A stretch of DNA of 64,000 bases, from NCBI GenBank assembly GCA_004791255.1, contig SRUQ01000009.1:1-64000 (forward strand), read 5' to 3'. Source of the DNA: a bacterium M00.F.Ca.ET.205.01.1.1 (lineage in GTDB: Bacteria; Pseudomonadota; Alphaproteobacteria; Rhizobiales; Rhizobiaceae). The notes beneath the pieces are model-generated. The model saw only the letters and a list, made by a program, of their open reading frames with translations. It did no database searches and had not been told where the DNA came from. Position numbers and translations under genes: made by a program. Shown in pieces: positions 1 to 64,000 of this stretch (positions within the stretch are counted from its first letter, which is position 1; each line of letters opens with the position of its first letter).

Positions 1-35
1 CGCTCACGAAGATCGTTTGAAATGGGAGCCGTCAT
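1..35 (-). CDS. IS630-family transposase, N-terminal fragment (runs off left edge)
   Basis: The minus strand from 35 reads ATG then codons for MTAPISNDLRER before the window ends. This matches the usual opening of rhizobial IS630 (Tc1/mariner-like DDE) transposases, where an SNDLRER-like string begins the N-terminal helix-turn-helix that binds the terminal repeat. Only 11 complete codons are visible, so whether the gene is intact cannot be judged. No Shine-Dalgarno sequence is obvious and a stable hairpin lies immediately upstream. Family call by recognition. Confidence 0.6.
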   Translation of the reverse strand, partial: MTAPISNDLRE

Positions 36-36
36 G

Positions 37-66
37 AGATGCTGGCCTCCGATCCAGCCAGCATCT
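37..66 (-). other. Stable hairpin just upstream of the transposase start
   Basis: Positions 38-46 (GATGCTGGC) pair perfectly with 57-65 (GCCAGCATC) around a 10-nt loop, and 37/66 add another pair. On the minus strand the hairpin ends two bases before the transposase ATG at 35-33 and no T-run follows. Such a stem could mask the ribosome binding region on read-through transcripts and limit transposase expression; that role is inferred. Confidence 0.45.
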
Positions 67-184
67 TGAATCACAAAATCACTCCCACGGGAATCCCACA
101 GATTCAGTCAAAATCTGAACCGCTCTAAGGTCAACCCGAACTCGCTGCGCCAGGTGGCCGCCGCAGTAGAATTCTCAGCCGACC

Positions 185-1510
185 TCAAGTCGGCGGCGTG
201 CCGTTCTCTGCCAGCACCGCGCCGGCGAGATAGAGCGAACCGCCGATCAGGATGCGTGGCGGTGGGCCGTCCCAGGTGTCGCGTAGCAGCATCAGCGCGC
301 TGGCGACGGAACTCATCGGCTCTGCAGTCAGCCCGGCTTCCGTCGCGCGAATCGCCAGCTCGTCGTTCGGCACGCCGGCATCGCTCAGGCTTACCGGGAC
401 CGTGTAGACGTGCCGGACAAGGCCCTTGAATGCGCGGAAATAGCCGCTCTGGTCCTTGGTGTTGATCATGCCGGCGATCAGGAACAGCGGCCTGGGGTTC
501 TTTTCTTCCTGTTCGGCCAGCGCTTCGGCCACGACCAGGCCGGCGCCTGGATTATGGCCGCCGTCGAGCCAGATGTCGGTGCCCTTTGGCGCCAGGTCCG
601 TCAGCCTGCCTTGCGACAGCTTCTGCATCCGTCCCGGCCAGGCGACAGCAGTCATTGCCTTTTCGACGGCGCGATGGCTGATCTCGAAGCCCGCCGCCTT
701 GACCGAGGCGATCGCCGCCGCCGCATTGGCGAACTGGTGGCGCCCGGGCAGTCTTGGCGGCGGCAGGTCCATCAGGCCGTCATCGTCCTGGTAGACCATG
801 CGGCCGTTTTCCTCGAAGGCGAGGAAGTCCTGGCCGTAGACGAGGGTCGGGCAGCCGAGCCGGTCGGCGGCATCGATCAGAACCTCGAGCGCCGTCTCGC
901 TTTCCTGCGCGCCGATGACGACCGGACAGCCGGGTTTCATGATGCCTGCCTTTTCGGCGGCGATCAGCTCGACGCGGTCGCCGAGATAGGCCTCATGGTC
1001 CATCGACACCGGCATGATCACCGAAACCGCCGGCTCCTTGATGACATTGGTGGCATCGAAACGGCCGCCAAGCCCCACCTCGATGACGGCCGCATCGGCA
1101 TGGTGTTCCGAAAACAACAGGAAGGTGACGGCGGTGAGGATCTCGAAGACGGTGATCGTCTCGCCTTCATTGGCATGGGCGACGCGGGCAATGGCATCGG
1201 CGAAGACATGATCGTCGACCAGCCTGCCGCCGCCATCGGCGGCGAGCCGGTAGCGTTCGTGCCAGTGCACCAGATGCGGCGAGGTGTGGACATGGACGCG
1301 GTAGTCGGCGGCCTCGAGCAGCGCACGTGAAAACGCCGCGCACGAGCCCTTGCCGTTGGTGCCGGCGATGTGGATCACCGGCGGCAGCCTGTCCTGCGGG
1401 TTGCCAAGCCGCCCCAGGAGCCGCGCGATGCGGTCGAGCGAAAGGTCGAAACCTTTCGGGTGAAGCGCCATCAGGGCTTCGATTTCGCGGTCGGCGGCAA
1501 GCGTGGTCAT
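185..1510 (-). CDS. folC: Bifunctional folylpolyglutamate synthase / dihydrofolate synthase
   Basis: FolC adds glutamate to dihydropteroate and to reduced folates using ATP, in the cytoplasm, in tetrahydrofolate synthesis. The 441-residue product has the Mur-ligase-fold signature: the ATP-binding P-loop HIAGTNGKGS at about residues 47-56, the HTSPHLVHWHERYR segment near 75-88, and the C-terminal ligase-domain motif WLDGGHNPGAG. Length is normal for the family. It is the last gene of the minus-strand trpF-trpB-trpA-accD-folC series, an order common in alphaproteobacteria, but is separated from accD by about 370 bp holding a palindromic repeat, so it may have its own transcript. A GAGGG sequence lies upstream of the ATG. 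Confidence 0.95.
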   Translation of the reverse strand: MTTLAADREIEALMALHPKGFDLSLDRIARLLGRLGNPQDRLPPVIHIAGTNGKGSCAAFSRALLEAADYRVHVHTSPHLVHWHERYRLAADGGGRLVDDHVFADAIARVAHANEGETITVFEILTAVTFLLFSEHHADAAVIEVGLGGRFDATNVIKEPAVSVIMPVSMDHEAYLGDRVELIAAEKAGIMKPGCPVVIGAQESETALEVLIDAADRLGCPTLVYGQDFLAFEENGRMVYQDDDGLMDLPPPRLPGRHQFANAAAAIASVKAAGFEISHRAVEKAMTAVAWPGRMQKLSQGRLTDLAPKGTDIWLDGGHNPGAGLVVAEALAEQEEKNPRPLFLIAGMINTKDQSGYFRAFKGLVRHVYTVPVSLSDAGVPNDELAIRATEAGLTAEPMSSVASALMLLRDTWDGPPPRILIGGSLYLAGAVLAENGTPPT

Positions 1511-1576
1511 AACGACAGGCCCTCAAAAGACTTGTGTTGGCGCGTCAGGTTGTCTGCCATGACGACGGATAGCCAC

Positions 1577-1835
1577 GCCTTCGTCATCCTAGGGCGAAGC
1601 AAGGAGCGTAGCGACGCGGCGCAGAACCTAGGATCCATTCCGTGACCTTCACCGAAAGACGCAGCGACCCAGAAGGCCATGCCTCTCTATCCCAGCGTCC
1701 TGTCAGTACGTCCACTCAAGCGCCTCGACATTCTCATAGTAACTACAGCCGTGGCGCAGTCCGCAGGTCACGGCATGGATCCTAGGGTCTCCGCGACGGA
1801 GCTAAGCTCCTGCTTCGCCCTAGGATGACGAAGGC
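1577..1835. repeat. Palindromic intergenic repeat with ~70-bp inverted arms
   Basis: The left arm (1577-1647) begins GCCTTCGTCATCCTAGGGCG and the right arm (1766-1835) is its near-perfect reverse complement; both include CCTAGGATCCAT and GTGACC near the inner edge. About 118 bp of unrelated sequence lies between. The element fills most of the 367-bp folC-accD gap, which otherwise shows nothing. It resembles dispersed MITE-like or RIME-like repeats in rhizobial genomes. No target-site duplication was identified. Confidence 0.85.
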
Positions 1836-1877
1836 GCGCGCCGTGCGCAATCGCGGTTCGCGGCGCTGGGTGTCGCG

Positions 1878-2804
<927 letters not shown>

Positions 2805-2839
2805 CGCTTCGGCTCCTGTCCTGACCAAGAGTTGGCTAA

Positions 2840-2886
2840 TGCATGTCGCCCAAGAGTGGGAACCGGTTTTGGGATAACGACATGCA
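2840..2886. repeat. Short palindromic repeat (CATGTC family), copy 1
   Basis: TGCATGTCG at 2840-2848 is matched by CGACATGCA at 2878-2886, with an internal AACCGGTTTTGGGA core. It lies between the accD start and the trpA stop. Related copies occur at 4995-5043, 7030-7077 and 49037-49085, with partial ones near 10366-10410 and 10529-10565. Confidence 0.75.
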
Positions 2887-2906
2887 CAAGACCTGAGGTA
2901 ATAAAA

Positions 2907-3746
2907 CTATTCGGCAGCAGCAAGGCGGGCAGAGCGCACGCCTTGCGCCAGGCCGCTGACCAGCGTGGCGACGGCTTCGGCCGGATCGGCTGTCTTCTCG
3001 CCCTTCGGTCCCAGCACATTGGCCACCGCATTGATAATCGCGGTGCCGACGACGACGCCGTCGGCATTGGCGCCGATCACCCGCGCCTGTTCGGCGGTCT
3101 TGACGCCGAAGCCGACGCAGACCGGCAGGTCGGTGTGGCCCTTGATGCGCTTGACGGCGGCGGCCACCTTGCCGGTGTCGGCCAGCGCCGAACCGGTAAT
3201 GCCGGTCATCGACACGTAGTAGACGAAGCCGGACGTATTCTGCAGCACCTTGGGCAGGCGCTTGTCGTCGGTGGTCGGCGTCGCCAGCCGGATGAAGTTG
3301 ATGCCGGCCTTCAGTGCCGGAATGCAGAGTTCCTCGTCCATTTCCGGCGGCAGGTCGACGACGATCAGCCCGTCGATGCCGCTCGCCTTGGCGTCGGTAA
3401 GGAAGCGGTCGACGCCGTAGATGTAGATCGGGTTGTAGTAGCCCATCAGCACGATCGGCGTGTCGTTGTCGCCGGCGCGGAAGTCGGACGCCAGCTTCAG
3501 TGTCTTGGCGAGCGTCTGGCCGCCCTTCAGCGCCCGAAGCCCGGCAGCCTGGATCGCCGGGCCATCGGCCATCGGGTCGGAGAACGGCATTCCCATTTCG
3601 ATGACGTCGGCGCCGGCGGTCGGCAGCGCCTTCATGATCGACAGCGACGTGTCATAATCCGGGTCGCCGCCCATGAAATAGGTGACGAGCGCCGGGCGGC
3701 CTTCGGACTTCAGCTTCGCCATGCGGCGGTCGATGCGGGTGGTCAT
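2907..3746 (-). CDS. trpA: Tryptophan synthase alpha chain
   Basis: TrpA cleaves indole-3-glycerol phosphate to indole and glyceraldehyde 3-phosphate and passes indole to TrpB. The start is the ATG at 3746 ([20 protein letters not shown]), just after the trpB stop; the frame stays open upstream but overlaps trpB. The 279-residue TIM barrel has the catalytic Glu in [19 protein letters not shown] (about residue 50), the catalytic Asp in [11 protein letters not shown], and phosphate-binding loops such as [12 protein letters not shown]. The gap to trpB is 2 bp, so the two are co-transcribed and probably translationally coupled. Confidence 0.95.
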
Positions 3747-3748
3747 TG

Positions 3749-4969
<1,221 letters not shown>

Positions 4970-4994
4970 AGCCGATCTCCTACATCTATGTTTT

Positions 4995-5043
4995 GAGCAT
5001 GTCCTTGTCGGAAAACCGGGTTCCACTTTTCCGGGACATGCTC
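4995..5043. repeat. Short palindromic repeat (CATGTC family), copy 2
   Basis: GAGCATGTCC at 4995-5004 is mirrored by GGACATGCTC at 5034-5043, with AAAACCGGGTTCCACTTTTC inside. It lies in the trpF-trpB gap, so it is transcribed as part of the trp message and should fold as a hairpin there. Confidence 0.75.
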
Positions 5044-5056
5044 TGGTTTGAGCCGG

Positions 5057-5716
5057 TCAGGCGGCGCGATCGTCGCGTGCTGCCCTGACGGCCCGGAAAA
5101 ACTGTTCGATCAGCGCCGGATCCTTGACGCCTGGCGCGCTTTCCACGCCGGAGGAAATGTCTATTCCTGGCGGGCTCGCTAGCCGAAGGGCGTCGCCGAT
5201 ATTGGCGGCGTTCAGCCCACCGGAAAGCATGTAATCGACGCCGGCGTCAAGGCCGGCAAGGATGTGCCAGTCGAAGGCAACGCCATTGCCGCCCGGCAGC
5301 TCGGAGCCTTTCGGCGGCTTGGCGTCGAACAGGAAGCGATCGGCAATGCCGACGAAAGGCTTTATCCGTTCGAGATCGGCGGCCGCGCTGACCGAAAGCG
5401 CCTTCATGACCGGCAACCCGTAGCGGGCTTTCAGTTCGGCCACGCGCCCGGGCGTCTCCGAACCGTGCAACTGCAACATGTCGGGCTGCATTTTTCCGAC
5501 GATTTCATCCAGGAAGGCATCGCTGGCATCGACCGTGACGACGACCGCCAAAGCCTTGCCGCGCGCCGCTTGGCGCAGGCGTCCGGCCTCGGCCGGTTCG
5601 ATATAGCGCGGGCTCTTCGGGAAGAAAATAAAGCCGACATGGCTGGCGCCGCCGGCAAGGGCCGCTTCCATCGCAGCGTCGGTCTTCAAGCCGCAGATTT
5701 TGATATCAAGCGCCAT
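5057..5716 (-). CDS. trpF: Phosphoribosylanthranilate isomerase
   Basis: TrpF performs the Amadori rearrangement of N-(5'-phosphoribosyl)anthranilate to CdRP in tryptophan synthesis. The 219-residue product begins MALDIKICGLKT, where the Cys of the KICGL motif is the catalytic general base of the family; the general-acid Asp lies in the FDAKPPKGSELPGG segment (about residue 128), followed by YMLSGGLNAANI and the phosphate-binding GIDISSGVESAPGVKD. Length is normal. It heads the minus-strand trpF-trpB-trpA series. Confidence 0.94.
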   Translation of the reverse strand: MALDIKICGLKTDAAMEAALAGGASHVGFIFFPKSPRYIEPAEAGRLRQAARGKALAVVVTVDASDAFLDEIVGKMQPDMLQLHGSETPGRVAELKARYGLPVMKALSVSAAADLERIKPFVGIADRFLFDAKPPKGSELPGGNGVAFDWHILAGLDAGVDYMLSGGLNAANIGDALRLASPPGIDISSGVESAPGVKDPALIEQFFRAVRAARDDRAA

Positions 5717-5827
5717 GGCGCGGGGATTGGCACGAAAAGCGCCAAGAGTCGAGAAAAAGCATGCTGTTTGCCGGCAGCGCCAAAGGCGCTACCTATTGAT
5801 GGACAGGACTCAGGCGGGAGCAGAACC

Positions 5828-6046
5828 ATGGCCGACACAACCGTTGCCGAACTCAGGCAGAAGATCGCGCAGGCGCGCGAGGTCATCGCCCATCTGATGG
5901 ACAAGGCCGCCTTCAACGGCGCCGAGGCGCACCGCGCGCTGGACTATTTCGGCGGCGATGCCTTCAACCGGGATTTTCTGCCCTGGCCGCATCATGGCGA
6001 TGAGGGGCTGCGACCGGAGGAGTTGAACGCCGCGAACGATGATTGA
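5828..6046 (+). CDS. Small conserved-looking hypothetical protein
   Basis: This 72-residue plus-strand frame starts MADTTVAELRQKIAQAREVI and ends in a charged NAANDD tail. The N-terminal half is probably alpha-helical; a segment YFGGDAFNRDFLPWPHHGDEG follows. No signal peptide or membrane segment is visible and I do not recognise a domain. A GGCGGGAG sequence upstream could serve as the ribosome binding site. It is divergent from trpF and convergent with the metallopeptidase gene at 6125. Codon use looks like its neighbours, which supports it being real. Confidence 0.6.
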   Translation: MADTTVAELRQKIAQAREVIAHLMDKAAFNGAEAHRALDYFGGDAFNRDFLPWPHHGDEGLRPEELNAANDD

Positions 6047-6124
6047 ACGGGTTCGTGGGGCAGGGCAACCGTGGCTTTGCCAACCCTAGAAGTTTGCACT
6101 GGCAGCGGCGGCTGACACCCGCGT

Positions 6125-6883
6125 CTACTCAAACACGATCGCCTGCAGGGCGCCGCCATTGCGCTTCAGCCAGTCCTTGCAGCGGTCGGTATCCGGGCAG
6201 AGCTTCTCGCACAATTTCCAGAATTTCGGGCCGTGGTTCATCTCCTTGAGATGCGCCACTTCATGCGCGACCAGATAGTTGATGACAGGCGCCGGCGCCA
6301 TCATGATGCGCCAGGAGAAGGACAGGTTGCCTTCCGAGGTGCAGGAGCCCCAGCGGCTGGACGTGTCCTTGTAGCGGATCGCCTTGGCGCGCTTGCCGAG
6401 CGCCTCGGTGTGCTTGGCCACCAGCTTCTCGATCTCTTTCTTCGCCTCGCGCTTGAGGAAATCGGCGATGCGGCGCGGCAGATGGATGCGCTCGCCATGC
6501 ACGATCAGCAGCGGACCGCGCTCGTCGCGCGACACCGCGACGGTCCCGCGATTTGACGGTTCATGCACGATGCGGTGCGCCACGCCGCGCACCGGGATCT
6601 TGATGCCTGGCCGCACCTGCGGCCGCGTCGGCACCTTGGCCAGGCGCTGCTCCAGCCAGTCCTGGTGGCGCTCGAGAAACCTGTCCACCTCGCCGCGGCG
6701 CAGGCCCGGCGGCACGGTGATGCGCAGGCCCTGGCCGCCGGAATCGATGCGTAGCGTCAGGCGCCGCGCCCTGGAGCTCTCGACGATCTTGAGCGGCAGC
6801 GTGCGGCCGGCGACGCAGTATTCCCGCTCCACGGCGGGCGTGGGTTTGGGCTTTGTCAGATTGCGGAAGAACCCGATGGTCAT
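6125..6883 (-). CDS. YgjP-type metal-dependent hydrolase (DUF45 / SprT-like)
   Basis: The 252-residue product has the zincin motif HEVAHLKEMNHGPKFW near its C-terminus: His207 and His211 would bind zinc with Glu208 as catalytic base, and the downstream NHGPKFW is typical of the YgjP/DUF45 family. An SSRWGSC segment, also usual for this family, precedes it. There is no signal peptide, so it is probably cytoplasmic. The physiological substrate of the family is unsettled. The start at 6883 has no good ribosome binding site. A terminator for the upstream gene lies at 6919-6955, so this gene needs its own promoter. Confidence 0.85.
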   Translation of the reverse strand: MTIGFFRNLTKPKPTPAVEREYCVAGRTLPLKIVESSRARRLTLRIDSGGQGLRITVPPGLRRGEVDRFLERHQDWLEQRLAKVPTRPQVRPGIKIPVRGVAHRIVHEPSNRGTVAVSRDERGPLLIVHGERIHLPRRIADFLKREAKKEIEKLVAKHTEALGKRAKAIRYKDTSSRWGSCTSEGNLSFSWRIMMAPAPVINYLVAHEVAHLKEMNHGPKFWKLCEKLCPDTDRCKDWLKRNGGALQAIVFE

Positions 6884-6918
6884 GGGAGGACGATACGCGA
6901 TTCGAGGAAAACGAATAG

Positions 6919-6955
6919 AACAAAAAAGAAACGGCGCCGCTCGCGCGACGCCGTT
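6919..6955 (-). terminator. Rho-independent terminator of the DUF2852 gene
   Basis: On the minus strand AACGGCG (6955-6949) pairs with CGCCGTT (6936-6930) around a GC-rich loop, followed directly by a run TCTTTTTTGTTC (6929-6918). This is a convincing intrinsic terminator for the gene ending at 7084. Confidence 0.75.
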
Positions 6956-6974
6956 GTCATACCTCGGTCTGTCC

Positions 6975-7016
6975 CACAGCGCCGCGCGTCCTCTCGGACG
7001 CGCAAAGGACGCTGTG
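6975..7016. other. Two nested GC-rich inverted repeats
   Basis: CACAGCG (6975-6981) pairs with CGCTGTG (7010-7016); inside it GCGCGTCC (6984-6991) pairs with GGACGCGC (6996-7003). It lies between the DUF2852 stop and its terminator. No T-run follows, so it is likely an mRNA 3' structure or a repeat remnant. Confidence 0.5.
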
Positions 7017-7029
7017 GCACCTTAAGTTG

Positions 7030-7077
7030 GCGCATGACCCTTTTCGAAAATCGGTTCCGGTTTTCGGGGTCATGCGC
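7030..7077. repeat. Short palindromic repeat (CATGTC family), copy 3
   Basis: GCGCATGACCC at 7030-7040 is mirrored by GGGGTCATGCGC ending at 7077, with CGAAAATCGGTTCCGGTTTTCG in the middle. It ends seven bases before the DUF2852 stop. Confidence 0.75.
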
Positions 7078-7083
7078 TGGACC

Positions 7084-7566
7084 TTAGTCGTCAAGCAGGT
7101 TCGAGCCTTTACCGCGCTTGGTGGGCGTCGTTCCGGTCGCCGGGTCGGTCTTGGCCGGAGCCGTCGACTTGTTGCGGTTGGCCATGAAGCGGTCGAACTC
7201 GTCCTGATCCTTGGCGCGGCGCAATTCACGGGCATAGTCGTCGAACTCGCTCAGCATCTCGTCGAGCTTGCGGCGTTCCTCGGCGAGGCGCTCAAGCTCC
7301 TTTTCGCGCCAGTCGTCGAAAGCGACGTTGCCGGTGCGAGCGGAGCCATGGCCCCAGCGCGCGGCCTTGTCGGAACCGCGGCGGCAGCCGGCGAAGATGC
7401 CGTCGGTCGCGCGGTTGACGTCACGCTTGAAGCCGTCGAGCCGGTCGCCCCAGATGATGTAGGCGAGCATGGCGAAGCCGAGCGGCCAGAACACCATGAA
7501 GCCGATCACCATCAACGCGATGGTTGCCGGCGTCCAGGCCGGGCGGATCAATGCAGATGTGTTCAT
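7084..7566 (-). CDS. DUF2852 domain-containing membrane protein
   Basis: The 160-residue product has a hydrophobic segment IALMVIGFMVFWPLGFAMLAYIIW (about residues 16-39) followed by a soluble, strongly charged part with a predicted coiled-coil, DWREKELERLAEERRKLDEM (about 87-106). This layout is that of the alphaproteobacterial DUF2852 family. Function unknown. The start at 7566 has GGGAG upstream, and a strong terminator follows the gene. It is likely monocistronic or the last gene after a promoter downstream of the transporter gene. Confidence 0.8.
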   Translation of the reverse strand: MNTSALIRPAWTPATIALMVIGFMVFWPLGFAMLAYIIWGDRLDGFKRDVNRATDGIFAGCRRGSDKAARWGHGSARTGNVAFDDWREKELERLAEERRKLDEMLSEFDDYARELRRAKDQDEFDRFMANRNKSTAPAKTDPATGTTPTKRGKGSNLLDD

Positions 7567-7641
7567 TTTCTCCCATTCCTTCGGTTGGAGACAGCCAGAA
7601 CCGGCTGCGTGGAATCGAGATGGGAAGGCAAAAACGGCGAT

Positions 7642-8826
7642 TCAAGGCAATGGCCGCCAAAACCGGACAAGAGGCTGAAATGATTGTTGCATTTTGAGGC
7701 TTTCCAGGAAAAGCGCAACCATGCCTGCGACCAGCCCCCAGAACGCGGCGCCGACGCCGAACAGCGTCAGCCCCGACGCGGTCACGGCGAAGGTGATGGT
7801 GGCCGGCATGCGCTCGTCCTCGTTCTTGAGCGCGATCGACAGCGCGTTGGCAAGCGGCGCCATCAGTGCAAGACCCGCCACCAGCACGATCAGGCTCTGC
7901 GGCAGCACGGCGAAGATCGCCACCAGCGAGGCGCCGAAAATGGCAAAGACCAGATAGGCAAGCGCATAGAACGGTCCGGTTTTCCAGCGCTCGGCGGGAT
8001 CGGGGTGGACGTCGGGTCCGGTGCAGATCGCCGCCGAGATCGCCGCCAGATTGGTGGTCGAGCCGCCGAATGGCGCCGACAAGAGCGAGAACAGCCCGGT
8101 GACGCCGATCAGCGGGCCGGGTTGCGGGTGGTAGCCGGCGGCGCGCAGCACGGCCAGCCCCGACAGGTTCTGCGAGGCCATGGTGACGAGGTAGAGCGGC
8201 AGCGCCAGGCCGATGATCGCCGTTGCGGTGACATCGGGCGCGATCAGCGTCAGCGTCGACAGTTCCGGCGCCGGCAGGCCGCCGACACGGCCGGTGAGGA
8301 AGGCGGCAAGACCGCCGCCGATCAGCACCACCAGCACCGAGAGCGCCGGATTGAACAGCCTGATGACGAAGAAGGTCCCAATCAGCGGCAGGATCAGCCA
8401 GGGGTCGGCGGGAATGGCCTTGACCGCGTTCACGGCGAAGCTGACGAGGATGCCGGCCAGCATACCCGATGCCACCGAGGCGGGGATTTTGGAGATCAGC
8501 CGTGTCAGCGGCCCGAACAGGCCGGTGGCGATCAAAAGAATGCCTGTGACGATGAAGGCGCCGACCGCCTCGCCGATCGAAAAGCCGCTCGACGCCGCGA
8601 CCAGTGCCAGGCCCGGCGTCGACCAGGCGGTGATGACAGGCATCTTCGTGCGCCAGGACAACCATAGGCACTCGATGGCCATGGCCAGGCAGATGGCGGT
8701 CACGCCGCTCGCCGTCTCGACCTGCGTCGCGCCGACCGCCTTGGCGGCGGCAATCACGATGGCCAGCGTGCCACCGAAGCCGACGATGGCCGCGACTAAG
8801 GCGGATATCGGAATGGAAAGGCGCAT
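7642..8826 (-). CDS. BenE-family (benzoate/purine-type) membrane transporter
   Basis: The 394-residue protein (MRLSIPISALVAAIVGFGGT) is almost entirely hydrophobic, with roughly 11-12 membrane segments. It has the segments VITAWSTPGLALVA, SSGFSIGEAVGAFIV and APFGGSTTNLAAISAAICTG typical of BenE proteins, proton symporters of the NCS2-like fold. Benzoate is the named substrate of the family, but no benzoate genes lie nearby, so the substrate is open. The start at 8826 lies 2 bp after the hydrolase stop, so the two form one operon. The frame stays open far upstream, antisense-free, through the hydrolase gene, but that part is not coding in this frame. Confidence 0.85.
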   Translation of the reverse strand: MRLSIPISALVAAIVGFGGTLAIVIAAAKAVGATQVETASGVTAICLAMAIECLWLSWRTKMPVITAWSTPGLALVAASSGFSIGEAVGAFIVTGILLIATGLFGPLTRLISKIPASVASGMLAGILVSFAVNAVKAIPADPWLILPLIGTFFVIRLFNPALSVLVVLIGGGLAAFLTGRVGGLPAPELSTLTLIAPDVTATAIIGLALPLYLVTMASQNLSGLAVLRAAGYHPQPGPLIGVTGLFSLLSAPFGGSTTNLAAISAAICTGPDVHPDPAERWKTGPFYALAYLVFAIFGASLVAIFAVLPQSLIVLVAGLALMAPLANALSIALKNEDERMPATITFAVTASGLTLFGVGAAFWGLVAGMVALFLESLKMQQSFQPLVRFWRPLP

Positions 8827-8828
8827 CT

Positions 8829-9599
8829 TCACTTGCTCCGCTCGACCATGTCGCTGACCGACCGCATCAGCATGTCGAGGTCCTGTGGCCGCGACAGGCG
8901 GTGGTCGCCGTCCGGAATGAGCGACAGCGTCACATCGTCGGCCGGCAGCAGACTGACCAGCTTCAGCGCGTGGCTCGACGGCACATCCGCATCGGCCAGC
9001 CCCTGCAGGATGTGGACGGGGCAATGGGTGTCGATCGGGCCGGTCATGACCCGGTTGTTGCGCCCATCCTCGATCAGCGCGCGCGTGTAGATGTAAGGCT
9101 CCGCGGAATAGTCCGACGGCTCCTCGAAGAAGCCTTTCTCCGAGAGGTCGCGCTTCTGCGCCTCGGTCAATACCGGCTCGACCAGTTCGCGGGTGAAATC
9201 CGGCGCCGGCGCCAAAAGCACCAGCCCGGCGATGCGGTTCTCGCCGGCTTTGCGCAACTCCTGCACCATGCGCAGCGCGATCCAGGCTCCCATCGAGGAC
9301 CCGACCAGGATCTGATCGCCCCTGGTGAAATGCCGGAACACGGCAAGGCTCTGCGAAAGCCAGGTTGAAATCGTGCCGTCGGCGAACGCGCCGCCGGATT
9401 CGCCGTGACCGGAATAGTCGTGGCGCAGGAAGGCGAGGGCCTCTTTCGCCGCCCACTCCGACAGCGTCTCGGCCTTCGTCCCCAGCATGTCCGACTTGTA
9501 GCCGCCCAGCCAGACAATGCCGGGCGTCGCTCCCGGGGAATGGCGTACTGCTATGCGCGCGCCATCGACATCGAGAAAGGTTGGGGGTGTGGCGGTCAT
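8829..9599 (-). CDS. Alpha/beta hydrolase (ABHD10-like / palmitoyl thioesterase type)
   Basis: This 256-residue protein has an alpha/beta-hydrolase core with a nucleophile elbow G-S-S-M-G (Ser102), an oxyanion-loop candidate WLGGYKSDM near residue 30, RHDYSGHGES at 59-68, a later acid in LADADVPSSH and the catalytic His in PDGDHRLSRP. This pattern matches the COG0596-like hydrolases related to human ABHD10. The natural substrate is unknown. The start is the ATG at 9599 with GAGGAAAA upstream; a further in-frame ATG at 9647 is less likely. It is co-transcribed with the BenE-like transporter (2-bp gap). Confidence 0.85.
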   Translation of the reverse strand: MTATPPTFLDVDGARIAVRHSPGATPGIVWLGGYKSDMLGTKAETLSEWAAKEALAFLRHDYSGHGESGGAFADGTISTWLSQSLAVFRHFTRGDQILVGSSMGAWIALRMVQELRKAGENRIAGLVLLAPAPDFTRELVEPVLTEAQKRDLSEKGFFEEPSDYSAEPYIYTRALIEDGRNNRVMTGPIDTHCPVHILQGLADADVPSSHALKLVSLLPADDVTLSLIPDGDHRLSRPQDLDMLMRSVSDMVERSK

Positions 9600-9821
9600 G
9601 GCTTTTTCCTCAGGCCCCTCTTTCGGCACGGGGTTCTTGTGACACAACCGGTGGCGTGGCGAAAAGTGCTCGCGACGTTTCTTTGTTTGGTGCAGGCCAG
9701 CGATCAGGGTGATTTCTCGTCAATGCTGTGCTATTGACTTGCGCCGCGCGCTCACCACATTGGCGCGTCCAAGCATCAAGACTGACAAACCCAGAACGAA
9801 ACGGCCCAGGAGACCACGACC

Positions 9822-10358
9822 ATTCGCAGACCTTTCAAAGCAGCGGCGCCGACCAAGGATGGCCCGCGCTCCAACCGTGATATCCGGGTTCCCCGGGTCC
9901 AGCTTATCGACGCCGAAGGCCAGAACCGTGGCGATGTTTCCATCAATGACGCTTTGCTGCTCGCCGAAGAGGCTGGGCTCGATCTCGTCGAGATATCGCC
10001 CAATGCGGTACCCCCCGTCGTAAAAATCCTCGATCTCGGCAAGTTGAAATACGCCAACCAGAAGAAGGCGGCCGAGGCGCGCAAGAACCAGAAGGTCATC
10101 GAGATCAAGGAGATCAAGATGCGCCCCAACATCGACGACCATGATTACGAGACCAAGATGAAAGCCGTCAGGCGCTTCTTCGAGGAAGGCGACAAGGTCA
10201 AGCTGACGCTGCGTTTCCGAGGCCGCGAGATGGCGCATATGGAACTGGGCATGCAGCTTCTGAACAAGGTGCGCGAGGAAGTGGCTACCATTGCCAAGGT
10301 CGAAGCGGAGCCGAAGCTCGAAGGCCGCCAGATGATGATGGTGCTGGCGCCGCGCTAA
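9822..10358 (+). CDS. infC: Translation initiation factor IF-3, apparent AUU start
   Basis: IF-3 binds the 30S subunit, prevents premature 50S joining and checks the start codon. The family-like sequence begins well upstream of any ATG: from 9822 the frame reads ATT CGC AGA CCT TTC, giving [20 protein letters not shown], then the conserved [19 protein letters not shown] region and [12 protein letters not shown]. The ATT is preceded by AGGAGA at seven bases. AUU as the infC start is well known in E. coli and lets IF-3 repress its own translation. With this start the protein is 178 residues, the normal length. The C-terminal domain ([19 protein letters not shown]) is complete. Confidence 0.93.
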
Positions 10359-10365
10359 AACGCGT

Positions 10366-10410
10366 CGCGTCGTCCCAAAACTGACGTCACTTTTTGGGCG
10401 ACATGCATCA
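10366..10410. repeat. Partial copy of the CATGTC-family palindromic repeat
   Basis: GTCGTCCCAAAACTG and CACTTTTTGGGCGACATGC match the core and right half of the repeats seen at 2840 and 49037. It starts just after the infC stop. Confidence 0.55.
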
Positions 10411-10460
10411 CGATGACGTCAGGCCTGGGCATCGCGCTCCAAATCCGCCTGAATTGTGCT

Positions 10461-10495
10461 AAACGGCGTCCCGGCGATTGGCGGGACGCCTGTTT
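10461..10495 (+). terminator. Hairpin terminator candidate after infC
   Basis: GGCGTCCCG (10465-10473) pairs with CGGGACGCC (10482-10490) around an 8-nt loop; AAAC before and GTTT after extend the stem with one bulge. The stem is strong but the downstream T-run is weak (TGTTTG). Confidence 0.55.
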
Positions 10496-10528
10496 GCTGG
10501 CCTGAGCCGAGATCGCCGGCTTTGTTTT

Positions 10529-10565
10529 GCATGTCGTCCTCCCAGAACCGGGGCCACTTTGGGCT
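10529..10565. repeat. Partial copy of the CATGTC-family palindromic repeat
   Basis: GCATGTCGTCCTCCCAGAAC and the following GGCCACTTTGGGC resemble the repeat at 49037. It lies just before the methyltransferase gene, which argues against reading the coding frame through it. Confidence 0.5.
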
Positions 10566-10593
10566 AGGGCTACTCGACGATCGGATTCCACCC

Positions 10594-11220
10594 TTGGACA
10601 ATGAACTGAAATACGGGCTGGGCAACTACCAGCAGATACGTCGGCTGGTGCTTGCCGTGCTCGTGGTGGTGCTGTTTCTGGCGCTGCTGTTTGGCCAGTC
10701 GACCTTCCCGCCCGACACTTGGGTGCATGAGTCGATCGAAATGTTCGGCGTATTGCTGATCTTCCTCGGCATCGTCGGGCGCTTGTGGTCGACGCTCTAT
10801 ATCGGCGGACGCAAATCCTCCGAAGTGGTCACGGGCGGCCCCTATTCGATCACCCGCAACCCGCTCTACGTTTTCTCGACCGTGGCCGCGGCCGGTGTCG
10901 GCGCGCAGATCGGCTCGTTCTCCGGCATCATCCTTTTCGCGCTGCTGTGCGCGGGCGCCTTCCACATCGTCATCTTGCGCGAAGAAAAATTCCTCAAGGA
11001 AGCGCTTGGCGCGCCCTACCAGGCCTATCTGGAGAAGGTGCCGCGCTTCTTCCCCAATTTGTCGCTCTACAATGAGGGCGACACAGGCAGCTTCAGGCCG
11101 CGCCTGCTGTTGACCACCCTGCTCGATGGCCTGGTGTTTCTCGTGGCACTGCCCGCCTTCGAGCTGATCGATGGCGCCCAGCTCTCGGGTGTGCTGCCGG
11201 TGTGGTTCACGCTGCCCTGA
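10594..11220 (+). CDS. Isoprenylcysteine carboxyl methyltransferase-like membrane methyltransferase
   Basis: The product has four to five membrane segments (LVLAVLVVVLFLALLFG; SIEMFGVLLIFLGIVGRLW; TVAAAGVGAQIGSFSGIILF) and the ICMT/PEMT signature GPYSITRNPLYV followed by a cytoplasmic EEKFL motif and YQAYLEKVPRFFP, the usual SAM-binding C-terminal part. Bacterial members probably methylate lipids or small molecules; the substrate is unknown. The start is uncertain: the frame is open from 10456, but that stretch contains a terminator hairpin and a repeat, so I take the TTG at 10594 (about 208 residues, usual length). No clear ribosome binding site. Confidence 0.75.
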   Translation: MDNELKYGLGNYQQIRRLVLAVLVVVLFLALLFGQSTFPPDTWVHESIEMFGVLLIFLGIVGRLWSTLYIGGRKSSEVVTGGPYSITRNPLYVFSTVAAAGVGAQIGSFSGIILFALLCAGAFHIVILREEKFLKEALGAPYQAYLEKVPRFFPNLSLYNEGDTGSFRPRLLLTTLLDGLVFLVALPAFELIDGAQLSGVLPVWFTLP

Positions 11221-11261
11221 CCACGGACCGCACGTCGCATCCCGGCACGGCGTGGTGGGTG

Positions 11262-11289
11262 TTGCGCACCGGCTCTGTTTGATCTATAG
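11262..11289 (+). promoter_or_regulatory. Candidate promoter for rpmI-rplT
   Basis: TTGCGC at 11262-11267 and CTATAG at 11284-11289 are separated by 16 bases and resemble a sigma-70 promoter with the rhizobial CTATAT-like -10. It is the only reasonable candidate between 11221 and the rpmI leader hairpin. Confidence 0.35.
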
Positions 11290-11303
11290 CACCGCCGTTC
11301 CAA

Positions 11304-11338
11304 GAAAACCGCCCGGCAGGGCATGCCGTGGCGGTTTC
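11304..11338 (+). promoter_or_regulatory. Leader hairpin upstream of rpmI
   Basis: AAACCGCC (11306-11313) pairs with GGCGGTTT (11330-11337), and CGGCA (11314-11318) pairs with TGCCG (11324-11328) inside it, making a 13-bp stem with one bulged T. It lies about 100 bases before the rpmI start in what should be the 5' leader. Ribosomal protein L20 controls its own operon through leader structures in other bacteria; a similar role here is an inference. The 3' T content (TTTCATTTGCTTTT) would also fit attenuation. Confidence 0.5.
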
Positions 11339-11435
11339 ATTTGCTTTTCGGGCTTTGGTCGGCCCGAAGCGAACAAAACAAGAGGCGTGGAGTGCCGGAG
11401 GCACGACAGGGACCTCATAGAAACGGAGTAGCAAA

Positions 11436-11639
11436 ATGCCCAAGATGAAGACCAAATCGGCCGCCAAAAAGCGGTTCAAGATCACCGGTACGGGTAAAGT
11501 CCTGTCGGCAGCGGCCGGCAAGCGTCACGGCATGATCAAGCGTTCCAACAAGTTCATTCGAAATGCCCGCGGCACGATGGTTCTGGCTGAACCGGATGGC
11601 AAGAAGGTCATCAAGAATTTTCTGCCGAACGGCCTCTGA
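11436..11639 (+). CDS. rpmI: 50S ribosomal protein L35
   Basis: The 67-residue basic protein begins [20 protein letters not shown], the usual L35 signature, continues with [19 protein letters not shown], and ends in FLPNGL. It binds 23S rRNA in the large subunit. Length is normal. AACGGAG lies before the ATG. rplT follows after 38 bp with its own AAGGAGA, as a two-gene unit. Confidence 0.97.
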
Positions 11640-11677
11640 GCATTCGGCCCCGGAACAGCATTTAAGGAGATCATGAC

Positions 11678-12079
11678 ATGGCACGCGTAAAAAGAGGCGT
11701 CACCGCTCACGCCAAGCACAAGAAGGTCCTGAAAGCCGCGAAAGGCTTCTACGGCCGCCGCAAGAACACCATCCGCATCGCCAAGCAGGCGGTGGAAAAG
11801 TCGCTGCAGTACGCTTATCGCGACCGCAAGAACCGCAAGCGCTCGTTCCGCGCGCTGTGGATCCAGCGCATCAACGCCGCGACCCACGAACATGGCCTGA
11901 CCTATGGCCGCTTCATCGACGGCCTCAACAAGGCCGGCATCGAGATCGATCGCAAGATCCTCTCCGACATGGCCATCCATGAGCCGCAGGCGTTCGCCGC
12001 GCTGGTGGCCAAGGCCAAGGTCGCGCTCGAATATCTGAAGAACACCACGCCGAACGCTTTTGAAAGCGCTGTCGCCTAA
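11678..12079 (+). CDS. rplT: 50S ribosomal protein L20
   Basis: The 133-residue protein starts [19 protein letters not shown] and has the L20 signature [18 protein letters not shown], plus [20 protein letters not shown]-like sequence (here ATHEHGL). L20 is an early assembly protein of the 50S subunit and an autoregulator in other bacteria. It follows rpmI by 38 bp and is followed by an intrinsic terminator at 12119-12154. Confidence 0.97.
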
Positions 12080-12118
12080 GACCAGCGCTTCCCAAGCACT
12101 TTCGACACTTGATTTGGG

Positions 12119-12154
12119 GAACCCGCGCTGGCACGGCTGGCGCGGGTTTTTCTT
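12119..12154 (+). terminator. Intrinsic terminator after rplT
   Basis: ACCCGCGC (12121-12128) pairs with GCGCGGGT (12140-12147) around an 11-nt loop, followed by TTTTTCTT through 12154. A textbook rho-independent terminator separating rpmI-rplT from pheS. Confidence 0.85.
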
Positions 12155-12222
12155 ATGCCTGAACTCTCACTCCAAACGTGACTTTCACGTCTAGAGCGAT
12201 TTCCAACGCAGTGAGCTTGATC

Positions 12223-13320
12223 GTGAACGACGCAACCATTGGCCTTGATGCACTCGAAAATTCACTGCTTGCCGACATCGCCTCGGCCGCTGACGAGGCG
12301 TCGATCGAGGCCGTGCGCGTCGCCGCTCTCGGCAAGAAGGGGTCGATCTCCGAAATCCTGAAGACGCTCGGCGCCATGAGCGCCGAAGAGCGCCAGGTCA
12401 AGGGCCCCGCCATCAACGGCCTGAAGAACCGCGTCACCGAGGCGCTGACCGCGCGCAAGGCGGAATTGAAGGACGTTGCGATCACCGCGCGCCTGGTGGC
12501 CGAAAAGGTCGACGTGACCTTGCCGGTGCGCCAGTCGCCGGCCGAGCGCGGCCGCATCCATCCGATCAGCCAGGTCATCGACGAGATCGCGGCGATCTTC
12601 GGCGACCTCGGTTTCGCGATCGCCGAAGGTCCCGATATCGAGACCGATTATTACAATTTCACCGCGCTGAATTTTCCCGAAGGCCATCCGGCGCGCGAGA
12701 TGCACGACACCTTCTTCTTCCAGCCGGACGAGAAGGGCGAGCGCAAGCTGTTGCGCACCCACACCTCGCCGGTGCAGATCCGCACCATGGAGAAGCAGAA
12801 GCCGCCGATCCGCATCGTCATCCCCGGCAAGACCTACCGCCAGGATTCCGACGCCACCCACTCGCCGATGTTCCATCAGGTCGAGGGGCTGGTGATCGAC
12901 AAGACGGCTAACGTCGCCAACATGAAGTGGGTGCTGGAAGAGTTCTGCAAGGCCTTCTTCGAGGTGCCCTCGGTCAAGATGCGCTTCCGGCCGTCCTTCT
13001 TCCCGTTCACCGAGCCGAGCCTCGAGGTCGACATCCAGTGCGACCGCTCGCGGCCCGGCGAAGTGCGCTTCGGCGAAGGCTCCGACTGGATGGAGATCCT
13101 CGGCTGCGGCATGGTCCACCCCAATGTGCTGCGGGCCGGCGGGCTCGATCCCGACGAATATCAGGGCTTTGCCTGGGGCATGGGCATCGACCGCATCGCC
13201 ATGCTGAAATACGGCATGCCGGACCTGCGCGCCTTCTTCGACGCCGATGTCCGCTGGCTGTCGCATTATGGTTTCCGCCCGCTCGACATGCCGACGCTGT
13301 TCGGCGGCCTGAGCGCGTAA
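12223..13320 (+). CDS. pheS: Phenylalanyl-tRNA synthetase alpha subunit
   Basis: PheS forms the catalytic half of the alpha2beta2 enzyme that charges tRNA-Phe. Class II motifs are evident: motif 1 region [21 protein letters not shown], motif 2 [11 protein letters not shown] then [21 protein letters not shown], and motif 3 [22 protein letters not shown]. The N-terminal coiled-coil ([20 protein letters not shown]) that contacts tRNA is present. Start choice is uncertain: I take the GTG at 12223 ([12 protein letters not shown], 365 residues); a GTG at 12211 is also open. It begins about 70 bp after the rplT terminator and is followed by pheT. Confidence 0.95.
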
Positions 13321-13421
13321 TTTCGAATGCGAATGCGGGCTTTCGCCTGACATGAAACTGGTTTGCGCACGCTTCCGCCTGGTCGAAGTGTTCGCTGAAG
13401 ACGACGCGAAAGTGTGAGACG

Positions 13422-15830
13422 ATGAAATTCACCCTCTCCTGGCTCAAGGATCATCTCGAGACCGACGCCTCGCTCGCCGAAATCGTCGAGCGGCTGACGT
13501 CGATCGGCCTCGAGGTCGAACATGTCGACGACAAGGCGGGCCTGAAACCCTTCGTCATCGCCAAGGTGCTGACGGCGGTGCAGCACCCCGACGCCGACCG
13601 GCTGCGCGTGCTGACGGTCGACACCGGCGACGGCAAGGCCCCCGTGCAGGTCGTCTGCGGCGCGCCCAATGCGCGGGCCGGCCTGATCGGCGCCTTTGCC
13701 GCGCCCGGCACCTATGTCCCCGGCATCGATGTGACGCTGACGGTCGGCAAGATCAGGGGGGTCGAAAGCCATGGCATGATGTGTTCCGAGCGTGAGCTGG
13801 AACTGTCCGACGAGCACAACGGCATCATCGACCTGCCCGAAGATGCACCGGTCGGCACCAGCTTCGCGGCTTACGCGCACCTTGACGATCCGGTGATCGA
13901 GATCAACCTGACGCCGAACCGGCCGGATGCCACCAGCGTCTACGGCATTGCCCGGGATCTGGCGGCGAGCGGGCTTGGCCGCCTCGTCGGCGGCGCCATC
14001 ATGCCCCATGTCGGCAGCGGCATGTGTCCGGTCAAGGTGACGATCGAGGCCCCGGAGCTCTGCCCCGGCTTCGCGCTCACGCTGGTCAGCGGCGTAAAGA
14101 ACGGCCCGTCCCCGAAATGGCTGCAGCAGCGGCTTCTCGCCATCGGACTCAGGCCGATCAGCGCCCTGGTCGACATCACCAATTACGTCACCTTCGACCG
14201 CGGCCGGCCGCTGCATGTGTTCGACGCGAAAAAAGTGGCCGGCAACCTCACCGTGCGTCGGGCCAAGGACGGCGAAAAAGTGCTGGCGCTCGATGGCCGC
14301 GAATACACGCTGACGCCGGAGATGTGCGTCATAGCAGACGAAGACGGTGTCGAGTCGATCGCCGGCATCATGGGCGGCGAGCATTCCGGCTGCGACGAGA
14401 ACACATCAGACGTGCTGATCGAATCCGCGCTCTGGGACCCGATCACCACGGCCCGCACGGGCCGCGCACTCGGCATCATCACCGATGCGCGCTATCGCTT
14501 CGAGCGCGGCGTCGACCCCGAATTCATGGTGCCCGGCATCGAGCTGGCGACCAGGCTGGTGCTCGATTTCTGCGGCGGCACGCCGAGCGAGATCGAGGTG
14601 GCGGGCTATGCCGGCCATCAACCCAGGATCGTTGCGTTCCCGGTGTCGGAGGTGAAGCGGCTGACCGGCATCGAAGTCCCCAAGGCGGAAAGCCTCGACA
14701 TCCTGTCGCGTCTCGGCTTCAAGCCGAAAGGCGCGGGCGATGTCGTCGATGTGGTGGTTCCGTCCTGGCGGCCCGATGTCGACGGCAAGGCCGATCTGGT
14801 CGAGGAAGTGATGCGCATCCACGGCGTCGACAACATAGCGCCGCAGCCGCTCGGCGCGCATGACGCGGTCAATTCGAAGATCCTGACCACGCTGCAGGTC
14901 CGCACCCGCACCGCCAAGCGCGCGCTCGCCGTGCGCGGCATGATGGAGGCCGTCACCTGGTCGTTCATCCCGGCCAGGCACGCAGAACTGTTCGGCGGCG
15001 GCCAGACGGCGCTCAAGCTTGCCAACCCCATCGCCGCCGACATGTCCGACATGCGGCCATCGCTGCTGCCGGGGCTGATCGCGGCTGCCCAGCGCAATGC
15101 CGACAAGGGCCTTGGCGACGTGGCGCTGTTCGAGGTCTCGGGCACCTACGAAGGCGACGGCGCCGAGCAGCAGCGCCGCGTTGCCGCCGGCGTGCGCCGC
15201 GGCACGGCAAAGCTCGACGGCTCGGGCCGCAACTGGGCCGGCAATTCCGGCGCGGTCGGCGTGTTCGACGCCAAGGCCGACGCGATCGCAGCCCTTGAAG
15301 CCTGCGGTGCGCCGGTCGAGCGGCTGCAGATCGAGGCCGGCGGCCCGGCCTGGTATCATCCCGGCCGTTCCGGCACCATCAAGCTCGGACCGAAGACGGT
15401 GCTCGGCACGTTCGGCGAATTCCATCCCAGGACGCTGGAAGGGCTCGATGCTTCGGGCCCGCTCTGCGGCTTCGAGGTTTTCGTCGACGCCGTGCCCGAG
15501 CCGAAGGCCAAGCCGACGAAGACCAAGCCGAGGCTCGACCTGTCCGCCTTCCAGGCGGTGAAGCGCGACTTCGCCTTCGTCGTCGACAAAGCCGTCGAGG
15601 CCGGCACGCTGGTGCGCGCCGCCCTTGCCGCCGACAAGAAGCTGGTCACCGGTGTTTCGGTCTTCGATATCTTCGAGGGTGCGTCGCTGGGCGCGGCCAA
15701 GAAGTCGATCGCCATCGAAGTGTCGATCCAGCCGGTCGAAAGGACCCTGACCGACGAGGATTTCGAGGCCCTGGCCAAGCGCATCGTAGAGAATGTCGGC
15801 AAGCAGACGGGTGGCGTGCTGCGCGGCTGA
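13422..15830 (+). CDS. pheT: Phenylalanyl-tRNA synthetase beta subunit
   Basis: The 802-residue PheT carries the tRNA-binding and editing half of the enzyme. In order: [18 protein letters not shown] at the start, an N-terminal EMAP/tRBD domain (about 40-150; [15 protein letters not shown] and [15 protein letters not shown]), the B3/B4 editing domain ([21 protein letters not shown]), B5 domain near 400-480, the class II-like core with [13 protein letters not shown]-type sequence, and the C-terminal FDX-ACB anticodon-binding domain ([30 protein letters not shown]). Length is normal. It follows pheS by about 100 bp with no recognisable signal between them. Confidence 0.96.
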
Positions 15831-15877
15831 GGGAATTCGGGATTGCCGGCAGGTGGCGAATCGTCCTCCAAAGGGCG

Positions 15878-16480
15878 ATGCACCACCTCCGCTATTCCGG
15901 GCTGCCGATCGAAGCACAACGGGCGGCGTTTCTCGACATCGTATCGGCAGATCCTCTGCTCGCCGAGACGCTGGCACGGGTGAGCGCGCTCGCGCTGCCC
16001 GACTGGCTGGTGGTCTCCGGCGCGCTTTACAACAGCATCTGGAATCACCTGACCGGCAAGCCGCCGGGCTACGGTATCAGGGATGTCGACCTGTTCTATT
16101 TCGACGATGCCGACCTGTCCTATGAGGCCGAGGATGCCGTAATCCAACGGGCTGCGACCCATTTCGAGGGACTGCCGTTGCCGGTGGAAGTGCGCAACCA
16201 GGCACGGGTGCATCTTTGGTATCCGCAGAAGTTCGGGCAGGAGTGTCCGCGCTATACGAGCGCCAGTGAGTCCGTGAGCTATTTCGCGTCGAAGACCCAT
16301 GCGGTAGGGGTGCGATATGACGCCGACAGGCAATTGGAGCTGGTGGCGCCGTTCGGGCTGGATGACGTCTTCTCGTTCCGCATCACGCCGAACCGGGCGA
16401 TGGACAACCAGCGCACGCATGAGGCGAAGGGGAGGCGGGCGCAGGAGAACTGGCCGGAGATTAGTGTTGTGCCTTGGTAG
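15878..16480 (+). CDS. Nucleotidyltransferase family protein (DUF925 / COG3575)
   Basis: The 200-residue protein has the pattern VVSGALYNSIWNHLTGKPPG followed by IRDVDLFYFDDADLSYE, where the DVDLFYFD acidic residues would bind metal as in the DNA polymerase beta superfamily, and then RVHLWYPQKFG and the DVFSFRITPNRA segment characteristic of the DUF925 family. The function of the family is not established. The start is the ATG at 15878, 47 bp after pheT; it could be co-transcribed with pheT. A repeat-rich intergenic region follows. Confidence 0.8.
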   Translation: MHHLRYSGLPIEAQRAAFLDIVSADPLLAETLARVSALALPDWLVVSGALYNSIWNHLTGKPPGYGIRDVDLFYFDDADLSYEAEDAVIQRAATHFEGLPLPVEVRNQARVHLWYPQKFGQECPRYTSASESVSYFASKTHAVGVRYDADRQLELVAPFGLDDVFSFRITPNRAMDNQRTHEAKGRRAQENWPEISVVPW

Positions 16481-16493
16481 GGAGAGGTTGGCG

Positions 16494-16665
16494 CGAGGCG
16501 CCCCCCCTCTGTCCTACCGGCCATCTCCCCCACGAGGGGGGAGATCAGCAGCTTCGCGGTCTTCGCCCGTTCTTCAACGCTGGTGATTGGCGAAAGCAGA
16601 GGCGACATTCAATCTCCCCCCTTGAGGGGGAGATGTCCGGCAGGACAGAGAGGGGCTTCGCGCCG
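16494..16665. repeat. Palindromic intergenic repeat, CTCCCCC/GGGGGAG type
   Basis: The left arm (GCGCCCCCCCTCTGTCCTAC ... CATCTCCCCCACGAGGGGGG) and the right arm (CTCCCCCCTTGAGGGGGAGA ... GGCAGGACAGAGAGGGGC) are inverted relative to each other, and each contains its own small palindrome. The element fills most of the gap between 16480 and 16717. Related but distinct elements lie at 18704-18812 and 23830-23939. Confidence 0.75.
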
Positions 16666-16672
16666 ACCATTC

Positions 16673-16699
16673 AATAAAAGGGGCGCCTAAGCGCCTCCA
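16673..16699 (-). terminator. Terminator of the aldo/keto reductase gene
   Basis: On the minus strand GAGGCGC and GCGCCCC pair around TTAG-like loop sequence (16698-16680), followed by TTTTATT (16679-16673). Confidence 0.6.
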
Positions 16700-16717
16700 T
16701 TTCAGCGTGCGGCGTGC

Positions 16718-17713
<996 letters not shown>

Positions 17714-17809
17714 CAGGCATCTCCTTGTTGCGATGCGACAGAGATAGCGCCTTGCAGTTCGTTCGATAATCAGCTCTTGTTCGTACAGGCTGTTCCAAGA
17801 AATAGATCA

Positions 17810-18700
17810 ATGAACCGAGCGCATCTTTCACAGCTGGCGGTGCTGGCGACCGTTGCCCAATGCGGCAGCTTTCGCGGCGCGGCCAGGGAATTGGCCATCG
17901 CGCCGTCGGCGGTCAGCCATGCGGTGTCCAGTCTGGAGGCGCGGCTTGGCGTGCGGCTGCTGGCGCGCAGCACGCGGAGCGTCGCCCCGACCGAGGAAGG
18001 CGCGCAGCTGCTGGACCGACTGCGGCCGGCGCTGTCCGAGATCGACCTGGCGCTGGAGACGGCGGTCGAGGCACGTGATCGACCGGCCGGCAATCTCCGG
18101 CTCAGCGTACCACGCACGGCAGCCCATCTGGTGCTGACGCCACGGCTCGGTGCTTTTGCATCAGCCTATCCCGACATCGTGCTGGAGATCATCATCGAGG
18201 ATCGGTTCACCGATGTGGTGGAAGGCGGGTTCGATGCTGGCGTGCGACTCGGCGAAAGCCTGCAGCGCGACATGATCGCGGTGCGCATCGGACCGGACAT
18301 TCGCGGCGCCGTGGTCGGCGCGCCAGCCTATTTCGAAGCGAACCCCAGGCCGCGCCATCCGCGCGAGCTTGTCGGCCATCGCTGCATCCGCTTCCGCTTT
18401 TCCAGCGGCATCCTCTACCGCTGGGAATTCGAGAAGGAGGGGGAGGAGATCGAGATGGCGGTCGAGGGACCGCTGATCCTGGACGAGGACCATCTGATCG
18501 CCCAGGCAGCCATCGACGGTGCCGGCCTCGCCTTCGTCTTCGAACCCTATGTCCGCACGCCGCTTGCCGATGGCAGGCTGATCCGTGTGCTCGAGGACTG
18601 GTGCCCGCCCTTCGACGGCTTCTTCGTCTACTATCCCAGCCGCCGCCAGATGCGTCCGGCATTGAGAGCCTTCGTCGATTTCTTCAAGGTGAGCGCGTAG
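17810..18700 (+). CDS. LysR-family transcriptional regulator
   Basis: The 296-residue protein starts MNRAHLSQLAVLATVAQCGS, with the LysR winged helix-turn-helix at about 5-62 (SFRGAARELAIAPSAVSHAVSSLEARLGVRLLARSTRSV). The rest is the two-lobed effector domain (about 90-293; NLRLSVPRTAAHLVL, FDAGVRLGESLQRDMIAVRIG). The YVLxx-type end FFVYYPSRRQMRPALRAFVDFF is typical for the group. It is divergent from the aldo/keto reductase and probably controls it. The start is the ATG at 17810; the upstream frame overlaps the reductase start and is not family-like. Confidence 0.88.
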   Translation: MNRAHLSQLAVLATVAQCGSFRGAARELAIAPSAVSHAVSSLEARLGVRLLARSTRSVAPTEEGAQLLDRLRPALSEIDLALETAVEARDRPAGNLRLSVPRTAAHLVLTPRLGAFASAYPDIVLEIIIEDRFTDVVEGGFDAGVRLGESLQRDMIAVRIGPDIRGAVVGAPAYFEANPRPRHPRELVGHRCIRFRFSSGILYRWEFEKEGEEIEMAVEGPLILDEDHLIAQAAIDGAGLAFVFEPYVRTPLADGRLIRVLEDWCPPFDGFFVYYPSRRQMRPALRAFVDFFKVSA

Positions 18701-18703
18701 CGT

Positions 18704-18812
18704 ACCCTCACCTTGTGGGGAGGTCGATCCGCGCAGCGGATCGGGGTGGGGGTCTTCGTAGGGCGAAGCCCCCGTCGTTTCGCACCGACCCTCCCCACGA
18801 GGGGGGAGGGTG
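18704..18812. repeat. Palindromic intergenic repeat (CCTCCCC type)
   Basis: ACCCTCACCTTGTGGGGAGG at the left is inverted at the right as CCTCCCCACGAGGGGGGAGG, with additional dyads inside (GATCCGCGCAGCGGATC). It lies between the LysR gene and the cytochrome b561 gene. Confidence 0.7.
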
Positions 18813-18845
18813 GAAGAAAGTCGGCCCCGTAGGCGTTCTTCGACC

Positions 18846-19418
18846 ATGCCTGCTGCAATCATCAACACCGCGTCCCGCTACGGCTGGGCGACCATCCTCC
18901 TCCACTGGCTGATCGCCCTGATTTTCATAGGTCAGTTCCTGCTCGGTTTCGTCATGGTGCGGTTAGAGAGCCAGCGCATCGCTTTCGAACTGATCCAGCT
19001 GCACAAGTCGTTCGGCTTTCTGCTGCTCGGCCTGATCATCCTGCGCATCGCCTGGCGGCTCGGCAATGCCGTGCCGGCCTTGCCATCGTCGATCGGCGCC
19101 CTGGAACGGCGGACTGCGCCGCTCGCGCATCTGGCGCTTTATGCCTTCCAGCTGGCGCTGCCCCTGTCCGGTTGGGCGCTGGTGTCGGTGTCGACGCTGG
19201 AAATCCCCAGCATGCCGTTCAACCTGTTTGTGATGCCCAATTTGCCGCTTGCCGAATCCGATGCCGCCGAAGGCTTCTGGGCCTCGGCGCACTGGTATCT
19301 TGCCTATGCCGGCATAGCCCTGGTCGCCCTTCATTCCGCTGCGGCGCTGCGCCATCATTTCCGGCTGCGCGACAGCGTGCTGACGCGCATGATCACGCCT
19401 TCGTCAGGTGGGGAATAG
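18846..19418 (+). CDS. Cytochrome b561 family membrane protein
   Basis: The 190-residue protein (MPAAIINTASRYGWATILLHWLIAL) has four hydrophobic segments with His residues placed as in b561/CybB di-haem cytochromes: ILLHWLIA in helix 1, QLHKSFGFLLLGLIILRIAW in helix 2, PLAHLALYAFQLALPLSGWAL in helix 3 and HWYLAYAGIALVALHSAAALRHHF in helix 4. It transfers electrons across the inner membrane. The ATG at 18846 follows the repeat; no strong ribosome binding site. A YceI-family gene follows after 67 bp; the pair is frequent in proteobacteria. Confidence 0.88.
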   Translation: MPAAIINTASRYGWATILLHWLIALIFIGQFLLGFVMVRLESQRIAFELIQLHKSFGFLLLGLIILRIAWRLGNAVPALPSSIGALERRTAPLAHLALYAFQLALPLSGWALVSVSTLEIPSMPFNLFVMPNLPLAESDAAEGFWASAHWYLAYAGIALVALHSAAALRHHFRLRDSVLTRMITPSSGGE

Positions 19419-19485
19419 AACGGGCGTCAGTCTCGTTTGTAGGATGAGGACGCCAGCGGCGCTGCCTCCTAAAAGGAACAAAACC

Positions 19486-20061
19486 ATGTATGTGCGACTC
19501 CTCGGGTTGGTGGCCGTTTCCGCTTGCCTTGCTGTACCCGTTTCCGCTGCCGTTGCTCTCGGTGATGCCGCCGGCAGCTACTCGATCAGCCAGGCCGGCT
19601 CCTCGATCCACTTCACCATCGGCAAGGCCGGCGGCGGCGGCTTCGATGGGGCTTTCGCCCGCTTCAAGGGCGCGATCCGCATCGACAATGGCGATGTCGG
19701 CCGTTCGAAGGTCGACCTTACCATCTATCCGGAAAGCGTCGGCACCGGTCAGGGCCGCATCGATGCCTTCCTGCGCTCCGACGCGGTGTTCGATGCGGCC
19801 AACAGCCCGGAAATCCAGTTCCGTTCGACCAGTGTGACCCGCACCAGCGATACGTCGGCCCTGGTCACCGGCCGGCTGACGGCGCGCGGCAAGACATCAA
19901 CGGAAAAGTTCACTGCCGAACTCGACGGCCTCAAAGCTGGCACGATCAAATTCCACGTCACCGGCAAGGTGCTGAGGTCTCGTTACGGCATGGATGTCGG
20001 CACGCCGCTCTATTCCAACGTCGTCGATTTCGACATGACGCTGACGGGCAAGCGGGGCTAG
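19486..20061 (+). CDS. YceI-family periplasmic protein
   Basis: The 191-residue protein has a Sec signal peptide (MYVRLLGLVAVSACLAVPVSAAVALG, cleavage probably near residue 22-26), then the YceI lipocalin-like beta-barrel: YSISQAGSSIHFTIGKAGG, FARFKGAIRIDNGDVGRSKV, RIDAFLRSDAVFDAANSPEIQF, and LTARGKTST. Family members bind isoprenoid-type lipids such as polyprenyl chains. AAAAGGAA precedes the ATG at 19486. It follows the cytochrome b561 gene, with which it is probably co-expressed; the pair may handle a quinone-like lipid (inference). Confidence 0.88.
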   Translation: MYVRLLGLVAVSACLAVPVSAAVALGDAAGSYSISQAGSSIHFTIGKAGGGGFDGAFARFKGAIRIDNGDVGRSKVDLTIYPESVGTGQGRIDAFLRSDAVFDAANSPEIQFRSTSVTRTSDTSALVTGRLTARGKTSTEKFTAELDGLKAGTIKFHVTGKVLRSRYGMDVGTPLYSNVVDFDMTLTGKRG

Positions 20062-20070
20062 TCGGGGCCC

Positions 20071-20102
20071 GTTTCCTGTCCCACTTCGTGGGGCAAGGAA
20101 AC
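20071..20102 (+). terminator. Hairpin after the YceI gene
   Basis: GTTTCCTGTCCCAC (20071-20084) pairs with GTGGGGCAAGGAAAC (20088-20102) with one mismatch region. No clear T-run follows, so termination is only possible. Confidence 0.45.
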
Positions 20103-20173
20103 CAGCACCCGCATTGGCTTTTCCCTCGATTTCGGGCAAACCTCGTCGCCTGTAATCGATAGGGAGAAGCGTG

Positions 20174-21160
20174 ATGTTCCGATGGGGTGTGTTGTCGACG
20201 GCCAAGATTGGCCGCGAGCAGTTGTTGCCGGCGATCGTCGAGGCGCAGAACGGTGTGCTGTCGGCTATCGCCAGCCGTGACCTGTCGAAGGCCAAGGCAT
20301 TGGCCGAGCGCTTCGGCGCCCGCCATGCCTTCGGCTCCTATGAGGACCTTCTCGCCTCGAACGAAGTCGATGGCGTCTATATCCCGCTGCCCACCTCGCA
20401 GCATGTCGAATGGGCGGCGAAGGCCATCGAAGCGGGAAAACATGTGCTGGTCGAGAAGCCTCTGGCACTCGACGCCAAGGACATCGCACCGCTGATCAAG
20501 CTGCGCGACCAGAAGAAGGTGCTGGTCTGCGAAGCCTTCATGGTCATCTACCACCCGCAATGGATCAAGGTGCGCGACCTCATCGCCGGCGGCGCCATCG
20601 GCCGGCTGCGCCATGTGCAGGGTGCTTTCTCCTATTACAACGTCGACCCCAACAACATGCGCAACAAGCTCGATCTCGGCGGCGGCGCGCTGCCCGACAT
20701 CGGCGTCTACCCGACCGTGTCGACGCGGTTCTCGACTGGCAAGGAGCCGCTGCGCGTGCAGGCGACGATCGAGCGCGACAAGACATTCGGCACCGACATC
20801 TACTCCTCGATCCGCGCCGATTTCGGCGATTTCGAACTGTCCTTCTATCTGTCGACGCAGATGGCGGCGCGGCAGGTCATGGTGTTTCACGGCGAGAAGG
20901 GGTTCATCGAGGTGTTTTCCCCGTTCAATGCCGGGCTCTACGACCATCACCGCGTCGAACTGCACAACCAGAACCACACCGAGGCGCAGGTGTTCCGCTT
21001 CCCCGGCACGCAGCAGTACCGGCTGGAGGTCGAGACCTTTGCGCGGGCGGCGCAGGGCGACAAGGAGCGCGTCTTCACGCTGGAGGAGTCCGTGCTCAAT
21101 CAAAAGGTGATCGACGCCATCTTCCGCGCCGGCGACACAGGCGGCTGGGAGAACGTTTAG
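20174..21160 (+). CDS. Gfo/Idh/MocA family oxidoreductase
   Basis: The 328-residue NAD(P)-dependent dehydrogenase begins [20 protein letters not shown], a Rossmann start, and carries the family EKP motif ([15 protein letters not shown], about residues 93-107) and catalytic region [20 protein letters not shown]. The C-terminal half is the GFO/IDH beta-sheet domain ([20 protein letters not shown]). It probably oxidises a sugar or dihydrodiol; the substrate cannot be read from the sequence. Start at the ATG 20174 with AGGGAGAAG upstream; a GTG three bases earlier is the alternative. Confidence 0.88.
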
Positions 21161-21200
21161 GTCCTCGCATTGAATTGCCGGCTAATTGTGGGGAAGAAAA

Positions 21201-22859
21201 ATGGCTGACGATGCGGACGTGATCATTGTCGGCGCCGGTCTTGCGGGACTGGTTGCCGCCGCCGAGCTTGCCGAAGCCGGCAAGAGGATCATCATCGTCG
21301 ACCAGGAGCCGGAGCAGTCGCTGGGCGGCCAGGCCTTCTGGTCGTTCGGCGGCCTCTTCCTCGTCGATTCGCCCGAGCAGCGACGCATGCGCATCCGCGA
21401 TTCCCTTGATCTGGCGCTCGAGGACTGGATTGGCACCGCGGCCTTCGACCGGCCGGAGGATTTCTGGCCGAGCAAATGGGCCGAGGCCTATGTCGGCTTC
21501 GCCGCCGGCGAGAAACGCTCCTGGCTGATCGAGCGCGGGCTGAAGTTCTTCCCCGTCGTCGGCTGGGCCGAGCGCGGCGGCGGCAATGCCATCGGCCACG
21601 GCAATTCGGTGCCGCGCTTCCACGTCACCTGGGGCACCGGTCCCGGCGTGCTCGAGCCTTTTGTCCTGCGCGTGCGCGAGGCGCAGAAGCGCGGATTGCT
21701 GAGCTTCAGATTCCGTCACCGGGTCAGTGAACTGACGCGGACCGGCGCTGTCGTAACCGGCGTGCGCGGCGAAATCCTGCAGCCGAGCGCCGTCGAGCGC
21801 GGCCAGAAGAGCGCGCGCGACATAGAAGGCGGGTTCGAGCTTCACGCGCAGGCGGTCATCGTCGCCTCCGGCGGCATCGGCGCCAACCATCAACTGGTCC
21901 GCGAAAACTGGCCGAAGCGCCTGGGCGCCGCACCAAAGCGCATGATCACCGGCGTGCCAGACCATGTCGACGGCCGCATGCTGGCGATCTCCGAACAGGC
22001 CGGCGGTTCGATCGTCAACCGCGACCGCATGTGGCACTATGTCGAGGGCATCAAGAACTGGGCGCCGATCTGGACCGACCATGCCATCCGCATCCTGCCC
22101 GGCCCATCCTCGCTCTGGCTAGACGCGCGCGGCAAGCGCCTGCCGGTGCCGCTGTACCCCGGCTTCGACACGCTGGGCACGCTCAGCCACATCATGGGCA
22201 CCGGCTTCGATTATTCCTGGTTCATCCTGACCAAGAAGATCATCCAGAAAGAGTTCGCGCTGTCGGGTTCCGAACAGAATCCCGATTTGACCGGCAAGAG
22301 CTGGCGCCAGGTGCTTGGCCGCGCCACCTCGGGCATTCCGGGCCCGGTCAAGGCGTTCATGGAAAAGGGCGAGGACTTTATTGTCGAGACCGACCTTTCG
22401 ACCCTTGTCGCGCGTATGAACAAACTGACTGGCGGCGAGCCGCTGCTCAATGTCGGAGTGGTTGAGCGAGAGATTCGCGCCCGCGACAGGCAGCTCGACA
22501 ACCCGTTCTCCAAGGACATGCAAATCACGGCGCTACGCGGCGCGCGCACCTATCTCGGCGACAGACTGATCCGCACGGCCAAGCCGCACAAGATGCTCGA
22601 CCCGGCCAACGGCCCGCTGATCGCGGTGCGCCTCAACATCCTCACCCGCAAGACGCTGGGCGGCCTGCAGACCGATCTCGACAGCCGCGTGCTCGGCGCC
22701 GATGGCCAGCCGGTCCAGGGCCTCTACGCGGTTGGCGAAGTCGCCGGATTCGGCGGCGGCGGCGTGCACGGCTACGCGGCGTTGGAAGGCACTTTCCTCG
22801 GCGGCTGCATCTTTTCAGGCCGCAGCGCTGGCCGGGCGGCGGCAAGGGCTGTGGCCTGA
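21201..22859 (+). CDS. FAD-binding dehydrogenase (fumarate reductase/3-ketosteroid dehydrogenase-like)
   Basis: The 552-residue flavoprotein starts MADDADVIIVGAGLAGLVAA, with the GxGxxG dinucleotide fold, then EPEQSLGGQAFWSFGG (FAD phosphate loop), ALIVASGGIGANHQLV-like sequence (QAVIVASGGIGANHQL) and the C-terminal FAD motif GLYAVGEVAGFGGGGVHGYAALEG. It belongs to the FAD_binding_2 / COG3573 group of predicted oxidoreductases. Substrate unknown. The ATG at 21201 has GGGAAG upstream. It is 40 bp downstream of the Gfo/Idh gene on the same strand, so co-transcription is likely. Confidence 0.88.
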   Translation: MADDADVIIVGAGLAGLVAAAELAEAGKRIIIVDQEPEQSLGGQAFWSFGGLFLVDSPEQRRMRIRDSLDLALEDWIGTAAFDRPEDFWPSKWAEAYVGFAAGEKRSWLIERGLKFFPVVGWAERGGGNAIGHGNSVPRFHVTWGTGPGVLEPFVLRVREAQKRGLLSFRFRHRVSELTRTGAVVTGVRGEILQPSAVERGQKSARDIEGGFELHAQAVIVASGGIGANHQLVRENWPKRLGAAPKRMITGVPDHVDGRMLAISEQAGGSIVNRDRMWHYVEGIKNWAPIWTDHAIRILPGPSSLWLDARGKRLPVPLYPGFDTLGTLSHIMGTGFDYSWFILTKKIIQKEFALSGSEQNPDLTGKSWRQVLGRATSGIPGPVKAFMEKGEDFIVETDLSTLVARMNKLTGGEPLLNVGVVEREIRARDRQLDNPFSKDMQITALRGARTYLGDRLIRTAKPHKMLDPANGPLIAVRLNILTRKTLGGLQTDLDSRVLGADGQPVQGLYAVGEVAGFGGGGVHGYAALEGTFLGGCIFSGRSAGRAAARAVA

Positions 22860-22878
22860 GCTGACGTTTGTGGTCGGC

Positions 22879-23820
22879 TCACCAGGGCCAGGCGCCTTGT
22901 CCCAATGCCGTCACTGCATCGACGATGCGGGTGAAGCTGTCACGGGCGCGGCCGACCGTGTGCCTGGCCCTGAGATAGCCGTGCACCAGCCCTTTCTCCT
23001 CGAACCAGGATGCGCGGCCGCCGGCCGCGGCGATGCGGTCGCGATAGGTCTCGCCATCCGATGACAGCGGGTCGCATTCGGCGGTGATCGCGACTGTCGG
23101 CGGCAGCCTGGCGAAGTCGGGGTCGGCGAGCGGCGACAGGGTGACGTCATTGGCCCAGTCCCGACCGCCAGTGCGGATATGCTTGTAGAATTCGAGGTCG
23201 CGCATGGTCAGCATCGGCGCCTCGGCATGCTTGAGATAGGACCCTTTCGTGCGGTCGCCGCCGAGGCCTGGATAGATCAGCACCTGGCCGATCGGTTTCT
23301 TGGCGTGGCCGCGCGTCGCATGGGCAACGGCGGCGCAGAGATTGCCGCCGGCGCTGTCGCCGCAAAGCAGGATGGGGCGGTCGTAGCTGCTGGCCACCCA
23401 CTCGAAGGCGTTCAGCGCGTCGGCGAAGGCGGCGGGATGCAGATGCTCCGGCGCCAGCCGGTAGTCAACGGAAACCACTTCGTAGCCGGTGCGGGCGCAA
23501 AGCTCGGCGCAGACATCGTCATGGCTGTCGAGGCCGCCAAGGATGAAGCCGCCGCCATGGATATAGAGCACCATCGCTGTCTTGTCCGGCGTTGCCTTGC
23601 GATAGATGCGGATCGGGATGCTGTTGGCGGGCGTCGCGATGGCCGTCGTCTCGGCGATCACGCCGTGCGGATAGCCGGCAAAGAACTCCCTGCACATCCG
23701 ATCATAGATGTCGCGCTGCTGCACGATCGTACAGTCGATCGTACCGGGCGGATAGTAGGAGTTGGTCCGCTCGATGAAGGCCCAGGTCTCGGCGTCGATG
23801 AAGGTTTTGTAGTCGGTCAT
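22879..23820 (-). CDS. HSL-family alpha/beta hydrolase (esterase)
   Basis: The 313-residue protein has the hormone-sensitive-lipase family signatures: the oxyanion motif YIHGGGFILGG (about 88-98), nucleophile elbow GDSAGGNL (Ser about 154), acid in ECDPLSSDG and His in GLVHGYLRARHT. It should hydrolyse short-chain carboxyl esters in the cytoplasm. The start is the ATG at 23820 (MTDYKTFIDAETWAF) with AAGGAG five bases upstream. It is downstream of and on the same strand as the carnitine-type gene cluster but separated from it by a palindromic repeat, so membership of that operon is uncertain. Confidence 0.9.
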   Translation of the reverse strand: MTDYKTFIDAETWAFIERTNSYYPPGTIDCTIVQQRDIYDRMCREFFAGYPHGVIAETTAIATPANSIPIRIYRKATPDKTAMVLYIHGGGFILGGLDSHDDVCAELCARTGYEVVSVDYRLAPEHLHPAAFADALNAFEWVASSYDRPILLCGDSAGGNLCAAVAHATRGHAKKPIGQVLIYPGLGGDRTKGSYLKHAEAPMLTMRDLEFYKHIRTGGRDWANDVTLSPLADPDFARLPPTVAITAECDPLSSDGETYRDRIAAAGGRASWFEEKGLVHGYLRARHTVGRARDSFTRIVDAVTALGQGAWPW

Positions 23821-23829
23821 TGGCACTCC

Positions 23830-23939
23830 TTACCTCCCCCTTGATGGGGGAGGTCGCCGCGAAGCGGCGGGTGGGGGATGGCGGCGCTGCACCCCGCCCC
23901 GGACCTGCGGTCCGGCCCTCCCCATCGAGGGGAGGGTAA
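23830..23939. repeat. Palindromic intergenic repeat between esterase and hydratase genes
   Basis: TTACCTCCCCCTTGATGGGG at 23830 is inverted at the right end as CCCATCGAGGGGAGGGTAA (to 23939). Inner dyads CGCCGCGAAGCGGCG and GGACCTGCGGTCC lie between. It is related to the repeat at 18704-18812. Confidence 0.75.
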
Positions 23940-23945
23940 GGGAAC

Positions 23946-24728
23946 TCACTTCCCCTTCCAGACCGGGTCGCGCTTCTCCGCAAACGCCCGGAAGCCTTCC
24001 ATATTGTCTTCCGATCCATAGAGCGCATCGACGGTCGGCAGTTGGCGGCGGGTCACCTTGTTCATGGCGTCCTGGAAGGTCAGCGCCTCGGCTACGCGCG
24101 CCGTCTCCTTGATCGAGGCGAATACCAGCGGCGGGCCGCTGGCGAGCAGCCGGGCGATCTCCCAGACGCGGTCCTCGAGCTTGTCCTTGGGCAGCACCTC
24201 GTTGACCAGGCCCCAGCGATGCGCCTCGGCGACATCCATCCAGCGGCCGGTGAACAGGAGGTCCATGGCGATGTGATAGGGGATGCGCTTCGGCAGCTTG
24301 ATTGTCGCGGCGTCGGCCAGCGTGCCGGCGCGGATTTCGGGCAGCGCGAAGGAGGAATGGTCCGAGGCGTAGATCAGGTCGCAGGACAGTGCCAGTTCAA
24401 AGCCGCCGCCGACCGCCATGCCGTTGACGCAGGCGATGACAGGCTTGTTCAGGTCGCGCAGTTCCTGCAGTCCGGCAAAGCCGCCGACGCCATAATCGCC
24501 ATCGACCGCATCGCCAGCGGCCGCCGCCTTCAGGTCCCAGCCGGCGCAGAAGAACTTGTCGCCGGCCGTCTTGACGATGGCGACGCGCAGTTCGGGATCG
24601 TCGCGGAACGCCTTGAAGGTCTCGCCCATCAGCCTGGAGGTCTTCAGGTCGATGGCATTGGCCTTCGGCCGGTCGAGCGTGACTTCGAGGATGGCACCCT
24701 CGCGGCGGGTCGAAACGACGTCAGACAT
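23946..24728 (-). CDS. caiD: Carnitinyl-CoA dehydratase / crotonobetainyl-CoA hydratase (CaiD-like)
   Basis: The 260-residue crotonase-family protein (MSDVVSTRREGAILEVTLDRPKAN) shows the oxyanion-hole segments KFFCAGWDLKAA (about 70-81) and NGMAVGGGFELALSCDLIYA (about 108-127), with the catalytic-Glu region ALPEIRAGTLADAA (about 134-147), and DRPKANAID typical of CaiD proteins. CaiD interconverts crotonobetainyl-CoA and L-carnitinyl-CoA. Its neighbours (acyl-CoA ligase, acyl-CoA dehydrogenase, carnitine dehydrogenase) support that substrate. It overlaps the ligase stop by 8 bp, showing translational coupling. Alternative: a generic enoyl-CoA hydratase. Confidence 0.85.
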   Translation of the reverse strand: MSDVVSTRREGAILEVTLDRPKANAIDLKTSRLMGETFKAFRDDPELRVAIVKTAGDKFFCAGWDLKAAAAGDAVDGDYGVGGFAGLQELRDLNKPVIACVNGMAVGGGFELALSCDLIYASDHSSFALPEIRAGTLADAATIKLPKRIPYHIAMDLLFTGRWMDVAEAHRWGLVNEVLPKDKLEDRVWEIARLLASGPPLVFASIKETARVAEALTFQDAMNKVTRRQLPTVDALYGSEDNMEGFRAFAEKRDPVWKGK

Positions 24729-26805
24729 TCTTCTTCTCTCCAAGCACCAGCAGTGCGTCGGCAATCCACGCGCCCTTGCCTTCGCTGCACACGATCAGCG
24801 GATTGATGTCGAGTTCCTCGATCTCGCCTTCATTCTTCTGCACGAAATCGGCGATGCCCGAGATGGCGTCGATGGCCGCTTTGACGTCGGCCTTCGGCCG
24901 GCCGCGATAGCCCTCGAGCAACGGATAGAGCCTGAGCCCACGCAATGCAGCCTCAATGTCGTCGCGCGTCGCCGGCAGCATCAGCGTGACGCTGTCGCGC
25001 AACAGTTCGACCAGAACGCCGCCGGTGCCGAGCGTCATCACGGCGCCGAACATCGGGTCGCGGGTGAAGCCGACGATCAGTTCGGCGACGCCGTCACGCA
25101 CCATGCGCTCGGCATAGAGGCCGGTGCCGAGCGGCAGGAGATCGTGCGCCGCCGTGCTGACGGATTCGGCATCCCGCAGGTTGAGCCTGACGGCGCCGAC
25201 TTCCGACTTGTGGGTGACGCCGAGCGCCTTCAGCGCCACGGGGAAGCCGAGCGCCATCGACGAAATCACCGCCTCGACGGCGTTGCCGGCGCGCTCGCCC
25301 TTCGGCACCGGCAGTCCGGCCTTGATCAGCCGCGCCTTCGCTTCGGCCTCGTCGGGGGTGATGTGGTCGCCGCCGGGCGCACCGGCGGCCGATGTGTCGA
25401 TCGGTTGCGCCTGCGGCTCGTGCCAGGCCCAGCCGATGAAGGCGGCGGCCTGGGCTGCGTCCATCGCTTCGGAAATGCCGAACAACGGCACCATGCCGCG
25501 CGCCATCAGCCCGGCCGTATATTCCTCCGGCAGGTTTTCCGGCAGCGAGGACACGATCGCGCCCTGCGCCTTGTTGGTCTTCAGCGCCGATTCGAAAGCG
25601 CGCAGCGTCGCCCACCAATCGGTGTCCGAGCAGCGGTCGGGGCGCGGGAAGTCGAGCACCAGCATATTGAGGTCAAAGCCGCCCGACACCATGGCGGTGA
25701 AGGTGGCCGTCATCGCCGGCTCGTTGTTCCAGATGAAGGTGTGATAGTCGAGCGGGTTGGCCACTGCCACCAGCGGCCCGAGCGTCGATTTGACATGGGC
25801 GCGGTGCTTTTCCGTCAGCACCGGGAAGTTGACCCAGCGCCCCTCTGCGCTGTCGGCCATGACGGAGGCCTCGCCGCCCGAACAGCTCATCGACGACAGC
25901 TTGTAGCCGGGCAGAGGTCCGGTGATGTGCAGCAGCTTCAGCGCCTCGATGAAGGCGGGGATGGAATCGACGCGTGCAATGCCAAGCCGCCTCAGGAAGG
26001 CACCGGAGGCCGCATCGGAGCCGGCCAGTGAGGCGGTGTGCGACACCGTCGCCTGCCGCGCCTGTTCGGAACGGCCGACCTTCATGGCGATGATCGGCTT
26101 CTTCAGCTCGCGCGCCCGCGCCGCCAGACGCTCGAAGCCGGCGACCGAATCGAAGGCCTCGATGTGCAGGCCGAGCGAGGTGACGCGCTCGTCCTCGATC
26201 AGGCCGAGCGCCATTTCGGATAGCCCGGTCTGCGCCTGGTTGCCGGCCGTCATCAGGAAAGCGATCGGCAGGCCGCGCTTCTGCATCGTCATGTTGATGG
26301 CGATGTTGGAAGACTGGGTGATGATGGCGACGCCCTTGCCACCCTCGGCCAGCCGGATGCCGCCGTGCTGGTCGGGCCACAAAAGCGCGCCGTCGGTATA
26401 GTTGATCAGGCCGTAGCAGTTCGGGCCGATGATCGGCATCTGGCCGGCAGCCGCGACCAGTTCGTCCTGCAGCCGCTCGCCGTCATCGTCATAGGCTTCG
26501 GTCTCGAGAAAGCCGGCGGCAAAGCAGACGGCGCCGCCGGCACCGCGCTCGGCCAGCGCCTTGACGACCTCGATGGTCAGATGCCGGTTGACGCCGACAA
26601 AGGCGGCGTCCGGCGCGCCGGGCAGTTCGGCGACGGAGCGGTAGGCCTTGCGCCCGGCGACTTCGTCCTTGGTTGGGTGCACCGGCCAGATATCGCCGGC
26701 AAAGCCCATCTTGATCGATTGCGCGACGACGGCAGCGGCCTGCGCCCCGCCGAACACGGCGATCGATTTGGGGCGCAGGAGACGTTCGAGTTTATGCATG
26801 GTCAT
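24721..26805 (-). CDS. NDP-forming acyl-CoA ligase (acetate--CoA ligase family)
   Basis: The 694-residue protein has the architecture of ADP-forming acyl-CoA synthetases: an N-terminal CoA-binding Rossmann domain (RPKSIAVFGGAQAAAVVAQS, about 10-130), a succinyl-CoA-ligase-like flavodoxin domain (GVAIITQSSNIAINMTMQK and SHTASLAGSDAASGAFLRRLG, about 150-460) and a C-terminal ATP-grasp domain (GFPVALKALGVTHKSEVGAV; TRDPMFGAVMTLGTGGVLVELL). In this cluster it would activate gamma-butyrobetaine, crotonobetaine or carnitine to the CoA ester, the job done by unrelated CaiC in enterobacteria; that is inferred from context. Start at 26805 (MTMHKLERLL), alternative ATG at 26799. A 22-bp palindrome lies 26 bp upstream. 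Confidence 0.85.
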   Translation of the reverse strand: MTMHKLERLLRPKSIAVFGGAQAAAVVAQSIKMGFAGDIWPVHPTKDEVAGRKAYRSVAELPGAPDAAFVGVNRHLTIEVVKALAERGAGGAVCFAAGFLETEAYDDDGERLQDELVAAAGQMPIIGPNCYGLINYTDGALLWPDQHGGIRLAEGGKGVAIITQSSNIAINMTMQKRGLPIAFLMTAGNQAQTGLSEMALGLIEDERVTSLGLHIEAFDSVAGFERLAARARELKKPIIAMKVGRSEQARQATVSHTASLAGSDAASGAFLRRLGIARVDSIPAFIEALKLLHITGPLPGYKLSSMSCSGGEASVMADSAEGRWVNFPVLTEKHRAHVKSTLGPLVAVANPLDYHTFIWNNEPAMTATFTAMVSGGFDLNMLVLDFPRPDRCSDTDWWATLRAFESALKTNKAQGAIVSSLPENLPEEYTAGLMARGMVPLFGISEAMDAAQAAAFIGWAWHEPQAQPIDTSAAGAPGGDHITPDEAEAKARLIKAGLPVPKGERAGNAVEAVISSMALGFPVALKALGVTHKSEVGAVRLNLRDAESVSTAAHDLLPLGTGLYAERMVRDGVAELIVGFTRDPMFGAVMTLGTGGVLVELLRDSVTLMLPATRDDIEAALRGLRLYPLLEGYRGRPKADVKAAIDAISGIADFVQKNEGEIEELDINPLIVCSEGKGAWIADALLVLGEKKNV

Positions 26806-26830
26806 CTTTTCGTTTTGAGCGCGATATCTC

Positions 26831-26852
26831 AGGACAAACGATATCGTTTGTC
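26831..26852. promoter_or_regulatory. Perfect 22-bp palindrome, operator candidate
   Basis: GGACAAACGAT at 26831-26841 is followed directly by its exact reverse complement ATCGTTTGTCC to 26852. It sits in the 83-bp gap between the acyl-CoA dehydrogenase stop and the acyl-CoA ligase start. A flanking TATCGGACAAACGATA half-similarity extends it on one side. It is most likely a dimeric repressor site or, as RNA, a hairpin before the ligase start. The binding protein is unknown. Confidence 0.6.
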
Positions 26853-26888
26853 CGATAAAACCGAAATGCCGGTTCTGGCCATCATGCT

Positions 26889-28052
26889 CTAAGCACCGAA
26901 CGGACGCAGCAGCGCCCGCGAAATAATATGTCGCTGAATCTCCGAAGTGCCTTCCCAGATGCGTTCGACGCGCGCGTCGCGCCAGATGCGCTCCAGTGGG
27001 AGATCGTCCATCAGCCCCATGCCGCCATGGATCTGGATCGCTTCGTCGGCGACGAAGGCCAGCATCTCTGTGGCCTTCAGCTTGGCCATGGCCATATCCT
27101 GGTCGGTAACGGTGCCCTGATCGTACTTCCAGCCGGCTTCGAACACCATCAGGTCGGCGGCCTTGAGCTCCGTCGCCATGTCGGCGAGCTTGAACGACAC
27201 GCCCTGGAACTTGCCGATCTGCTGGCCGAACTGCTGGCGCTGCGCGGAATATTCGATGGCGTGGCCGAGCGCCCGCTCGGCGCGGCCGAGGCAGGTGGCG
27301 CCGACCTGCAGGCGGGTTGCGCCGAGCCAGGAATTGGCGACGTCGAAGCCCTTGTGCACTTCGCCCAGAACCTGGGAAGCCGGCAGCCGGCAATCGTCGA
27401 ATTCGAGGATGGCGTTGGTGTAGCCGCGATGCGAGACGTTGCGATAGCCATCGCGCACCGTGAACCCCCTGGTGTCCTTGTCGACGAAGAAGGCGGTGAT
27501 CTTCTTGCGTTTTCCCCGCGCAGTCTCTTCTTCGCCAGAGGCCATGAAGACGATGGCGAAATCGGCAAGGTCGGCATGGCTGATGAAATGCTTGGTGCCG
27601 TTCAGCACCCAGTCGTCGCCATCCTGCACGGCCGTCGCCTTCATGCCGCGCAGGTCGGAGCCGGCGCCCGGCTCGGTCATCGCCAGGCAGTCCCACTTCT
27701 CGCCACGGATGCAGGGGAACAGATATTTTTCGCGTTGCTCCGGCGTACCGGCGAGCAGGATGTTGGAGGGCCGCGCTACGCAGGTCCAGTGCAGCGCGTA
27801 ATTGGCGCGGCCGAGTTCCTTTTCGTAGAGCAGCCAGGTCACCGTGTCCAAGCCCGCGCCGCCGACATCCGCCGGCATGTTGGCGGCGTAGAGGCCGGCC
27901 TCGATCGCCTTGGCCTTGATCTCCTCGATCAGTTCGCGGCGCAGCACCCCGGTGCGCTCGACCTCGCGCTCATGCGGGTAGAGCTCGTTCTCGACGAAGG
28001 CGCGGGTCGTCTCGACGATGAGTTTTTGTTCTTCCGACAGACCGAAATCCAT
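26889..28052 (-). CDS. Acyl-CoA dehydrogenase, probable gamma-butyrobetainyl-CoA dehydrogenase
   Basis: The 387-residue protein has the acyl-CoA dehydrogenase fold with flavin signatures CLAMTEPGAGSDLRGMKATA (about 123-142), the NGTKHFISHADLADF segment, RQQFGQQIGKFQGVSFKLAD, QIHGGMGLMDDLPLERIWRD and the catalytic Glu in ERIWEGTSEIQRHI (about 367). In this setting it would oxidise gamma-butyrobetainyl-CoA to crotonobetainyl-CoA, feeding the CaiD-like hydratase; that assignment is from context. Electron transfer flavoprotein genes are not in the window. It lies 4 bp downstream of the carnitine dehydrogenase gene. Confidence 0.85.
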   Translation of the reverse strand: MDFGLSEEQKLIVETTRAFVENELYPHEREVERTGVLRRELIEEIKAKAIEAGLYAANMPADVGGAGLDTVTWLLYEKELGRANYALHWTCVARPSNILLAGTPEQREKYLFPCIRGEKWDCLAMTEPGAGSDLRGMKATAVQDGDDWVLNGTKHFISHADLADFAIVFMASGEEETARGKRKKITAFFVDKDTRGFTVRDGYRNVSHRGYTNAILEFDDCRLPASQVLGEVHKGFDVANSWLGATRLQVGATCLGRAERALGHAIEYSAQRQQFGQQIGKFQGVSFKLADMATELKAADLMVFEAGWKYDQGTVTDQDMAMAKLKATEMLAFVADEAIQIHGGMGLMDDLPLERIWRDARVERIWEGTSEIQRHIISRALLRPFGA

Positions 28053-28056
28053 GAGG

Positions 28057-29160
28057 TTAGCCCTTCTTCTTGGCGGTCTTCTTTTTCGGCTTTTCGGCCT
28101 TCTTCACCGGCTTGCCTGCCTTGGCCTTTTCCGCCGCCTTGGAGGCAACGGGCTTCTTCGCCGCCAGCTTGGCGAGCTGTTTGGTGTAGTCCTTGTGCAG
28201 CGCGCCGGCGCCCCAGCCCTTGCCTTTGTTCTGCTTCGACAGTGCGTCCATGATGGCGACCAGATTGTCGTCGCGGATCTTTTCCAGCTCACGGATCGAC
28301 AGGCCGTGCGCCTGGTCGTCCGACTGCGTGGCGATCAGGTCGACCAGCTCGTCGTTGAACTCGGGCACGTCCATCAGCTTGGTCCACGGCCATTTCAGGC
28401 AGGGCCCGAACTGCGCCATGAAGTGGCGCATGCCGGCCTCGCCGCCGGCGACGCGATAGACCTGGAACATGCCCATCTGAGCCCAGCGCAGGCCGAAGCC
28501 GTAGCGCATGATGTCGTCGAGTTCCTCGACCGTGCAGATGCCGTCCTTGATCAGCCACAGCGCCTCGCGCCACGCCGCCTCGAGCAGGCGATCGCCGACG
28601 AAGGCCTCGATCTCCTTGCGGATGACCACCGGCTTCATGCCGATCGAGGTATAGATTTCCTTGGCGACTTCGATCGCCTCGGGGAAAGTCTGGTCACCGC
28701 CGACGATCTCGACCAGCGGCAAGAGATAGACCGGGTTGAACGGATGGCCGACGACCAGGCGCTCCGGATGCTTCTTCATCGCCACCTGCATGTCGGTCGG
28801 CTTGATACCGGACGTCGACGAGCCGACAATGGCATTGGCCGGCGCGTGGGTGTCGATCTCGGCCAACACCTTGTGCTTGAGGTCGAGCCGCTCCGGCACG
28901 CTTTCCTGGATGAAGTCGGCATCGGCCACCGCCTCGGCGATGGTCTTGGCGAAGGTCAGCTTGCCTTCCTTGGGCAGGCCGCCGGGCACCATCTGCTTGT
29001 AGGCGCGACGCGCGCCCTTCATCACTTCCGAGACCTTGCGCGAGGCCTCGGGATCCGGATCGAAGATCGACACGTCGATGCCGTTCAACAGCAGCCGCGC
29101 CACCCAGCCGGCGCCGATGACACCGCCGCCGATGGCGGCCGCCTTGTTGATGATGCTCAT
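28057..29160 (-). CDS. lcdH: L-carnitine 3-dehydrogenase with a lysine-rich C-terminal tail
   Basis: The 367-residue protein begins MSIINKAAAIGGGVIGAGWV (NAD-binding GxGxxG) and closely follows the carnitine dehydrogenase pattern: DFIQESVPERLDLK, SSTSGIKPTDMQ, GHPFNPVYLLPLVEIVGG, GDRLLEAAWREALWLIKDG, GLRWAQMGMFQVYRVAGGEA and GMRHFMAQFGPCLKWPWTKL. It oxidises L-carnitine to 3-dehydrocarnitine with NAD. The first ~325 residues cover the whole enzyme; the last ~38 are an unusual Lys/Ala/Pro-rich tail (AAEKAKAGKPVKKAEKPKKK). In Sinorhizobium the dehydrogenase is, as I recall, fused to a thioesterase; no such domain is present here. Its ATG overlaps the HD-protein stop (ATGA). Confidence 0.9.
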   Translation of the reverse strand: MSIINKAAAIGGGVIGAGWVARLLLNGIDVSIFDPDPEASRKVSEVMKGARRAYKQMVPGGLPKEGKLTFAKTIAEAVADADFIQESVPERLDLKHKVLAEIDTHAPANAIVGSSTSGIKPTDMQVAMKKHPERLVVGHPFNPVYLLPLVEIVGGDQTFPEAIEVAKEIYTSIGMKPVVIRKEIEAFVGDRLLEAAWREALWLIKDGICTVEELDDIMRYGFGLRWAQMGMFQVYRVAGGEAGMRHFMAQFGPCLKWPWTKLMDVPEFNDELVDLIATQSDDQAHGLSIRELEKIRDDNLVAIMDALSKQNKGKGWGAGALHKDYTKQLAKLAAKKPVASKAAEKAKAGKPVKKAEKPKKKTAKKKG

Positions 29161-29786
29161 GCGGAAGCTCCGGTTCTTGTGCTGGCTGTCTGGGGATCGG
29201 TAAGCGGGACGCGCTCGCCGGCGCGGATCACTGCGGGGTCGTATGCCTTGCGTGCGAAGACTTCGAGCACGAAGGGCCGGAAGAATTCGATCGGTAGCGT
29301 CTCGTAGTCGGGGTCGAAGCTCGACTGGTCCCACCACTCGCAGAACTGGTCGCAATCGTCGAAATAGGCGTGGCCGGCAAAGCGCTCGCGCGCATGGCGG
29401 TTGCCGCCGACATGATGGGCATAATAGAGGCGCTGGAAGTCGCCGTGCTTTTCCACCACCCAGGTGCATTGCTCGCGCACGAACGGCTTCAGGATCGAAG
29501 CGGCATATTCGTCGTGATTGTAGGGCGCGTAGATGTCGCCGATGTCGTGCAGCAGCGCGCAGGCGATCCAGTCGGTGTCGGCGCCGTCGCGCCAGGCGCG
29601 GGTAGCGGCTTGCAGCGAATGGCCGAGCCGGGTGATCTTGTAACCGGAAAGGCCCTCGTCGAGCTGAACCAGCGCGTCGAGCAGCCGCTCGCCGGTCCTT
29701 GCGGCATATTCGATCTCATGGGCGGTCAGGAACGCGTAGTCGTCCCTGTCGCCATCCTTCATCGCGGTGAATTTGACGGTAGCCAT
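29157..29786 (-). CDS. HD-domain protein of the carnitine operon, possible PhnZ/TmpB-like diiron oxygenase
   Basis: The 209-residue protein has HD-superfamily metal ligands spaced as in mixed-valent diiron oxygenases: His56 in RLGHSLQAATRA, His80-Asp81 in CALLHDIGD, His91 in NHDEY, His114 in VEKHGDFQRL and a late Asp in DQSSFDPDYE (about 153-160). PhnZ and TmpB of this group cleave hydroxyphosphonates, TmpB acting on a trimethylammonium substrate. The Tyr/Glu lid pair of PhnZ is not conserved (Leu46, Tyr49 at those places), so the reaction may differ; a plain HD phosphohydrolase is the alternative. The ATG at 29786 has GGAGGG upstream. It lies between BKACE and lcdH with a 16-bp gap and an ATGA overlap. 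Confidence 0.75.
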   Translation of the reverse strand: MATVKFTAMKDGDRDDYAFLTAHEIEYAARTGERLLDALVQLDEGLSGYKITRLGHSLQAATRAWRDGADTDWIACALLHDIGDIYAPYNHDEYAASILKPFVREQCTWVVEKHGDFQRLYYAHHVGGNRHARERFAGHAYFDDCDQFCEWWDQSSFDPDYETLPIEFFRPFVLEVFARKAYDPAVIRAGERVPLTDPQTASTRTGASA

Positions 29787-29802
29787 GTCGCTGCCCTCCA
29801 AA

Positions 29803-30720
29803 CTATGCCGCGATGGGCGCCCTTTTGGTCAGATTGAGCTTCTTGCGCACCTCTTCGGGTCCAAGGATCCTGGCGCCCAGATTGGTAACGATGCTGGCCG
29901 CGCGTTCGACCAGCTGCGCGTTGGTCGCCAGCACGCCCTTGTCGAGCCACAGATTGTCTTCGAGGCCGACACGGACATTGCCGCCGGCGAGCACCGCGGC
30001 GGCGGCATAGGCCATCTGGTTGCGGCCAATGGCGAAAGCCGACCAGTTCCAGGTCGACGGCACGTTGTTGACCATCGCCATGAAGGTGTTGAGATCGTCG
30101 GGCGCGCCCCACGGCACGCCCATGCAGAGCTGCACCAGCGCGTCCGCGTTCAGCACCTTTTCCTCGACCAGTTGCTTGGCGAACCAGAGATGGCCGGTGT
30201 CGAAGGCCTCTATCTCCGGCTTGACGCCGAGTGCCGTCATCATGCCGCCCATGGCGCGCAGCATGCCGGGCGTGTTGGTCATGACATAGTCGGCCTCGGC
30301 GAAGTTCATGGTGCCGCAGTCGAGCGTGCAGATTTCCGGCAGGCACTGGCGCACATGTTCCATACGGTTGGTGGCGCCGCCCATGTCGGTGCCTTTTTCG
30401 TTGAGCGGCAGCGGCGCCTCGGGCGAGCCGAACACCATGTCGCCGCCCATGCCGGCGGTCAGGTTCAGGATGACATCGACGTCAGCCGCACGGATACGCT
30501 CGGTCACCTCGCGGTAGAGATGCACGTCGCGCCTGGGCTTGCCGGTCTCGGGGTCGCGGACATGGCAGTGGACGATGGCAGCGCCCGCCTTGGCCGCATC
30601 GATGGCCGAATCGGCGATCTGCTTGGGCGAGCGCGGCACATGCGGGCTGCGGTCCTGCGAGCCGCCGGACCCGGTCACGGCACAGGTAATGAAGACCTCA
30701 CGGTTCATCGCAAGCGGCAT
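29803..30720 (-). CDS. BKACE-family beta-keto acid cleavage enzyme (dehydrocarnitine cleavage)
   Basis: The 305-residue TIM-barrel protein (MPLAMNREVFITCAVTGSGG) has the zinc-ligand motif AAIVHCHVRDPETGKPRRD (about 47-65), the NLTAGMGGDMVFGS segment, TLDCGTMNF and GHLWFAKQLVEE, all typical of the DUF849/BKACE family. BKACE enzymes condense a beta-keto acid with acetyl-CoA; the carnitine-cluster member (CdhC in Pseudomonas) turns 3-dehydrocarnitine plus acetyl-CoA into betainyl-CoA plus acetoacetate. The neighbouring carnitine dehydrogenase supports that substrate. GGAGGAG precedes the ATG at 30720. First gene of the minus-strand catabolic operon, divergent from the regulator. Confidence 0.9.
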   Translation of the reverse strand: MPLAMNREVFITCAVTGSGGSQDRSPHVPRSPKQIADSAIDAAKAGAAIVHCHVRDPETGKPRRDVHLYREVTERIRAADVDVILNLTAGMGGDMVFGSPEAPLPLNEKGTDMGGATNRMEHVRQCLPEICTLDCGTMNFAEADYVMTNTPGMLRAMGGMMTALGVKPEIEAFDTGHLWFAKQLVEEKVLNADALVQLCMGVPWGAPDDLNTFMAMVNNVPSTWNWSAFAIGRNQMAYAAAAVLAGGNVRVGLEDNLWLDKGVLATNAQLVERAASIVTNLGARILGPEEVRKKLNLTKRAPIAA

Positions 30721-30797
30721 CGAATTCTCCTCCAGTCATCAGAAGCCACAACAATGACCGACTTGCGGGAAACTGTTTTGCGTTTTACGAAGCCGTC

Positions 30798-31778
30798 ATG
30801 ATCAAAAGCGAAAAGCCGGGTATCTTTCGTGCCGAGCGCGAGCCGCTCAAGGTGACGTTCCTGGTGTTTTCAGGATCTTCGATCATGTGCGTGGCCTCGG
30901 CCGTCGATCCGCTCCGCGCTGCCAACCGCATCTCGGGCGAGACGCTGTTTGATTTCAAACTGGTCTCGGTGACAGGCGAGGCGCCGGTCACCACATGCGG
31001 CCTGCCGGTGGCGGTCAGCGGCCGCTTCGACGCCACAGAGCCGACCGACATGCTGGTCGTCGTCGCCGGCTTCGGCACGCAGAATTATGCCACCTCGGCC
31101 TTGCTATCGGGTTTGCGCCGGGCGGCGCGTGCGGCTCGCGCCTGCGGCGGGGTCGAGGCCGGCACCTGGCTGGTGGCGCGGGCTGGCCTGCTTGAAGGCC
31201 GCAGCGCCACCACCCACTGGGAGGATATGGAGGATTTTTCCTCGGCTTTCCCTGGCGTCGATGTGCGGCCGGACCGCTACGTCATCGACGGGCCGGTGTT
31301 CACCTCGGGCGGCGCCTCGCCGACCTTCGATCTGATGCTGCATCTGATTCGCACCCGCCTCGGCATGGCCGTGGCGCTCGATGTCGCCAGCGTCTTCATC
31401 TACGATCAGGCCCGCGCCGCGACAGACGCGCAGCCGCTGGTCTCGCTCGGCCGGCTCGACGGCTACGATCCGCGTCTGGCGCAAGCCATCCGGTTGATGG
31501 AATCGCATGTCGATGAGCCGCTCACCATTGACGCGGTGGCAAAGCGCGCCGGGGTGACGGCGCGCACGCTGGAGAGCATCTTTCGCAGATCGATCGGCGA
31601 GACGCCGGGCGCCTATTATCTCAGGCTGCGGCTCGGCGCTGCACGCCGTCTGGTGGTCGATACCAGGGTGGCGATGGCCGACATTGCCGGGCGGACGGGA
31701 TTTTCGTCCGCCGCCGCGTTTTCCAGAGCGTTTTCGAGAGCTTTTGGCGAAGCCCCAGTCAGGCTTCGCCGGGGGTAG
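30798..31778 (+). CDS. GlxA-family AraC-type regulator, probable carnitine-catabolism activator (CdhR-like)
   Basis: The 326-residue protein has an N-terminal DJ-1/PfpI-like domain (about 15-195; KVTFLVFSGSSIMCVASAVD, GGVEAGTWLVARAGLLEGR, ATTHWEDMEDF) and a C-terminal AraC double helix-turn-helix (about 225-322; LTIDAVAKRAGVTARTLESI, IAGRTGFSSAAAFSRAFSRA). This is the GlxA/GbdR/CdhR architecture; CdhR activates carnitine dehydrogenase genes in Pseudomonas. It is divergent from BKACE with a 77-bp gap that must hold both promoters. The assignment to carnitine is by context. Confidence 0.85.
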   Translation: MIKSEKPGIFRAEREPLKVTFLVFSGSSIMCVASAVDPLRAANRISGETLFDFKLVSVTGEAPVTTCGLPVAVSGRFDATEPTDMLVVVAGFGTQNYATSALLSGLRRAARAARACGGVEAGTWLVARAGLLEGRSATTHWEDMEDFSSAFPGVDVRPDRYVIDGPVFTSGGASPTFDLMLHLIRTRLGMAVALDVASVFIYDQARAATDAQPLVSLGRLDGYDPRLAQAIRLMESHVDEPLTIDAVAKRAGVTARTLESIFRRSIGETPGAYYLRLRLGAARRLVVDTRVAMADIAGRTGFSSAAAFSRAFSRAFGEAPVRLRRG

Positions 31779-31786
31779 TGCAGCGG

Positions 31787-31996
31787 TTACGCCGCATTCT
31801 GGCGGTCGCTGCCGCCGTCGATCTGCGAGCGCATCTGCCGCGCGAGATGCGTCTCGAAGCGGCTGGCAACGGCGCGATCCCATTCGTTCAGCCGGCGTGC
31901 GCCATCTTTCGAATGCGGCATCGCCATCAGCCGGTCAATGATCGAGCCGGCCCGTTCAGGTGAGAGCAGGGCGTCGATCTCACGTTCGTTCTGCAT
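31787..31996 (-). CDS. Small hypothetical protein
   Basis: A 69-residue soluble protein starting MQNEREIDALLSPERAGSII and ending GGSDRQNAA. It contains two predicted helices with RLNEWDRAVASRFETHLARQ in the second. GAAGGAGG lies well placed before the ATG at 31996, which strongly supports that start. No domain is recognised. It is convergent with the regulator gene (8-bp gap) and lies downstream of nothing on its own strand for several hundred bases. Confidence 0.65.
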   Translation of the reverse strand: MQNEREIDALLSPERAGSIIDRLMAMPHSKDGARRLNEWDRAVASRFETHLARQMRSQIDGGSDRQNAA

Positions 31997-32160
31997 CGGT
32001 TCGCCTCCTTCTTCCTCTCCGCCACGCACCTCGTTTATACGAGATTCGTGACGGCAGTTTGAAGGCAGGAGCGAGGTCATTGAGGGGCGACAAAGGGCAA
32101 AACCTTGTCGTCAACTAGGCGTCCTGGCGAACGCGATTCCGGGAACCGGATTCCGAATCA

Positions 32161-32192
32161 GACGGCGGCTTCACTGTCGTGAAGCCGCCGTC
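32161..32192. terminator. Perfect 14-bp inverted repeat, terminator for xylA
   Basis: GACGGCGGCTTCAC (32161-32174) pairs perfectly with GTGAAGCCGCCGTC (32179-32192) around TGTC. It lies 14 bp past the xylA stop. The T-runs on either side are weak, but the stem is very stable. Confidence 0.6.
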
Positions 32193-32206
32193 CTATTCAT
32201 CCCGCG

Positions 32207-33532
32207 TCAGACGTAGCGGTTGACGATGTTTTCGAGCAATTCCTGGCGGCCCGAACGCGGCTGCGGCTCTATCTTCTTCTTCACCACGCGCTCGGCGATT
32301 TCTTCGAGTGTACGCTTGCCCGCAAGCATCGCCTTGGCTTCTGCACTGTTCCAGCCGGCATAGCGTTCGGCCAGCGGACCCGACAGCGCCTTGTCCTCGA
32401 CCATCTTCGCGGCTGCCTTGAGGCCGCGCGCGCAGGCATCCATGCCACCGATATGGCCGATCAGCAGGTCCTGCGGGTCGAGCGACTGGCGCCGCAGCTT
32501 GGCATCGAAATTGGTGCCGCCGGTCTTGAAGCCGCCGGCCCGCAGGACCTGATAGTAGGCCAGCGCCATCTCCGGCACGTTGTTGGGGAACTGGTCGGTG
32601 TCCCAGCCCGACTGATAGTCGTTACGGTTCATGTCGATCGAGCCGAACACGCCGAGCGCGTCGGCCAAAGCCAGCTCATGCTCGAAGGAATGGCCGGCGA
32701 GGATGGCGTGGCCCTGTTCGATGTTGAGCTTGACCTCCTTCTCCAGTCCGAAGCGCTTGAGGAAGCCGTAGACCGTGGCGACGTCGTAATCATACTGGTG
32801 CTTGGTCGGCTCCTGCGGCTTCGGCTCGATCAGGATCGTGCCCTTGAAACCGATCTTGTGCTTGTAGTCGACGACGAGGTTGAGGAAACGGCCGGCCTGC
32901 TCCTGCTCGCGCCCAAGGTCGGTGTTGAGCAGCGTCTCATAACCCTCGCGCCCGCCCCACAGCACATAGTTCTCGCCCTTCAGCCGCTTGGTGACGTCGA
33001 TGCAGCTCTTCACCGTCGCCGCCGCATAGGCGAACACATCCGGATCAGGATTGGTCGCCGCACCCGACATGAAGCGGCGGTTGGAGAACAGGTTCGCCGT
33101 GCCCCACAAGAGCTTGACGCCGGTCTGCTTCATCTTGCCGGCGAAATAGTCCGCGATCTCGTCGAGGCGGGCAGCGCTTTCCGAAAAATCCTTGCCTTCC
33201 GGCCGCACATCGGCGTCGTGGAAGCAGAAATAGGGCGCACCCAGCAGCGAGAACATTTCGAAGGCGACGTCGGCCTTTAGCTTGGCTAGCTCCATCGTGT
33301 CGACGCCGCCGGCCTTCGGGAACCAGGGGCGGTCGAAGGTCTGGCCACCGAACGGGTCGCCGCCCGGCCAGGCGAAGGAATGCCAGTAGGCTACGGCAAA
33401 GCGCAGATGGTCTTCCAGCCGCTTGCCGGCCACCACTTCGTCCGGATTGTAGAACCGGTAGGCCAGCGGATTGGTCGAATCCGGCCCCTCATACTTGATC
33501 GTCTTGATGTCGCCGAAGAATCCGCTGCTCAT
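32207..33532 (-). CDS. xylA: Xylose isomerase
   Basis: XylA interconverts D-xylose and D-xylulose using two divalent metals. The 441-residue protein shows [30 protein letters not shown] (catalytic His region), the signature [15 protein letters not shown], the metal-binding [15 protein letters not shown] and [20 protein letters not shown]. Length matches class II xylose isomerases. The start is the ATG at 33532 ([16 protein letters not shown]) with GAGGAAAG upstream; earlier in-frame starts lack similarity. xylB lies on the same strand upstream, but an opposing NTF2-like gene separates them, so each must have its own promoter. Confidence 0.96.
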
Positions 33533-33635
33533 TCTCTTTCCTCTCGAATAGTTCGCCCTGATTACCTCAGGCGTAATTGGTTTCACGCGCACGCTGGTCG
33601 AAAAGGTTGGTGTCAAAGCCACAAGGAGACCTGCA

Positions 33636-33998
33636 ATGACCGACCTCAACAAGATTGCCGAAGCCTACATCACCGCCTGGAACGAGAGCGACGCGGATCG
33701 CCGGGTCGCCCTGCTCGAGGCGACCTTCACCGAAGACGTCAGCTATCGCGATCCGCTCATGCAGGGCGACGGCCATGACGGCGTCGCCGCGCTGATCGAC
33801 GGTGTGCAGCAACGCTTTGCCGGCTTCCGGTTTTCGCTGAAGGGCAAGCCGGACGGTTTCGCCGACACGATCCGCTTCTCCTGGAACCTGGGACCGGAAG
33901 GCACCCCGTCCGTCATCGAAGGCACCGACATCGGTGTCATCGAAGGCGGCCGCCTGAAGAGCGTTACCGGCTTCCTCGACAAAGTGCCGGCGCAGTGA
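33636..33998 (+). CDS. SnoaL/NTF2-like protein
   Basis: The 120-residue protein ([23 protein letters not shown]) has the NTF2-like alpha+beta barrel pattern: an N-terminal helix, [39 protein letters not shown] and [19 protein letters not shown]. Members of this fold act as isomerases, dehydratases or binding proteins; no catalytic residues can be named with confidence. An AAGGAG precedes the ATG. It runs opposite to, and between, xylA and xylB. Confidence 0.8.
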
Positions 33999-34030
33999 TC
34001 CTGCAAGCCACAGCGTGGGCGGGAAATCGC

Positions 34031-35485
34031 TCACGCCGTAGCGCTCCGGATCGCCGGATAGAGCGCGCGATAGCGCTGGTAAGCATCAGCGAAAGCACTA
34101 CCCAAGCCGGCATCCGGATCGATCGTCGCATCCGTCCTGGGCGCCGTGCACACAGCAAGCGGGTCAGCCCCGGTCGCGGCGATCAGGCCGAGCCTCGCCG
34201 CACCAAACGCAGCGCCAAAATCGCCGTCGGCGGGAATGTCGACGGGAAGCTGCAGCGCGGTGGCGATTGCCTTCAACCAGTAGCGCGAGCGCGAACCGCC
34301 GCCGATCGCCGTCACCCGCGTCAGGCTGGTGCCGGCCGTCTTCAGCGCTTCCAGGCTGTCGCGAAAGGCGAAGGCGACGCCTTCGAGCACGGCTTGCGTC
34401 AGCACTGCACGGCTCGATTCATGGCCCAGCCCGGTGAAGGCGCCGCGAATGGCCGAATCATTGTGCGGCGTGCGCTCGCCCGAGAGATAGGGCAGGAAGG
34501 AGACGCCGGTTGGCGCCTTGAGTTTCTCGCCGAGTTCACCGGTCAGGTCGCCCGCGCTCTTGCCGGATATTTCCGACAGCCAGTTGAGCGAATCGGTCGC
34601 CGACAGGATGACGCCCATCTGGTGCCAGGTGTCGGGCAGGGCGTGGCAGAAGGTGTGCACCGCGCTCGCCGGATTGGGCAGATAGGTGGCGTTGGCGGCA
34701 AACAGCACCCCAGACGTGCCGAGCGATACGAAGGCGTGGCCGGCGCCGACCGTGCCCATGCCGCAGGCGGACGCCGCATTGTCTCCGGCGCCGCCGGCCA
34801 CTGGGATGCCTGATGCAATGCCCCATTTCGAGGCGAGTTCGCCGCGCAAGGCGCCGGCCTTCGCGGTGCCTTCAGTGAGCGACGGCATATGTTTTTCATC
34901 GAGCGACGTCGCGGCAAGCAGGTCAGCGGACCAACGTCGCTTGCCAACATCAAGCCACGCCGTGCCGGCTGAATCGGACATTTCCGAAATATGCTCGCCG
35001 GTCAGCCAGAGCCGCAGGAAGTCCTTGGGCAGCAGCACTTTCGCCACTTTGGCAAAGACGGTCGGTTCGTTGTTCTTTACCCAGGCGAGTTTCGGCGCGG
35101 TGAAACCAGGGAAGACGATGTTGCCGGTGAGTTGGCGGAAGCGTGGATCGGCGTCGAGAGCGGCCGCCTCGACATGGCTGCGCGTGTCGTTCCACAGGAT
35201 GCAGGGCCGCAGCACCTTGTCGGCGGCATCGAGCAGCGTCGCGCCATGCATCTGGCCGGAGAGGCCGATGCCTTTCACGGCGGCGAGCTGCGCCGGGTGA
35301 GAGGCCTTCAGCTCGGCGATAGCGTCTTCGCAGGCGCGGATCCAGTGTGCCGGGTCCTGCTCGGACCAGCCGGGATGCGGCCGCGAGACGTCAAGCGAGC
35401 CATGGCCGGAACCGATGACGGTCTGTCCGGCATCAACCAGCAGCGCCTTGACGCCCGACGTGCCCAGGTCGAGGCCCAAATACAT
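34031..35485 (-). CDS. xylB: Xylulokinase
   Basis: XylB phosphorylates D-xylulose to xylulose 5-phosphate for the pentose phosphate pathway. The 484-residue FGGY-family kinase begins MYLGLDLGTSGVKALLVDAG (ATP phosphate-binding), with GIGLSGQMHGATLLD (substrate region, about 76-90), GAGDNAASACGMGTV, PYLSGERTPHNDSAIRGAF and the C-terminal ATP-binding TRVTAIGGGSRSRYWLKAIA. GGAGGAAG precedes the ATG. Upstream, at 35508-35528, is a palindrome suited to a repressor. It converges with the NTF2-like gene at 33998. Confidence 0.95.
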   Translation of the reverse strand: MYLGLDLGTSGVKALLVDAGQTVIGSGHGSLDVSRPHPGWSEQDPAHWIRACEDAIAELKASHPAQLAAVKGIGLSGQMHGATLLDAADKVLRPCILWNDTRSHVEAAALDADPRFRQLTGNIVFPGFTAPKLAWVKNNEPTVFAKVAKVLLPKDFLRLWLTGEHISEMSDSAGTAWLDVGKRRWSADLLAATSLDEKHMPSLTEGTAKAGALRGELASKWGIASGIPVAGGAGDNAASACGMGTVGAGHAFVSLGTSGVLFAANATYLPNPASAVHTFCHALPDTWHQMGVILSATDSLNWLSEISGKSAGDLTGELGEKLKAPTGVSFLPYLSGERTPHNDSAIRGAFTGLGHESSRAVLTQAVLEGVAFAFRDSLEALKTAGTSLTRVTAIGGGSRSRYWLKAIATALQLPVDIPADGDFGAAFGAARLGLIAATGADPLAVCTAPRTDATIDPDAGLGSAFADAYQRYRALYPAIRSATA

Positions 35486-35507
35486 GATCTTCCTCCCATG
35501 CCATTAT

Positions 35508-35528
35508 TTTTTTCGGATCCCGAAAAAA
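35508..35528. promoter_or_regulatory. Operator-like palindrome upstream of xylB
   Basis: TTTTTTCGG (35508-35516) and CCGAAAAAA (35520-35528) form a perfect 9-bp dyad with a 3-bp spacer, 23 bp before the xylB start. A ROK-family XylR-type or LacI-type repressor site is plausible; no regulator gene is in the window. On the minus strand the AAAAAA arm is also the T-run of the terminator at 35523-35547. Confidence 0.5.
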
Positions 35529-35547
35529 TCTGGCTGAGCCAGCTTTT
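35523..35547 (-). terminator. Terminator of the TPR-protein gene
   Basis: On the minus strand AGCTGGCTCAGCCAG forms a short stem (CTGGC/GCCAG, 3-nt loop) followed immediately by ATTTTTT. It lies 20-45 bases after the stop of the gene at 35568. Confidence 0.6.
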
Positions 35548-35567
35548 AAGCCAAGATCGGCTCCGGG

Positions 35568-36887
35568 TCAATTCTCTGACAAATCGGCGGCGCGGCGCGA
35601 GAACAGCGCGGACAGCGGACTGTCCGGTCGCACGAGGGAGCGTTCGGCCGTCAACGCCCTGGCCAAGCCGCGGTCGCCGGCGCGCAAGGCCGCCTCGATC
35701 AGCGTCAGGTCGATGACGTCGCGCTGGGCATGGCTGCCGCCGAAACGGTGCGCGATTGCCCGGATCGGCCGGATCAGACGCACGGTCTCGGCGTAGTTGC
35801 CCTTGCCGAACGCCTCGATCGCCAGCGTCAAGGGGTGCCCGACATCGCTGGTGAAAGCGGCATTGTCGTCGCCGCCGCGCATCGCCTCGCGCTGGGCTTC
35901 GAGCAAGGTGCGCGCCTGGGCGTCGAGCCCGGCGCCGACAAAGGCCATCATCGCATGGGCATCGTTGAAGGCGTAGTTGGCGACGCCCGCCTTGGGCCAG
36001 TTGGCGGCGAGCGCTGCCCAGCGGTCGCCAACATCGGCGCCGCCGAGATGCAGCCGCCACAGGATTGCCGAGGCATCGACCATGTTGAGCGCCATCGTCG
36101 ACGGCGTGCCATAGATTGGGCCATCATAGAGCGCCAGCACCTCGTCGGTCTCGCCGAGATCGTAGTGGAACAGCGACAGATGCCACCAATTGTGCACCTG
36201 GAGGAAGCTTTCCTTGGTCCATGCCTCGGGATTGGCGCGCATCCAGGCGATGCCGTCCTTTTGCCGGCTCTGCATTTCCATGACATGCGCGACCGCGTGC
36301 TGCGCCCAGCCGTCGCGCGGTTCGAGCTCAACCGCCGTGCGGCCGAGCTTTTCGGCGCGCGCATAGTCGCCCATCTCCTCCAGCCCGAAGGCCTGCATGC
36401 CGAGAACCGCGTGATAGCCGGGCATGCCGCCCTGCCAGGCCGGCAGGGCGCGGGCGATGCGGTCGCGCAGCATGCGGGCATTGCCGGTGAAGAAATCGAT
36501 CTGGTGGCCGGTCAGCAACGCCAGCGCATCGAGCGGGAATTCGATGCTGAGATCCTCCAGGACCTTGGCGGCGTCATGCCAGCGCCCGTCGGCGAGATGG
36601 CCAAGCGCCACGACATGTGCCTTCTCGCGCGCCGTGGCGGCAAGCGGCAGTGCCGCCAGATGACAGGCCTTGGCGACGGCCGTCGCCTCGCGCTCGGTGG
36701 CGAGGCCGAACAGAAAGCCTTTGAAAACATGCGCCATGACGAAATCGGGATTCTCGGCGATCGCCCGGTCGGCCGATCCGACCGGATCGCCGACAAAGCG
36801 CTGCAAATCGCCCAGGGCCTGGCGATAGGCGGTGAACCCCGCCGGCGTCGCGCCTGACAAGGACAAGCCGAATTCGTCTTTGACCAT
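35568..36887 (-). CDS. Tetratricopeptide-repeat protein, TTC38-like
   Basis: The 439-residue protein is made of paired helices of TPR type, e.g. AIAENPDFVMAHVFKGFLFG (about 43-62), MQAFGLEEMGDYARAEKLGR and AVELEPRDGWAQHAVAHVME. The segment VHNWWHLSLFHYDLGETDEV and LNMVDASAILWRLHLGG match the TTC38 family, present in bacteria and animals with unclear function. No signal peptide; probably cytoplasmic scaffold. GGAGGT precedes the ATG at 36887. It is followed by its own terminator, so it is not part of the xyl operon. Confidence 0.85.
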   Translation of the reverse strand: MVKDEFGLSLSGATPAGFTAYRQALGDLQRFVGDPVGSADRAIAENPDFVMAHVFKGFLFGLATEREATAVAKACHLAALPLAATAREKAHVVALGHLADGRWHDAAKVLEDLSIEFPLDALALLTGHQIDFFTGNARMLRDRIARALPAWQGGMPGYHAVLGMQAFGLEEMGDYARAEKLGRTAVELEPRDGWAQHAVAHVMEMQSRQKDGIAWMRANPEAWTKESFLQVHNWWHLSLFHYDLGETDEVLALYDGPIYGTPSTMALNMVDASAILWRLHLGGADVGDRWAALAANWPKAGVANYAFNDAHAMMAFVGAGLDAQARTLLEAQREAMRGGDDNAAFTSDVGHPLTLAIEAFGKGNYAETVRLIRPIRAIAHRFGGSHAQRDVIDLTLIEAALRAGDRGLARALTAERSLVRPDSPLSALFSRRAADLSEN

Positions 36888-37004
36888 CGCATGACCTCCG
36901 GATTCCGGCCGATCCTAGAGCATAGGCGCCGGACACGCCAAGCGCGGCCGGGTCGGTCGTCGTGCAAGGAGACCCAATCGGACCGGATTCTCTTGGGTCC
37001 GACC

Positions 37005-37628
37005 TCAATTCCCCGAGCGCATCGCCACCGTGGCGATGCCGGCGCCGACCAGCAGCGTGCCGCCGGTGCGGTTGAAGATGCGGATCGCTTTGGGGTTGCG
37101 CACGACGTTGCGCGCCCTTGCGGCGATCAGCGCATAACCGAAGGCATTGGCGAAGGCGAGCGCCAGGAAGGTCGTCTCGAAGACCAGCATCTGCGTCCAG
37201 AAATCGGCATGCCGGTCGAGGAACTGCGGCAGGAAGGCGACGAAGAAAGTGATGCTTTTCGGATTGAGCGCGGTGACCAGCCAGGCATGCGCCATCATTT
37301 TGGCGGCGGACACCGCATCGGTGCGTGGTTCGGCCTTGAGCGCGCCGCCGGCGCGGAACAGTTTTATGCCGAGATAGATCAGATAACCCGCGCCGATCAG
37401 CTTCAGGATCGTGAACACCGTCGCCGAGGCCGCCAGCAGCGCGCCGATGCCCAGCATCGATAGTGTCATCGCGGTGAAGTCGCCCAGCGCCACGCCGACC
37501 GCCATCGGCAAGGCGGTGCGCCAGCCCTGGCCAAGCGCATAGGACACGACCAGAAGGATGGTCGGACCCGGAATGATGAGAAGGATTGTCGACGCGGCAG
37601 CGAAGGCGGCCCAGTTTTCGAAGGACAT
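37005..37628 (-). CDS. LysE/RhtB-family amino acid exporter
   Basis: The 207-residue protein (MSFENWAAFAAASTILLIIPGPT) has six hydrophobic segments and the LysE-family GPT motif at the end of helix 1, SYALGQGWRTALPMAVGVALGD, GAGYLIYLGIKLFRAGG and ALNPKSITFFVAFLPQFLD. It should export amino acids or related compounds across the inner membrane; substrate unknown. Start at the ATG 37628 with AAGGGAG upstream; an in-frame start 21 bases earlier is less likely. A 142-bp inverted-repeat element lies about 110 bp upstream. Confidence 0.88.
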   Translation of the reverse strand: MSFENWAAFAAASTILLIIPGPTILLVVSYALGQGWRTALPMAVGVALGDFTAMTLSMLGIGALLAASATVFTILKLIGAGYLIYLGIKLFRAGGALKAEPRTDAVSAAKMMAHAWLVTALNPKSITFFVAFLPQFLDRHADFWTQMLVFETTFLALAFANAFGYALIAARARNVVRNPKAIRIFNRTGGTLLVGAGIATVAMRSGN

Positions 37629-37736
37629 GCTTGTCTCCCTTGAGCTCAAAGAAGAGGATAAATCCTTGTGCCCGGGAGAATGTAAAGAGGATTTTCAAAC
37701 GCAATCGCAGGCGGAAAACCGCGACGCACTTTCGAA

Positions 37737-37878
37737 GAGACCGTTTCGAAATTCGCTCTGGCGAGTCATATGGTGGTGGTTTCGAGAACCGTAGCGCAGC
37801 GGACATTGGGTCCGTGAGCAACGGAAGCGCAGAAAACACCGTCAGATGGCCGCCGGAGCAGAATTTCCAAACGGTCTC
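37737..37878. repeat. MITE-like element with 27-bp inverted ends
   Basis: GAGACCGTTTCGAAATTCGC at 37737 is mirrored at 37878 backwards (GAATTTCCAAACGGTCTC at 37861-37878); the arms extend about 27 bases (37737-37763 and 37851-37878) with two differences. The 142-bp element is non-coding and lies in the gap upstream of the LysE-type gene. Confidence 0.7.
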
Positions 37879-37911
37879 TAAGATGTCAATTGCGCCAACG
37901 GCAGGCCGGCG

Positions 37912-38034
37912 TCAGTTCGCGCCGGTCAGCGTGGCCATGATATCGGCCAGGCTGACATCGGCACCCAGACCCAATGCGGCCGCGGCAATGGCAGCGCCGA
38001 AAAGTTTGATGTCGATTTTTAAGGTCTTGCACAT
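37912..38034 (-). CDS. Possible 40-residue small hydrophobic protein
   Basis: A minus-strand frame from the ATG at 38034 encodes MCKTLKIDIKLFGAAIAAAA then a GLGADVSLADIMATLTGAN end. The stretch FGAAIAAAALGLGA is hydrophobic and could be a short membrane segment or signal-like helix. GAGGGG lies before the start. It is too short to be certain; codon use and the ribosome binding site are in favour. Confidence 0.4.
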   Translation of the reverse strand: MCKTLKIDIKLFGAAIAAAALGLGADVSLADIMATLTGAN

Positions 38035-38273
38035 CGGGTCCCCTCGCTGGTCACCCAAGGGGTAGGAAAGGCCGGTGCCGGGATTATGACCCAGGCGAGG
38101 TCTCTTTGCGCATGGGAACGCTGCCGGGCAGAGATGGCGTGCGCCGAAATGCCGTCAGGCAGGCCGCAAACGCAGGCGTGGCAAGCTCTTCACGCTTTAT
38201 CAACCATGAATGATGAAAATGCCCGCCATCCGGCCGGACCGTGCTTCCCGCCGACAGCGTAGGGTTTGGGTAT

Positions 38274-39041
38274 ATGCGTGAGTTGCCGCAAGGTCTGACG
38301 CCGCCACGAAACGGCGACGCAATCGAAACCGATCTTCTTCTTTCCCGCCGCGCCGTTTTATCAGGAGCAGGCGCATTGGCGCTGCTCGGCGTTGCCGGCT
38401 GCTCGACAGTGGGCGGCGGCATGCCGGCGCTCGAACTCGACGATACGGTCACCGGTTCGGTGCCGCATATCCGGCCCTCGATCAGCGTCGACAAGAACAT
38501 CACCAGCCCCGACGTGATGTATGCCTCCGTGACCGACAATGGCTTCGACCTACCGGAAGTGCCCTATCTGAAGGTCAAGCCGGAATTCCGCCGCCAGATC
38601 GTCGTCGACACCACCGGCGAAGCGCCCGGCACCATTGTCGTCCACCTGAAGGAGCGCATGCTTTATCTGGTCCAGCCGGGTGGCGACGCCATCCGCTACG
38701 GCGTCGGCATCGGCAAGGACGGCTTCCGCTGGTCCGGCCGCGCCAACATCCAGTATGGCAAGGAATGGCCGACATGGACGCCGCCGCCGGAGATGATCCA
38801 GCGCAAGCCCGAACTGGTGAAGTGGCAGGGCGGCCAGCCCGGCGGCCTCACCAACCCGCTCGGCGCCCGTGCTCTGTACATCTATCAGGACGGCAAGGAC
38901 ACCGGCTACCGCATCCACGGCTCGCCCGAATGGTGGAGCATCGGCCAGGCGATGTCGTCGGGCTGCGTGCGCCTGATCAACCAGGACATCATCGACCTCT
39001 ACAGCCGCGTCTCCAAGAAGAACCCGGTCGTGGTGCTCTGA
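38274..39041 (+). CDS. L,D-transpeptidase (YkuD family) lipoprotein
   Basis: The 255-residue protein makes 3-3 cross-links in peptidoglycan or attaches proteins to it. The N-terminus carries an Arg-Arg pair (SRRAVLSGAGALALLG) and a lipobox ending in GVAGC, with Cys43 as the lipidation site, so a Tat-like lipoprotein export is likely. The YkuD catalytic motif HGSPEWWSIGQAMSSGCVRL gives His215 and Cys231. QYGKEWPTWTPPPEMIQR is typical of the rhizobial branch. Start: ATG at 38274; a GTG at 38241 is possible. It is 86 bp upstream of the phosphofructokinase gene. Confidence 0.9.
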   Translation: MRELPQGLTPPRNGDAIETDLLLSRRAVLSGAGALALLGVAGCSTVGGGMPALELDDTVTGSVPHIRPSISVDKNITSPDVMYASVTDNGFDLPEVPYLKVKPEFRRQIVVDTTGEAPGTIVVHLKERMLYLVQPGGDAIRYGVGIGKDGFRWSGRANIQYGKEWPTWTPPPEMIQRKPELVKWQGGQPGGLTNPLGARALYIYQDGKDTGYRIHGSPEWWSIGQAMSSGCVRLINQDIIDLYSRVSKKNPVVVL

Positions 39042-39127
39042 CCGATTATCCTTCCGTTTCTCCCGTTGCGCGATGCGGCAAGACAGGCCAAGGTGCTTGA
39101 AAAGCATCGCCCCTGGAGAGAGCAAGC

Positions 39128-40294
39128 ATGGCCGGAACTTTCGTCATTGCGCAGGGCGGCGGCCCCACCGCTGTCATCAACCAGACCGTGGTCGGAGCAA
39201 CGCTGGAGATCCGTAAGCGCCATCCCGGCGCCAAGGTCCTGGGCTCGATCCACGGCGTGCGCGGCATTCGCGATGGCAACTATGTCGATCTCTCCGCCAT
39301 TCCGGAGGACCGGCTGCGGCTGATCGCGGGAACGCCCAGCGCCGCACTCGGCTCGACGCGCGACAAGCCGGACGCCGCCTATTGCGAGGTCATCCTCAAG
39401 GGCCTGCAGAAGGCAGGCGCCGATGCCTTCATCTACATCGGCGGCAACGACACGTCAGGCACGCAGCAGATCCTGACCGATGCCGCCGGTGGTAAGATCG
39501 CCTTCGTCCATGCGCCGAAGACCATCGACAATGATCTCGAGGAGAACGACCACACGCCGGGATTCATTTCGGCGGCGGAGTTCGTTGCCGGCGCTTTCCT
39601 GTCAGTCGACCTCGATTTCCGCGCGCTGCCCGGCATCTATGTCGGCATCGTCATGGGCCGGCATGCAGGCTTCCTGACCGCCGCCGCCGCCGCCTGGCAG
39701 CTCGACCCCGATAGCGGCCCGCACCTCGTCTATGTACCGGAGCGGCCATTTTCCGCAGCCGGCTTCATCGACGACGTGCGCGCCACGCTCGATCGCCACA
39801 AGCGCTGCATCGTCGCCGTGTCGGAAGGGGTGAGCACCGCCGACGGCAAGGCGCTGGTCGAAAGCCTGGTGCCGCCGGAAAAGCTGGAGCGCGACCAGCA
39901 TGGCAACGTCAAGCTATCAGGCAGCGATCTGCCGGCAGCACTAGAGCGCGCGCTGGCCGATGGCCTGCCGGGCAAGCGGGCCCGCGTCGACGCGCTCGGC
40001 TACATGCCGCGCGGCTATGTCGGCGCCATCAGTGCGGTCGATGCGCAGGAGGCCTTCGATGCCGGAGCCTTCGCCGTCAGCGTTGCCGAACAGGGCGGCG
40101 GCTCGGTGGCGCTGCAATATGACGGCACGAAAACCGTGCTGAAGAAGGTGCCGCTCAAGAATGTAGCCGGCAAAACCCGCCACATGCCGGATAATTTCAT
40201 GAAGCCCGGTGTCAACCAGCTGTCCGATGCCGGCATGGACTATCTGAAGCGGCTGGTGCCGGAAAAATACAAGGTCGGAAAGCCCTTCGTCTGA
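39128..40294 (+). CDS. pfp: 6-phosphofructokinase, pyrophosphate-dependent type
   Basis: The 388-residue enzyme phosphorylates fructose 6-phosphate, using PPi if the residues mean what they do elsewhere. The active-site loop is GGNDTSGT (105-112): Asp108 instead of the Gly of ATP enzymes, but Asn107 where most have Asp. The motif PKTIDND (130-136) with Lys131 is the PPi-type signature, and MGRHAGF follows. It begins MAGTFVIAQGGGPTAVINQT. A GGAGAG precedes the ATG. The stop overlaps the next ATG (TGATG), so it is translationally coupled to the MBL-fold gene. Confidence 0.9.
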   Translation: MAGTFVIAQGGGPTAVINQTVVGATLEIRKRHPGAKVLGSIHGVRGIRDGNYVDLSAIPEDRLRLIAGTPSAALGSTRDKPDAAYCEVILKGLQKAGADAFIYIGGNDTSGTQQILTDAAGGKIAFVHAPKTIDNDLEENDHTPGFISAAEFVAGAFLSVDLDFRALPGIYVGIVMGRHAGFLTAAAAAWQLDPDSGPHLVYVPERPFSAAGFIDDVRATLDRHKRCIVAVSEGVSTADGKALVESLVPPEKLERDQHGNVKLSGSDLPAALERALADGLPGKRARVDALGYMPRGYVGAISAVDAQEAFDAGAFAVSVAEQGGGSVALQYDGTKTVLKKVPLKNVAGKTRHMPDNFMKPGVNQLSDAGMDYLKRLVPEKYKVGKPFV

Positions 40295-41031
40295 TGCAGG
40301 CATCTCCTGCGATGCCGGACTGGTTCAGCAGGGATATCGTCGACGACAGGACGACGATGCTGACCGAGCCATTCGTGCATGACTTCGTGCGCGCCAACAT
40401 CTGGCATCTGCGTGGCCGCGACGCCGACCTCCTAGTCGACACCGGCATGGGCATCTGCCCGCTGGCGCCGCACATCGAGACGCCGGCCGGCAAGCCGCTC
40501 ATCGTTGTTGCCACCCACATCCATCTCGACCATGTCGGCTCGCTGCACGAATTCCCGCTGCGGGCCGGGCCGACGATGAGCGCGGCTCGCTTCGAGGATA
40601 TGGATGAGGCCGTGACCTACGCCTACATGTTTCACAATCTCGACGGCGCCGTCTCGCATCTGCCTGCGCCGGGCTGGAAGGCGTCCGACTACAGAATTGC
40701 GCCGGCGCCGCTGACGCGCACACTCGACGAGGGCGATATCGTCGATCTCGGCGACCGCCAGTTCCGCGTCCTGCACCTTCCCGGCCATTCGCCGGACTCG
40801 ATCGCGCTGTTCGACGAGGCCGATGGCCTGTTCTTCAGCGGCGACGCCATCTACGACAGCTGGCTGATCGACGACCTGCCGGATTCGGACAAACCGGCCT
40901 ATATCAGGACCATGCGGCGGTTGCTCGATCTGCCTCTCCGCATCGGTCATGGCGGTCATGGCCCAAGCTTCGACGGCCGCCGCATGCGCGACATCGCCAC
41001 CGGCTACCTCAGGCGCAACGGCGGCGTCTGA
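40294..41031 (+). CDS. Metallo-beta-lactamase-fold hydrolase
   Basis: The 245-residue protein has the metal-binding THIHLDHVGS motif (His75, His77, Asp79, His80), further ligands in LPGHSPDSIALFD (His about 156), FFSGDAIYD (Asp) and GHGGHGPSFDGRR (His). It is probably a dinuclear zinc hydrolase of the glyoxalase II-like branch; substrate unknown. It starts at 40294 on the TGATG overlap with pfp. A later in-frame ATG (MPDWFSRDIV) 18 bases on is possible. Confidence 0.85.
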   Translation: MQASPAMPDWFSRDIVDDRTTMLTEPFVHDFVRANIWHLRGRDADLLVDTGMGICPLAPHIETPAGKPLIVVATHIHLDHVGSLHEFPLRAGPTMSAARFEDMDEAVTYAYMFHNLDGAVSHLPAPGWKASDYRIAPAPLTRTLDEGDIVDLGDRQFRVLHLPGHSPDSIALFDEADGLFFSGDAIYDSWLIDDLPDSDKPAYIRTMRRLLDLPLRIGHGGHGPSFDGRRMRDIATGYLRRNGGV

Positions 41032-41148
41032 TCCCGGCGATTGCCGCACATCCGCGTCCAGCTGCCAAGATTCCGGTTGCCCGTGGGCACGTCTTCGAGA
41101 ACACTACGACGGGTCGGCAAGCGGCCGCGACGCAAAAGGGATGTGCTG

Positions 41149-41757
41149 ATGGCCACGCGCGGCTTCTCGGGGCGAAAGCCTCCCACCGACAATGGCGAGC
41201 GCATTCCGCCGGGCCAATATCTCGAACAGGGATTTCCGGTGCTGTCGGCCGGGCCGACGCCGCGCGTTCGCACCGAAGACTGGTCGTTCACGCTCAAGCA
41301 TGGGCCGCGCCCGATCAAGAAATGGAACTGGTCCGAGTTCAGCGCGCTGCCTCTGACCAGGATGACGCGCGACATCCATTGCGTCACCGCCTGGACCAAG
41401 TTCGACACCGCCTGGCAAGGCGTGCTCGTCGACGATATCCTCGCCGATGCCGGCATAACACCACCGACCGGCTACACGCTGGCGCTGTCCTTCGACGGCT
41501 ATTCGACCAACGTGCCGGCCAAGGATCTGCTGGGCGGCAAATCGATGGTGGCGCTGCTCTACGAGGGCAAGCCGATCACATCGGACCATGGCGGCCCGGC
41601 GCGGCTGCTGGTGCCGCATCTCTATTTCTGGAAGTCGGCCAAATGGGTGAACGGGCTGCAGTTCACCGAACGAGACGAGCCCGGCTTCTGGGAATTGCGC
41701 GGCTACCACATCTATGGCGACCCGTGGCGCGAGCAGCGTTATACGGACGACCCATGA
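41149..41757 (+). CDS. Sulfite-oxidase-like molybdopterin oxidoreductase
   Basis: The 202-residue protein has the SUOX/MsrP-like fold: RMTRDIHCVTAWTKFDTAWQ contains the molybdenum-ligand Cys78 (His77-Cys78-Val-Thr), then WQGVLVDDIL, YSTNVPAKDLLG, SDHGGPARLLVPHLYFWKSA and GYHIYGDPWREQRY. No Tat signal is seen, so it is probably cytoplasmic. Its substrate is not known. The ATG at 41149 lacks a strong ribosome site; frame open upstream shows no similarity. Its stop overlaps the ferredoxin-reductase-like gene by ATGA, so the two form an electron-transfer pair. Confidence 0.88.
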   Translation: MATRGFSGRKPPTDNGERIPPGQYLEQGFPVLSAGPTPRVRTEDWSFTLKHGPRPIKKWNWSEFSALPLTRMTRDIHCVTAWTKFDTAWQGVLVDDILADAGITPPTGYTLALSFDGYSTNVPAKDLLGGKSMVALLYEGKPITSDHGGPARLLVPHLYFWKSAKWVNGLQFTERDEPGFWELRGYHIYGDPWREQRYTDDP

Positions 41758-42509
41758 GCGAGGTGCCGCAGTCGCCCTGGCAGGCGGCCAGCATCACCCG
41801 CATCGAAAAGCGTACGCCGCGCGTCACCTCTTTCTTCTTCAGCCTGTCGCGGCCCTTCGTCTACCAGGCCGGCCAACATGTCGATGTCCGGCTGACGGCG
41901 CCGGACGGCTACCAGGCCCGCCGGTCCTATTCCATCGCTTCCGCGCCCGGTAAGGGTGAGGCGATGGAGGGCGCGACGATCGAGCTGGCGATCGAGAAGC
42001 TCGACGACGGCGAGGTGTCACCCTTCTTCCACGAGGTGGCGGCGATCGGCGATGAGGTCGAACTGCGCGGCCCGCTCGGCGGCCATTTCATCTGGTCGGC
42101 CAGCGACGGCGGCCCGATCCTTCTGGTCGGCGGCGGCTCGGGCGTGGTGCCGCTGATGGCGATGGCGCGCCAGCGGGAGGCGAGCGGATCGAAGGCGCCG
42201 ATGACGCTGGTGTTTTCGGCGCGCGTCTGGGACGAGGTGATCTTCCGCGACGAGTTGGTCGACCTCGACGGCCGCCAGGACGGGTTCAACCTGGTGCTGA
42301 CCTTGACGCGCGAGCCGGCCCGGCGCCCGATGCACCATTCGCGGCGCATCGATGCTCGGATGATGATCGAGGCCGTGGAACGGCTGCCCAAGGCACCGGC
42401 GCTTGCCTTTGTCTGCGGCTCAAATGCCTTCGTCTCGGCCGCCGCCCAGGCGCTGATCGACGCCGGCGTACCGGCCGACCTCATCCGCACCGAGCGCTAC
42501 GGGGTCTGA
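41754..42509 (+). CDS. FAD/NAD(P)-binding oxidoreductase (ferredoxin-NADP reductase type)
   Basis: The 251-residue flavoprotein (MSEVPQSPWQAASITRIEKR) has FAD-binding RRSYSIASAPGKGE (RxYS, about 60-73), the GPLGGHFIW segment, and the NAD(P)-binding LLVGGGSGVVPLMAMARQRE with C-terminal AFVCGSNAFVSAAAQALIDAG. There is no [2Fe-2S] domain. The 4-bp ATGA overlap with the preceding molybdoprotein gene indicates that it delivers electrons to (or takes them from) that enzyme. A hairpin at 42521-42536 follows. Confidence 0.88.
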   Translation: MSEVPQSPWQAASITRIEKRTPRVTSFFFSLSRPFVYQAGQHVDVRLTAPDGYQARRSYSIASAPGKGEAMEGATIELAIEKLDDGEVSPFFHEVAAIGDEVELRGPLGGHFIWSASDGGPILLVGGGSGVVPLMAMARQREASGSKAPMTLVFSARVWDEVIFRDELVDLDGRQDGFNLVLTLTREPARRPMHHSRRIDARMMIEAVERLPKAPALAFVCGSNAFVSAAAQALIDAGVPADLIRTERYGV

Positions 42510-42520
42510 AGCGGATCGAG

Positions 42521-42536
42521 CAAGCCGAGGGGCTTG
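42521..42536. terminator. Small hairpin between convergent genes
   Basis: CAAGCC (42521-42526) pairs with GGCTTG (42531-42536) over a GAGG loop. No T-run follows on either strand; a weak terminator candidate. Confidence 0.3.
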
Positions 42537-42563
42537 AAGGCAAGGCGGCCTGTGGCAGTCGGA

Positions 42564-44039
42564 TCAGCGGAGCGGCGAAAACGCTGCCGAGATCAGCGCG
42601 AACGGCAGCGCGCCATAGGTGGCGATGGTCGCGTCGTCGTGCCATTGCCGGAATTGCCGCGATGGCCGCGCTTCCAGCATCAAGGCCTGGCCGTCGCCGT
42701 TCAGCGTCACCTTGCCGCGAAAATGCAGCACCCGCTCCTTGCCGGACCGGCTGATGGCCATCGCACGCAGGCGCGCGACATGGTCCTCGCCGGCATTGAT
42801 CTCCATCTCGATACGACGCCGGACCGACGGAACGCCGATCCTGACGATGACATCCAGCATCATCTCTCCGCTCGTCGACGGACAGGGGATGGATTGAGAA
42901 AACACCGGCGGTGCGTTCGTTTTCGGCGGCTTGCCGGCGGCCTTCCGGCCGCGCCAGGCCCTGGCCGGCGGCTCCTGCTGCAGCCGGCCGCTCTTCCGCT
43001 TCAGCCGCAACTGCTTGGCAAGGCCGCGCGACAGCCAGACTAGCCTGCCGAAATCCGTGCGCGGCTTTGCCTGCAGCACCGATGACCAGCGCGAAAGGCC
43101 GGTGCGATCGGCCATCGCCACCACCTCAGCGAGGGCCGCCTCGGGCACTGCAACGCCGATCTCCCGTACCAGGTAGGAGAGCGCCACGGCCGCGGCCACC
43201 GCAAGGCCGCGCCGGGCGACGACATCGAGGAACACATCCCAGTCGACATCGCCGCCGCGGATCGCAACTGCGCAGTCGACCAGCCAGTCGCTGTGCGTGT
43301 GGGCGTCGAGGCCGCCATGCGCGATGGCCAGAGCCATGCGATCGGCGGCGCAGGGCACCACCACGCCGACATCGCTGAATTCGGCGGCCAATGCCCGATG
43401 CCAGATCGCCAGATCGTCTTCGGCGCTCCGCTGCGACCCGTCATAGGCGAGCTGGTGCAGGTCGATGTCGCCAAAATTCCCCTTGAAGAAATTCATCGAG
43501 CGCAGCGATGCCAGCCTTGTCCGCAAATATTGCGGGCTGACGCCGGTGGCGATCTGCCATTCCCGCTCGCGCAGCACGTCGAAGGCGGTCCGCATGTCCC
43601 GCGGCTGCACCAGTATATCGATGTCGTGCGCCACCCGGCCACGCTGCGCCGAGGCGTTTACCGCGACGCGGCTGGCACCCTTGACCACCATAACCGCTAC
43701 GCCGGCATCGACCATCGCCAGCAGCGCCGGTTCGGCCTCGCGCATCGCCATCCGCGACTTGGTCCACAACATCTTCTGAAGGCCAATCAGGCGCGGAAAG
43801 GCGGAATGGTCCGAGAGTTTGCGGCCGAACCGGTCAGAGATCGCCGCGAGCAGCCGGTGTTCCCGGAACGAGACGTGGTCGATGTCGTTTTCGTCCAGCC
43901 AGCCTGCCGCGTGGGCGCGGGCGGCACCTTCATCGGAGAGCAGAACGGCCTTGAGCAGTTGATCGAGCCCGCCGGTCGGCCAGGACCAGCCATAGTCCGG
44001 AAACCGTCGGCCGATCGGGCGGGTTTTCACGGCGGTCAA
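42564..44039 (-). CDS. NTP_transf_5-type nucleotidyltransferase
   Basis: The 491-residue protein carries a nucleotidyltransferase core: VMVVKGASRVAVNASAQRGR (about 117-135), the metal-binding HDIDILVQPRD with Asp139 and Asp141, and a later GDIDLHQLAYD (about 200). This matches the PF14907 (NTP_transf_5) family found with glycosyltransferases and RiPP genes. A long helical C-terminal half (about 280-491) is unassigned, ending in a beta-rich region (IEMEINAGEDHVARLRAMAI). The start is a TTG at 44039 overlapping the TGA of the upstream glycosyltransferase; a GTG at 44030 is the alternative. Last gene of the six-gene operon. Confidence 0.8.
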   Translation of the reverse strand: MTAVKTRPIGRRFPDYGWSWPTGGLDQLLKAVLLSDEGAARAHAAGWLDENDIDHVSFREHRLLAAISDRFGRKLSDHSAFPRLIGLQKMLWTKSRMAMREAEPALLAMVDAGVAVMVVKGASRVAVNASAQRGRVAHDIDILVQPRDMRTAFDVLREREWQIATGVSPQYLRTRLASLRSMNFFKGNFGDIDLHQLAYDGSQRSAEDDLAIWHRALAAEFSDVGVVVPCAADRMALAIAHGGLDAHTHSDWLVDCAVAIRGGDVDWDVFLDVVARRGLAVAAAVALSYLVREIGVAVPEAALAEVVAMADRTGLSRWSSVLQAKPRTDFGRLVWLSRGLAKQLRLKRKSGRLQQEPPARAWRGRKAAGKPPKTNAPPVFSQSIPCPSTSGEMMLDVIVRIGVPSVRRRIEMEINAGEDHVARLRAMAISRSGKERVLHFRGKVTLNGDGQALMLEARPSRQFRQWHDDATIATYGALPFALISAAFSPLR

Positions 44040-44713
44040 TTCGGCCCCGCTCTGTTGCGTGCCCGCCGCTGCATGGCGAGCCTTGCCACTTCGAGGTAAC
44101 CGCGGTCGCGCTGGGGATCACGGCCATAGGAGAGACTGCCGGGCCGGATACGCCGCAGCGCCAGCACCTCATCGATCATCGCAAGGACAAGACCTGCTTC
44201 ACGCACCCGGGCAATCCAGTCGATCATCTCGCCGCGCCCACCTTGCGGATCGACAATCGCGCCTGCGGTTTCGACCACGCCCCGGCGTACCATCATCGTC
44301 GTGCGCGACCAGCCGGGCACACCGGCTGCTTCGGGCAAGCTGGAGCTGTCTCCTCGAAACGTCCGCCAATGCGTGAAGACCCCGGCCGTTTCAGGATGGC
44401 GATCAAGGAAGGCAAGCTGTTTTTCGATCTTGCCAGGCAGCCAGAGGTCGTCGGCGTCGAGCGTGGCGACAAACGGGGTCGTGAGCGCGGCAAAGCCTCT
44501 GGTGGTGGCAGTGCCGGGGCCGGCATTTTCCTGTTGCAGTATCGTTACCGGCAACCGCATTGCGGTGATGGCCGCAACAGTACCGTCGGTGGAACCATCG
44601 TCGACGACGACAATGATTTCCGGCTTGACCGTCTGGGCCAAAACGGAGTTCAGCGTCTCGCCGATGGTGGCGGCAGCATTGAAGGCTGGAATGACAACGC
44701 CGTAGCCTGCCAT
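44036..44713 (-). CDS. Family 2 glycosyltransferase (short)
   Basis: The 225-residue GT-A protein (MAGYGVVIPAFNAAATIGET) has the nucleotide-binding VVDDGSTDGTVAAITAMR (about 36-53) and DADDLWLPGKIEKQLAF with the DAD/D metal motif (about 91-107). No membrane segment is seen, so it is probably cytoplasmic. The ATG at 44713 overlaps the previous stop (TGATG). It follows two longer paralogous glycosyltransferases, but is less similar to them than they are to each other. Donor and acceptor unknown. Confidence 0.85.
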   Translation of the reverse strand: MAGYGVVIPAFNAAATIGETLNSVLAQTVKPEIIVVVDDGSTDGTVAAITAMRLPVTILQQENAGPGTATTRGFAALTTPFVATLDADDLWLPGKIEKQLAFLDRHPETAGVFTHWRTFRGDSSSLPEAAGVPGWSRTTMMVRRGVVETAGAIVDPQGGRGEMIDWIARVREAGLVLAMIDEVLALRRIRPGSLSYGRDPQRDRGYLEVARLAMQRRARNRAGPN

Positions 44714-45465
44714 CAAAGAAAACGCCACTGCGCGAGATCCTTGAAGTCGAATATCCCCTCGACCCGGCGCAAGCTGGGGTCGGCCTTGTGGCGCTTCATC
44801 GATTTGTGGATGGCGCGCATGAACTCGCGAAAGGGCACATCAGCTTCCTTGGTCATGTTGCCGGGATGACGCCTGTAATAGAGAGCGACTGTATCGGGCA
44901 TAATGTATCTTGTGCCGCTCTCAAAGACCCGCAGCAGGTAGTCCGTGTCCTCAGCTTGCTTGAAGTCCTCATCGAAAGCGCCGATGCGGTCGACAAGGGT
45001 ACGGGCGAAGATTCCGGCGGACAGGTGGATACCGCGCACGGTGATTGAGTGACTGTCAGCCGCCGGTTCCAGTGTCTCGTCATCCAGCCTGTCGACCAGC
45101 GTCATGCGCGAATACGTCAATTCGAGACTTGGATCTTTTTCGAAACGGACGAGATCGGCCTCGAAGCGACCGGCTGGAGAGATGTCGTCGGAATCGAGGA
45201 ATGACACCAGCCGTGTTTGTGGCAGCAATTGCCTTAGCCCGGCATTGCGCGCTTTGGTGACCCCGCCATTGGGCTGCTGGAAAAGACGAATGCATGGAGC
45301 TTCGCTGGCCAACGAGCGTACGACGGCAGCCGTGCTGTCGGTCGACCCGTCGTCGATGACGATAATGTCGAGGTCGGCGGTTGTGCTTTGCCTGAGCAGC
45401 GAACGCAGGGCCGCGCCGACAAAGGCCTCGCGGTTGTGGACCGGCATGATCACGCTCAGCCTCAT
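44713..45465 (-). CDS. Family 2 glycosyltransferase, paralogue B
   Basis: The 250-residue protein (MRLSVIMPVHNREAFVGAAL) has the GT2 features IIVIDDGSTDSTAAVVRSL (about 33-51), KARNAGLRQLLP and FLDSDDISPAGRFEADL with the metal-binding SDD (about 93-109). The C-terminal EDTDYLLRVFESGTRY and YYRRHPGNMTKEAD segments are typical of the domain. It is collinear over its whole length with the next gene (45491-46243), indicating tandem duplication. GGAG precedes the ATG. Confidence 0.88.
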   Translation of the reverse strand: MRLSVIMPVHNREAFVGAALRSLLRQSTTADLDIIVIDDGSTDSTAAVVRSLASEAPCIRLFQQPNGGVTKARNAGLRQLLPQTRLVSFLDSDDISPAGRFEADLVRFEKDPSLELTYSRMTLVDRLDDETLEPAADSHSITVRGIHLSAGIFARTLVDRIGAFDEDFKQAEDTDYLLRVFESGTRYIMPDTVALYYRRHPGNMTKEADVPFREFMRAIHKSMKRHKADPSLRRVEGIFDFKDLAQWRFL

Positions 45466-45490
45466 AGGCAGCTCCAAGGCCGTTCACGCA

Positions 45491-46243
45491 TCACATCATC
45501 TGCCAGTTGGCGGGGCTCTTCAGTTCGAAAATGCCCTGGACCTCGCGCAGCGATGGATCCGCCTTGCGTCGTCGCATCGCCTTGTGAATTGCACGCAAAT
45601 GGTTGCGCAGCCTGCCGCTATGCTCCTTGGTGACATTTCCGGCGTGGCGACGGTAGTAGATCGCAATGGTATCCAGCAACAGGTAGCTCGGGCCAGTCTC
45701 GAAAACGCGAAGCAGATAGTCGGTGTCTTCGGCTTGCTCGAACTCCTCGTCGAACCGGCCCGTTCGCTCGATGAGCTCTCTTCTGAACACCGCCGCACTC
45801 AGCGAAATTCCACGAAGCGTCATGGTGTGGCTGTCGCTTGCGGGCTCCAGTGTTTCATCATCAATCCGGTCGGCCAGCGTCATCAGCGAATAGGTCAACT
45901 CGAGGCCGGGGTCGGCCGTGAAATGCGCAAGGTCGGTCTTGAAGCGCCCGGCCAACGAGATGTCGTCGGAATCCAGGAAAGAAACAAAATCGCAGTCCGG
46001 CGGCAATTGCCGCAGCCCGGCATTGCGTGCCTTGGCGACACCCATATTGGATTGGTGGAACAGGCGGATGCAAGCGCTCTCGTCCATGATGGAGCGCATC
46101 GCTTCGGCCGAGCCGTCGGTCGAGCCGTCATCGATGACGATGATATCGAGATCGGCGGCGTCGCGCTGCTGTACCAGCGACCGCAATGCCGAAACGACAT
46201 AGCGTTCGCGGTTGTAGACGGGCATGATCACGCTCAATTTCAC
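45491..46243 (-). CDS. Family 2 glycosyltransferase, paralogue A
   Basis: The 250-residue protein (MKLSVIMPVYNRERYVVSAL) has IIVIDDGSTDGSAEAMRSI, KARNAGLRQLPPD, FLDSDDISLAGRFKTDL and EDTDYLLRVFETGPSY, aligning throughout with paralogue B, including the identical ADPSLR...GIF end region. A GT-A glycosyltransferase, probably cytoplasmic. Its ATG overlaps the stop of the kinase-like gene by 4 bp (ATGA), so the two are translationally coupled. Confidence 0.88.
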   Translation of the reverse strand: MKLSVIMPVYNRERYVVSALRSLVQQRDAADLDIIVIDDGSTDGSAEAMRSIMDESACIRLFHQSNMGVAKARNAGLRQLPPDCDFVSFLDSDDISLAGRFKTDLAHFTADPGLELTYSLMTLADRIDDETLEPASDSHTMTLRGISLSAAVFRRELIERTGRFDEEFEQAEDTDYLLRVFETGPSYLLLDTIAIYYRRHAGNVTKEHSGRLRNHLRAIHKAMRRRKADPSLREVQGIFELKSPANWQMM

Positions 46244-47289
46244 GAAATGCCCCGTGCGAGGAAATTCGAAATCGTACCGGCGATCTCCTCAGGGTCGGTC
46301 CCCAGGGACAGCCGGTAGCATGGCAGCAGTCGAGTGAGTTCGCCAAACAGACGGAAGCCGCTCTCACGCTCGCCGGGCATCTGCATGATGCCCGATGGTG
46401 CAAGCGCCAGCATGGCGTCCCGGCGAGAAGCCGGCACGATTGAACTTGTCTCGCTGCCGCTGATATGTGGCACCATCAACGCAATGATGTCCAGAGTTGC
46501 AGGCACCGGCCGAGGCGCGATATCGGCAATGTGAAAAGTATGCTTGCCCTGCCAGTTGAGCGGCCCATGCTGCCTGAGCCGCTGCTGCAGCCCCAGCCGC
46601 GCGAAGCCTTGCGGGTCCTGCTTCAGCGTTGAAAACAGCGGTCGTGCGGTCACGCCCCTCTCAAGGTCGACCAGCACATAATCGTCGCCGACGCTGTCCA
46701 GGCCGTTGAGCAGCCCGGATGCCACCGTTCCCGACTTTCCGGCCCCACCCGAGCCGGCCAGCAGGATGCCCTTGCCGTCGAGGCCAAGCGTCCCGGCATG
46801 GGCAAGCCGCATGCCGCGCGCCGCATATTCCCAGTGCAGGAAGGGGCGCAGCGGCGCCGCCGGCTCCCATGGCGGGAAAGCGTTGGCCGCGGTCATCAGT
46901 TGCACACCGACCCGGTGCTGCGGATCGTAGAACTGCCAGAAATCGAGATCGTGGTAGAAATGGCCGCGCAATCCGGCCTCAGCCAAACGCGTCGCAAAAC
47001 CATGTTCGGTGTAGTGCGCGTCACCCCACTGCGCCGGGATGGGGATCGTGTCGATGCCCGGGTGAGCGACGAAAATCCGGGAGCCGGCTGTTTCAGCCTC
47101 ATCATTGCCGGCTTCGACATAGGCATGGCCGAGGGCGTCCGCCAGCGCGCCGGGGCTGAGATGGACGGTGAGTTCCAGTCGAGGCAAGCGCGACTTGTGC
47201 GTAACCGGAAACTTCGCGGCCGCGCTTTCCGCGGTGGTGATGAGATAGCGGGCGTAGTCTGGCAGGGTTTGGAGTGTGACGCGCGGCAT
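46240..47289 (-). CDS. HPr-kinase/phosphorylase-like ATPase
   Basis: The 349-residue protein has a P-loop GSGGAGKSGT (179-188; Lys185, Ser186) and the following GDDYVLVDLE (about 201-210), the order and spacing of HPr kinase-type proteins, which phosphorylate a Ser side chain. The N-terminal ~165 residues (MPRVTLQTLPDYARYLITTA) are not like canonical HPrK; the family is known to occur with PqqD-like genes. In RiPP clusters such kinases phosphorylate the peptide. Here no peptide gene is visible, so the target is unknown. It lies 41 bp after the PqqD-like gene. Confidence 0.8.
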   Translation of the reverse strand: MPRVTLQTLPDYARYLITTAESAAAKFPVTHKSRLPRLELTVHLSPGALADALGHAYVEAGNDEAETAGSRIFVAHPGIDTIPIPAQWGDAHYTEHGFATRLAEAGLRGHFYHDLDFWQFYDPQHRVGVQLMTAANAFPPWEPAAPLRPFLHWEYAARGMRLAHAGTLGLDGKGILLAGSGGAGKSGTVASGLLNGLDSVGDDYVLVDLERGVTARPLFSTLKQDPQGFARLGLQQRLRQHGPLNWQGKHTFHIADIAPRPVPATLDIIALMVPHISGSETSSIVPASRRDAMLALAPSGIMQMPGERESGFRLFGELTRLLPCYRLSLGTDPEEIAGTISNFLARGIS

Positions 47290-47330
47290 GGGCTGTCTCG
47301 GTGTCCAGTTGTCGCGCGGTGACCGGTCAA

Positions 47331-47747
47331 TCAGTTTGCCAGCTTGACCGCCGGCCAGCCGAGAGGCTCCTCGACCTCATGGATCGGGTCCACGACGATG
47401 AGATCGGCGAGATCGTCATGGGCTTCGACGACGAGCGGCTCGCGCGCGGCGGCAAGCTGCGAGAGTAGATCGACCGGAAGCGGGTTAGGCGCCGTGTCGG
47501 CGGGCGCGAGCAACCCGAAGTCGAGCAACCGTGCAATGAAGTTTGTCAGTTCCGCCGACGCTATCGCGCCGGTCTCGGCGAGCGCACCAGCGGAAACCCC
47601 CGACGAAAGCGCCTGCCACACTCCGCTGCCTGAATCGGAGAAGCCGAAATATTTTCCCGTCGAAAGATCGAGCACCACGGCTTCGCCGTCGAAGGACTCA
47701 AACACAATGTCCTTGCTCGCCACCGCGTAGACGTCGGGCTGACGCAT
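47331..47747 (-). CDS. PqqD-family (RRE) protein
   Basis: The 138-residue protein begins MRQPDVYAVASKDIVFESFD and has the PqqD pattern DGEAVVLDLSTGKYFGFSDS followed by GSGVWQALSSGV and a helical winged-helix end (about 15-90). PqqD-like RRE domains bind leader peptides in RiPP biosynthesis. The C-terminal ~50 residues are extra. The start is the ATG at 47747; an in-frame start 99 bases upstream would add a non-family segment. First gene of a six-gene, tightly packed minus-strand operon. Confidence 0.8.
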   Translation of the reverse strand: MRQPDVYAVASKDIVFESFDGEAVVLDLSTGKYFGFSDSGSGVWQALSSGVSAGALAETGAIASAELTNFIARLLDFGLLAPADTAPNPLPVDLLSQLAAAREPLVVEAHDDLADLIVVDPIHEVEEPLGWPAVKLAN

Positions 47748-47834
47748 TGTTCCTGGCCCCGCTCTGCGATCCAGTTGGCCACCGGCCGACCGTGGGATCG
47801 CTTGCCCCTTGGTAAGGGCTGTAAACACTCGATT

Positions 47835-47857
47835 CCGCCTTGGCAAGCCAAAGGCGG
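47835..47857 (-). terminator. Hairpin between gbcB and the PqqD-like gene
   Basis: CCGCCTTGGC (47835-47844) pairs with GCCAAAGGCGG (47847-47857) with one bulge and a 2-nt AA centre. It lies about 50 bp after the gbcB stop. No good T-run; termination is possible only. Confidence 0.4.
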
Positions 47858-47906
47858 GCCGACAAAGCCCCTACCATTTTCGGGGTCGATCGGGCTCCAG
47901 GCCCGG

Positions 47907-49016
47907 TCAGGCCTCGATTTCCAGCGCCGACAGCGGTTTGGAACAGCAGGCGAGGATGAAGCCGTCGTCGATCTCGTGGTCGAGGATGCCGCCATTGTGG
48001 CTCATCTCGACATCGCCCGAAACCTTCTTCACCTTGCACGTTCCGCACAACCCGAATTCGCAGGCCGCCGGTATCCGCACGCCTGACGCACGCGCCGTCT
48101 GCAGCACGGTCTGTCCGGCAACGCAGTCGGCATCGACATCCGAAAGCGCGAAGCGGATCGGCGTCACGGCTTCGACCGGAGCGGCCGCACCGTCTTGCGC
48201 CGGCGCTGCGAACGGCGCCGGAATCTCCTCCACCAAAGGCGCCGCAAAGCTCTCCTGATGATAGTGAGCCATGTCGAAGCCGGCGGCCTCCAGCATGCCG
48301 CGCACGGCGCGCATGAAGGGATCGGGGCCGCAGCAGAAGATCTCGCGCTCGCGGAAATCCGGCGCCAGCAGCGGCAGCCGGATGGCGTCGATGCGGCCCA
48401 TATGGCCGTACCAGCCCTCGCGGCTGGAGCGCTCCTCGATCATGAAGCCGAGCGACAGGCCCGGCATGTGGCCGCCGAGCAGTTCAAGCTCCTTGCGGAA
48501 GATGATTTCTTCCGGGCGCCGCGCGCAATTGACGAAGCCGACGTCGGTCCACGGCGCGCAGTCGTTCAGCCAGCGCAGCATCGACATCATCGGCGTCACG
48601 CCGGAACCGGCCGAGACGAACAGATATTTGGCCGCCGGATGGCTGTGCAGCGAGAAATCGCCGGCCGGCCCATAGGCCTTGACGTGCGAACCGGGTTTCA
48701 GATGATCGAACATCCAGCGTGTGCCGGTGCTGCCGGCCTGCGCCTTCACCGTCACCGCGATGGAGAACGGCCGCGACGGCGATGATGACAGCGTGTAGGT
48801 GCGCATCAGCGGCCCATCAGGCGTCGGCAGTTCCAGCATCACGAACTGGCCGGGCTTGTAGCGGAACCAGGTCTGGTTGTCGGAGCGAAAGGTGAAGGTC
48901 TTTACGTCGGGCGCCTCGTCGCTGACGCCGGTCACCTCCAGCACCTGCAGCCTGTCGTTCCACGGCGCCATCTGGTCGAGATGGCGATAGAGCCCGAGGT
49001 CGGTCATGGCGTTCAT
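47907..49016 (-). CDS. gbcB: Glycine betaine monooxygenase, ferredoxin reductase subunit
   Basis: The 369-residue reductase (MNAMTDLGLYRHLDQMAPWN) has an FAD domain (RTYTLSSSPSRPFS, about 91-104), an NAD-binding domain (KYLFVSAGSGVTPMMSMLRW) and a C-terminal plant-type [2Fe-2S] domain with Cys319, Cys324, Cys327 and Cys357 or Cys358 (CEFGLCGTCKVKK). This is the GbcB architecture: it takes electrons from NADH to the Rieske oxygenase GbcA. gbcA lies immediately upstream with a 68-bp gap that holds a palindromic repeat. Paralogous demethylases (e.g. stachydrine) cannot be excluded. Confidence 0.85.
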   Translation of the reverse strand: MNAMTDLGLYRHLDQMAPWNDRLQVLEVTGVSDEAPDVKTFTFRSDNQTWFRYKPGQFVMLELPTPDGPLMRTYTLSSSPSRPFSIAVTVKAQAGSTGTRWMFDHLKPGSHVKAYGPAGDFSLHSHPAAKYLFVSAGSGVTPMMSMLRWLNDCAPWTDVGFVNCARRPEEIIFRKELELLGGHMPGLSLGFMIEERSSREGWYGHMGRIDAIRLPLLAPDFREREIFCCGPDPFMRAVRGMLEAAGFDMAHYHQESFAAPLVEEIPAPFAAPAQDGAAAPVEAVTPIRFALSDVDADCVAGQTVLQTARASGVRIPAACEFGLCGTCKVKKVSGDVEMSHNGGILDHEIDDGFILACCSKPLSALEIEA

Positions 49017-49036
49017 CCCCGTGTCCTTTTTGCTTT

Positions 49037-49085
49037 GCTCATGTCGTCATCCCAAGATCGCGGTGCACTTTTGGGCGGCATGAGC
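49037..49085. repeat. Short palindromic repeat (CATGTC family), copy 4
   Basis: GCTCATGTCG at 49037 is mirrored by CGGCATGAGC ending at 49085, with CCCAAGATCGCGGTGCACTT inside. It fills the gap between gbcA and gbcB and ends at the gbcA stop. Confidence 0.75.
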
Positions 49086-50332
49086 TACGCGACGCTGCGC
49101 AGTGCCGGCCGGCCGCCTTCGGCCAGGCGTGGGCCGATGAAACGCGCATACCAGTCGACGAACTGGATGACACCGCCCTCATGCAGTTCGGAATAGGGGC
49201 CGGGCTCGTAGGCCGGCGACAGGATGCCGAAGGCATTTTCCTCGACGATGCGGCGGTCCTGGTCGTTGGTCTCGGTCCAGACATGGGTGAGTTCGGCGAG
49301 ATCGTAATCGACGCCCTCGACCGCGTCCTTGTGCACCAGCCATTTCGTCGTCACCGCCGTTTCGGTGGCGCTGACCGGCAGCACGCGGAAGGTCACCGCA
49401 TGGTCGATGAGGATGTGGTTCCAGGTCGTCGGGTAGTGATAGTGCATCAAGGTGCCGATGCGGTCGGCCGAAACGCTGTCGGACAGGTTCTTCGTCACCG
49501 CCAGCTTGCCGTTCATCGTATAGCTCTGGGCATCGCGCAGCAGCGGCGCGCGCGTGGCGCGGTACTGGCCTTCAGGGTCGATGCGGAACTTGCTCGGCAG
49601 GCCCGCCGCTTCGCATTTGGCCCAGTGCGCCAGCATTTCCGGATCGCTGTCGGCTCCCTGCACGCCGGTTACATTAGGCGCTTCCGGGAAGGTCTTGCAG
49701 AGCTCCGGATGATTGCCGGCGCAATGATAGCACTCGCGGTTGTTTTCCCAGACCAGCTTCCAGTTGCCCTTCTCGATGATCGTGCTCTCGAAGGCGATCT
49801 TGGCCTCGCTCAGCCGGTGCGGCTTGAGATAGGGCTCGATCATCGCCCGCATCGGCGCGAAGTCGGCAGGTTCTTTCGCCAGGCAGATGAAGATATAGCC
49901 GCCGACGCTCTCGCAGGCGACCGGCTTCAGGCCGAACTGGCTCTTGTCGAAACCCTCCGCCATCTGCCGGGCGAACAGCAGCCTGCCGTCGAGCTCGTAG
50001 GTCCATTGGTGGTAGGGGCAGACGAGCTTTGCCGCCAGGCCCTTGTCGGTGTTGCACACCCGGCTGCCGCGATGGCGGCAGGAATTGTGGAAGGCATTGA
50101 TGTTGCCTTTCTGGTCGCGCACCAGCACGACCGGATAGTCGCCGACCTGCACGGTGATGAAGCTGCCGGGCTTGGGCAATTCGCAATCATGGCCGATGAA
50201 CAGCCAGTCGCGGTACCAGATCAGCTCCATGTCGAGCTTGAAGAAATCGGGATCGGTGTAGAAGGGCTGCTCGAGGGAGAAACCGTCCCTGCGGCTTTGC
50301 AGCAGCCTCAGCATGTCGTTGCGCACATCCAT
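49085..50332 (-). CDS. gbcA: Glycine betaine monooxygenase, Rieske oxygenase subunit
   Basis: GbcA demethylates glycine betaine to dimethylglycine with release of formaldehyde. The 415-residue protein has the Rieske motif CRHRGSRVC...CPYH (Cys85, His87, Cys105, His108) and the mononuclear iron motif NRECYHCAGNHPEL (His203, His208), with the KWLVHKDAVEGVDYD and ETNDQDRRIVEENA strings known from GbcA of Pseudomonas. The start is the ATG at 50332 with GAGGACAGG upstream. A cobalamin riboswitch lies 129-308 bases before it. A related stachydrine or carnitine-type Rieske oxygenase is the alternative. Confidence 0.87.
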   Translation of the reverse strand: MDVRNDMLRLLQSRRDGFSLEQPFYTDPDFFKLDMELIWYRDWLFIGHDCELPKPGSFITVQVGDYPVVLVRDQKGNINAFHNSCRHRGSRVCNTDKGLAAKLVCPYHQWTYELDGRLLFARQMAEGFDKSQFGLKPVACESVGGYIFICLAKEPADFAPMRAMIEPYLKPHRLSEAKIAFESTIIEKGNWKLVWENNRECYHCAGNHPELCKTFPEAPNVTGVQGADSDPEMLAHWAKCEAAGLPSKFRIDPEGQYRATRAPLLRDAQSYTMNGKLAVTKNLSDSVSADRIGTLMHYHYPTTWNHILIDHAVTFRVLPVSATETAVTTKWLVHKDAVEGVDYDLAELTHVWTETNDQDRRIVEENAFGILSPAYEPGPYSELHEGGVIQFVDWYARFIGPRLAEGGRPALRSVA

Positions 50333-50460
50333 GTCCTGTCCTCACAGCCAAGGACTGAACTGGTGGTGATGGAGGAAGGATTGGACGCGGGGCGCGGCGA
50401 AAGCCGGACATGCGTCGTCCGCCTCTTGATCGCCCACCGCGATCAGTCGAGTTTCGATAG

Positions 50461-50640
50461 CTCGGGCTGGTTTCCGGGCTCTGGAGTTGTCCTTGCGGAC
50501 CATCGCGACACCTTCCCAGGCTTCTTGCCCAGTGGTCTCCCGTTGCGACTTCAAACTCCACCACCGTTGCGGGGGCAGCGCCGGATTCTGACCGGCTTCC
50601 CAATTCTCCGCCCCGTCGTCACGAAGCGGCACCTGAGATG
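50461..50640 (-). promoter_or_regulatory. Cobalamin (B12) riboswitch upstream of gbcA
   Basis: Read on the minus strand from 50637, the sequence has the ordered hallmarks of the cobalamin aptamer: CAGGTGCC, GGGGCGGAGAATTGGGAAGC, CCGGTCAGAATCCGGCGCTG, CCCCCGCAACGGTG, GAGACCACTGGGC, CCTGGGAAGG and AGCCCGGAAACCAGCC at the 3' end (about 50465). An open minus-strand frame covers the region, but the RNA motifs explain it better. The next gene on that strand is gbcA, 129 bases on. In the usual mode cobalamin binding would shut the downstream gene off; a GATCGC/GCGATC hairpin near 50430-50446 could be part of the expression platform. Confidence 0.92.
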
Positions 50641-51148
50641 ACACGATCTAATCATGGCAGGCGTCGCGGCATCGGTATGAAAACGACATCGCATGCCATG
50701 CGGCGCGACATGCATTTGAAACGCAGGCGTCGACGATTGCGGGATTGCAATCATCTCCAATTGCCGGCTGTGCCGGACGTCGGTTTTGACCCTTAGCCGG
50801 GGATAAAAAAACGGTAACAGTTTCGAAAAGTGACTATTAGCGGTTTCTAAAATCGAACCGAACGGTTCGTTTCTGTTGACGGTGCGTGCAGCACAGTGTG
50901 AACGCCGGGCCCCCGACACAGTTGGTGAACAGCCAGAGCGATTCATCTAAGCAGCTGATATTAAGAGCAAAAAAATAAGGTGTAGATGGCTTTGGCACAA
51001 TTTCAAGTGGCGGATTCATGGTCCACACGGAACAACTTCGTGATTGGAAATGGCCCTGCGTCTCTCCCACATCGGGGCAGTCCGAACGACGCGATTTCAT
51101 TCCCAAGACACGCCGCTAGACGGACGGAAAAATACTGGAGTACTAAAA
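50641..51148. other. Non-coding stretch between the riboswitch and the DUF680 genes
   Basis: No credible gene was found in these 508 bases. It should hold the promoter of the riboswitch-gbcA transcript (minus strand, near 50650-50750) and that of the first DUF680 gene (plus strand). It is AT-richer than its surroundings and contains the dyad at 50854-50869. Confidence 0.5.
50854..50869. promoter_or_regulatory. 16-bp dyad, operator candidate
   Basis: CGAACCG (50854-50860), AA, CGGTTCG (50863-50869) is a perfect 7-2-7 inverted repeat of the sort bound by TetR-type repressors. It lies about 280 bp before the first DUF680 gene and 200 bp before the riboswitch start. A TTGACG follows at 50877. 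Confidence 0.4.
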
Positions 51149-51349
51149 ATGAAAAAGATGGTTCTCACTGCCGCCGCCCTTCTGGCCATTTCCGGCAGCG
51201 CCTTCGCCAATGGCAGCGACCACTATGGTTCGGACGTCCCGGCGGCAACCGCTGTCGACAGCTCGCACACCGCTTCGGTCAAGAAGTCGGAACCGGCTGC
51301 TCAGACGCCTGCCCCGGGTGCCGACCGTAACCTCTTCGGCAACAACTAA
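51149..51349 (+). CDS. DUF680-type small secreted protein 1
   Basis: The 66-residue protein has a clean Sec signal peptide (MKKMVLTAAALLAISGSAFA, cleavage after AFA) and a mature part of about 46 residues, polar and without cysteines, ending DRNLFGNN. This is the DUF680 pattern I know from Mesorhizobium, where many paralogues occur; the function is unknown. CTGGAGT precedes the ATG. It is followed after 69 bp by a paralogue with the same ending. Confidence 0.75.
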   Translation: MKKMVLTAAALLAISGSAFANGSDHYGSDVPAATAVDSSHTASVKKSEPAAQTPAPGADRNLFGNN

Positions 51350-51418
51350 CAGCCGATCCCAGCCGACGGCGGGCTCGCCCGCCTCTCCGGCGGGTCTCAA
51401 GAAATTCAGGAGACTATT

Positions 51419-51658
51419 ATGAACAAGATCCTCATCGCTGCCGCCGCCGTCCTGGCTATCTCCGGCAGCGCCTATGCCCGCAACGACAATGTTGGCGGGA
51501 CCGACATCAACAAGCAGACGACCGTCAACGTCGACAACACCCGTACCGGGTCGATCCGCAACACGGATTCGCCGGTCTACAAGCTGCTCAATTCGTCGGG
51601 TGACGTGCAGAAGTCCGCCCCCCAGGGCAGCGACAGGAACCTCTTCGGCAACAACTAA
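51419..51658 (+). CDS. DUF680-type small secreted protein 2
   Basis: The 79-residue protein begins MNKILIAAAAVLAISGSAYA (Sec signal, cleavage after AYA) and has a mature, polar, Asn/Thr/Asp-rich part (RNDNVGGTDINKQTTVNVDN) ending SDRNLFGNN like its neighbour. The shared signal core AISGSA and C-terminus with divergent middles point to duplication. CAGGAGA precedes the ATG. A strong bidirectional terminator follows at 51683-51721. Confidence 0.78.
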   Translation: MNKILIAAAAVLAISGSAYARNDNVGGTDINKQTTVNVDNTRTGSIRNTDSPVYKLLNSSGDVQKSAPQGSDRNLFGNN

Positions 51659-51682
51659 CAGCCGAAGTCGATTTCGAGTTGC

Positions 51683-51721
51683 GAAAAGAGAGCGGCGGGC
51701 CTGGCCCGCCGCTCTCTTTTC
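51683..51721. terminator. Bidirectional intrinsic terminator (DUF680 genes / aglK)
   Basis: GAAAAGAGAGCGGCGGGC (51683-51700) pairs perfectly with GCCCGCCGCTCTCTTTTC (51704-51721) over a CTG loop: an 18-bp stem flanked by A and T runs on both sides. It can end the plus-strand DUF680 transcript and the minus-strand agl transcript. Confidence 0.85.
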
Positions 51722-51748
51722 ATGCCGAAACCACTCGACGCGCCGGCC

Positions 51749-52861
51749 TCAGGCCGCCTTCACTTCCACCATCTTGTGCGAGAAAGAGTGCCCGTCGGCG
51801 TCGAAGATGTGAAGGTCTCCGGCATCGGCGGTCAGCCGCAGCGTCGCGCCGCGCTTGACCTCGACATTACCCGGCAGCTTGGTCACCAGCGGCAGGTCGG
51901 CGCGGCCGATGTCGATATAGACGAGCTGCACCTCGCCAAGCTGCTCGACATAGTCGACCGTGCCCTCGAACAGATAGTCGGCACCGCTCGCGATCGCGAG
52001 GTCTTCCGGGCGCACGCCGAAGCTGACCGACATGCCCTTGGCCGAGGCAGGCGTCGCGATCGGCACCGTCGCCTTGCGGCCGCCGACATGGCTGATGACG
52101 GTCGGGCTGCCTGATTTGTCGATGGTCGCCGGCAGGATGTTCATGGCCGGCGAGCCGATGAACTGGGCGACGAACAGATTGCCGGGCCGCTTGTAGAGCT
52201 CCATCGGCGTGCCGACCTGCTCGATATGGCCTTCCTTGAGCACGACGATGCGGTCGGCAAGCGTCATCGCCTCCACCTGGTCGTGGGTGACGTAGATCAT
52301 GGTCGTGTTGGGCATCGATTCCTTGAGCTTGGCGATCTCGATGCGGGTGGCGACGCGCAAGGCGGCGTCAAGGTTCGACAGTGGTTCGTCGAACAGGAAC
52401 ACTTTCGGGTTGCGCACGATGGCGCGGCCGATGGCGACGCGCTGGCGCTGGCCGCCAGACATCGCCTTGGGCAGGCGGTCGAGATATTTGGTCAGCTGCA
52501 GGATTTCCGCCGCCTGGCGCACGCGGCGGTCGATCTCGGCCTTGTTCTCCTTACCGATCTTCATCGAGAACGCCATGTTGTCGTAGACAGTCATGTGCGG
52601 ATAGAGCGCATAGGACTGGAACACCATGGCGATGCCGCGTTTCGAAGGCGGCACGTCGTTGACCATCTCGCCGTCGATCTTGAGGTCGCCAGACGTGATT
52701 TCCTCAAGCCCGGCGATCGAGCGCAGCAAGGTCGACTTGCCGCAGCCAGACGGCCCGACGAAGACGATGAACTCGCCCGATTTGATGTCGAGGTCGATGC
52801 CGTGGAGAATGTTGAGATTGCCGTAGGACTTCTTCACTTGCCTCAAATTGACATCGGCCAT
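51749..52861 (-). CDS. aglK: Alpha-glucoside ABC transporter, ATP-binding protein
   Basis: The 370-residue ATPase powers the AglEFG importer. It has Walker A GPSGCGKST (about 36-44), the signature MSGGQRQRVAIGRAI (about 134-148), Walker B VFLFDEPLSNLDAALR, the switch His in MIYVTHDQVEA, and the C-terminal OB-fold regulatory domain (about 240-370; FGVRPEDLAI) of MalK/UgpC-type proteins. It is the last gene of aglEFGAK, 68 bp after aglA; that gap holds a 19-bp tandem repeat. Followed by a strong bidirectional terminator. Confidence 0.9.
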   Translation of the reverse strand: MADVNLRQVKKSYGNLNILHGIDLDIKSGEFIVFVGPSGCGKSTLLRSIAGLEEITSGDLKIDGEMVNDVPPSKRGIAMVFQSYALYPHMTVYDNMAFSMKIGKENKAEIDRRVRQAAEILQLTKYLDRLPKAMSGGQRQRVAIGRAIVRNPKVFLFDEPLSNLDAALRVATRIEIAKLKESMPNTTMIYVTHDQVEAMTLADRIVVLKEGHIEQVGTPMELYKRPGNLFVAQFIGSPAMNILPATIDKSGSPTVISHVGGRKATVPIATPASAKGMSVSFGVRPEDLAIASGADYLFEGTVDYVEQLGEVQLVYIDIGRADLPLVTKLPGNVEVKRGATLRLTADAGDLHIFDADGHSFSHKMVEVKAA

Positions 52862-52876
52862 TGGTTTCCTCCCAGT

Positions 52877-52928
52877 ATTTTCTCAAAGACGAATGATTTT
52901 CTCAAAGACCAGTGAATTTCTCAAAGAT
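52877..52928. repeat. 19-bp tandem repeat between aglA and aglK
   Basis: ATTTTCTCAAAGAC starts at 52877 and again at 52896, and a shortened ATTTCTCAAAGAT follows at 52916: about 2.7 copies with a 19-bp period. It is transcribed in the aglA-aglK gap. On the minus strand it reads TCTTTGAGAAA three times. Confidence 0.7.
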
Positions 52929-52929
52929 T

Positions 52930-54594
52930 TCAGTCGATGCGGCCGAACCAGGCGCCGTAGCCGCCAAGCTCGATCGAACCGGTGCTTGCCTGCCCCGAAA
53001 ACCCGTGTCCTGGCATAGGTTGCAGTGATCGGTTGCCGAGGTCAACCTTCGCCGGCCCGGCGCCCAGATTGAAGACACAGACGATCTGTTCGTTGCCCGC
53101 GCGGCGCGTGAACGCGACGGTGTCGCCCTCGCTTTCGATGAAGGTGATGTCGCCCTTGGCCAGCGCCGGATGGGCGCGGCGGAAGGTGAGAAAGCGGCGG
53201 TAGTGCTCCAGCAGCGACGCCTGGTCGCCCTGCTGCACATTGACCGCTTGCGCCAGGTGCTTGGCCGGCACCGGCAGCCAGGGTTTTGCTGGGGAGAAGC
53301 CGCCATTCCTGGCGCCGCCATCCCACACCATCGGTGTGCGGCAGCCGTCGCGGCCCTTGAATTCCGGCCAGAAGCGGATGCCGTAGGGATCCTGCAAATC
53401 CTCGAACTTGAGTTCGGCCTCGCCAAGGCCGAGTTCCTCGCCCTGGTAGAGGCAGACAGAGCCCCGCAGCGACATCAGCAGCGCCGAGATGACCTTCAGA
53501 TAGGCGGTCGGGTCGGCCTCGTCGGCGGCCCAGCGCGTGGCCGGACGCATCACGTCGTGGTTGGAATAGGCCCAGCACGACCAGCCGTCGCTGGCGACCT
53601 TGCCAAACGCTTCCAGCACCGAGCGCACCTTGCCGGCGCTGATCTTCTCCGGCGCCAGGAAGTCGAAGGAATAGCACATGTGCACGCGCTTGCCGCCGGC
53701 GGTGTAGGCCGCGACCACATCCAGCCCGCGCTGCGAATCGCCGACTTCGCCGACCGCGGCGGTCGCCGGATATTCATCGAGGAGCGCGCGAAAGCGTTCG
53801 AGGAAGCCGAGGTTTTCCGGCCGGCTCTTGTCGTAGATGTGGTCCTGGTAGTTGTAGGGATTGACCGCCGGCGCGGTCTGGTCGTTGCGCTCTTCCGGCG
53901 GCAGCGGCGGATTGTTTTCGAGCCCCTGGCTGTGGAAGTAGAAATTGATGGTGTCGAGCCTGAAGCCGTCGACGCCGCGCTCCAGCCAGAAGCGGGTGAC
54001 GTCGAGCAGCGCGTCCTGGACTTCACTATTGTGGAAGTTGAGGTCGGGCTGCTCGGCCAGGAAATTGTGCAGGTAATATTGCTGCCGGCTGGTGTCCCAT
54101 TGCCAGGCCGAGCCGCCGAAGATCGACAGCCAGTTGTTGGGCGGCGTGCCGTCCGGTCTGGCATCCGCCCATACATACCAGTCCGCTTTGGGATTGCTGC
54201 GGCTGGAGCGGCTTTCCTTGAACCACGGGTGGATGTCGGCGGTGTGTGACAGCACCTCGTCGATCATCACTTTGAGGCCCAGCCGGTGCGCCTCCGCCGT
54301 CAGTGCATCGAAATCGGCCAGCGTGCCGAACATCGGGTCGACGTCGCAATAGTCCGAAACATCATAGCCGAAATCCTTCATCGGCGATTTGAAGAACGGC
54401 GAGATCCAGATCGCATCCGCTCCGAGCGCGGCGATATAGGGAAGCCTGTCGATGATGCCCTTGAGATCGCCGATGCCGTCGCCGTTCGAATCCTGATAGC
54501 TACGCGGATAGATCTGGTAGATCACCGCGCCTCGCCACCAGTCGCGGTCGGCGGCGAGATCGGGTTTCGAGCTGGCTTTCAAAGCGGATTGCAT
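52930..54594 (-). CDS. aglA: Alpha-glucosidase (GH13)
   Basis: AglA hydrolyses imported alpha-glucosides (sucrose, maltose, trehalose-type sugars) in the cytoplasm. The 554-residue GH13 enzyme has VIYQIYPRSYQDSNGDGIGD (about 24-43), nucleophile Asp214 in GFRLDTINFY, acid/base Glu283 in AAVGEVGDSQR and the third acid Asp347 in YSNHDVMRP. The C-terminal beta-sandwich is complete. The aglG stop lies within the aglA ribosome-binding region (AAGGAGG), indicating coupling. Confidence 0.92.
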   Translation of the reverse strand: MQSALKASSKPDLAADRDWWRGAVIYQIYPRSYQDSNGDGIGDLKGIIDRLPYIAALGADAIWISPFFKSPMKDFGYDVSDYCDVDPMFGTLADFDALTAEAHRLGLKVMIDEVLSHTADIHPWFKESRSSRSNPKADWYVWADARPDGTPPNNWLSIFGGSAWQWDTSRQQYYLHNFLAEQPDLNFHNSEVQDALLDVTRFWLERGVDGFRLDTINFYFHSQGLENNPPLPPEERNDQTAPAVNPYNYQDHIYDKSRPENLGFLERFRALLDEYPATAAVGEVGDSQRGLDVVAAYTAGGKRVHMCYSFDFLAPEKISAGKVRSVLEAFGKVASDGWSCWAYSNHDVMRPATRWAADEADPTAYLKVISALLMSLRGSVCLYQGEELGLGEAELKFEDLQDPYGIRFWPEFKGRDGCRTPMVWDGGARNGGFSPAKPWLPVPAKHLAQAVNVQQGDQASLLEHYRRFLTFRRAHPALAKGDITFIESEGDTVAFTRRAGNEQIVCVFNLGAGPAKVDLGNRSLQPMPGHGFSGQASTGSIELGGYGAWFGRID

Positions 54595-54598
54595 GGTT

Positions 54599-55753
54599 TC
54601 AGCCTCCTTTCACCGAGCCGGCAAGCAGCCCGCGGACGAAATAGCGCTGCAGCGAGAAGAACACGATCAGCGGCACGATGATGGTCACGAAGGCCGATGT
54701 CGTCAGGATCTCCCAATCGCCGCCGCGCGAGCCAAGCAATGCATTGAGCTTGGCCGTCAGCACGATCTGGTCTGCTTCCGTACCGAGGAAAACCATCGCC
54801 ACCAAGAGATCGTTCCATACCCACAGGAACTGGAAGATGGCAAACGAGGCCAGCACCGGGAAAGACAGCGGCAACACGATCTTGACGAAGATCTCGAAAT
54901 CGCTGGCGCCATCGATGCGCGCCGATTCCATGATCTCGCGCGGCAGGCCGGCAATGTAGCTGCGCAGGAGGTAGATGGCGAAGGGCAGGCCGAAGCCGGT
55001 ATGCGCCAGCCAGATGCCGAGATAGGTCTTCGACGGCACGCCGAAGAAGGTGCCGACGCCATTGTAGAGCTTGAGCAGCGGGATCAGCGACATCTGCAGC
55101 GGCACGACCAGCAGGCCGATGATAACCGCGATCAACAGCGCGCGGCCGGGAAAGCGCATCCAGGCCAGCGCGTAGGCAGCGAAGGCCGCGATAAGGATCG
55201 GGATGACGGTCGCTGGAATGGTAACGGTCAGCGAGTTCATGAACGAGCGGCCGATGCCTTCCGAAAACAGCACCGTCTTGTAGTTGTCGGTGGTGAATTT
55301 CGGCGGCGCCGACGAGGCGTAGTAGACACGCTGTCCACGGTCGCCTTCGAACGCCTTGGGCGAGGCGAGCACGAAACTGCCGTCGGCGTTGACCTGCAGG
55401 GTCACGCCATCACCGAGGTCGGCTGGCGTGCCTGCCGGATACTGCGTCGGTGCCGCCGACTTGACACCGAAAGCGCTGATGTCGCGCTTGGCGCCATCGC
55501 CGAAGACATTGCCTTCGATGACATATTTGCCGTCCTTCTGCACCTGCGTCGAAGCGGCCGGCAGCCGGCCTGCCTCGGTCTGGCTGGAGCTGGAGAACGA
55601 ATTCCACCAGCCCGAGGCGATGATCTGGTCCTTGACGCGCAGCGAGGAGACCAGGATGCCGAGTGTCGGGATGGTCCAGATCGTAACGAAGACCAGCACG
55701 GCGATGTGAACGCCGAAACGGCTGGCGAAGGAATTTCCGGTCGCGACGGCCAT
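54599..55753 (-). CDS. aglG: Alpha-glucoside ABC transporter, permease with periplasmic insertion
   Basis: The 384-residue permease has a first membrane helix (FGVHIAVLVFVTIWTIPTLG, about 13-32), then about 105 residues of extracytoplasmic sequence (about 45-150; KYVIEGNVFGDGAKRDISAF) and five further helices. The EAA loop ESARIDGASDFEIFVKIVLP (about 280-300) contacts AglK. The insertion is a known feature of AglG-type proteins, as I recall, and may contact the substrate-binding protein AglE. One base separates it from aglF. Confidence 0.9.
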   Translation of the reverse strand: MAVATGNSFASRFGVHIAVLVFVTIWTIPTLGILVSSLRVKDQIIASGWWNSFSSSSQTEAGRLPAASTQVQKDGKYVIEGNVFGDGAKRDISAFGVKSAAPTQYPAGTPADLGDGVTLQVNADGSFVLASPKAFEGDRGQRVYYASSAPPKFTTDNYKTVLFSEGIGRSFMNSLTVTIPATVIPILIAAFAAYALAWMRFPGRALLIAVIIGLLVVPLQMSLIPLLKLYNGVGTFFGVPSKTYLGIWLAHTGFGLPFAIYLLRSYIAGLPREIMESARIDGASDFEIFVKIVLPLSFPVLASFAIFQFLWVWNDLLVAMVFLGTEADQIVLTAKLNALLGSRGGDWEILTTSAFVTIIVPLIVFFSLQRYFVRGLLAGSVKGG

Positions 55754-55754
55754 G

Positions 55755-56768
55755 TCAGTGTCCTCCCGTCTCTCTGTTCGCCTGGCGGATGTTCCAGACC
55801 ATGATCGGAATGACCGCGATCATGATGATGATGGCAATCGTGGCGCCACGGCCGAAATCGCCGCCGCCGCGGAACATCCAGTCGAACATCAGATTGGCCA
55901 GCACCTGGCTGTTCCACTGGCCGTTGGTCATGGTCAGCACGATGTCGAAAACTTTCAGCACCAGGATGGTGATCGTCGTCCACACCACGGCGATGGTGCC
56001 CCAGATCTGCGGCACCATGATCTTCCAGAAAATCTGGAACGGATTGGCGCCATCGATGACTGCGGCTTCCAGTGTCTCTTCGGGAATGCCTCGCAGCGCC
56101 GAGGACAGGATGACCATGGCAAAGCCGGTCTGGATCCAGACCAGGATGATCATCAGGAAGAAATTGTTCCAGAACGGCAGCGATATCCACACCTGCGGCT
56201 CACCGCCGAAATGCTGGATGATGGCGTTGAAGATGCCGATCTGCGTCTGGCCTTCGCCGCGATATTCGTAGATGAATTTCCAGATGACGCTGGCGCCGAC
56301 GAAGGAGATCGCCAGCGGCAGGAAGATCAGGCTCTTGGCGATCGTGCCCCACCAGATCTTGTCGGTGAGCACCGCGATGATCAGCCCCAGGAAGGTGCAG
56401 GCGGCGGGCACCACGGCCAGCCACAGCACATTGTTGAGGATCGAATTGCGGAACTCGCGGTCGCCGAATGCCCACTCATAGTTGGCCAGGCCGACGAAGT
56501 TGACGCCGCCGCGGTCAAGGAACGACAGCCGCAGCGTTTCGACCACGGGATAGATCAGATAGATGGTCAGAATGATCATTGCCGGGCCGACGAACAGCCA
56601 CGGACGGATCAGCCCTTGCCGGCGCAGATTGTCGACGGCGGCCGCGCCGGAAACGCCGCGCGACGGGAAGATCAGGTCGAGCAGTTTGTTGGCGCCCCAG
56701 AAATAGGCAACGCAGCCGCCGACGCCGATGATGATGACAAATATGGCCGATAAAATCTGAGCCGCCAT
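55755..56768 (-). CDS. aglF: Alpha-glucoside ABC transporter, permease
   Basis: The 337-residue inner-membrane permease (MAAQILSAIFVIIIGVGGCV) has about seven to eight helices, including two N-terminal ones before the usual six-helix core, and the EAA loop EAAVIDGANPFQIFWKIMVP (about 237-256). It pairs with AglG to form the channel. GGGAGAGGG precedes the ATG. The 192-bp gap to aglE holds a hairpin that may set the ratio of binding protein to permease. Confidence 0.9.
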   Translation of the reverse strand: MAAQILSAIFVIIIGVGGCVAYFWGANKLLDLIFPSRGVSGAAAVDNLRRQGLIRPWLFVGPAMIILTIYLIYPVVETLRLSFLDRGGVNFVGLANYEWAFGDREFRNSILNNVLWLAVVPAACTFLGLIIAVLTDKIWWGTIAKSLIFLPLAISFVGASVIWKFIYEYRGEGQTQIGIFNAIIQHFGGEPQVWISLPFWNNFFLMIILVWIQTGFAMVILSSALRGIPEETLEAAVIDGANPFQIFWKIMVPQIWGTIAVVWTTITILVLKVFDIVLTMTNGQWNSQVLANLMFDWMFRGGGDFGRGATIAIIIMIAVIPIMVWNIRQANRETGGH

Positions 56769-56854
56769 GGGTCCCTCTCCCTGCGCATGATCGGCCAGGC
56801 AGAGCTGGCGATTGGATGCACCGATTTTGTTATTCGGAACAAGCGAACGCGAAA

Positions 56855-56894
56855 GGCTCCCGGCATGTGCTGCCGGTAGATCCGGGCCGGAGCC
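56855..56894 (-). other. Hairpin region between aglE and aglF
   Basis: Two alternative stems: GGCTCC (56855-56860) with GGAGCC (56889-56894), and CCGGCA (56860-56865) with TGCCGG (56871-56876). Between the binding-protein gene and the permease genes such structures commonly protect the upstream message; that role is inferred. Confidence 0.4.
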
Positions 56895-56960
56895 CGAATC
56901 TGGTATGAGGATATGGAAGTCTGGATTGCAGCTGCAACCGGCTGCTTTGCTTGCCGACGC

Positions 56961-58316
56961 CTACTTGATCGCGTCCCAGCTCTTCTGGATATCGGTGGCG
57001 ACATCCTGCGCCGACTTGCCGCCGACCAGATCGATCATGCCGGTCCAGAACGAACCGGCGCCGATCTTGCCCGGCATCAGGTCCGATCCGTCGAAGCGGA
57101 AGGTCGAGGCGTTGGCCAGGATTTCGCCCTGCTTCTTCAGCGCGTCGCTGGCATAGGCATCCTTGTTGACCGCCTTGAACGGGGTCACGAAGCCGCCCTG
57201 AGCCATCCAGATCTCATGCGCCAGCGGCATCTTCAGGAATTCGATGAAGGCGCGCGCGGCCTTGGAGTCCTTGGTGATCATGGCCAGCGTTCCGGCGCCG
57301 AGCACGGGTGTGCCGAGTTCCGGCTTGGAGGCATAGGGCGGGAAGTAGAAGAAGTCCGCGTCCTGGCCGAGTTTGGTGCCTTCCGGGAAGAAGGTCGGGA
57401 TGAACGAGGCCTGGTGATGCAGGTAGCACTTCGGCGGCACCGCGAAGAGGCCTTTTGGGCTGTCGCGGAAATCGGTCGCCGCAACCGCCTTGGCGCCGCC
57501 GTCGACCATCTTGTCGTCGGTCGCGATCTTGCCGAAGATGTCGATGGCGTTGACCACCGCCGGATCGTTGAACGGGATCTCGTTCTTCACCCATTTGTCG
57601 TAGACTTCCGGCGATTGGGTGCGCAGCATCAGGTCTTCGACCCAGTCGGTCGCCGGCCAGCCGGTGGCGCCGCCGGAGCCGAGCCCGATGCACCAGGGCT
57701 TGCCGCCATCGGCGATGATTTTCTTCTCGAGGTCGGCGAGTTCTTCCTGCGTCTTCGGAACCTTGTAGCCGGCTTCCTCGAAATTGTCCGGCGAGTACCA
57801 GACCAGCGACTTCACGTCGGCCTTGTAGGGGAAGGCGAAGAAGCCCGGCTTGCCGTCCTTGTCCTTGAAGGTGCCGAGGTCGACCCATGACTGTCCGGCG
57901 CCGTAATTGTCCTTGACCCATTTGGCGGTTTCGTCGCCGAGCGGCGTCAGAAGGCCCTTCGAGGCGAGGTCCTGGATCAGGCCCGGCTGCGGCAGCACGG
58001 CGATGTTGGGCGGGCTGCCGGCCTGCGTGTCGATGACGATCTGCTGTTCGTAATTCTCCGAGGAGGAGTATTTGATCTCGGCGCCGGTGGCTTCCTGGAA
58101 GTATTCGAGAACCGCACGCACAAGGCCCTCGTCCTCGCCGCGCCACGGCCCGAAGATGGTCAGTGTCTCGCCCTTGAGGTCGACCTTCTTGAGGTCGTCG
58201 TAGTTCGCCCAGTGAAAGCGCGGGTCCTCGCCCGGCTTGAACTTCAGTTCGGCCTGCGCCGGCAGGCTAAGAGTGAGCGCGGCAAACGCGGCGCCCAGCA
58301 AAAGCACTTTCTTCAT
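56961..58316 (-). CDS. aglE: Alpha-glucoside ABC transporter, substrate-binding protein
   Basis: The 451-residue periplasmic protein has a Sec signal (MKKVLLLGAAFAALTLSLPA, cleavage after AQA near residue 22) and the two-lobed MalE-like fold: TLTIFGPWRGEDEGLVRAVL, SGGATGWPATDWVEDLMLRT and GTLAMITKDSKAARAFIEFL. It binds alpha-glucosides and delivers them to AglFG. GGGAGGAA precedes the ATG. First gene of the operon; the divergent regulator aglR is 365 bp away, with two AglR-type palindromes between. Confidence 0.92.
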   Translation of the reverse strand: MKKVLLLGAAFAALTLSLPAQAELKFKPGEDPRFHWANYDDLKKVDLKGETLTIFGPWRGEDEGLVRAVLEYFQEATGAEIKYSSSENYEQQIVIDTQAGSPPNIAVLPQPGLIQDLASKGLLTPLGDETAKWVKDNYGAGQSWVDLGTFKDKDGKPGFFAFPYKADVKSLVWYSPDNFEEAGYKVPKTQEELADLEKKIIADGGKPWCIGLGSGGATGWPATDWVEDLMLRTQSPEVYDKWVKNEIPFNDPAVVNAIDIFGKIATDDKMVDGGAKAVAATDFRDSPKGLFAVPPKCYLHHQASFIPTFFPEGTKLGQDADFFYFPPYASKPELGTPVLGAGTLAMITKDSKAARAFIEFLKMPLAHEIWMAQGGFVTPFKAVNKDAYASDALKKQGEILANASTFRFDGSDLMPGKIGAGSFWTGMIDLVGGKSAQDVATDIQKSWDAIK

Positions 58317-58429
58317 CGCTATTCCTCCCAGTGGTCACTAACAGTTCGGACGAAACCTCCATCTCGTCCGCCGACGCCCGTGGAACTGTGACTCAGTCGC
58401 GAAAGAACCGCAACCTTTCGAAGAGTCTT

Positions 58430-58443
58430 CCAAAGCGCTTTGG
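58430..58443. promoter_or_regulatory. AglR operator candidate 1 (near aglE)
   Basis: CCAAAGCGCTTTGG is a perfect 14-bp palindrome with the AAAGCGCTTT core typical of LacI-family sites. It lies 114 bp before the aglE start in the aglE-aglR divergent region. Confidence 0.75.
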
Positions 58444-58653
58444 CTGTTTCGATCTCGCCATTGAATCGCTCAGGTGTCAAGAGGGTTGGCGAACTAATCG
58501 ATTTAATTCTGGGTATTTAGCCAGTAGAAAGTGCAGTGCAGCATGCTTTTTTGGCGACGCAACAGCAATTTTTGTTTCAAACCCGGCCCTGGCGCGCTTA
58601 TGGTCGCCCTCACATGGCAGCGCCCCTGATGGCGCTTGGGTCGATTCAATTTA

Positions 58654-58663
58654 AAAGCGCTTT
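58654..58663. promoter_or_regulatory. AglR operator candidate 2 (near aglR)
   Basis: AAAGCGCTTT, the same core as the site at 58430, lies 18 bp before the aglR start, positioned for autorepression. The two sites are 224 bp apart, which could allow looping. Apart from these sites the 365-bp gap shows no further feature. Confidence 0.65.
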
Positions 58664-58681
58664 GAGGCATGGAGGCCTCTC

Positions 58682-59704
58682 GTGAACCTCAAACAGCTCG
58701 CGCACATGCTGGCGCTTTCACAGACCACGGTCAGCCGCGCGCTGAATGGCTATCCCGAGGTCAATGAGGAAACGCGCAGGCGCGTCATGGACGCGGCCAA
58801 GCGGCATGGCTATCGCCCCAACCCGAGCGCGCGCCGACTGGCGACGGGCAAGTCCGGCATGATCGGCTATGTCTTGCCGACGGGGGCGGCCGTCGACATC
58901 GACCCGCATTTCGTCGAATTCCTCTCCGGCCTCGGCGATTATGCCCGCGCTCACGAGCTCGACCTTGTCCTGTCCCCGGCCGACGCCGACGATCAGGAGA
59001 CGACCTACCGGCGCATCGTCGCCAACCGGCAGGTCGACGCCGTCTACATTTCCTCGCCCGGACCCGCCGACCGGCGCGTAGCGTTGGTCAACACGCTCGG
59101 CATCCCCTTCATCGTTCATGGCCGCAGCGAAGGCTCGGGTTTCGACTATCCCTATCTCGACATCGACAATGAAGGCGCCTTCCGCGAGGCGGCGCGCCTG
59201 CTCGTTCAACTCGGTCACCGGCGGCTGGCGCTGATCAACGGCGACAACCGCGAGACCTTCGCCATTCACCGCGAGCGCGGCGTGCGCCGGGCGCTTGCCG
59301 CCAGTGGCCTGACCTTGGGCGACAGTCATGTCTGTTCCGTCGTCATGACCGAGGAGAACGGCTATCGCGCCACGAGGCGCCTGCTCGAACAGGACGACGC
59401 ACCCACGGCAATCGCCTGCTCCAGCCTGATCATGGCGCTGGGGGTCGTGCGCGCCGTGCGCGACCTTGGCCTGACCATCCCCGGCGATGTCTCGCTGATT
59501 GCCCATGACGACGTCTTTCCCTGGCTGAAGCCGGAGAATTTTTCGGTGCCGCTGTCGACGACGCGCTCCTCGATCCGTCTCGCCGGCGCCCGCGTCGCCG
59601 AACGGCTGGCCGCGCGGATTTCGGGACTAGAGGAGGGCGCGCGCGGCGAGGTCTGGCCGGTCGATCTGGTGGTGCGCGGGTCAGTGGCTGGCGCGCCGGG
59701 TTAG
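58682..59704 (+). CDS. aglR: LacI-family repressor of the alpha-glucoside operon
   Basis: The 340-residue protein begins (GTG) MNLKQLAHMLALSQTTVSRA, the LacI helix-turn-helix, with hinge region GYRPNPSARRLATGKSGMIG (about 44-63), and has the periplasmic-binding-protein-like effector domain (VDAVYISSPGPADRRV, GDVSLIAHDDVFPW). It is divergent from aglE, and both operators carry its expected AAAGCGCTTT core. It most likely represses aglEFGAK until alpha-glucosides are present. Confidence 0.9.
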   Translation: MNLKQLAHMLALSQTTVSRALNGYPEVNEETRRRVMDAAKRHGYRPNPSARRLATGKSGMIGYVLPTGAAVDIDPHFVEFLSGLGDYARAHELDLVLSPADADDQETTYRRIVANRQVDAVYISSPGPADRRVALVNTLGIPFIVHGRSEGSGFDYPYLDIDNEGAFREAARLLVQLGHRRLALINGDNRETFAIHRERGVRRALAASGLTLGDSHVCSVVMTEENGYRATRRLLEQDDAPTAIACSSLIMALGVVRAVRDLGLTIPGDVSLIAHDDVFPWLKPENFSVPLSTTRSSIRLAGARVAERLAARISGLEEGARGEVWPVDLVVRGSVAGAPG

Positions 59705-59747
59705 AATAAACGGGGGTCGGCTTGTTGTTCGGGCATCCGGTATCGGC

Positions 59748-60656
59748 TCAACCCGCGGACTTGAGGTGATCGATGAAGGCGCGCAGCTTCGGCAGCACCT
59801 GGCGTTTGCCGGGATGATAGAGGAAGACGCCTGGCGTCGCGCCGGACAAGCCCTCCAGCACCGGCCGGAGCTTTCCCTGTTCTACCGCAGCTTCGGCGAC
59901 GGGCCGAGGCGTCTGCGCCAGGCCAACGCCCTGGATCGCAGCCCCCAGCAACGTCGGATAGTCGTGCGCGATCAGCGGGCCTGAGACGGCCGCCTCGATC
60001 GCCCCATTGCCGTCGGCGAAGGACCAGGGCGCGATGGTGCCGTTCGAGCGCCGCAGGCGCAGGCAGGCGTGGTGGCGCAGATCGTCGACCTGTTCGGGGC
60101 AGCCGTGGCGCTCGAGATAGTCCGGGCTGCCGACGACGACGAAGGCGAATGGCGGCGTCAGCCGCACCGCGACCATGTCGGGAGCGATGAACTGGCCGAG
60201 GCGGATGCCGGCATCGAAACCGCCGGTCGCAAGATCGACCATCTCGTCGCTGGCGGCGATCTCCATTTCGATCTCGGGATAGGCCCGGCAGAACGATGCG
60301 ATCATCGGCTCCAGGATCAGCGGCACGACGGCGCGGGGCACGGACAGGCGCAAGAGCCCGGTCGGCCGTTGGCCGACATCGCGGGCGGCTTCGCCGGCAG
60401 CTATGATCTCCTCGAAGGCAGGACCGGCGCGGTCCAGGAACCGCTGGCCGGCTTCGGTCAGGCCGACGCTGCGCGTCGTGCGGGCGAACAGCGCCGCACC
60501 CATGCGGGCTTCCAGCGCTCGCACCGCCTGGCTCACGGCGGATGGCGTCACCCCGAGATCGGCGGCGGCACGGCGGAAGTTCCGATGCCTCGCGACAGCC
60601 AGGAATACCTCGACGCCTTCCAGCGCGCCGTGCCGGATTGTGTAGCTCTGCTTCAT
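59748..60656 (-). CDS. LysR-family transcriptional regulator
   Basis: The 302-residue protein (MKQSYTIRHGALEGVEVFLAV) has the LysR helix-turn-helix at about 12-72 (NFRRAAADLGVTPSAVSQAV, LFARTTRSVGLTEAGQRFLD) and an effector domain (RLSVPRAVVPLILEPMIASF, FDAGIRLGQFIAPDMVAVRL). It converges with aglR and is divergent from the small membrane-protein gene at 60755 (98-bp gap), its likely target. Confidence 0.88.
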   Translation of the reverse strand: MKQSYTIRHGALEGVEVFLAVARHRNFRRAAADLGVTPSAVSQAVRALEARMGAALFARTTRSVGLTEAGQRFLDRAGPAFEEIIAAGEAARDVGQRPTGLLRLSVPRAVVPLILEPMIASFCRAYPEIEMEIAASDEMVDLATGGFDAGIRLGQFIAPDMVAVRLTPPFAFVVVGSPDYLERHGCPEQVDDLRHHACLRLRRSNGTIAPWSFADGNGAIEAAVSGPLIAHDYPTLLGAAIQGVGLAQTPRPVAEAAVEQGKLRPVLEGLSGATPGVFLYHPGKRQVLPKLRAFIDHLKSAG

Positions 60657-60754
60657 AGCTTGTTCTGATTACAGCGGATGGTCGAACTATGGAAGGAGGC
60701 TTAGGTAACCGGTTGAAGCTCGAAAGTCGCATAAGCCCACTGCGAGGAAACCAG

Positions 60755-61249
60755 ATGCCGACGGAAATTCTGTTCCAGATCCAACTCGCCCTCGGCTATG
60801 CCGCCTGGCTGCTTTGCTTCGGCGTCTACGGCCTGCCGTGGCTGAACTCGATGGACCGGATTGCGGCGCAACGCGCCATTGCTACTTTGCACAGCTTCCG
60901 CTTCTTCGGGCTCGTCTTCATCCTTCCGGGCGTCGTCGGCCCCAACCTGCCCGCCACCTTTGCCGTGTTCGCCGCCTACGGCGACTTCGCGACCGGGGTG
61001 CTGGCCATGCTGGCACTGCTCACGATAAGGGTTCGTCCGCTCTTCTGGGCATTCGTCGTCGCCTTCAATCTCGTCGGCACGGTAGACCTCATCGTCGCCT
61101 ACCACCACGCCATCCAGGCCGGCCTTCCGGCGCATGCGGAGCAGCTGGGCGCTACCTACGCGATCCCGATCATCTACGTGCCGCTGCTGATGATCACGCA
61201 CATCGCCGCGTTCTGGTTTCTGATCCGACCCCGGCAAGCCGCGGCTTGA
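60755..61249 (+). CDS. Small four-helix membrane protein
   Basis: The 164-residue protein (MPTEILFQIQLALGYAAWLL) has four hydrophobic segments, about residues 7-26, 44-66 (FRFFGLVFILPGVVGPNLPA), 76-108 and 132-158 (IIYVPLLMITHIAAFWFLIR). No domain is recognised with confidence. GCGAGGAAA precedes the ATG at 60755. It is divergent from a LysR regulator that probably controls it, and convergent with the subtilase gene. Confidence 0.75.
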   Translation: MPTEILFQIQLALGYAAWLLCFGVYGLPWLNSMDRIAAQRAIATLHSFRFFGLVFILPGVVGPNLPATFAVFAAYGDFATGVLAMLALLTIRVRPLFWAFVVAFNLVGTVDLIVAYHHAIQAGLPAHAEQLGATYAIPIIYVPLLMITHIAAFWFLIRPRQAAA

Positions 61250-61260
61250 GCCGCTGCGGT

Positions 61261-62823
61261 CTATTCCTTGGCCGCTTCCGCCGCCTTGGTATCCAGCAGC
61301 CCATAGCCGAAATCATTGTCGCGCCCTTTCGGGCCGAGATCTTTCGCGGTGGCCGCAAGCGCCTTCTCGATATCGTCGGCCGAGCGATCGGGATCGGCAT
61401 GGATGAGGTTGGCGATAGCGCCGCTCACGATCGCCGCGGCGAAGGAAGTGCCGGTGACGACGTCCGAGCCTGCGCCGCTCGGCGCCACCATCTCGACGCC
61501 GGGCGCAGAGATGAAGACATAGGCGCCGCGATTGGCCTGCGGCATCAGCGCATCCTTGGCATCGGTGGCGGTCACCGCGATGACGCCGTCGAAGGCAGCG
61601 GGATAGCCATAGGGCGCCTTTGGTCCGTTGTTGCCGGCTGCGGCGACCAGCACCATGCCGAGCGCGCGCGCATTGCGGCAGGCGGCGCCGAGCAGGTCGT
61701 TCTTCGGCCCGACGAAGCTCATATTGATGATGCGCACATCCTGTTCCGCCGCCCAGTCGAGCGCCGACAGGATGACGTCCATGGTCGACTTGCCGCCCTC
61801 GAAGGCGCGGGCGTGGTAGATCCTGGCACCCGGCGCCATGCCTTCCAGCGCGCCGACCCCGGCGATCAGCCCGTCTATCGAGGTGCCATGGTCGCGCTTT
61901 TCGATCGGCACGTCGGGCATGGCGTCGAACTGCCCGGCGATGACGCCGGCCAGCGCCGGATTGCTGTCGTCGATGCCGGTGTCGATCACCGCGATGCGGA
62001 CGTTTTCGCCGCTGGCCGATTTGGAGTCCAGCGCGATGCGGTCGAAGGCATAGTTGACGATGCCGGCCGCCTGCTGCAGCGAGTAGATATGGTTGGGCTC
62101 GCGCCGCTGCGTGCGGCCGTCGGCGGCAAGCTGCGCCAGGACGACGCCGACCGGGCGGCCGTCAGGGATGCCGAAGCGCACCAGCGTGGTGCCCAGCAGC
62201 CGCGACAGCCGCTGCGAGCGCACTTCAAGGCCGAAGGAGGCCGCGATCTGCTGCACTGCGCCGGCATCGCCGTCGACGGTCACCAGCACCTCGTCGGGGA
62301 CGAATTCGCCGGCCACGGCGCGCGGCGGCTGAACGGCGATGAGATCGGTCGGCGAGACGATCGGACCGCTCGGCGGCGGGCCGGCCTGGTTGCCTCCGGC
62401 GGGAGGTGTCGCGGGTCCGGGACTTGGCGTCGGCACCGGCGGCGTGGCGGCTGCCGGGTTGGGGAACAAATCGACGATCAGCGCCGGCAGGAACACCGCG
62501 CCGGCCGCGTCCGATCCGTCCTGTGCGCCAGTATCGTCCTTGGCGCAGTCGGTGCCCGCCGCATTGGTGCCGTTGCGGCACTCGGTCTTTGCCGGGTCGG
62601 GTTTGGCATTGTTGTTCTGCGCCGACGCGGGCACGGCGGTGATTGTCACCGCCGCCGCCAAAGCACTTCCAAGAAAAGTGCGTAGCGGTTTTCTCGGGAA
62701 AAGCGCAAAGCGCTTTCCCTTGGGAATTGCGTCAAAACAGGCAGGTTGAGCGGGTCGGCGTTTCCGTGACCCGCCGACCCGTCCAAGGATTGCCGCAAAT
62801 CGAATGACCGCCTCAGCCGCCAT
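61261..62823 (-). CDS. Secreted S8 family serine protease (subtilase)
   Basis: The 520-residue protein has a long basic N-terminus and a signal-like segment (TFLGSALAAAVTITAVPASA, cleavage near residue 69), a Pro/Ala-rich linker (about 122-155; TPPVPTPSPGPATPPAGG), an I9-like propeptide region (about 175-250) and the subtilisin domain with Asp281 (AVIDTGID), His312 (KRDHGTSIDG), Asn398 and Ser460 (VTGTSFAAA). It should act in the periplasm or outside. Its ATG overlaps the anti-sigma stop by 11 bp, so sigma factor, anti-sigma and protease form one operon. Confidence 0.92.
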   Translation of the reverse strand: MAAEAVIRFAAILGRVGGSRKRRPAQPACFDAIPKGKRFALFPRKPLRTFLGSALAAAVTITAVPASAQNNNAKPDPAKTECRNGTNAAGTDCAKDDTGAQDGSDAAGAVFLPALIVDLFPNPAAATPPVPTPSPGPATPPAGGNQAGPPPSGPIVSPTDLIAVQPPRAVAGEFVPDEVLVTVDGDAGAVQQIAASFGLEVRSQRLSRLLGTTLVRFGIPDGRPVGVVLAQLAADGRTQRREPNHIYSLQQAAGIVNYAFDRIALDSKSASGENVRIAVIDTGIDDSNPALAGVIAGQFDAMPDVPIEKRDHGTSIDGLIAGVGALEGMAPGARIYHARAFEGGKSTMDVILSALDWAAEQDVRIINMSFVGPKNDLLGAACRNARALGMVLVAAAGNNGPKAPYGYPAAFDGVIAVTATDAKDALMPQANRGAYVFISAPGVEMVAPSGAGSDVVTGTSFAAAIVSGAIANLIHADPDRSADDIEKALAATAKDLGPKGRDNDFGYGLLDTKAAEAAKE

Positions 62824-63481
62824 CAGCCGGTTTCCTTCCCTCGATCACAGTTTCCGCGAGAGGCTGGGCGGCAATGAGGCCGCGCAGCCTCTCGTAATCG
62901 GCGGCGGTCGTCGCCGGAATGGCAAGCCTGAAGACACCGTCGGCGGTCGGCCCGCCGATGATCTTGAGCTTGTTGGCGTCGAGGAAGCCGGCAATGTCGG
63001 CCATCTTCGCCTCCGGCTTGAATTTGACCAGGGCGAACGGCATCTTCGCCAGATCGTCTTGCGCGCCGGCGATTTCGAAATCATGGCTCTGGCCGCCGGG
63101 TTGCACCAGCGACTGCACCATGACCAGCGCCAGCAGTGCCGCTGCCGCTGCCCAGGCGACGCCGGCCGGCACCGCCATGAAGCGGCCCCAGGCCTGCGCC
63201 AGCCAGGACGACCCTGCCGGCTTGCGAGCGGGGCCGACTTCGGCATCGAGCGCCCTGGCGAAGCGGCTGAGCGCGTCGGCCGGCGGCCGGATCGTCTCAT
63301 TGGCGGCGGCGGTGCTGGAAAATTCGGCCTCGGCCTCGCCAAGTGCCGCAAGCGCAGCCGGATCGCTGGCCAGCCATTCCTCGATGGCTTCCAGGTCCGA
63401 GCCTTCCAGCGAGCCGTTCAGGTAGAACGGCAGCAGCGTTTCCATTTCGTCGCGGCGCGACATTTTTTCAGCGGCGCTCAT
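62813..63481 (-). CDS. Anti-sigma factor, single-pass membrane protein
   Basis: The 222-residue protein (MSAAEKMSRRDEMETLLPFY) has an N-terminal helical region typical of anti-sigma domains (LLPFYLNGSLEGSDLEAIEE, without a zinc HxxxCxxC motif), one membrane helix (AGVAWAAAAALLALVMVQSL, about 104-125) and a periplasmic C-terminal domain of about 95 residues. It overlaps the sigma factor stop (ATGA) and the protease start, so cotranslation is likely. It would hold the ECF sigma at the membrane; the periplasmic part could sense a signal or be cut. Confidence 0.85.
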   Translation of the reverse strand: MSAAEKMSRRDEMETLLPFYLNGSLEGSDLEAIEEWLASDPAALAALGEAEAEFSSTAAANETIRPPADALSRFARALDAEVGPARKPAGSSWLAQAWGRFMAVPAGVAWAAAAALLALVMVQSLVQPGGQSHDFEIAGAQDDLAKMPFALVKFKPEAKMADIAGFLDANKLKIIGGPTADGVFRLAIPATTAADYERLRGLIAAQPLAETVIEGRKPADGG

Positions 63482-64000
63482 GGCCACCCCCTGTCGTAAC
63501 CGGCGGCCTTGAGGGCCTCGCCGAGTTTCTTGCGGGCGTAGAACATCCGGGTCTTGACCGTGGCGACCGGAATGTCGAGCACCTCGCCGATCTCGGTAAC
63601 CGATTGCCCCTGATAATAGGCAAGGTCGATGACGATACGATGTTCCTGCGGTAAGGCGTCGATGAAACGGCGCAGTGCCGCGCCCTTGTCTTCCTTCATG
63701 GTGGCGACTTCAGGCGTGTCGGCGCTGTCGGGCACCGCGGCGGCGGCCTCGTCGTCGATCCAGTCTTCCTTCTTCTTGCGCAGCAGCGACAGCGCCTTGA
63801 AGCGGGCGATGCCGAGCAGCCATGTCGAGACTTCGGAGCGCCCTTCGAAACCTGGCGCCTGTCGCCACAGTTCGAGGAACACTTCGTTGGCGATATCGTC
63901 AGCCATCATTTCCGATCCCGTCTGGCGCGCCACGAAGCGGTAGATTCGCGCGTGGTGACGCATGAACAGGAGCCGCACGGCAGCCCGGTCGCCCTTCGCG
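63478..64000 (-). CDS. ECF-family RNA polymerase sigma factor (5' end outside the window)
   Basis: The visible part has sigma-70 region 2 (LFMRHHARIYRFVARQTG, then MMADDIANEVFLELWRQAPG) and region 4 (LPQEHRIVIDLAYYQGQSVT, EIGEVLDIPVATVKTRMFYA). The frame stays open through the right edge (AKGDRAAV before the first visible GTG), so the true start lies beyond 64000. The first gene of the sigma / anti-sigma / subtilase operon. Target promoters unknown. Confidence 0.9.
   Translation of the reverse strand, partial: AKGDRAAVRLLFMRHHARIYRFVARQTGSEMMADDIANEVFLELWRQAPGFEGRSEVSTWLLGIARFKALSLLRKKKEDWIDDEAAAAVPDSADTPEVATMKEDKGAALRRFIDALPQEHRIVIDLAYYQGQSVTEIGEVLDIPVATVKTRMFYARKKLGEALKAAGYDRGWP

Follow-up and report, generated by a model that had tools for sequence, protein, structure and literature searches.

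Some metabolic steps are served by pairs of B12-dependent and B12-independent enzymes, of which metE/metH and nrdAB/nrdJ are the textbook examples, and repression of the B12-free nrdAB by a cobalamin riboswitch is known. Repression of metE by a cobalamin riboswitch is known as well, and members of this riboswitch family form a kissing loop between L5 and L13 (PMC9600662). For betaine, an aerobic B12-dependent route, MtgBCD, has been described in Ruegeria pomeroyi, and S. meliloti encodes it too; members of the MttB family differ in their substrates (PMC12478193). Here we describe a cobalamin riboswitch directly before gbcAB-like genes in a stretch of 64,000 nucleotides, analysed as a whole and called the window below. 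In the open-licence full text of PMC, a scope that leaves subscription papers outside, we recognised no report of a cobalamin riboswitch before gbcA. We think it quite likely that this RF00174 riboswitch turns off gbcAB, as a B12-independent isozyme of the MtgB route, when B12 suffices. The proposal draws on computed features (the riboswitch itself, how widely it is kept before gbcA, its joint occurrence with MtgB, the neighbouring genes and a covarying P13 hairpin) and on an alternative pairing predicted in the leader.

The riboswitch and the genes that it precedes

The sequence-only reading had placed a cobalamin riboswitch on the minus strand at 50461-50640, with gbcA as the next gene, and had suggested a covariance-model search. 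The motifs that it quoted are present in that strand, and cmscan returned a match to RF00174 above the curated gathering threshold, covering the model at full length (positions 1-189); this is the sole gathering-level Rfam match of the whole window. The proposed place was right, with a small widening of the limits (Table 1). The next minus-strand ORF has GbcA as its best NCBIfam match and is followed by a GbcB-like ORF, as had been said. The aptamer ends 115 nt before the ATG of the gbcA-like gene. Within 50300-51200, no terminator-like site was found on the minus strand between aptamer and gene, and a transcriptional terminator was therefore rejected as the expression platform; one weak minus-strand site (50714-50690) lies upstream of the aptamer. 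The same interval shows no sigma-70-like promoter. The whole genome has five cobalamin riboswitches over the cut-off, the window copy included. The remaining four precede an ABC transporter (ATPase and substrate-binding protein, with a presumed role in B12 uptake), DUF1636-cobW followed by an ORF of cobN size, cbtA-cobU, and bluB. Divergent to the cbtA-cobU riboswitch lies a second Rieske oxygenase gene (contig C199, L124, 9351-10526).

Table 1. Positions of the riboswitch, leader elements and gbcAB-like genes in the window
Feature	Position	Strand	Evidence
Cobalamin riboswitch aptamer RF00174, complete	50448..50651	-	cmscan 102.4 bits, E 1.7e-24, gathering 31.5
P13-like hairpin TGATCGC-GGTGG-GCGATCA	50427..50445	-	Hairpin pattern in 60/60 riboswitch-bearing leaders
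CCACC element, complementary to hairpin loop GGTGG	50362..50366	-	97.4% of cells paired, 39 leaders
TCAGTCCTT element, predicted to pair with GACTGA at the P13 foot or with the Shine-Dalgarno	50350..50358	-	Leader conservation and predicted Shine-Dalgarno hairpin
Shine-Dalgarno-like GAGGAC before the ATG at 50332	50338..50343	-	Sequence and leader alignment
gbcA-like gene, Rieske oxygenase subunit, 415 aa	49085..50332	-	NF058607 521.8 bits (cut-off 670); Pfam Rieske and Ring_hydroxyl_A
gbcB-like gene, ferredoxin/FAD/NAD reductase subunit, 369 aa	47907..49016	-	NF058606 356.2 bits (cut-off 500); Pfam FAD_binding_6, NAD_binding_1, Fer2

The arrangement recurs in related genomes. Among 80 orthologous gbcA loci of named genomes, which are the best 80 of at least 592 confirmed relatives (69-95% protein identity), a regular-expression search found the aptamer core upstream of gbcA in 59, and cmscan agreed with that search at all 21 negative loci and at all 15 of the 59 positive loci that were scanned. 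A chance motif match was rejected on the cmscan score and this recurrence. The survey of same-genus gbcA homologues that had been proposed found the core at every one of the 30 best loci (L086-L115, a second collection that includes the window's own locus and repeats six named ones). An even sample of the class (385 genomes) contains 28 others with a GbcA-like match at 1e-90, seven of them with the riboswitch upstream, and in the phylum sample the riboswitch is present at 8 of the 26 newly fetched loci (L161-L186), a count that covers those given loci. It was found at none of nine phylum-sample loci from another class (L174, L177, L178 and L181-L186), probably the gammaproteobacteria, and at none of nine paralogue loci (L187-L195). 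At L182, a gbcA locus of that other class, a CrcZ sRNA lies nearby (818-1212, minus strand). The riboswitch before gbcAB is real and conserved, its family and logic are already known, and its aptamer would be expected to bind cobalamin.

The gbcA-like gene encodes Rieske and catalytic domains with a GbcB-type reductase adjacent, and both proteins score below the curated cut-offs of their models (Table 1). On NF058607, relatives score 795-806 (L181, L182 and L184), 631-651 (L140-L142) and 479 (the Stc2-like L188) bits. A GbcB match is present in 65 of the 80 loci; the 15 loci that lack it (L051, L055, L056, L066-L071, L075-L079 and L082) also lack both the riboswitch and MtgB. Downstream of gbcAB in the window, the minus strand at 42564-47846 carries in a row a gene with a weak PqqD-like match, one with a weak HprK-related match, three family-2 glycosyltransferase genes and one for an NTP_transf_5 protein, which look like a separate polysaccharide or modified-peptide cluster.

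These scores bear on the substrate. The same isozyme logic might serve another betaine, for example stachydrine, with an MttB-family partner for that substrate, a reading that we regard as rather unlikely. The window protein matches the structure 3vca, which we take to be Stc2 (stachydrine demethylase), strongly at 539.8 bits. In a 139-protein GbcA-like tree, which like our other trees is a quick one and which itself carries long-branch warnings, its clade stands apart from Stc2 and from L181-L186, the proteins of the other class to which it is 50-51% identical and of which those scanned (L181, L182 and L184) pass the GbcA cut-off; the known variety of substrates within the MttB family (PMC12478193) would also suit such a reading. 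Against it, Stc2 groups in the same tree with the same-genus paralogues L187-L189 (82% identity to L188) and not with the window protein, so that the tree does not support an identity of the latter with Stc2; moreover, the riboswitch-bearing L140-L142, scoring close to 670, share a supported group with L181-L186. Glycine betaine appears to be the likeliest substrate of the pair, another betaine being possible; in both cases the isozyme reading stands, provided that the MttB-family partner acts on the same compound. The original description of the two as glycine betaine demethylase genes is sound as to a GbcA-like pair and goes too far as to the substrate, since the protein falls short of 670 bits and its clade is separate both from the proteins that reach that score and from Stc2.

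Leader anatomy and the direction of switching

A hairpin with a GGNGG loop follows the aptamer in every riboswitch-bearing leader (60/60). Its loop could pair with CCCCC of the aptamer's L5, and by this complementarity the hairpin is a candidate P13 with an L13 able to kiss L5, as in other members of RF00174. In an alignment of 29 of the 60 leaders, chosen by us and comprising 19 distinct sequences, three of the seven pairs of the P13-like stem are changed on both sides, the covariation score exceeds that of all 500 shuffles, and 10 cells are changed on both sides against 3.6 in the shuffles; by the number of pairs changed on both sides (138 of 500) and the number of pair types (462 of 500), the same 29 leaders do not rise above the shuffles. 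When 39 of the 60 leaders were aligned, three blocks stood out: the hairpin at 97% conservation, CATCACCACCAGTTCAGTCCTT at 94% and the region of the Shine-Dalgarno at 93%. The linker is conserved at 64% and one loop at 51%, against 94% for leader positions 95-115. A second type of leader, for example that of L047, differs in the middle block and lacks the elements of the alternative helix.

The middle block can, by base complementarity, pair either with the foot and loop of the hairpin or with the Shine-Dalgarno, and the two pairings would be mutually exclusive. When B12 is ample, the ligand-bound aptamer would lock the P13 hairpin through the L5-L13 kissing loop, which would leave TCAGTCCTT free to cover the Shine-Dalgarno, and GbcAB would not be translated. 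When B12 is short, P13 would open, its foot GACTGA and loop GGTGG would take up TCAGTC and CCACC, and the Shine-Dalgarno would be freed. Across the 39 leaders the alternative helix showed no covariation, although its CCACC part stays paired (Table 1), and its length was matched by 215 of 2000 shuffles. Folding predicts the Shine-Dalgarno hairpin in the window leader, with the Shine-Dalgarno unpaired at 0.03 and the hairpin closed in both modelled states.

A switch of the opposite sense, in which B12 raises gbcAB expression, is very unlikely in our judgement. The direction cannot be read from the sequence with certainty, and folding did not open the window's Shine-Dalgarno, both of which leave such a switch some room; over the 60 leaders, by contrast, blocking P13 left the Shine-Dalgarno more accessible than forming it in 23, and the reverse held in 2, and the nrdAB and metE genes that neighbour some of these loci behind riboswitches of this family should be OFF with B12. 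On leader anatomy and neighbours, the direction, which the sequence-only reading had left undecided, is probably OFF with B12, and the switch would act on translation.

Three leaders (L019, L021 and L022) carry an insert of about 100 nt, beginning GGAGCGACGTGCGTCCA, between the anti-Shine-Dalgarno element (TCAGTCC) and the Shine-Dalgarno. The bluB riboswitch of the window genome (L005) has a similar stretch after its aptamer, and the insert looks like a mobile repeat that lands in riboswitch leaders.

Co-occurrence with a candidate MtgB route

The genome of the window has six MttB-family genes. In a comparison with 9yce, the solved structure of a glycine betaine methyltransferase, the product of one of them, L116, scored highest among five of the six copies (420.7 bits, against 357.4, 318.5, 305.6 and 283.1; L121 was left out). 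L116 divergently adjoins a gene for a B12-binding, MtgC-like protein, and next in its neighbourhood come genes for DUF1638, DUF4893, a formyltransferase domain, DUF5981, MTHFR, an MtgD-like pterin-binding protein and a RACo-type activator. By family, by being the closest copy compared and by these MtgC-, MtgD- and activator-like neighbours, L116 is classed as MtgB, a function that it would probably perform in this organism. Because the genome encodes this set, gbcAB looks to be the B12-independent isozyme of it, in the relation that metE has to metH. With B12 ample, betaine would be demethylated by the corrinoid route, in which MtgB would move a methyl group to the corrinoid protein MtgC and MtgD would pass it on to tetrahydrofolate; with B12 short, derepressed GbcAB, an O2-dependent Rieske monooxygenase, would perform the first demethylation and release formaldehyde.

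The distribution of the two traits is consistent with this proposal. Throughout, a match of at least 60% identity was scored as MtgB; in the class sample, G530 and G453 at 55-56% and G235 at 42% therefore count as lacking it. A search with L116 of the 79 genomes behind the 80 loci found MtgB in all 58 genomes with riboswitch-gbcA and in 1 of the 21 without. Counting this first sample together with the window, 59 have both traits, none the riboswitch alone, one MtgB alone and 20 neither; the 20 MtgB-less genomes have no match to L116 at 1e-100. With the class and phylum samples added, the corresponding numbers over 126 distinct gbcA-like rows are 73, 0, 11 and 42, so that MtgB accompanies each of the 73 distinct riboswitch-bearing rows. 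These were reduced from a raw 74, 0, 11 and 43 by counting once the two genomes that had been sampled twice (L162 with L023, and L165 with L067). Six class-sample loci with neither riboswitch nor MtgB match (L145, L149 and L151-L154) lie outside the 126 rows and would bring the last class to 48 instead of 42; L048, which has the riboswitch, enters no MtgB count, the same-genus loci L086-L115 enter only through the window's own, and the nine paralogue loci and a second locus of G219 (L160) were left out.

In the sampled genomes the riboswitch is never seen without MtgB, and MtgB occurs without the riboswitch. MtgB together with a gbcA-like gene that lacks the riboswitch was found at L061, L135, L139, L148, L155, L157-L159, L175, L176 and L183, among which L148, L155 and L157-L159 are homologues of 40-48% identity; the paralogue loci L187-L190, L194 and L195 likewise lack the riboswitch in genomes with MtgB. 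At L061 (Ciceribacter lividus), the gbcA leader shares no clear similarity with its counterpart in L054 beyond the final bases near the Shine-Dalgarno. The idea that gbcA lacks the riboswitch where B12 regulation has been lost is not supported, since all 21 first-sample genomes of this kind carry cobalamin riboswitches elsewhere (2-7 over the cut-off).

Shared ancestry inflates these co-occurrence counts, and Fisher values overstate the evidence because many strains are related. The first tree has two changes of MtgB and three of the riboswitch; the GbcA-like tree, with 128 rows, has 9 and 13 changes of the two traits. An independent-pairs test on the latter gave seven supported contrasts, most often five of them concordant (range 2-6 over 200 pairings) and none opposed, and the tree-corrected association was not significant (median p 0.0625).

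Neighbouring genes and comparison with known systems

In part of the genomes, gbcAB accompanies riboswitch-controlled B12-free isozymes and B12 uptake genes. In L036 (Mesorhizobium sp. J18; proteins identified by NCBIfam) one RF00174 match stands before nrdA-nrdB, another before gbcAB and one more, on the opposite strand, before metE, so that gbcAB lies between riboswitch-nrdAB and riboswitch-metE. L038 has the same three matches, with genes assigned by clustering with those of L036; also by clustering, L037 has riboswitch-nrdA and riboswitch-gbcAB, and L041 has nrdAB beside riboswitch-gbcAB. In L042 a btuB-like gene (277 bits, under its cut-off) lies behind a divergent riboswitch, and a formaldehyde dehydrogenase gene follows gbcAB. 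A second, divergent cobalamin riboswitch also stands back to back with that of gbcA in L134 (3170-3380, plus strand) and L170 (3141-3334, plus strand). Most of the 59 riboswitch-bearing loci have no such neighbours within 6 kb. The sequence-only reading had set a betaine demethylase outside the usual targets of B12 riboswitches. It was correct about where the riboswitch stands; the MtgB counts of the first sample and the layout of L036 and L038 put the gene inside the isozyme class of those targets.

Such neighbours could also have been the source of the riboswitch, captured from an nrdAB, metE or btuB leader and left without a role for gbcAB. Their presence in some genomes is what speaks for this, and we consider it highly improbable: the riboswitch is kept in 59 of the best 80 of at least 592 relatives across 69-95% protein identity, it occurs also at loci that show no such genes within 6 kb, the stretch after the gbcA aptamer differs from the nrdAB and metE leaders that were read, and three leader blocks are conserved at 93-97% in 39 leaders.

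A link to methionine and one-carbon metabolism had been the original guess. Stated as an alternative, low B12 would stall MetH, and GbcAB would supply formaldehyde-derived C1 units or adjust betaine as methyl donor, independently of MtgB. We judge this improbable, even though metH lies upstream of gbcAB in L027 and L029 (by clustering, named from the L063 protein), metE lies next door in L036 and, by clustering, in L038, and bacteria of this kind couple betaine to methionine (PMC12478193). The riboswitch tracks MtgB and not MetE: MetE is present in 19 of 59 genomes with the riboswitch and in 3 of 21 without (Fisher p 0.16), and a MetE link was rejected for want of association. MetE was coded present at E < 1e-100 (22 of 80 genomes; 28 of 80 at 1e-30). 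The nrdAB neighbours, too, are unrelated to methionine. Class Ia NrdB occurs in 11 of 59 riboswitch-bearing genomes and in 0 of 21 others (p 0.058), a link that marks only a subset.

To the isozyme reading we add, tentatively and at somewhat less than even confidence, that the purpose of the switch is B12 sparing, in which the bulk of betaine breakdown would be shifted to a B12-free enzyme and scarce B12 would be kept for essential enzymes that nothing can replace. Searches of the window genome gave no match to MetE and, at 1e-40, none to class Ia NrdB, and 34 of the 59 riboswitch-bearing genomes (the window's and 33 of the other 58) have neither MetE (E < 1e-100) nor class Ia NrdB. In those 34, gbcAB may be the only B12 bypass of its kind. 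If they have no other B12-free ribonucleotide reductase, derepressed gbcAB alone could not rescue them from a total lack of B12, which suggests that B12 is saved for other enzymes. Were sparing its purpose, the riboswitch would ration a cofactor between catabolism and essential synthesis.

The isozyme reading would account for the presence, in a single genome, of two unrelated enzymes for the same step. It would add gbcAB/MtgB, newly recognised as a pair within the scope of open-licence PMC full text, to the B12-dependent and B12-independent enzyme pairs as a further, catabolic one, and it predicts that the chemistry of betaine breakdown, methyl transfer to folate or O2-dependent release of formaldehyde, switches with the supply of B12 in rhizobia and some other alphaproteobacteria.

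Compared with the GbcAB monooxygenase, the locus encodes the same kind of two-component Rieske system, with NF058607 and NF058606 as the best NCBIfam models for the two genes; it differs in that the window protein reaches 522 of 670 bits and in that the GbcA-like L181-L186 have no riboswitch. The MtgBCD route of Ruegeria pomeroyi resembles the proposed B12-dependent counterpart, for which the window genome has MtgB-, MtgC- and MtgD-like genes. In contrast, PMC12478193, in its available part, assigns GbcAB and MtgBCD to different bacteria and names no B12 regulation of gbcAB. Riboswitch-metE shares the aptamer family and the proposed repression of a B12-free isozyme, and in L036 and, by clustering, L038 it lies beside gbcAB; the target here is instead a catabolic, O2-dependent Rieske oxygenase whose partner would be a corrinoid methyltransferase, and the post-aptamer stretch differs. 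In riboswitch-nrdAB (class Ia), likewise, an O2-dependent, B12-free enzyme replaces a B12 enzyme; it neighbours gbcAB in L036 and, as judged by clustering, also in L037 and L038. nrdAB, however, serves the essential synthesis of DNA precursors, whereas gbcAB would serve the breakdown of a nutrient.
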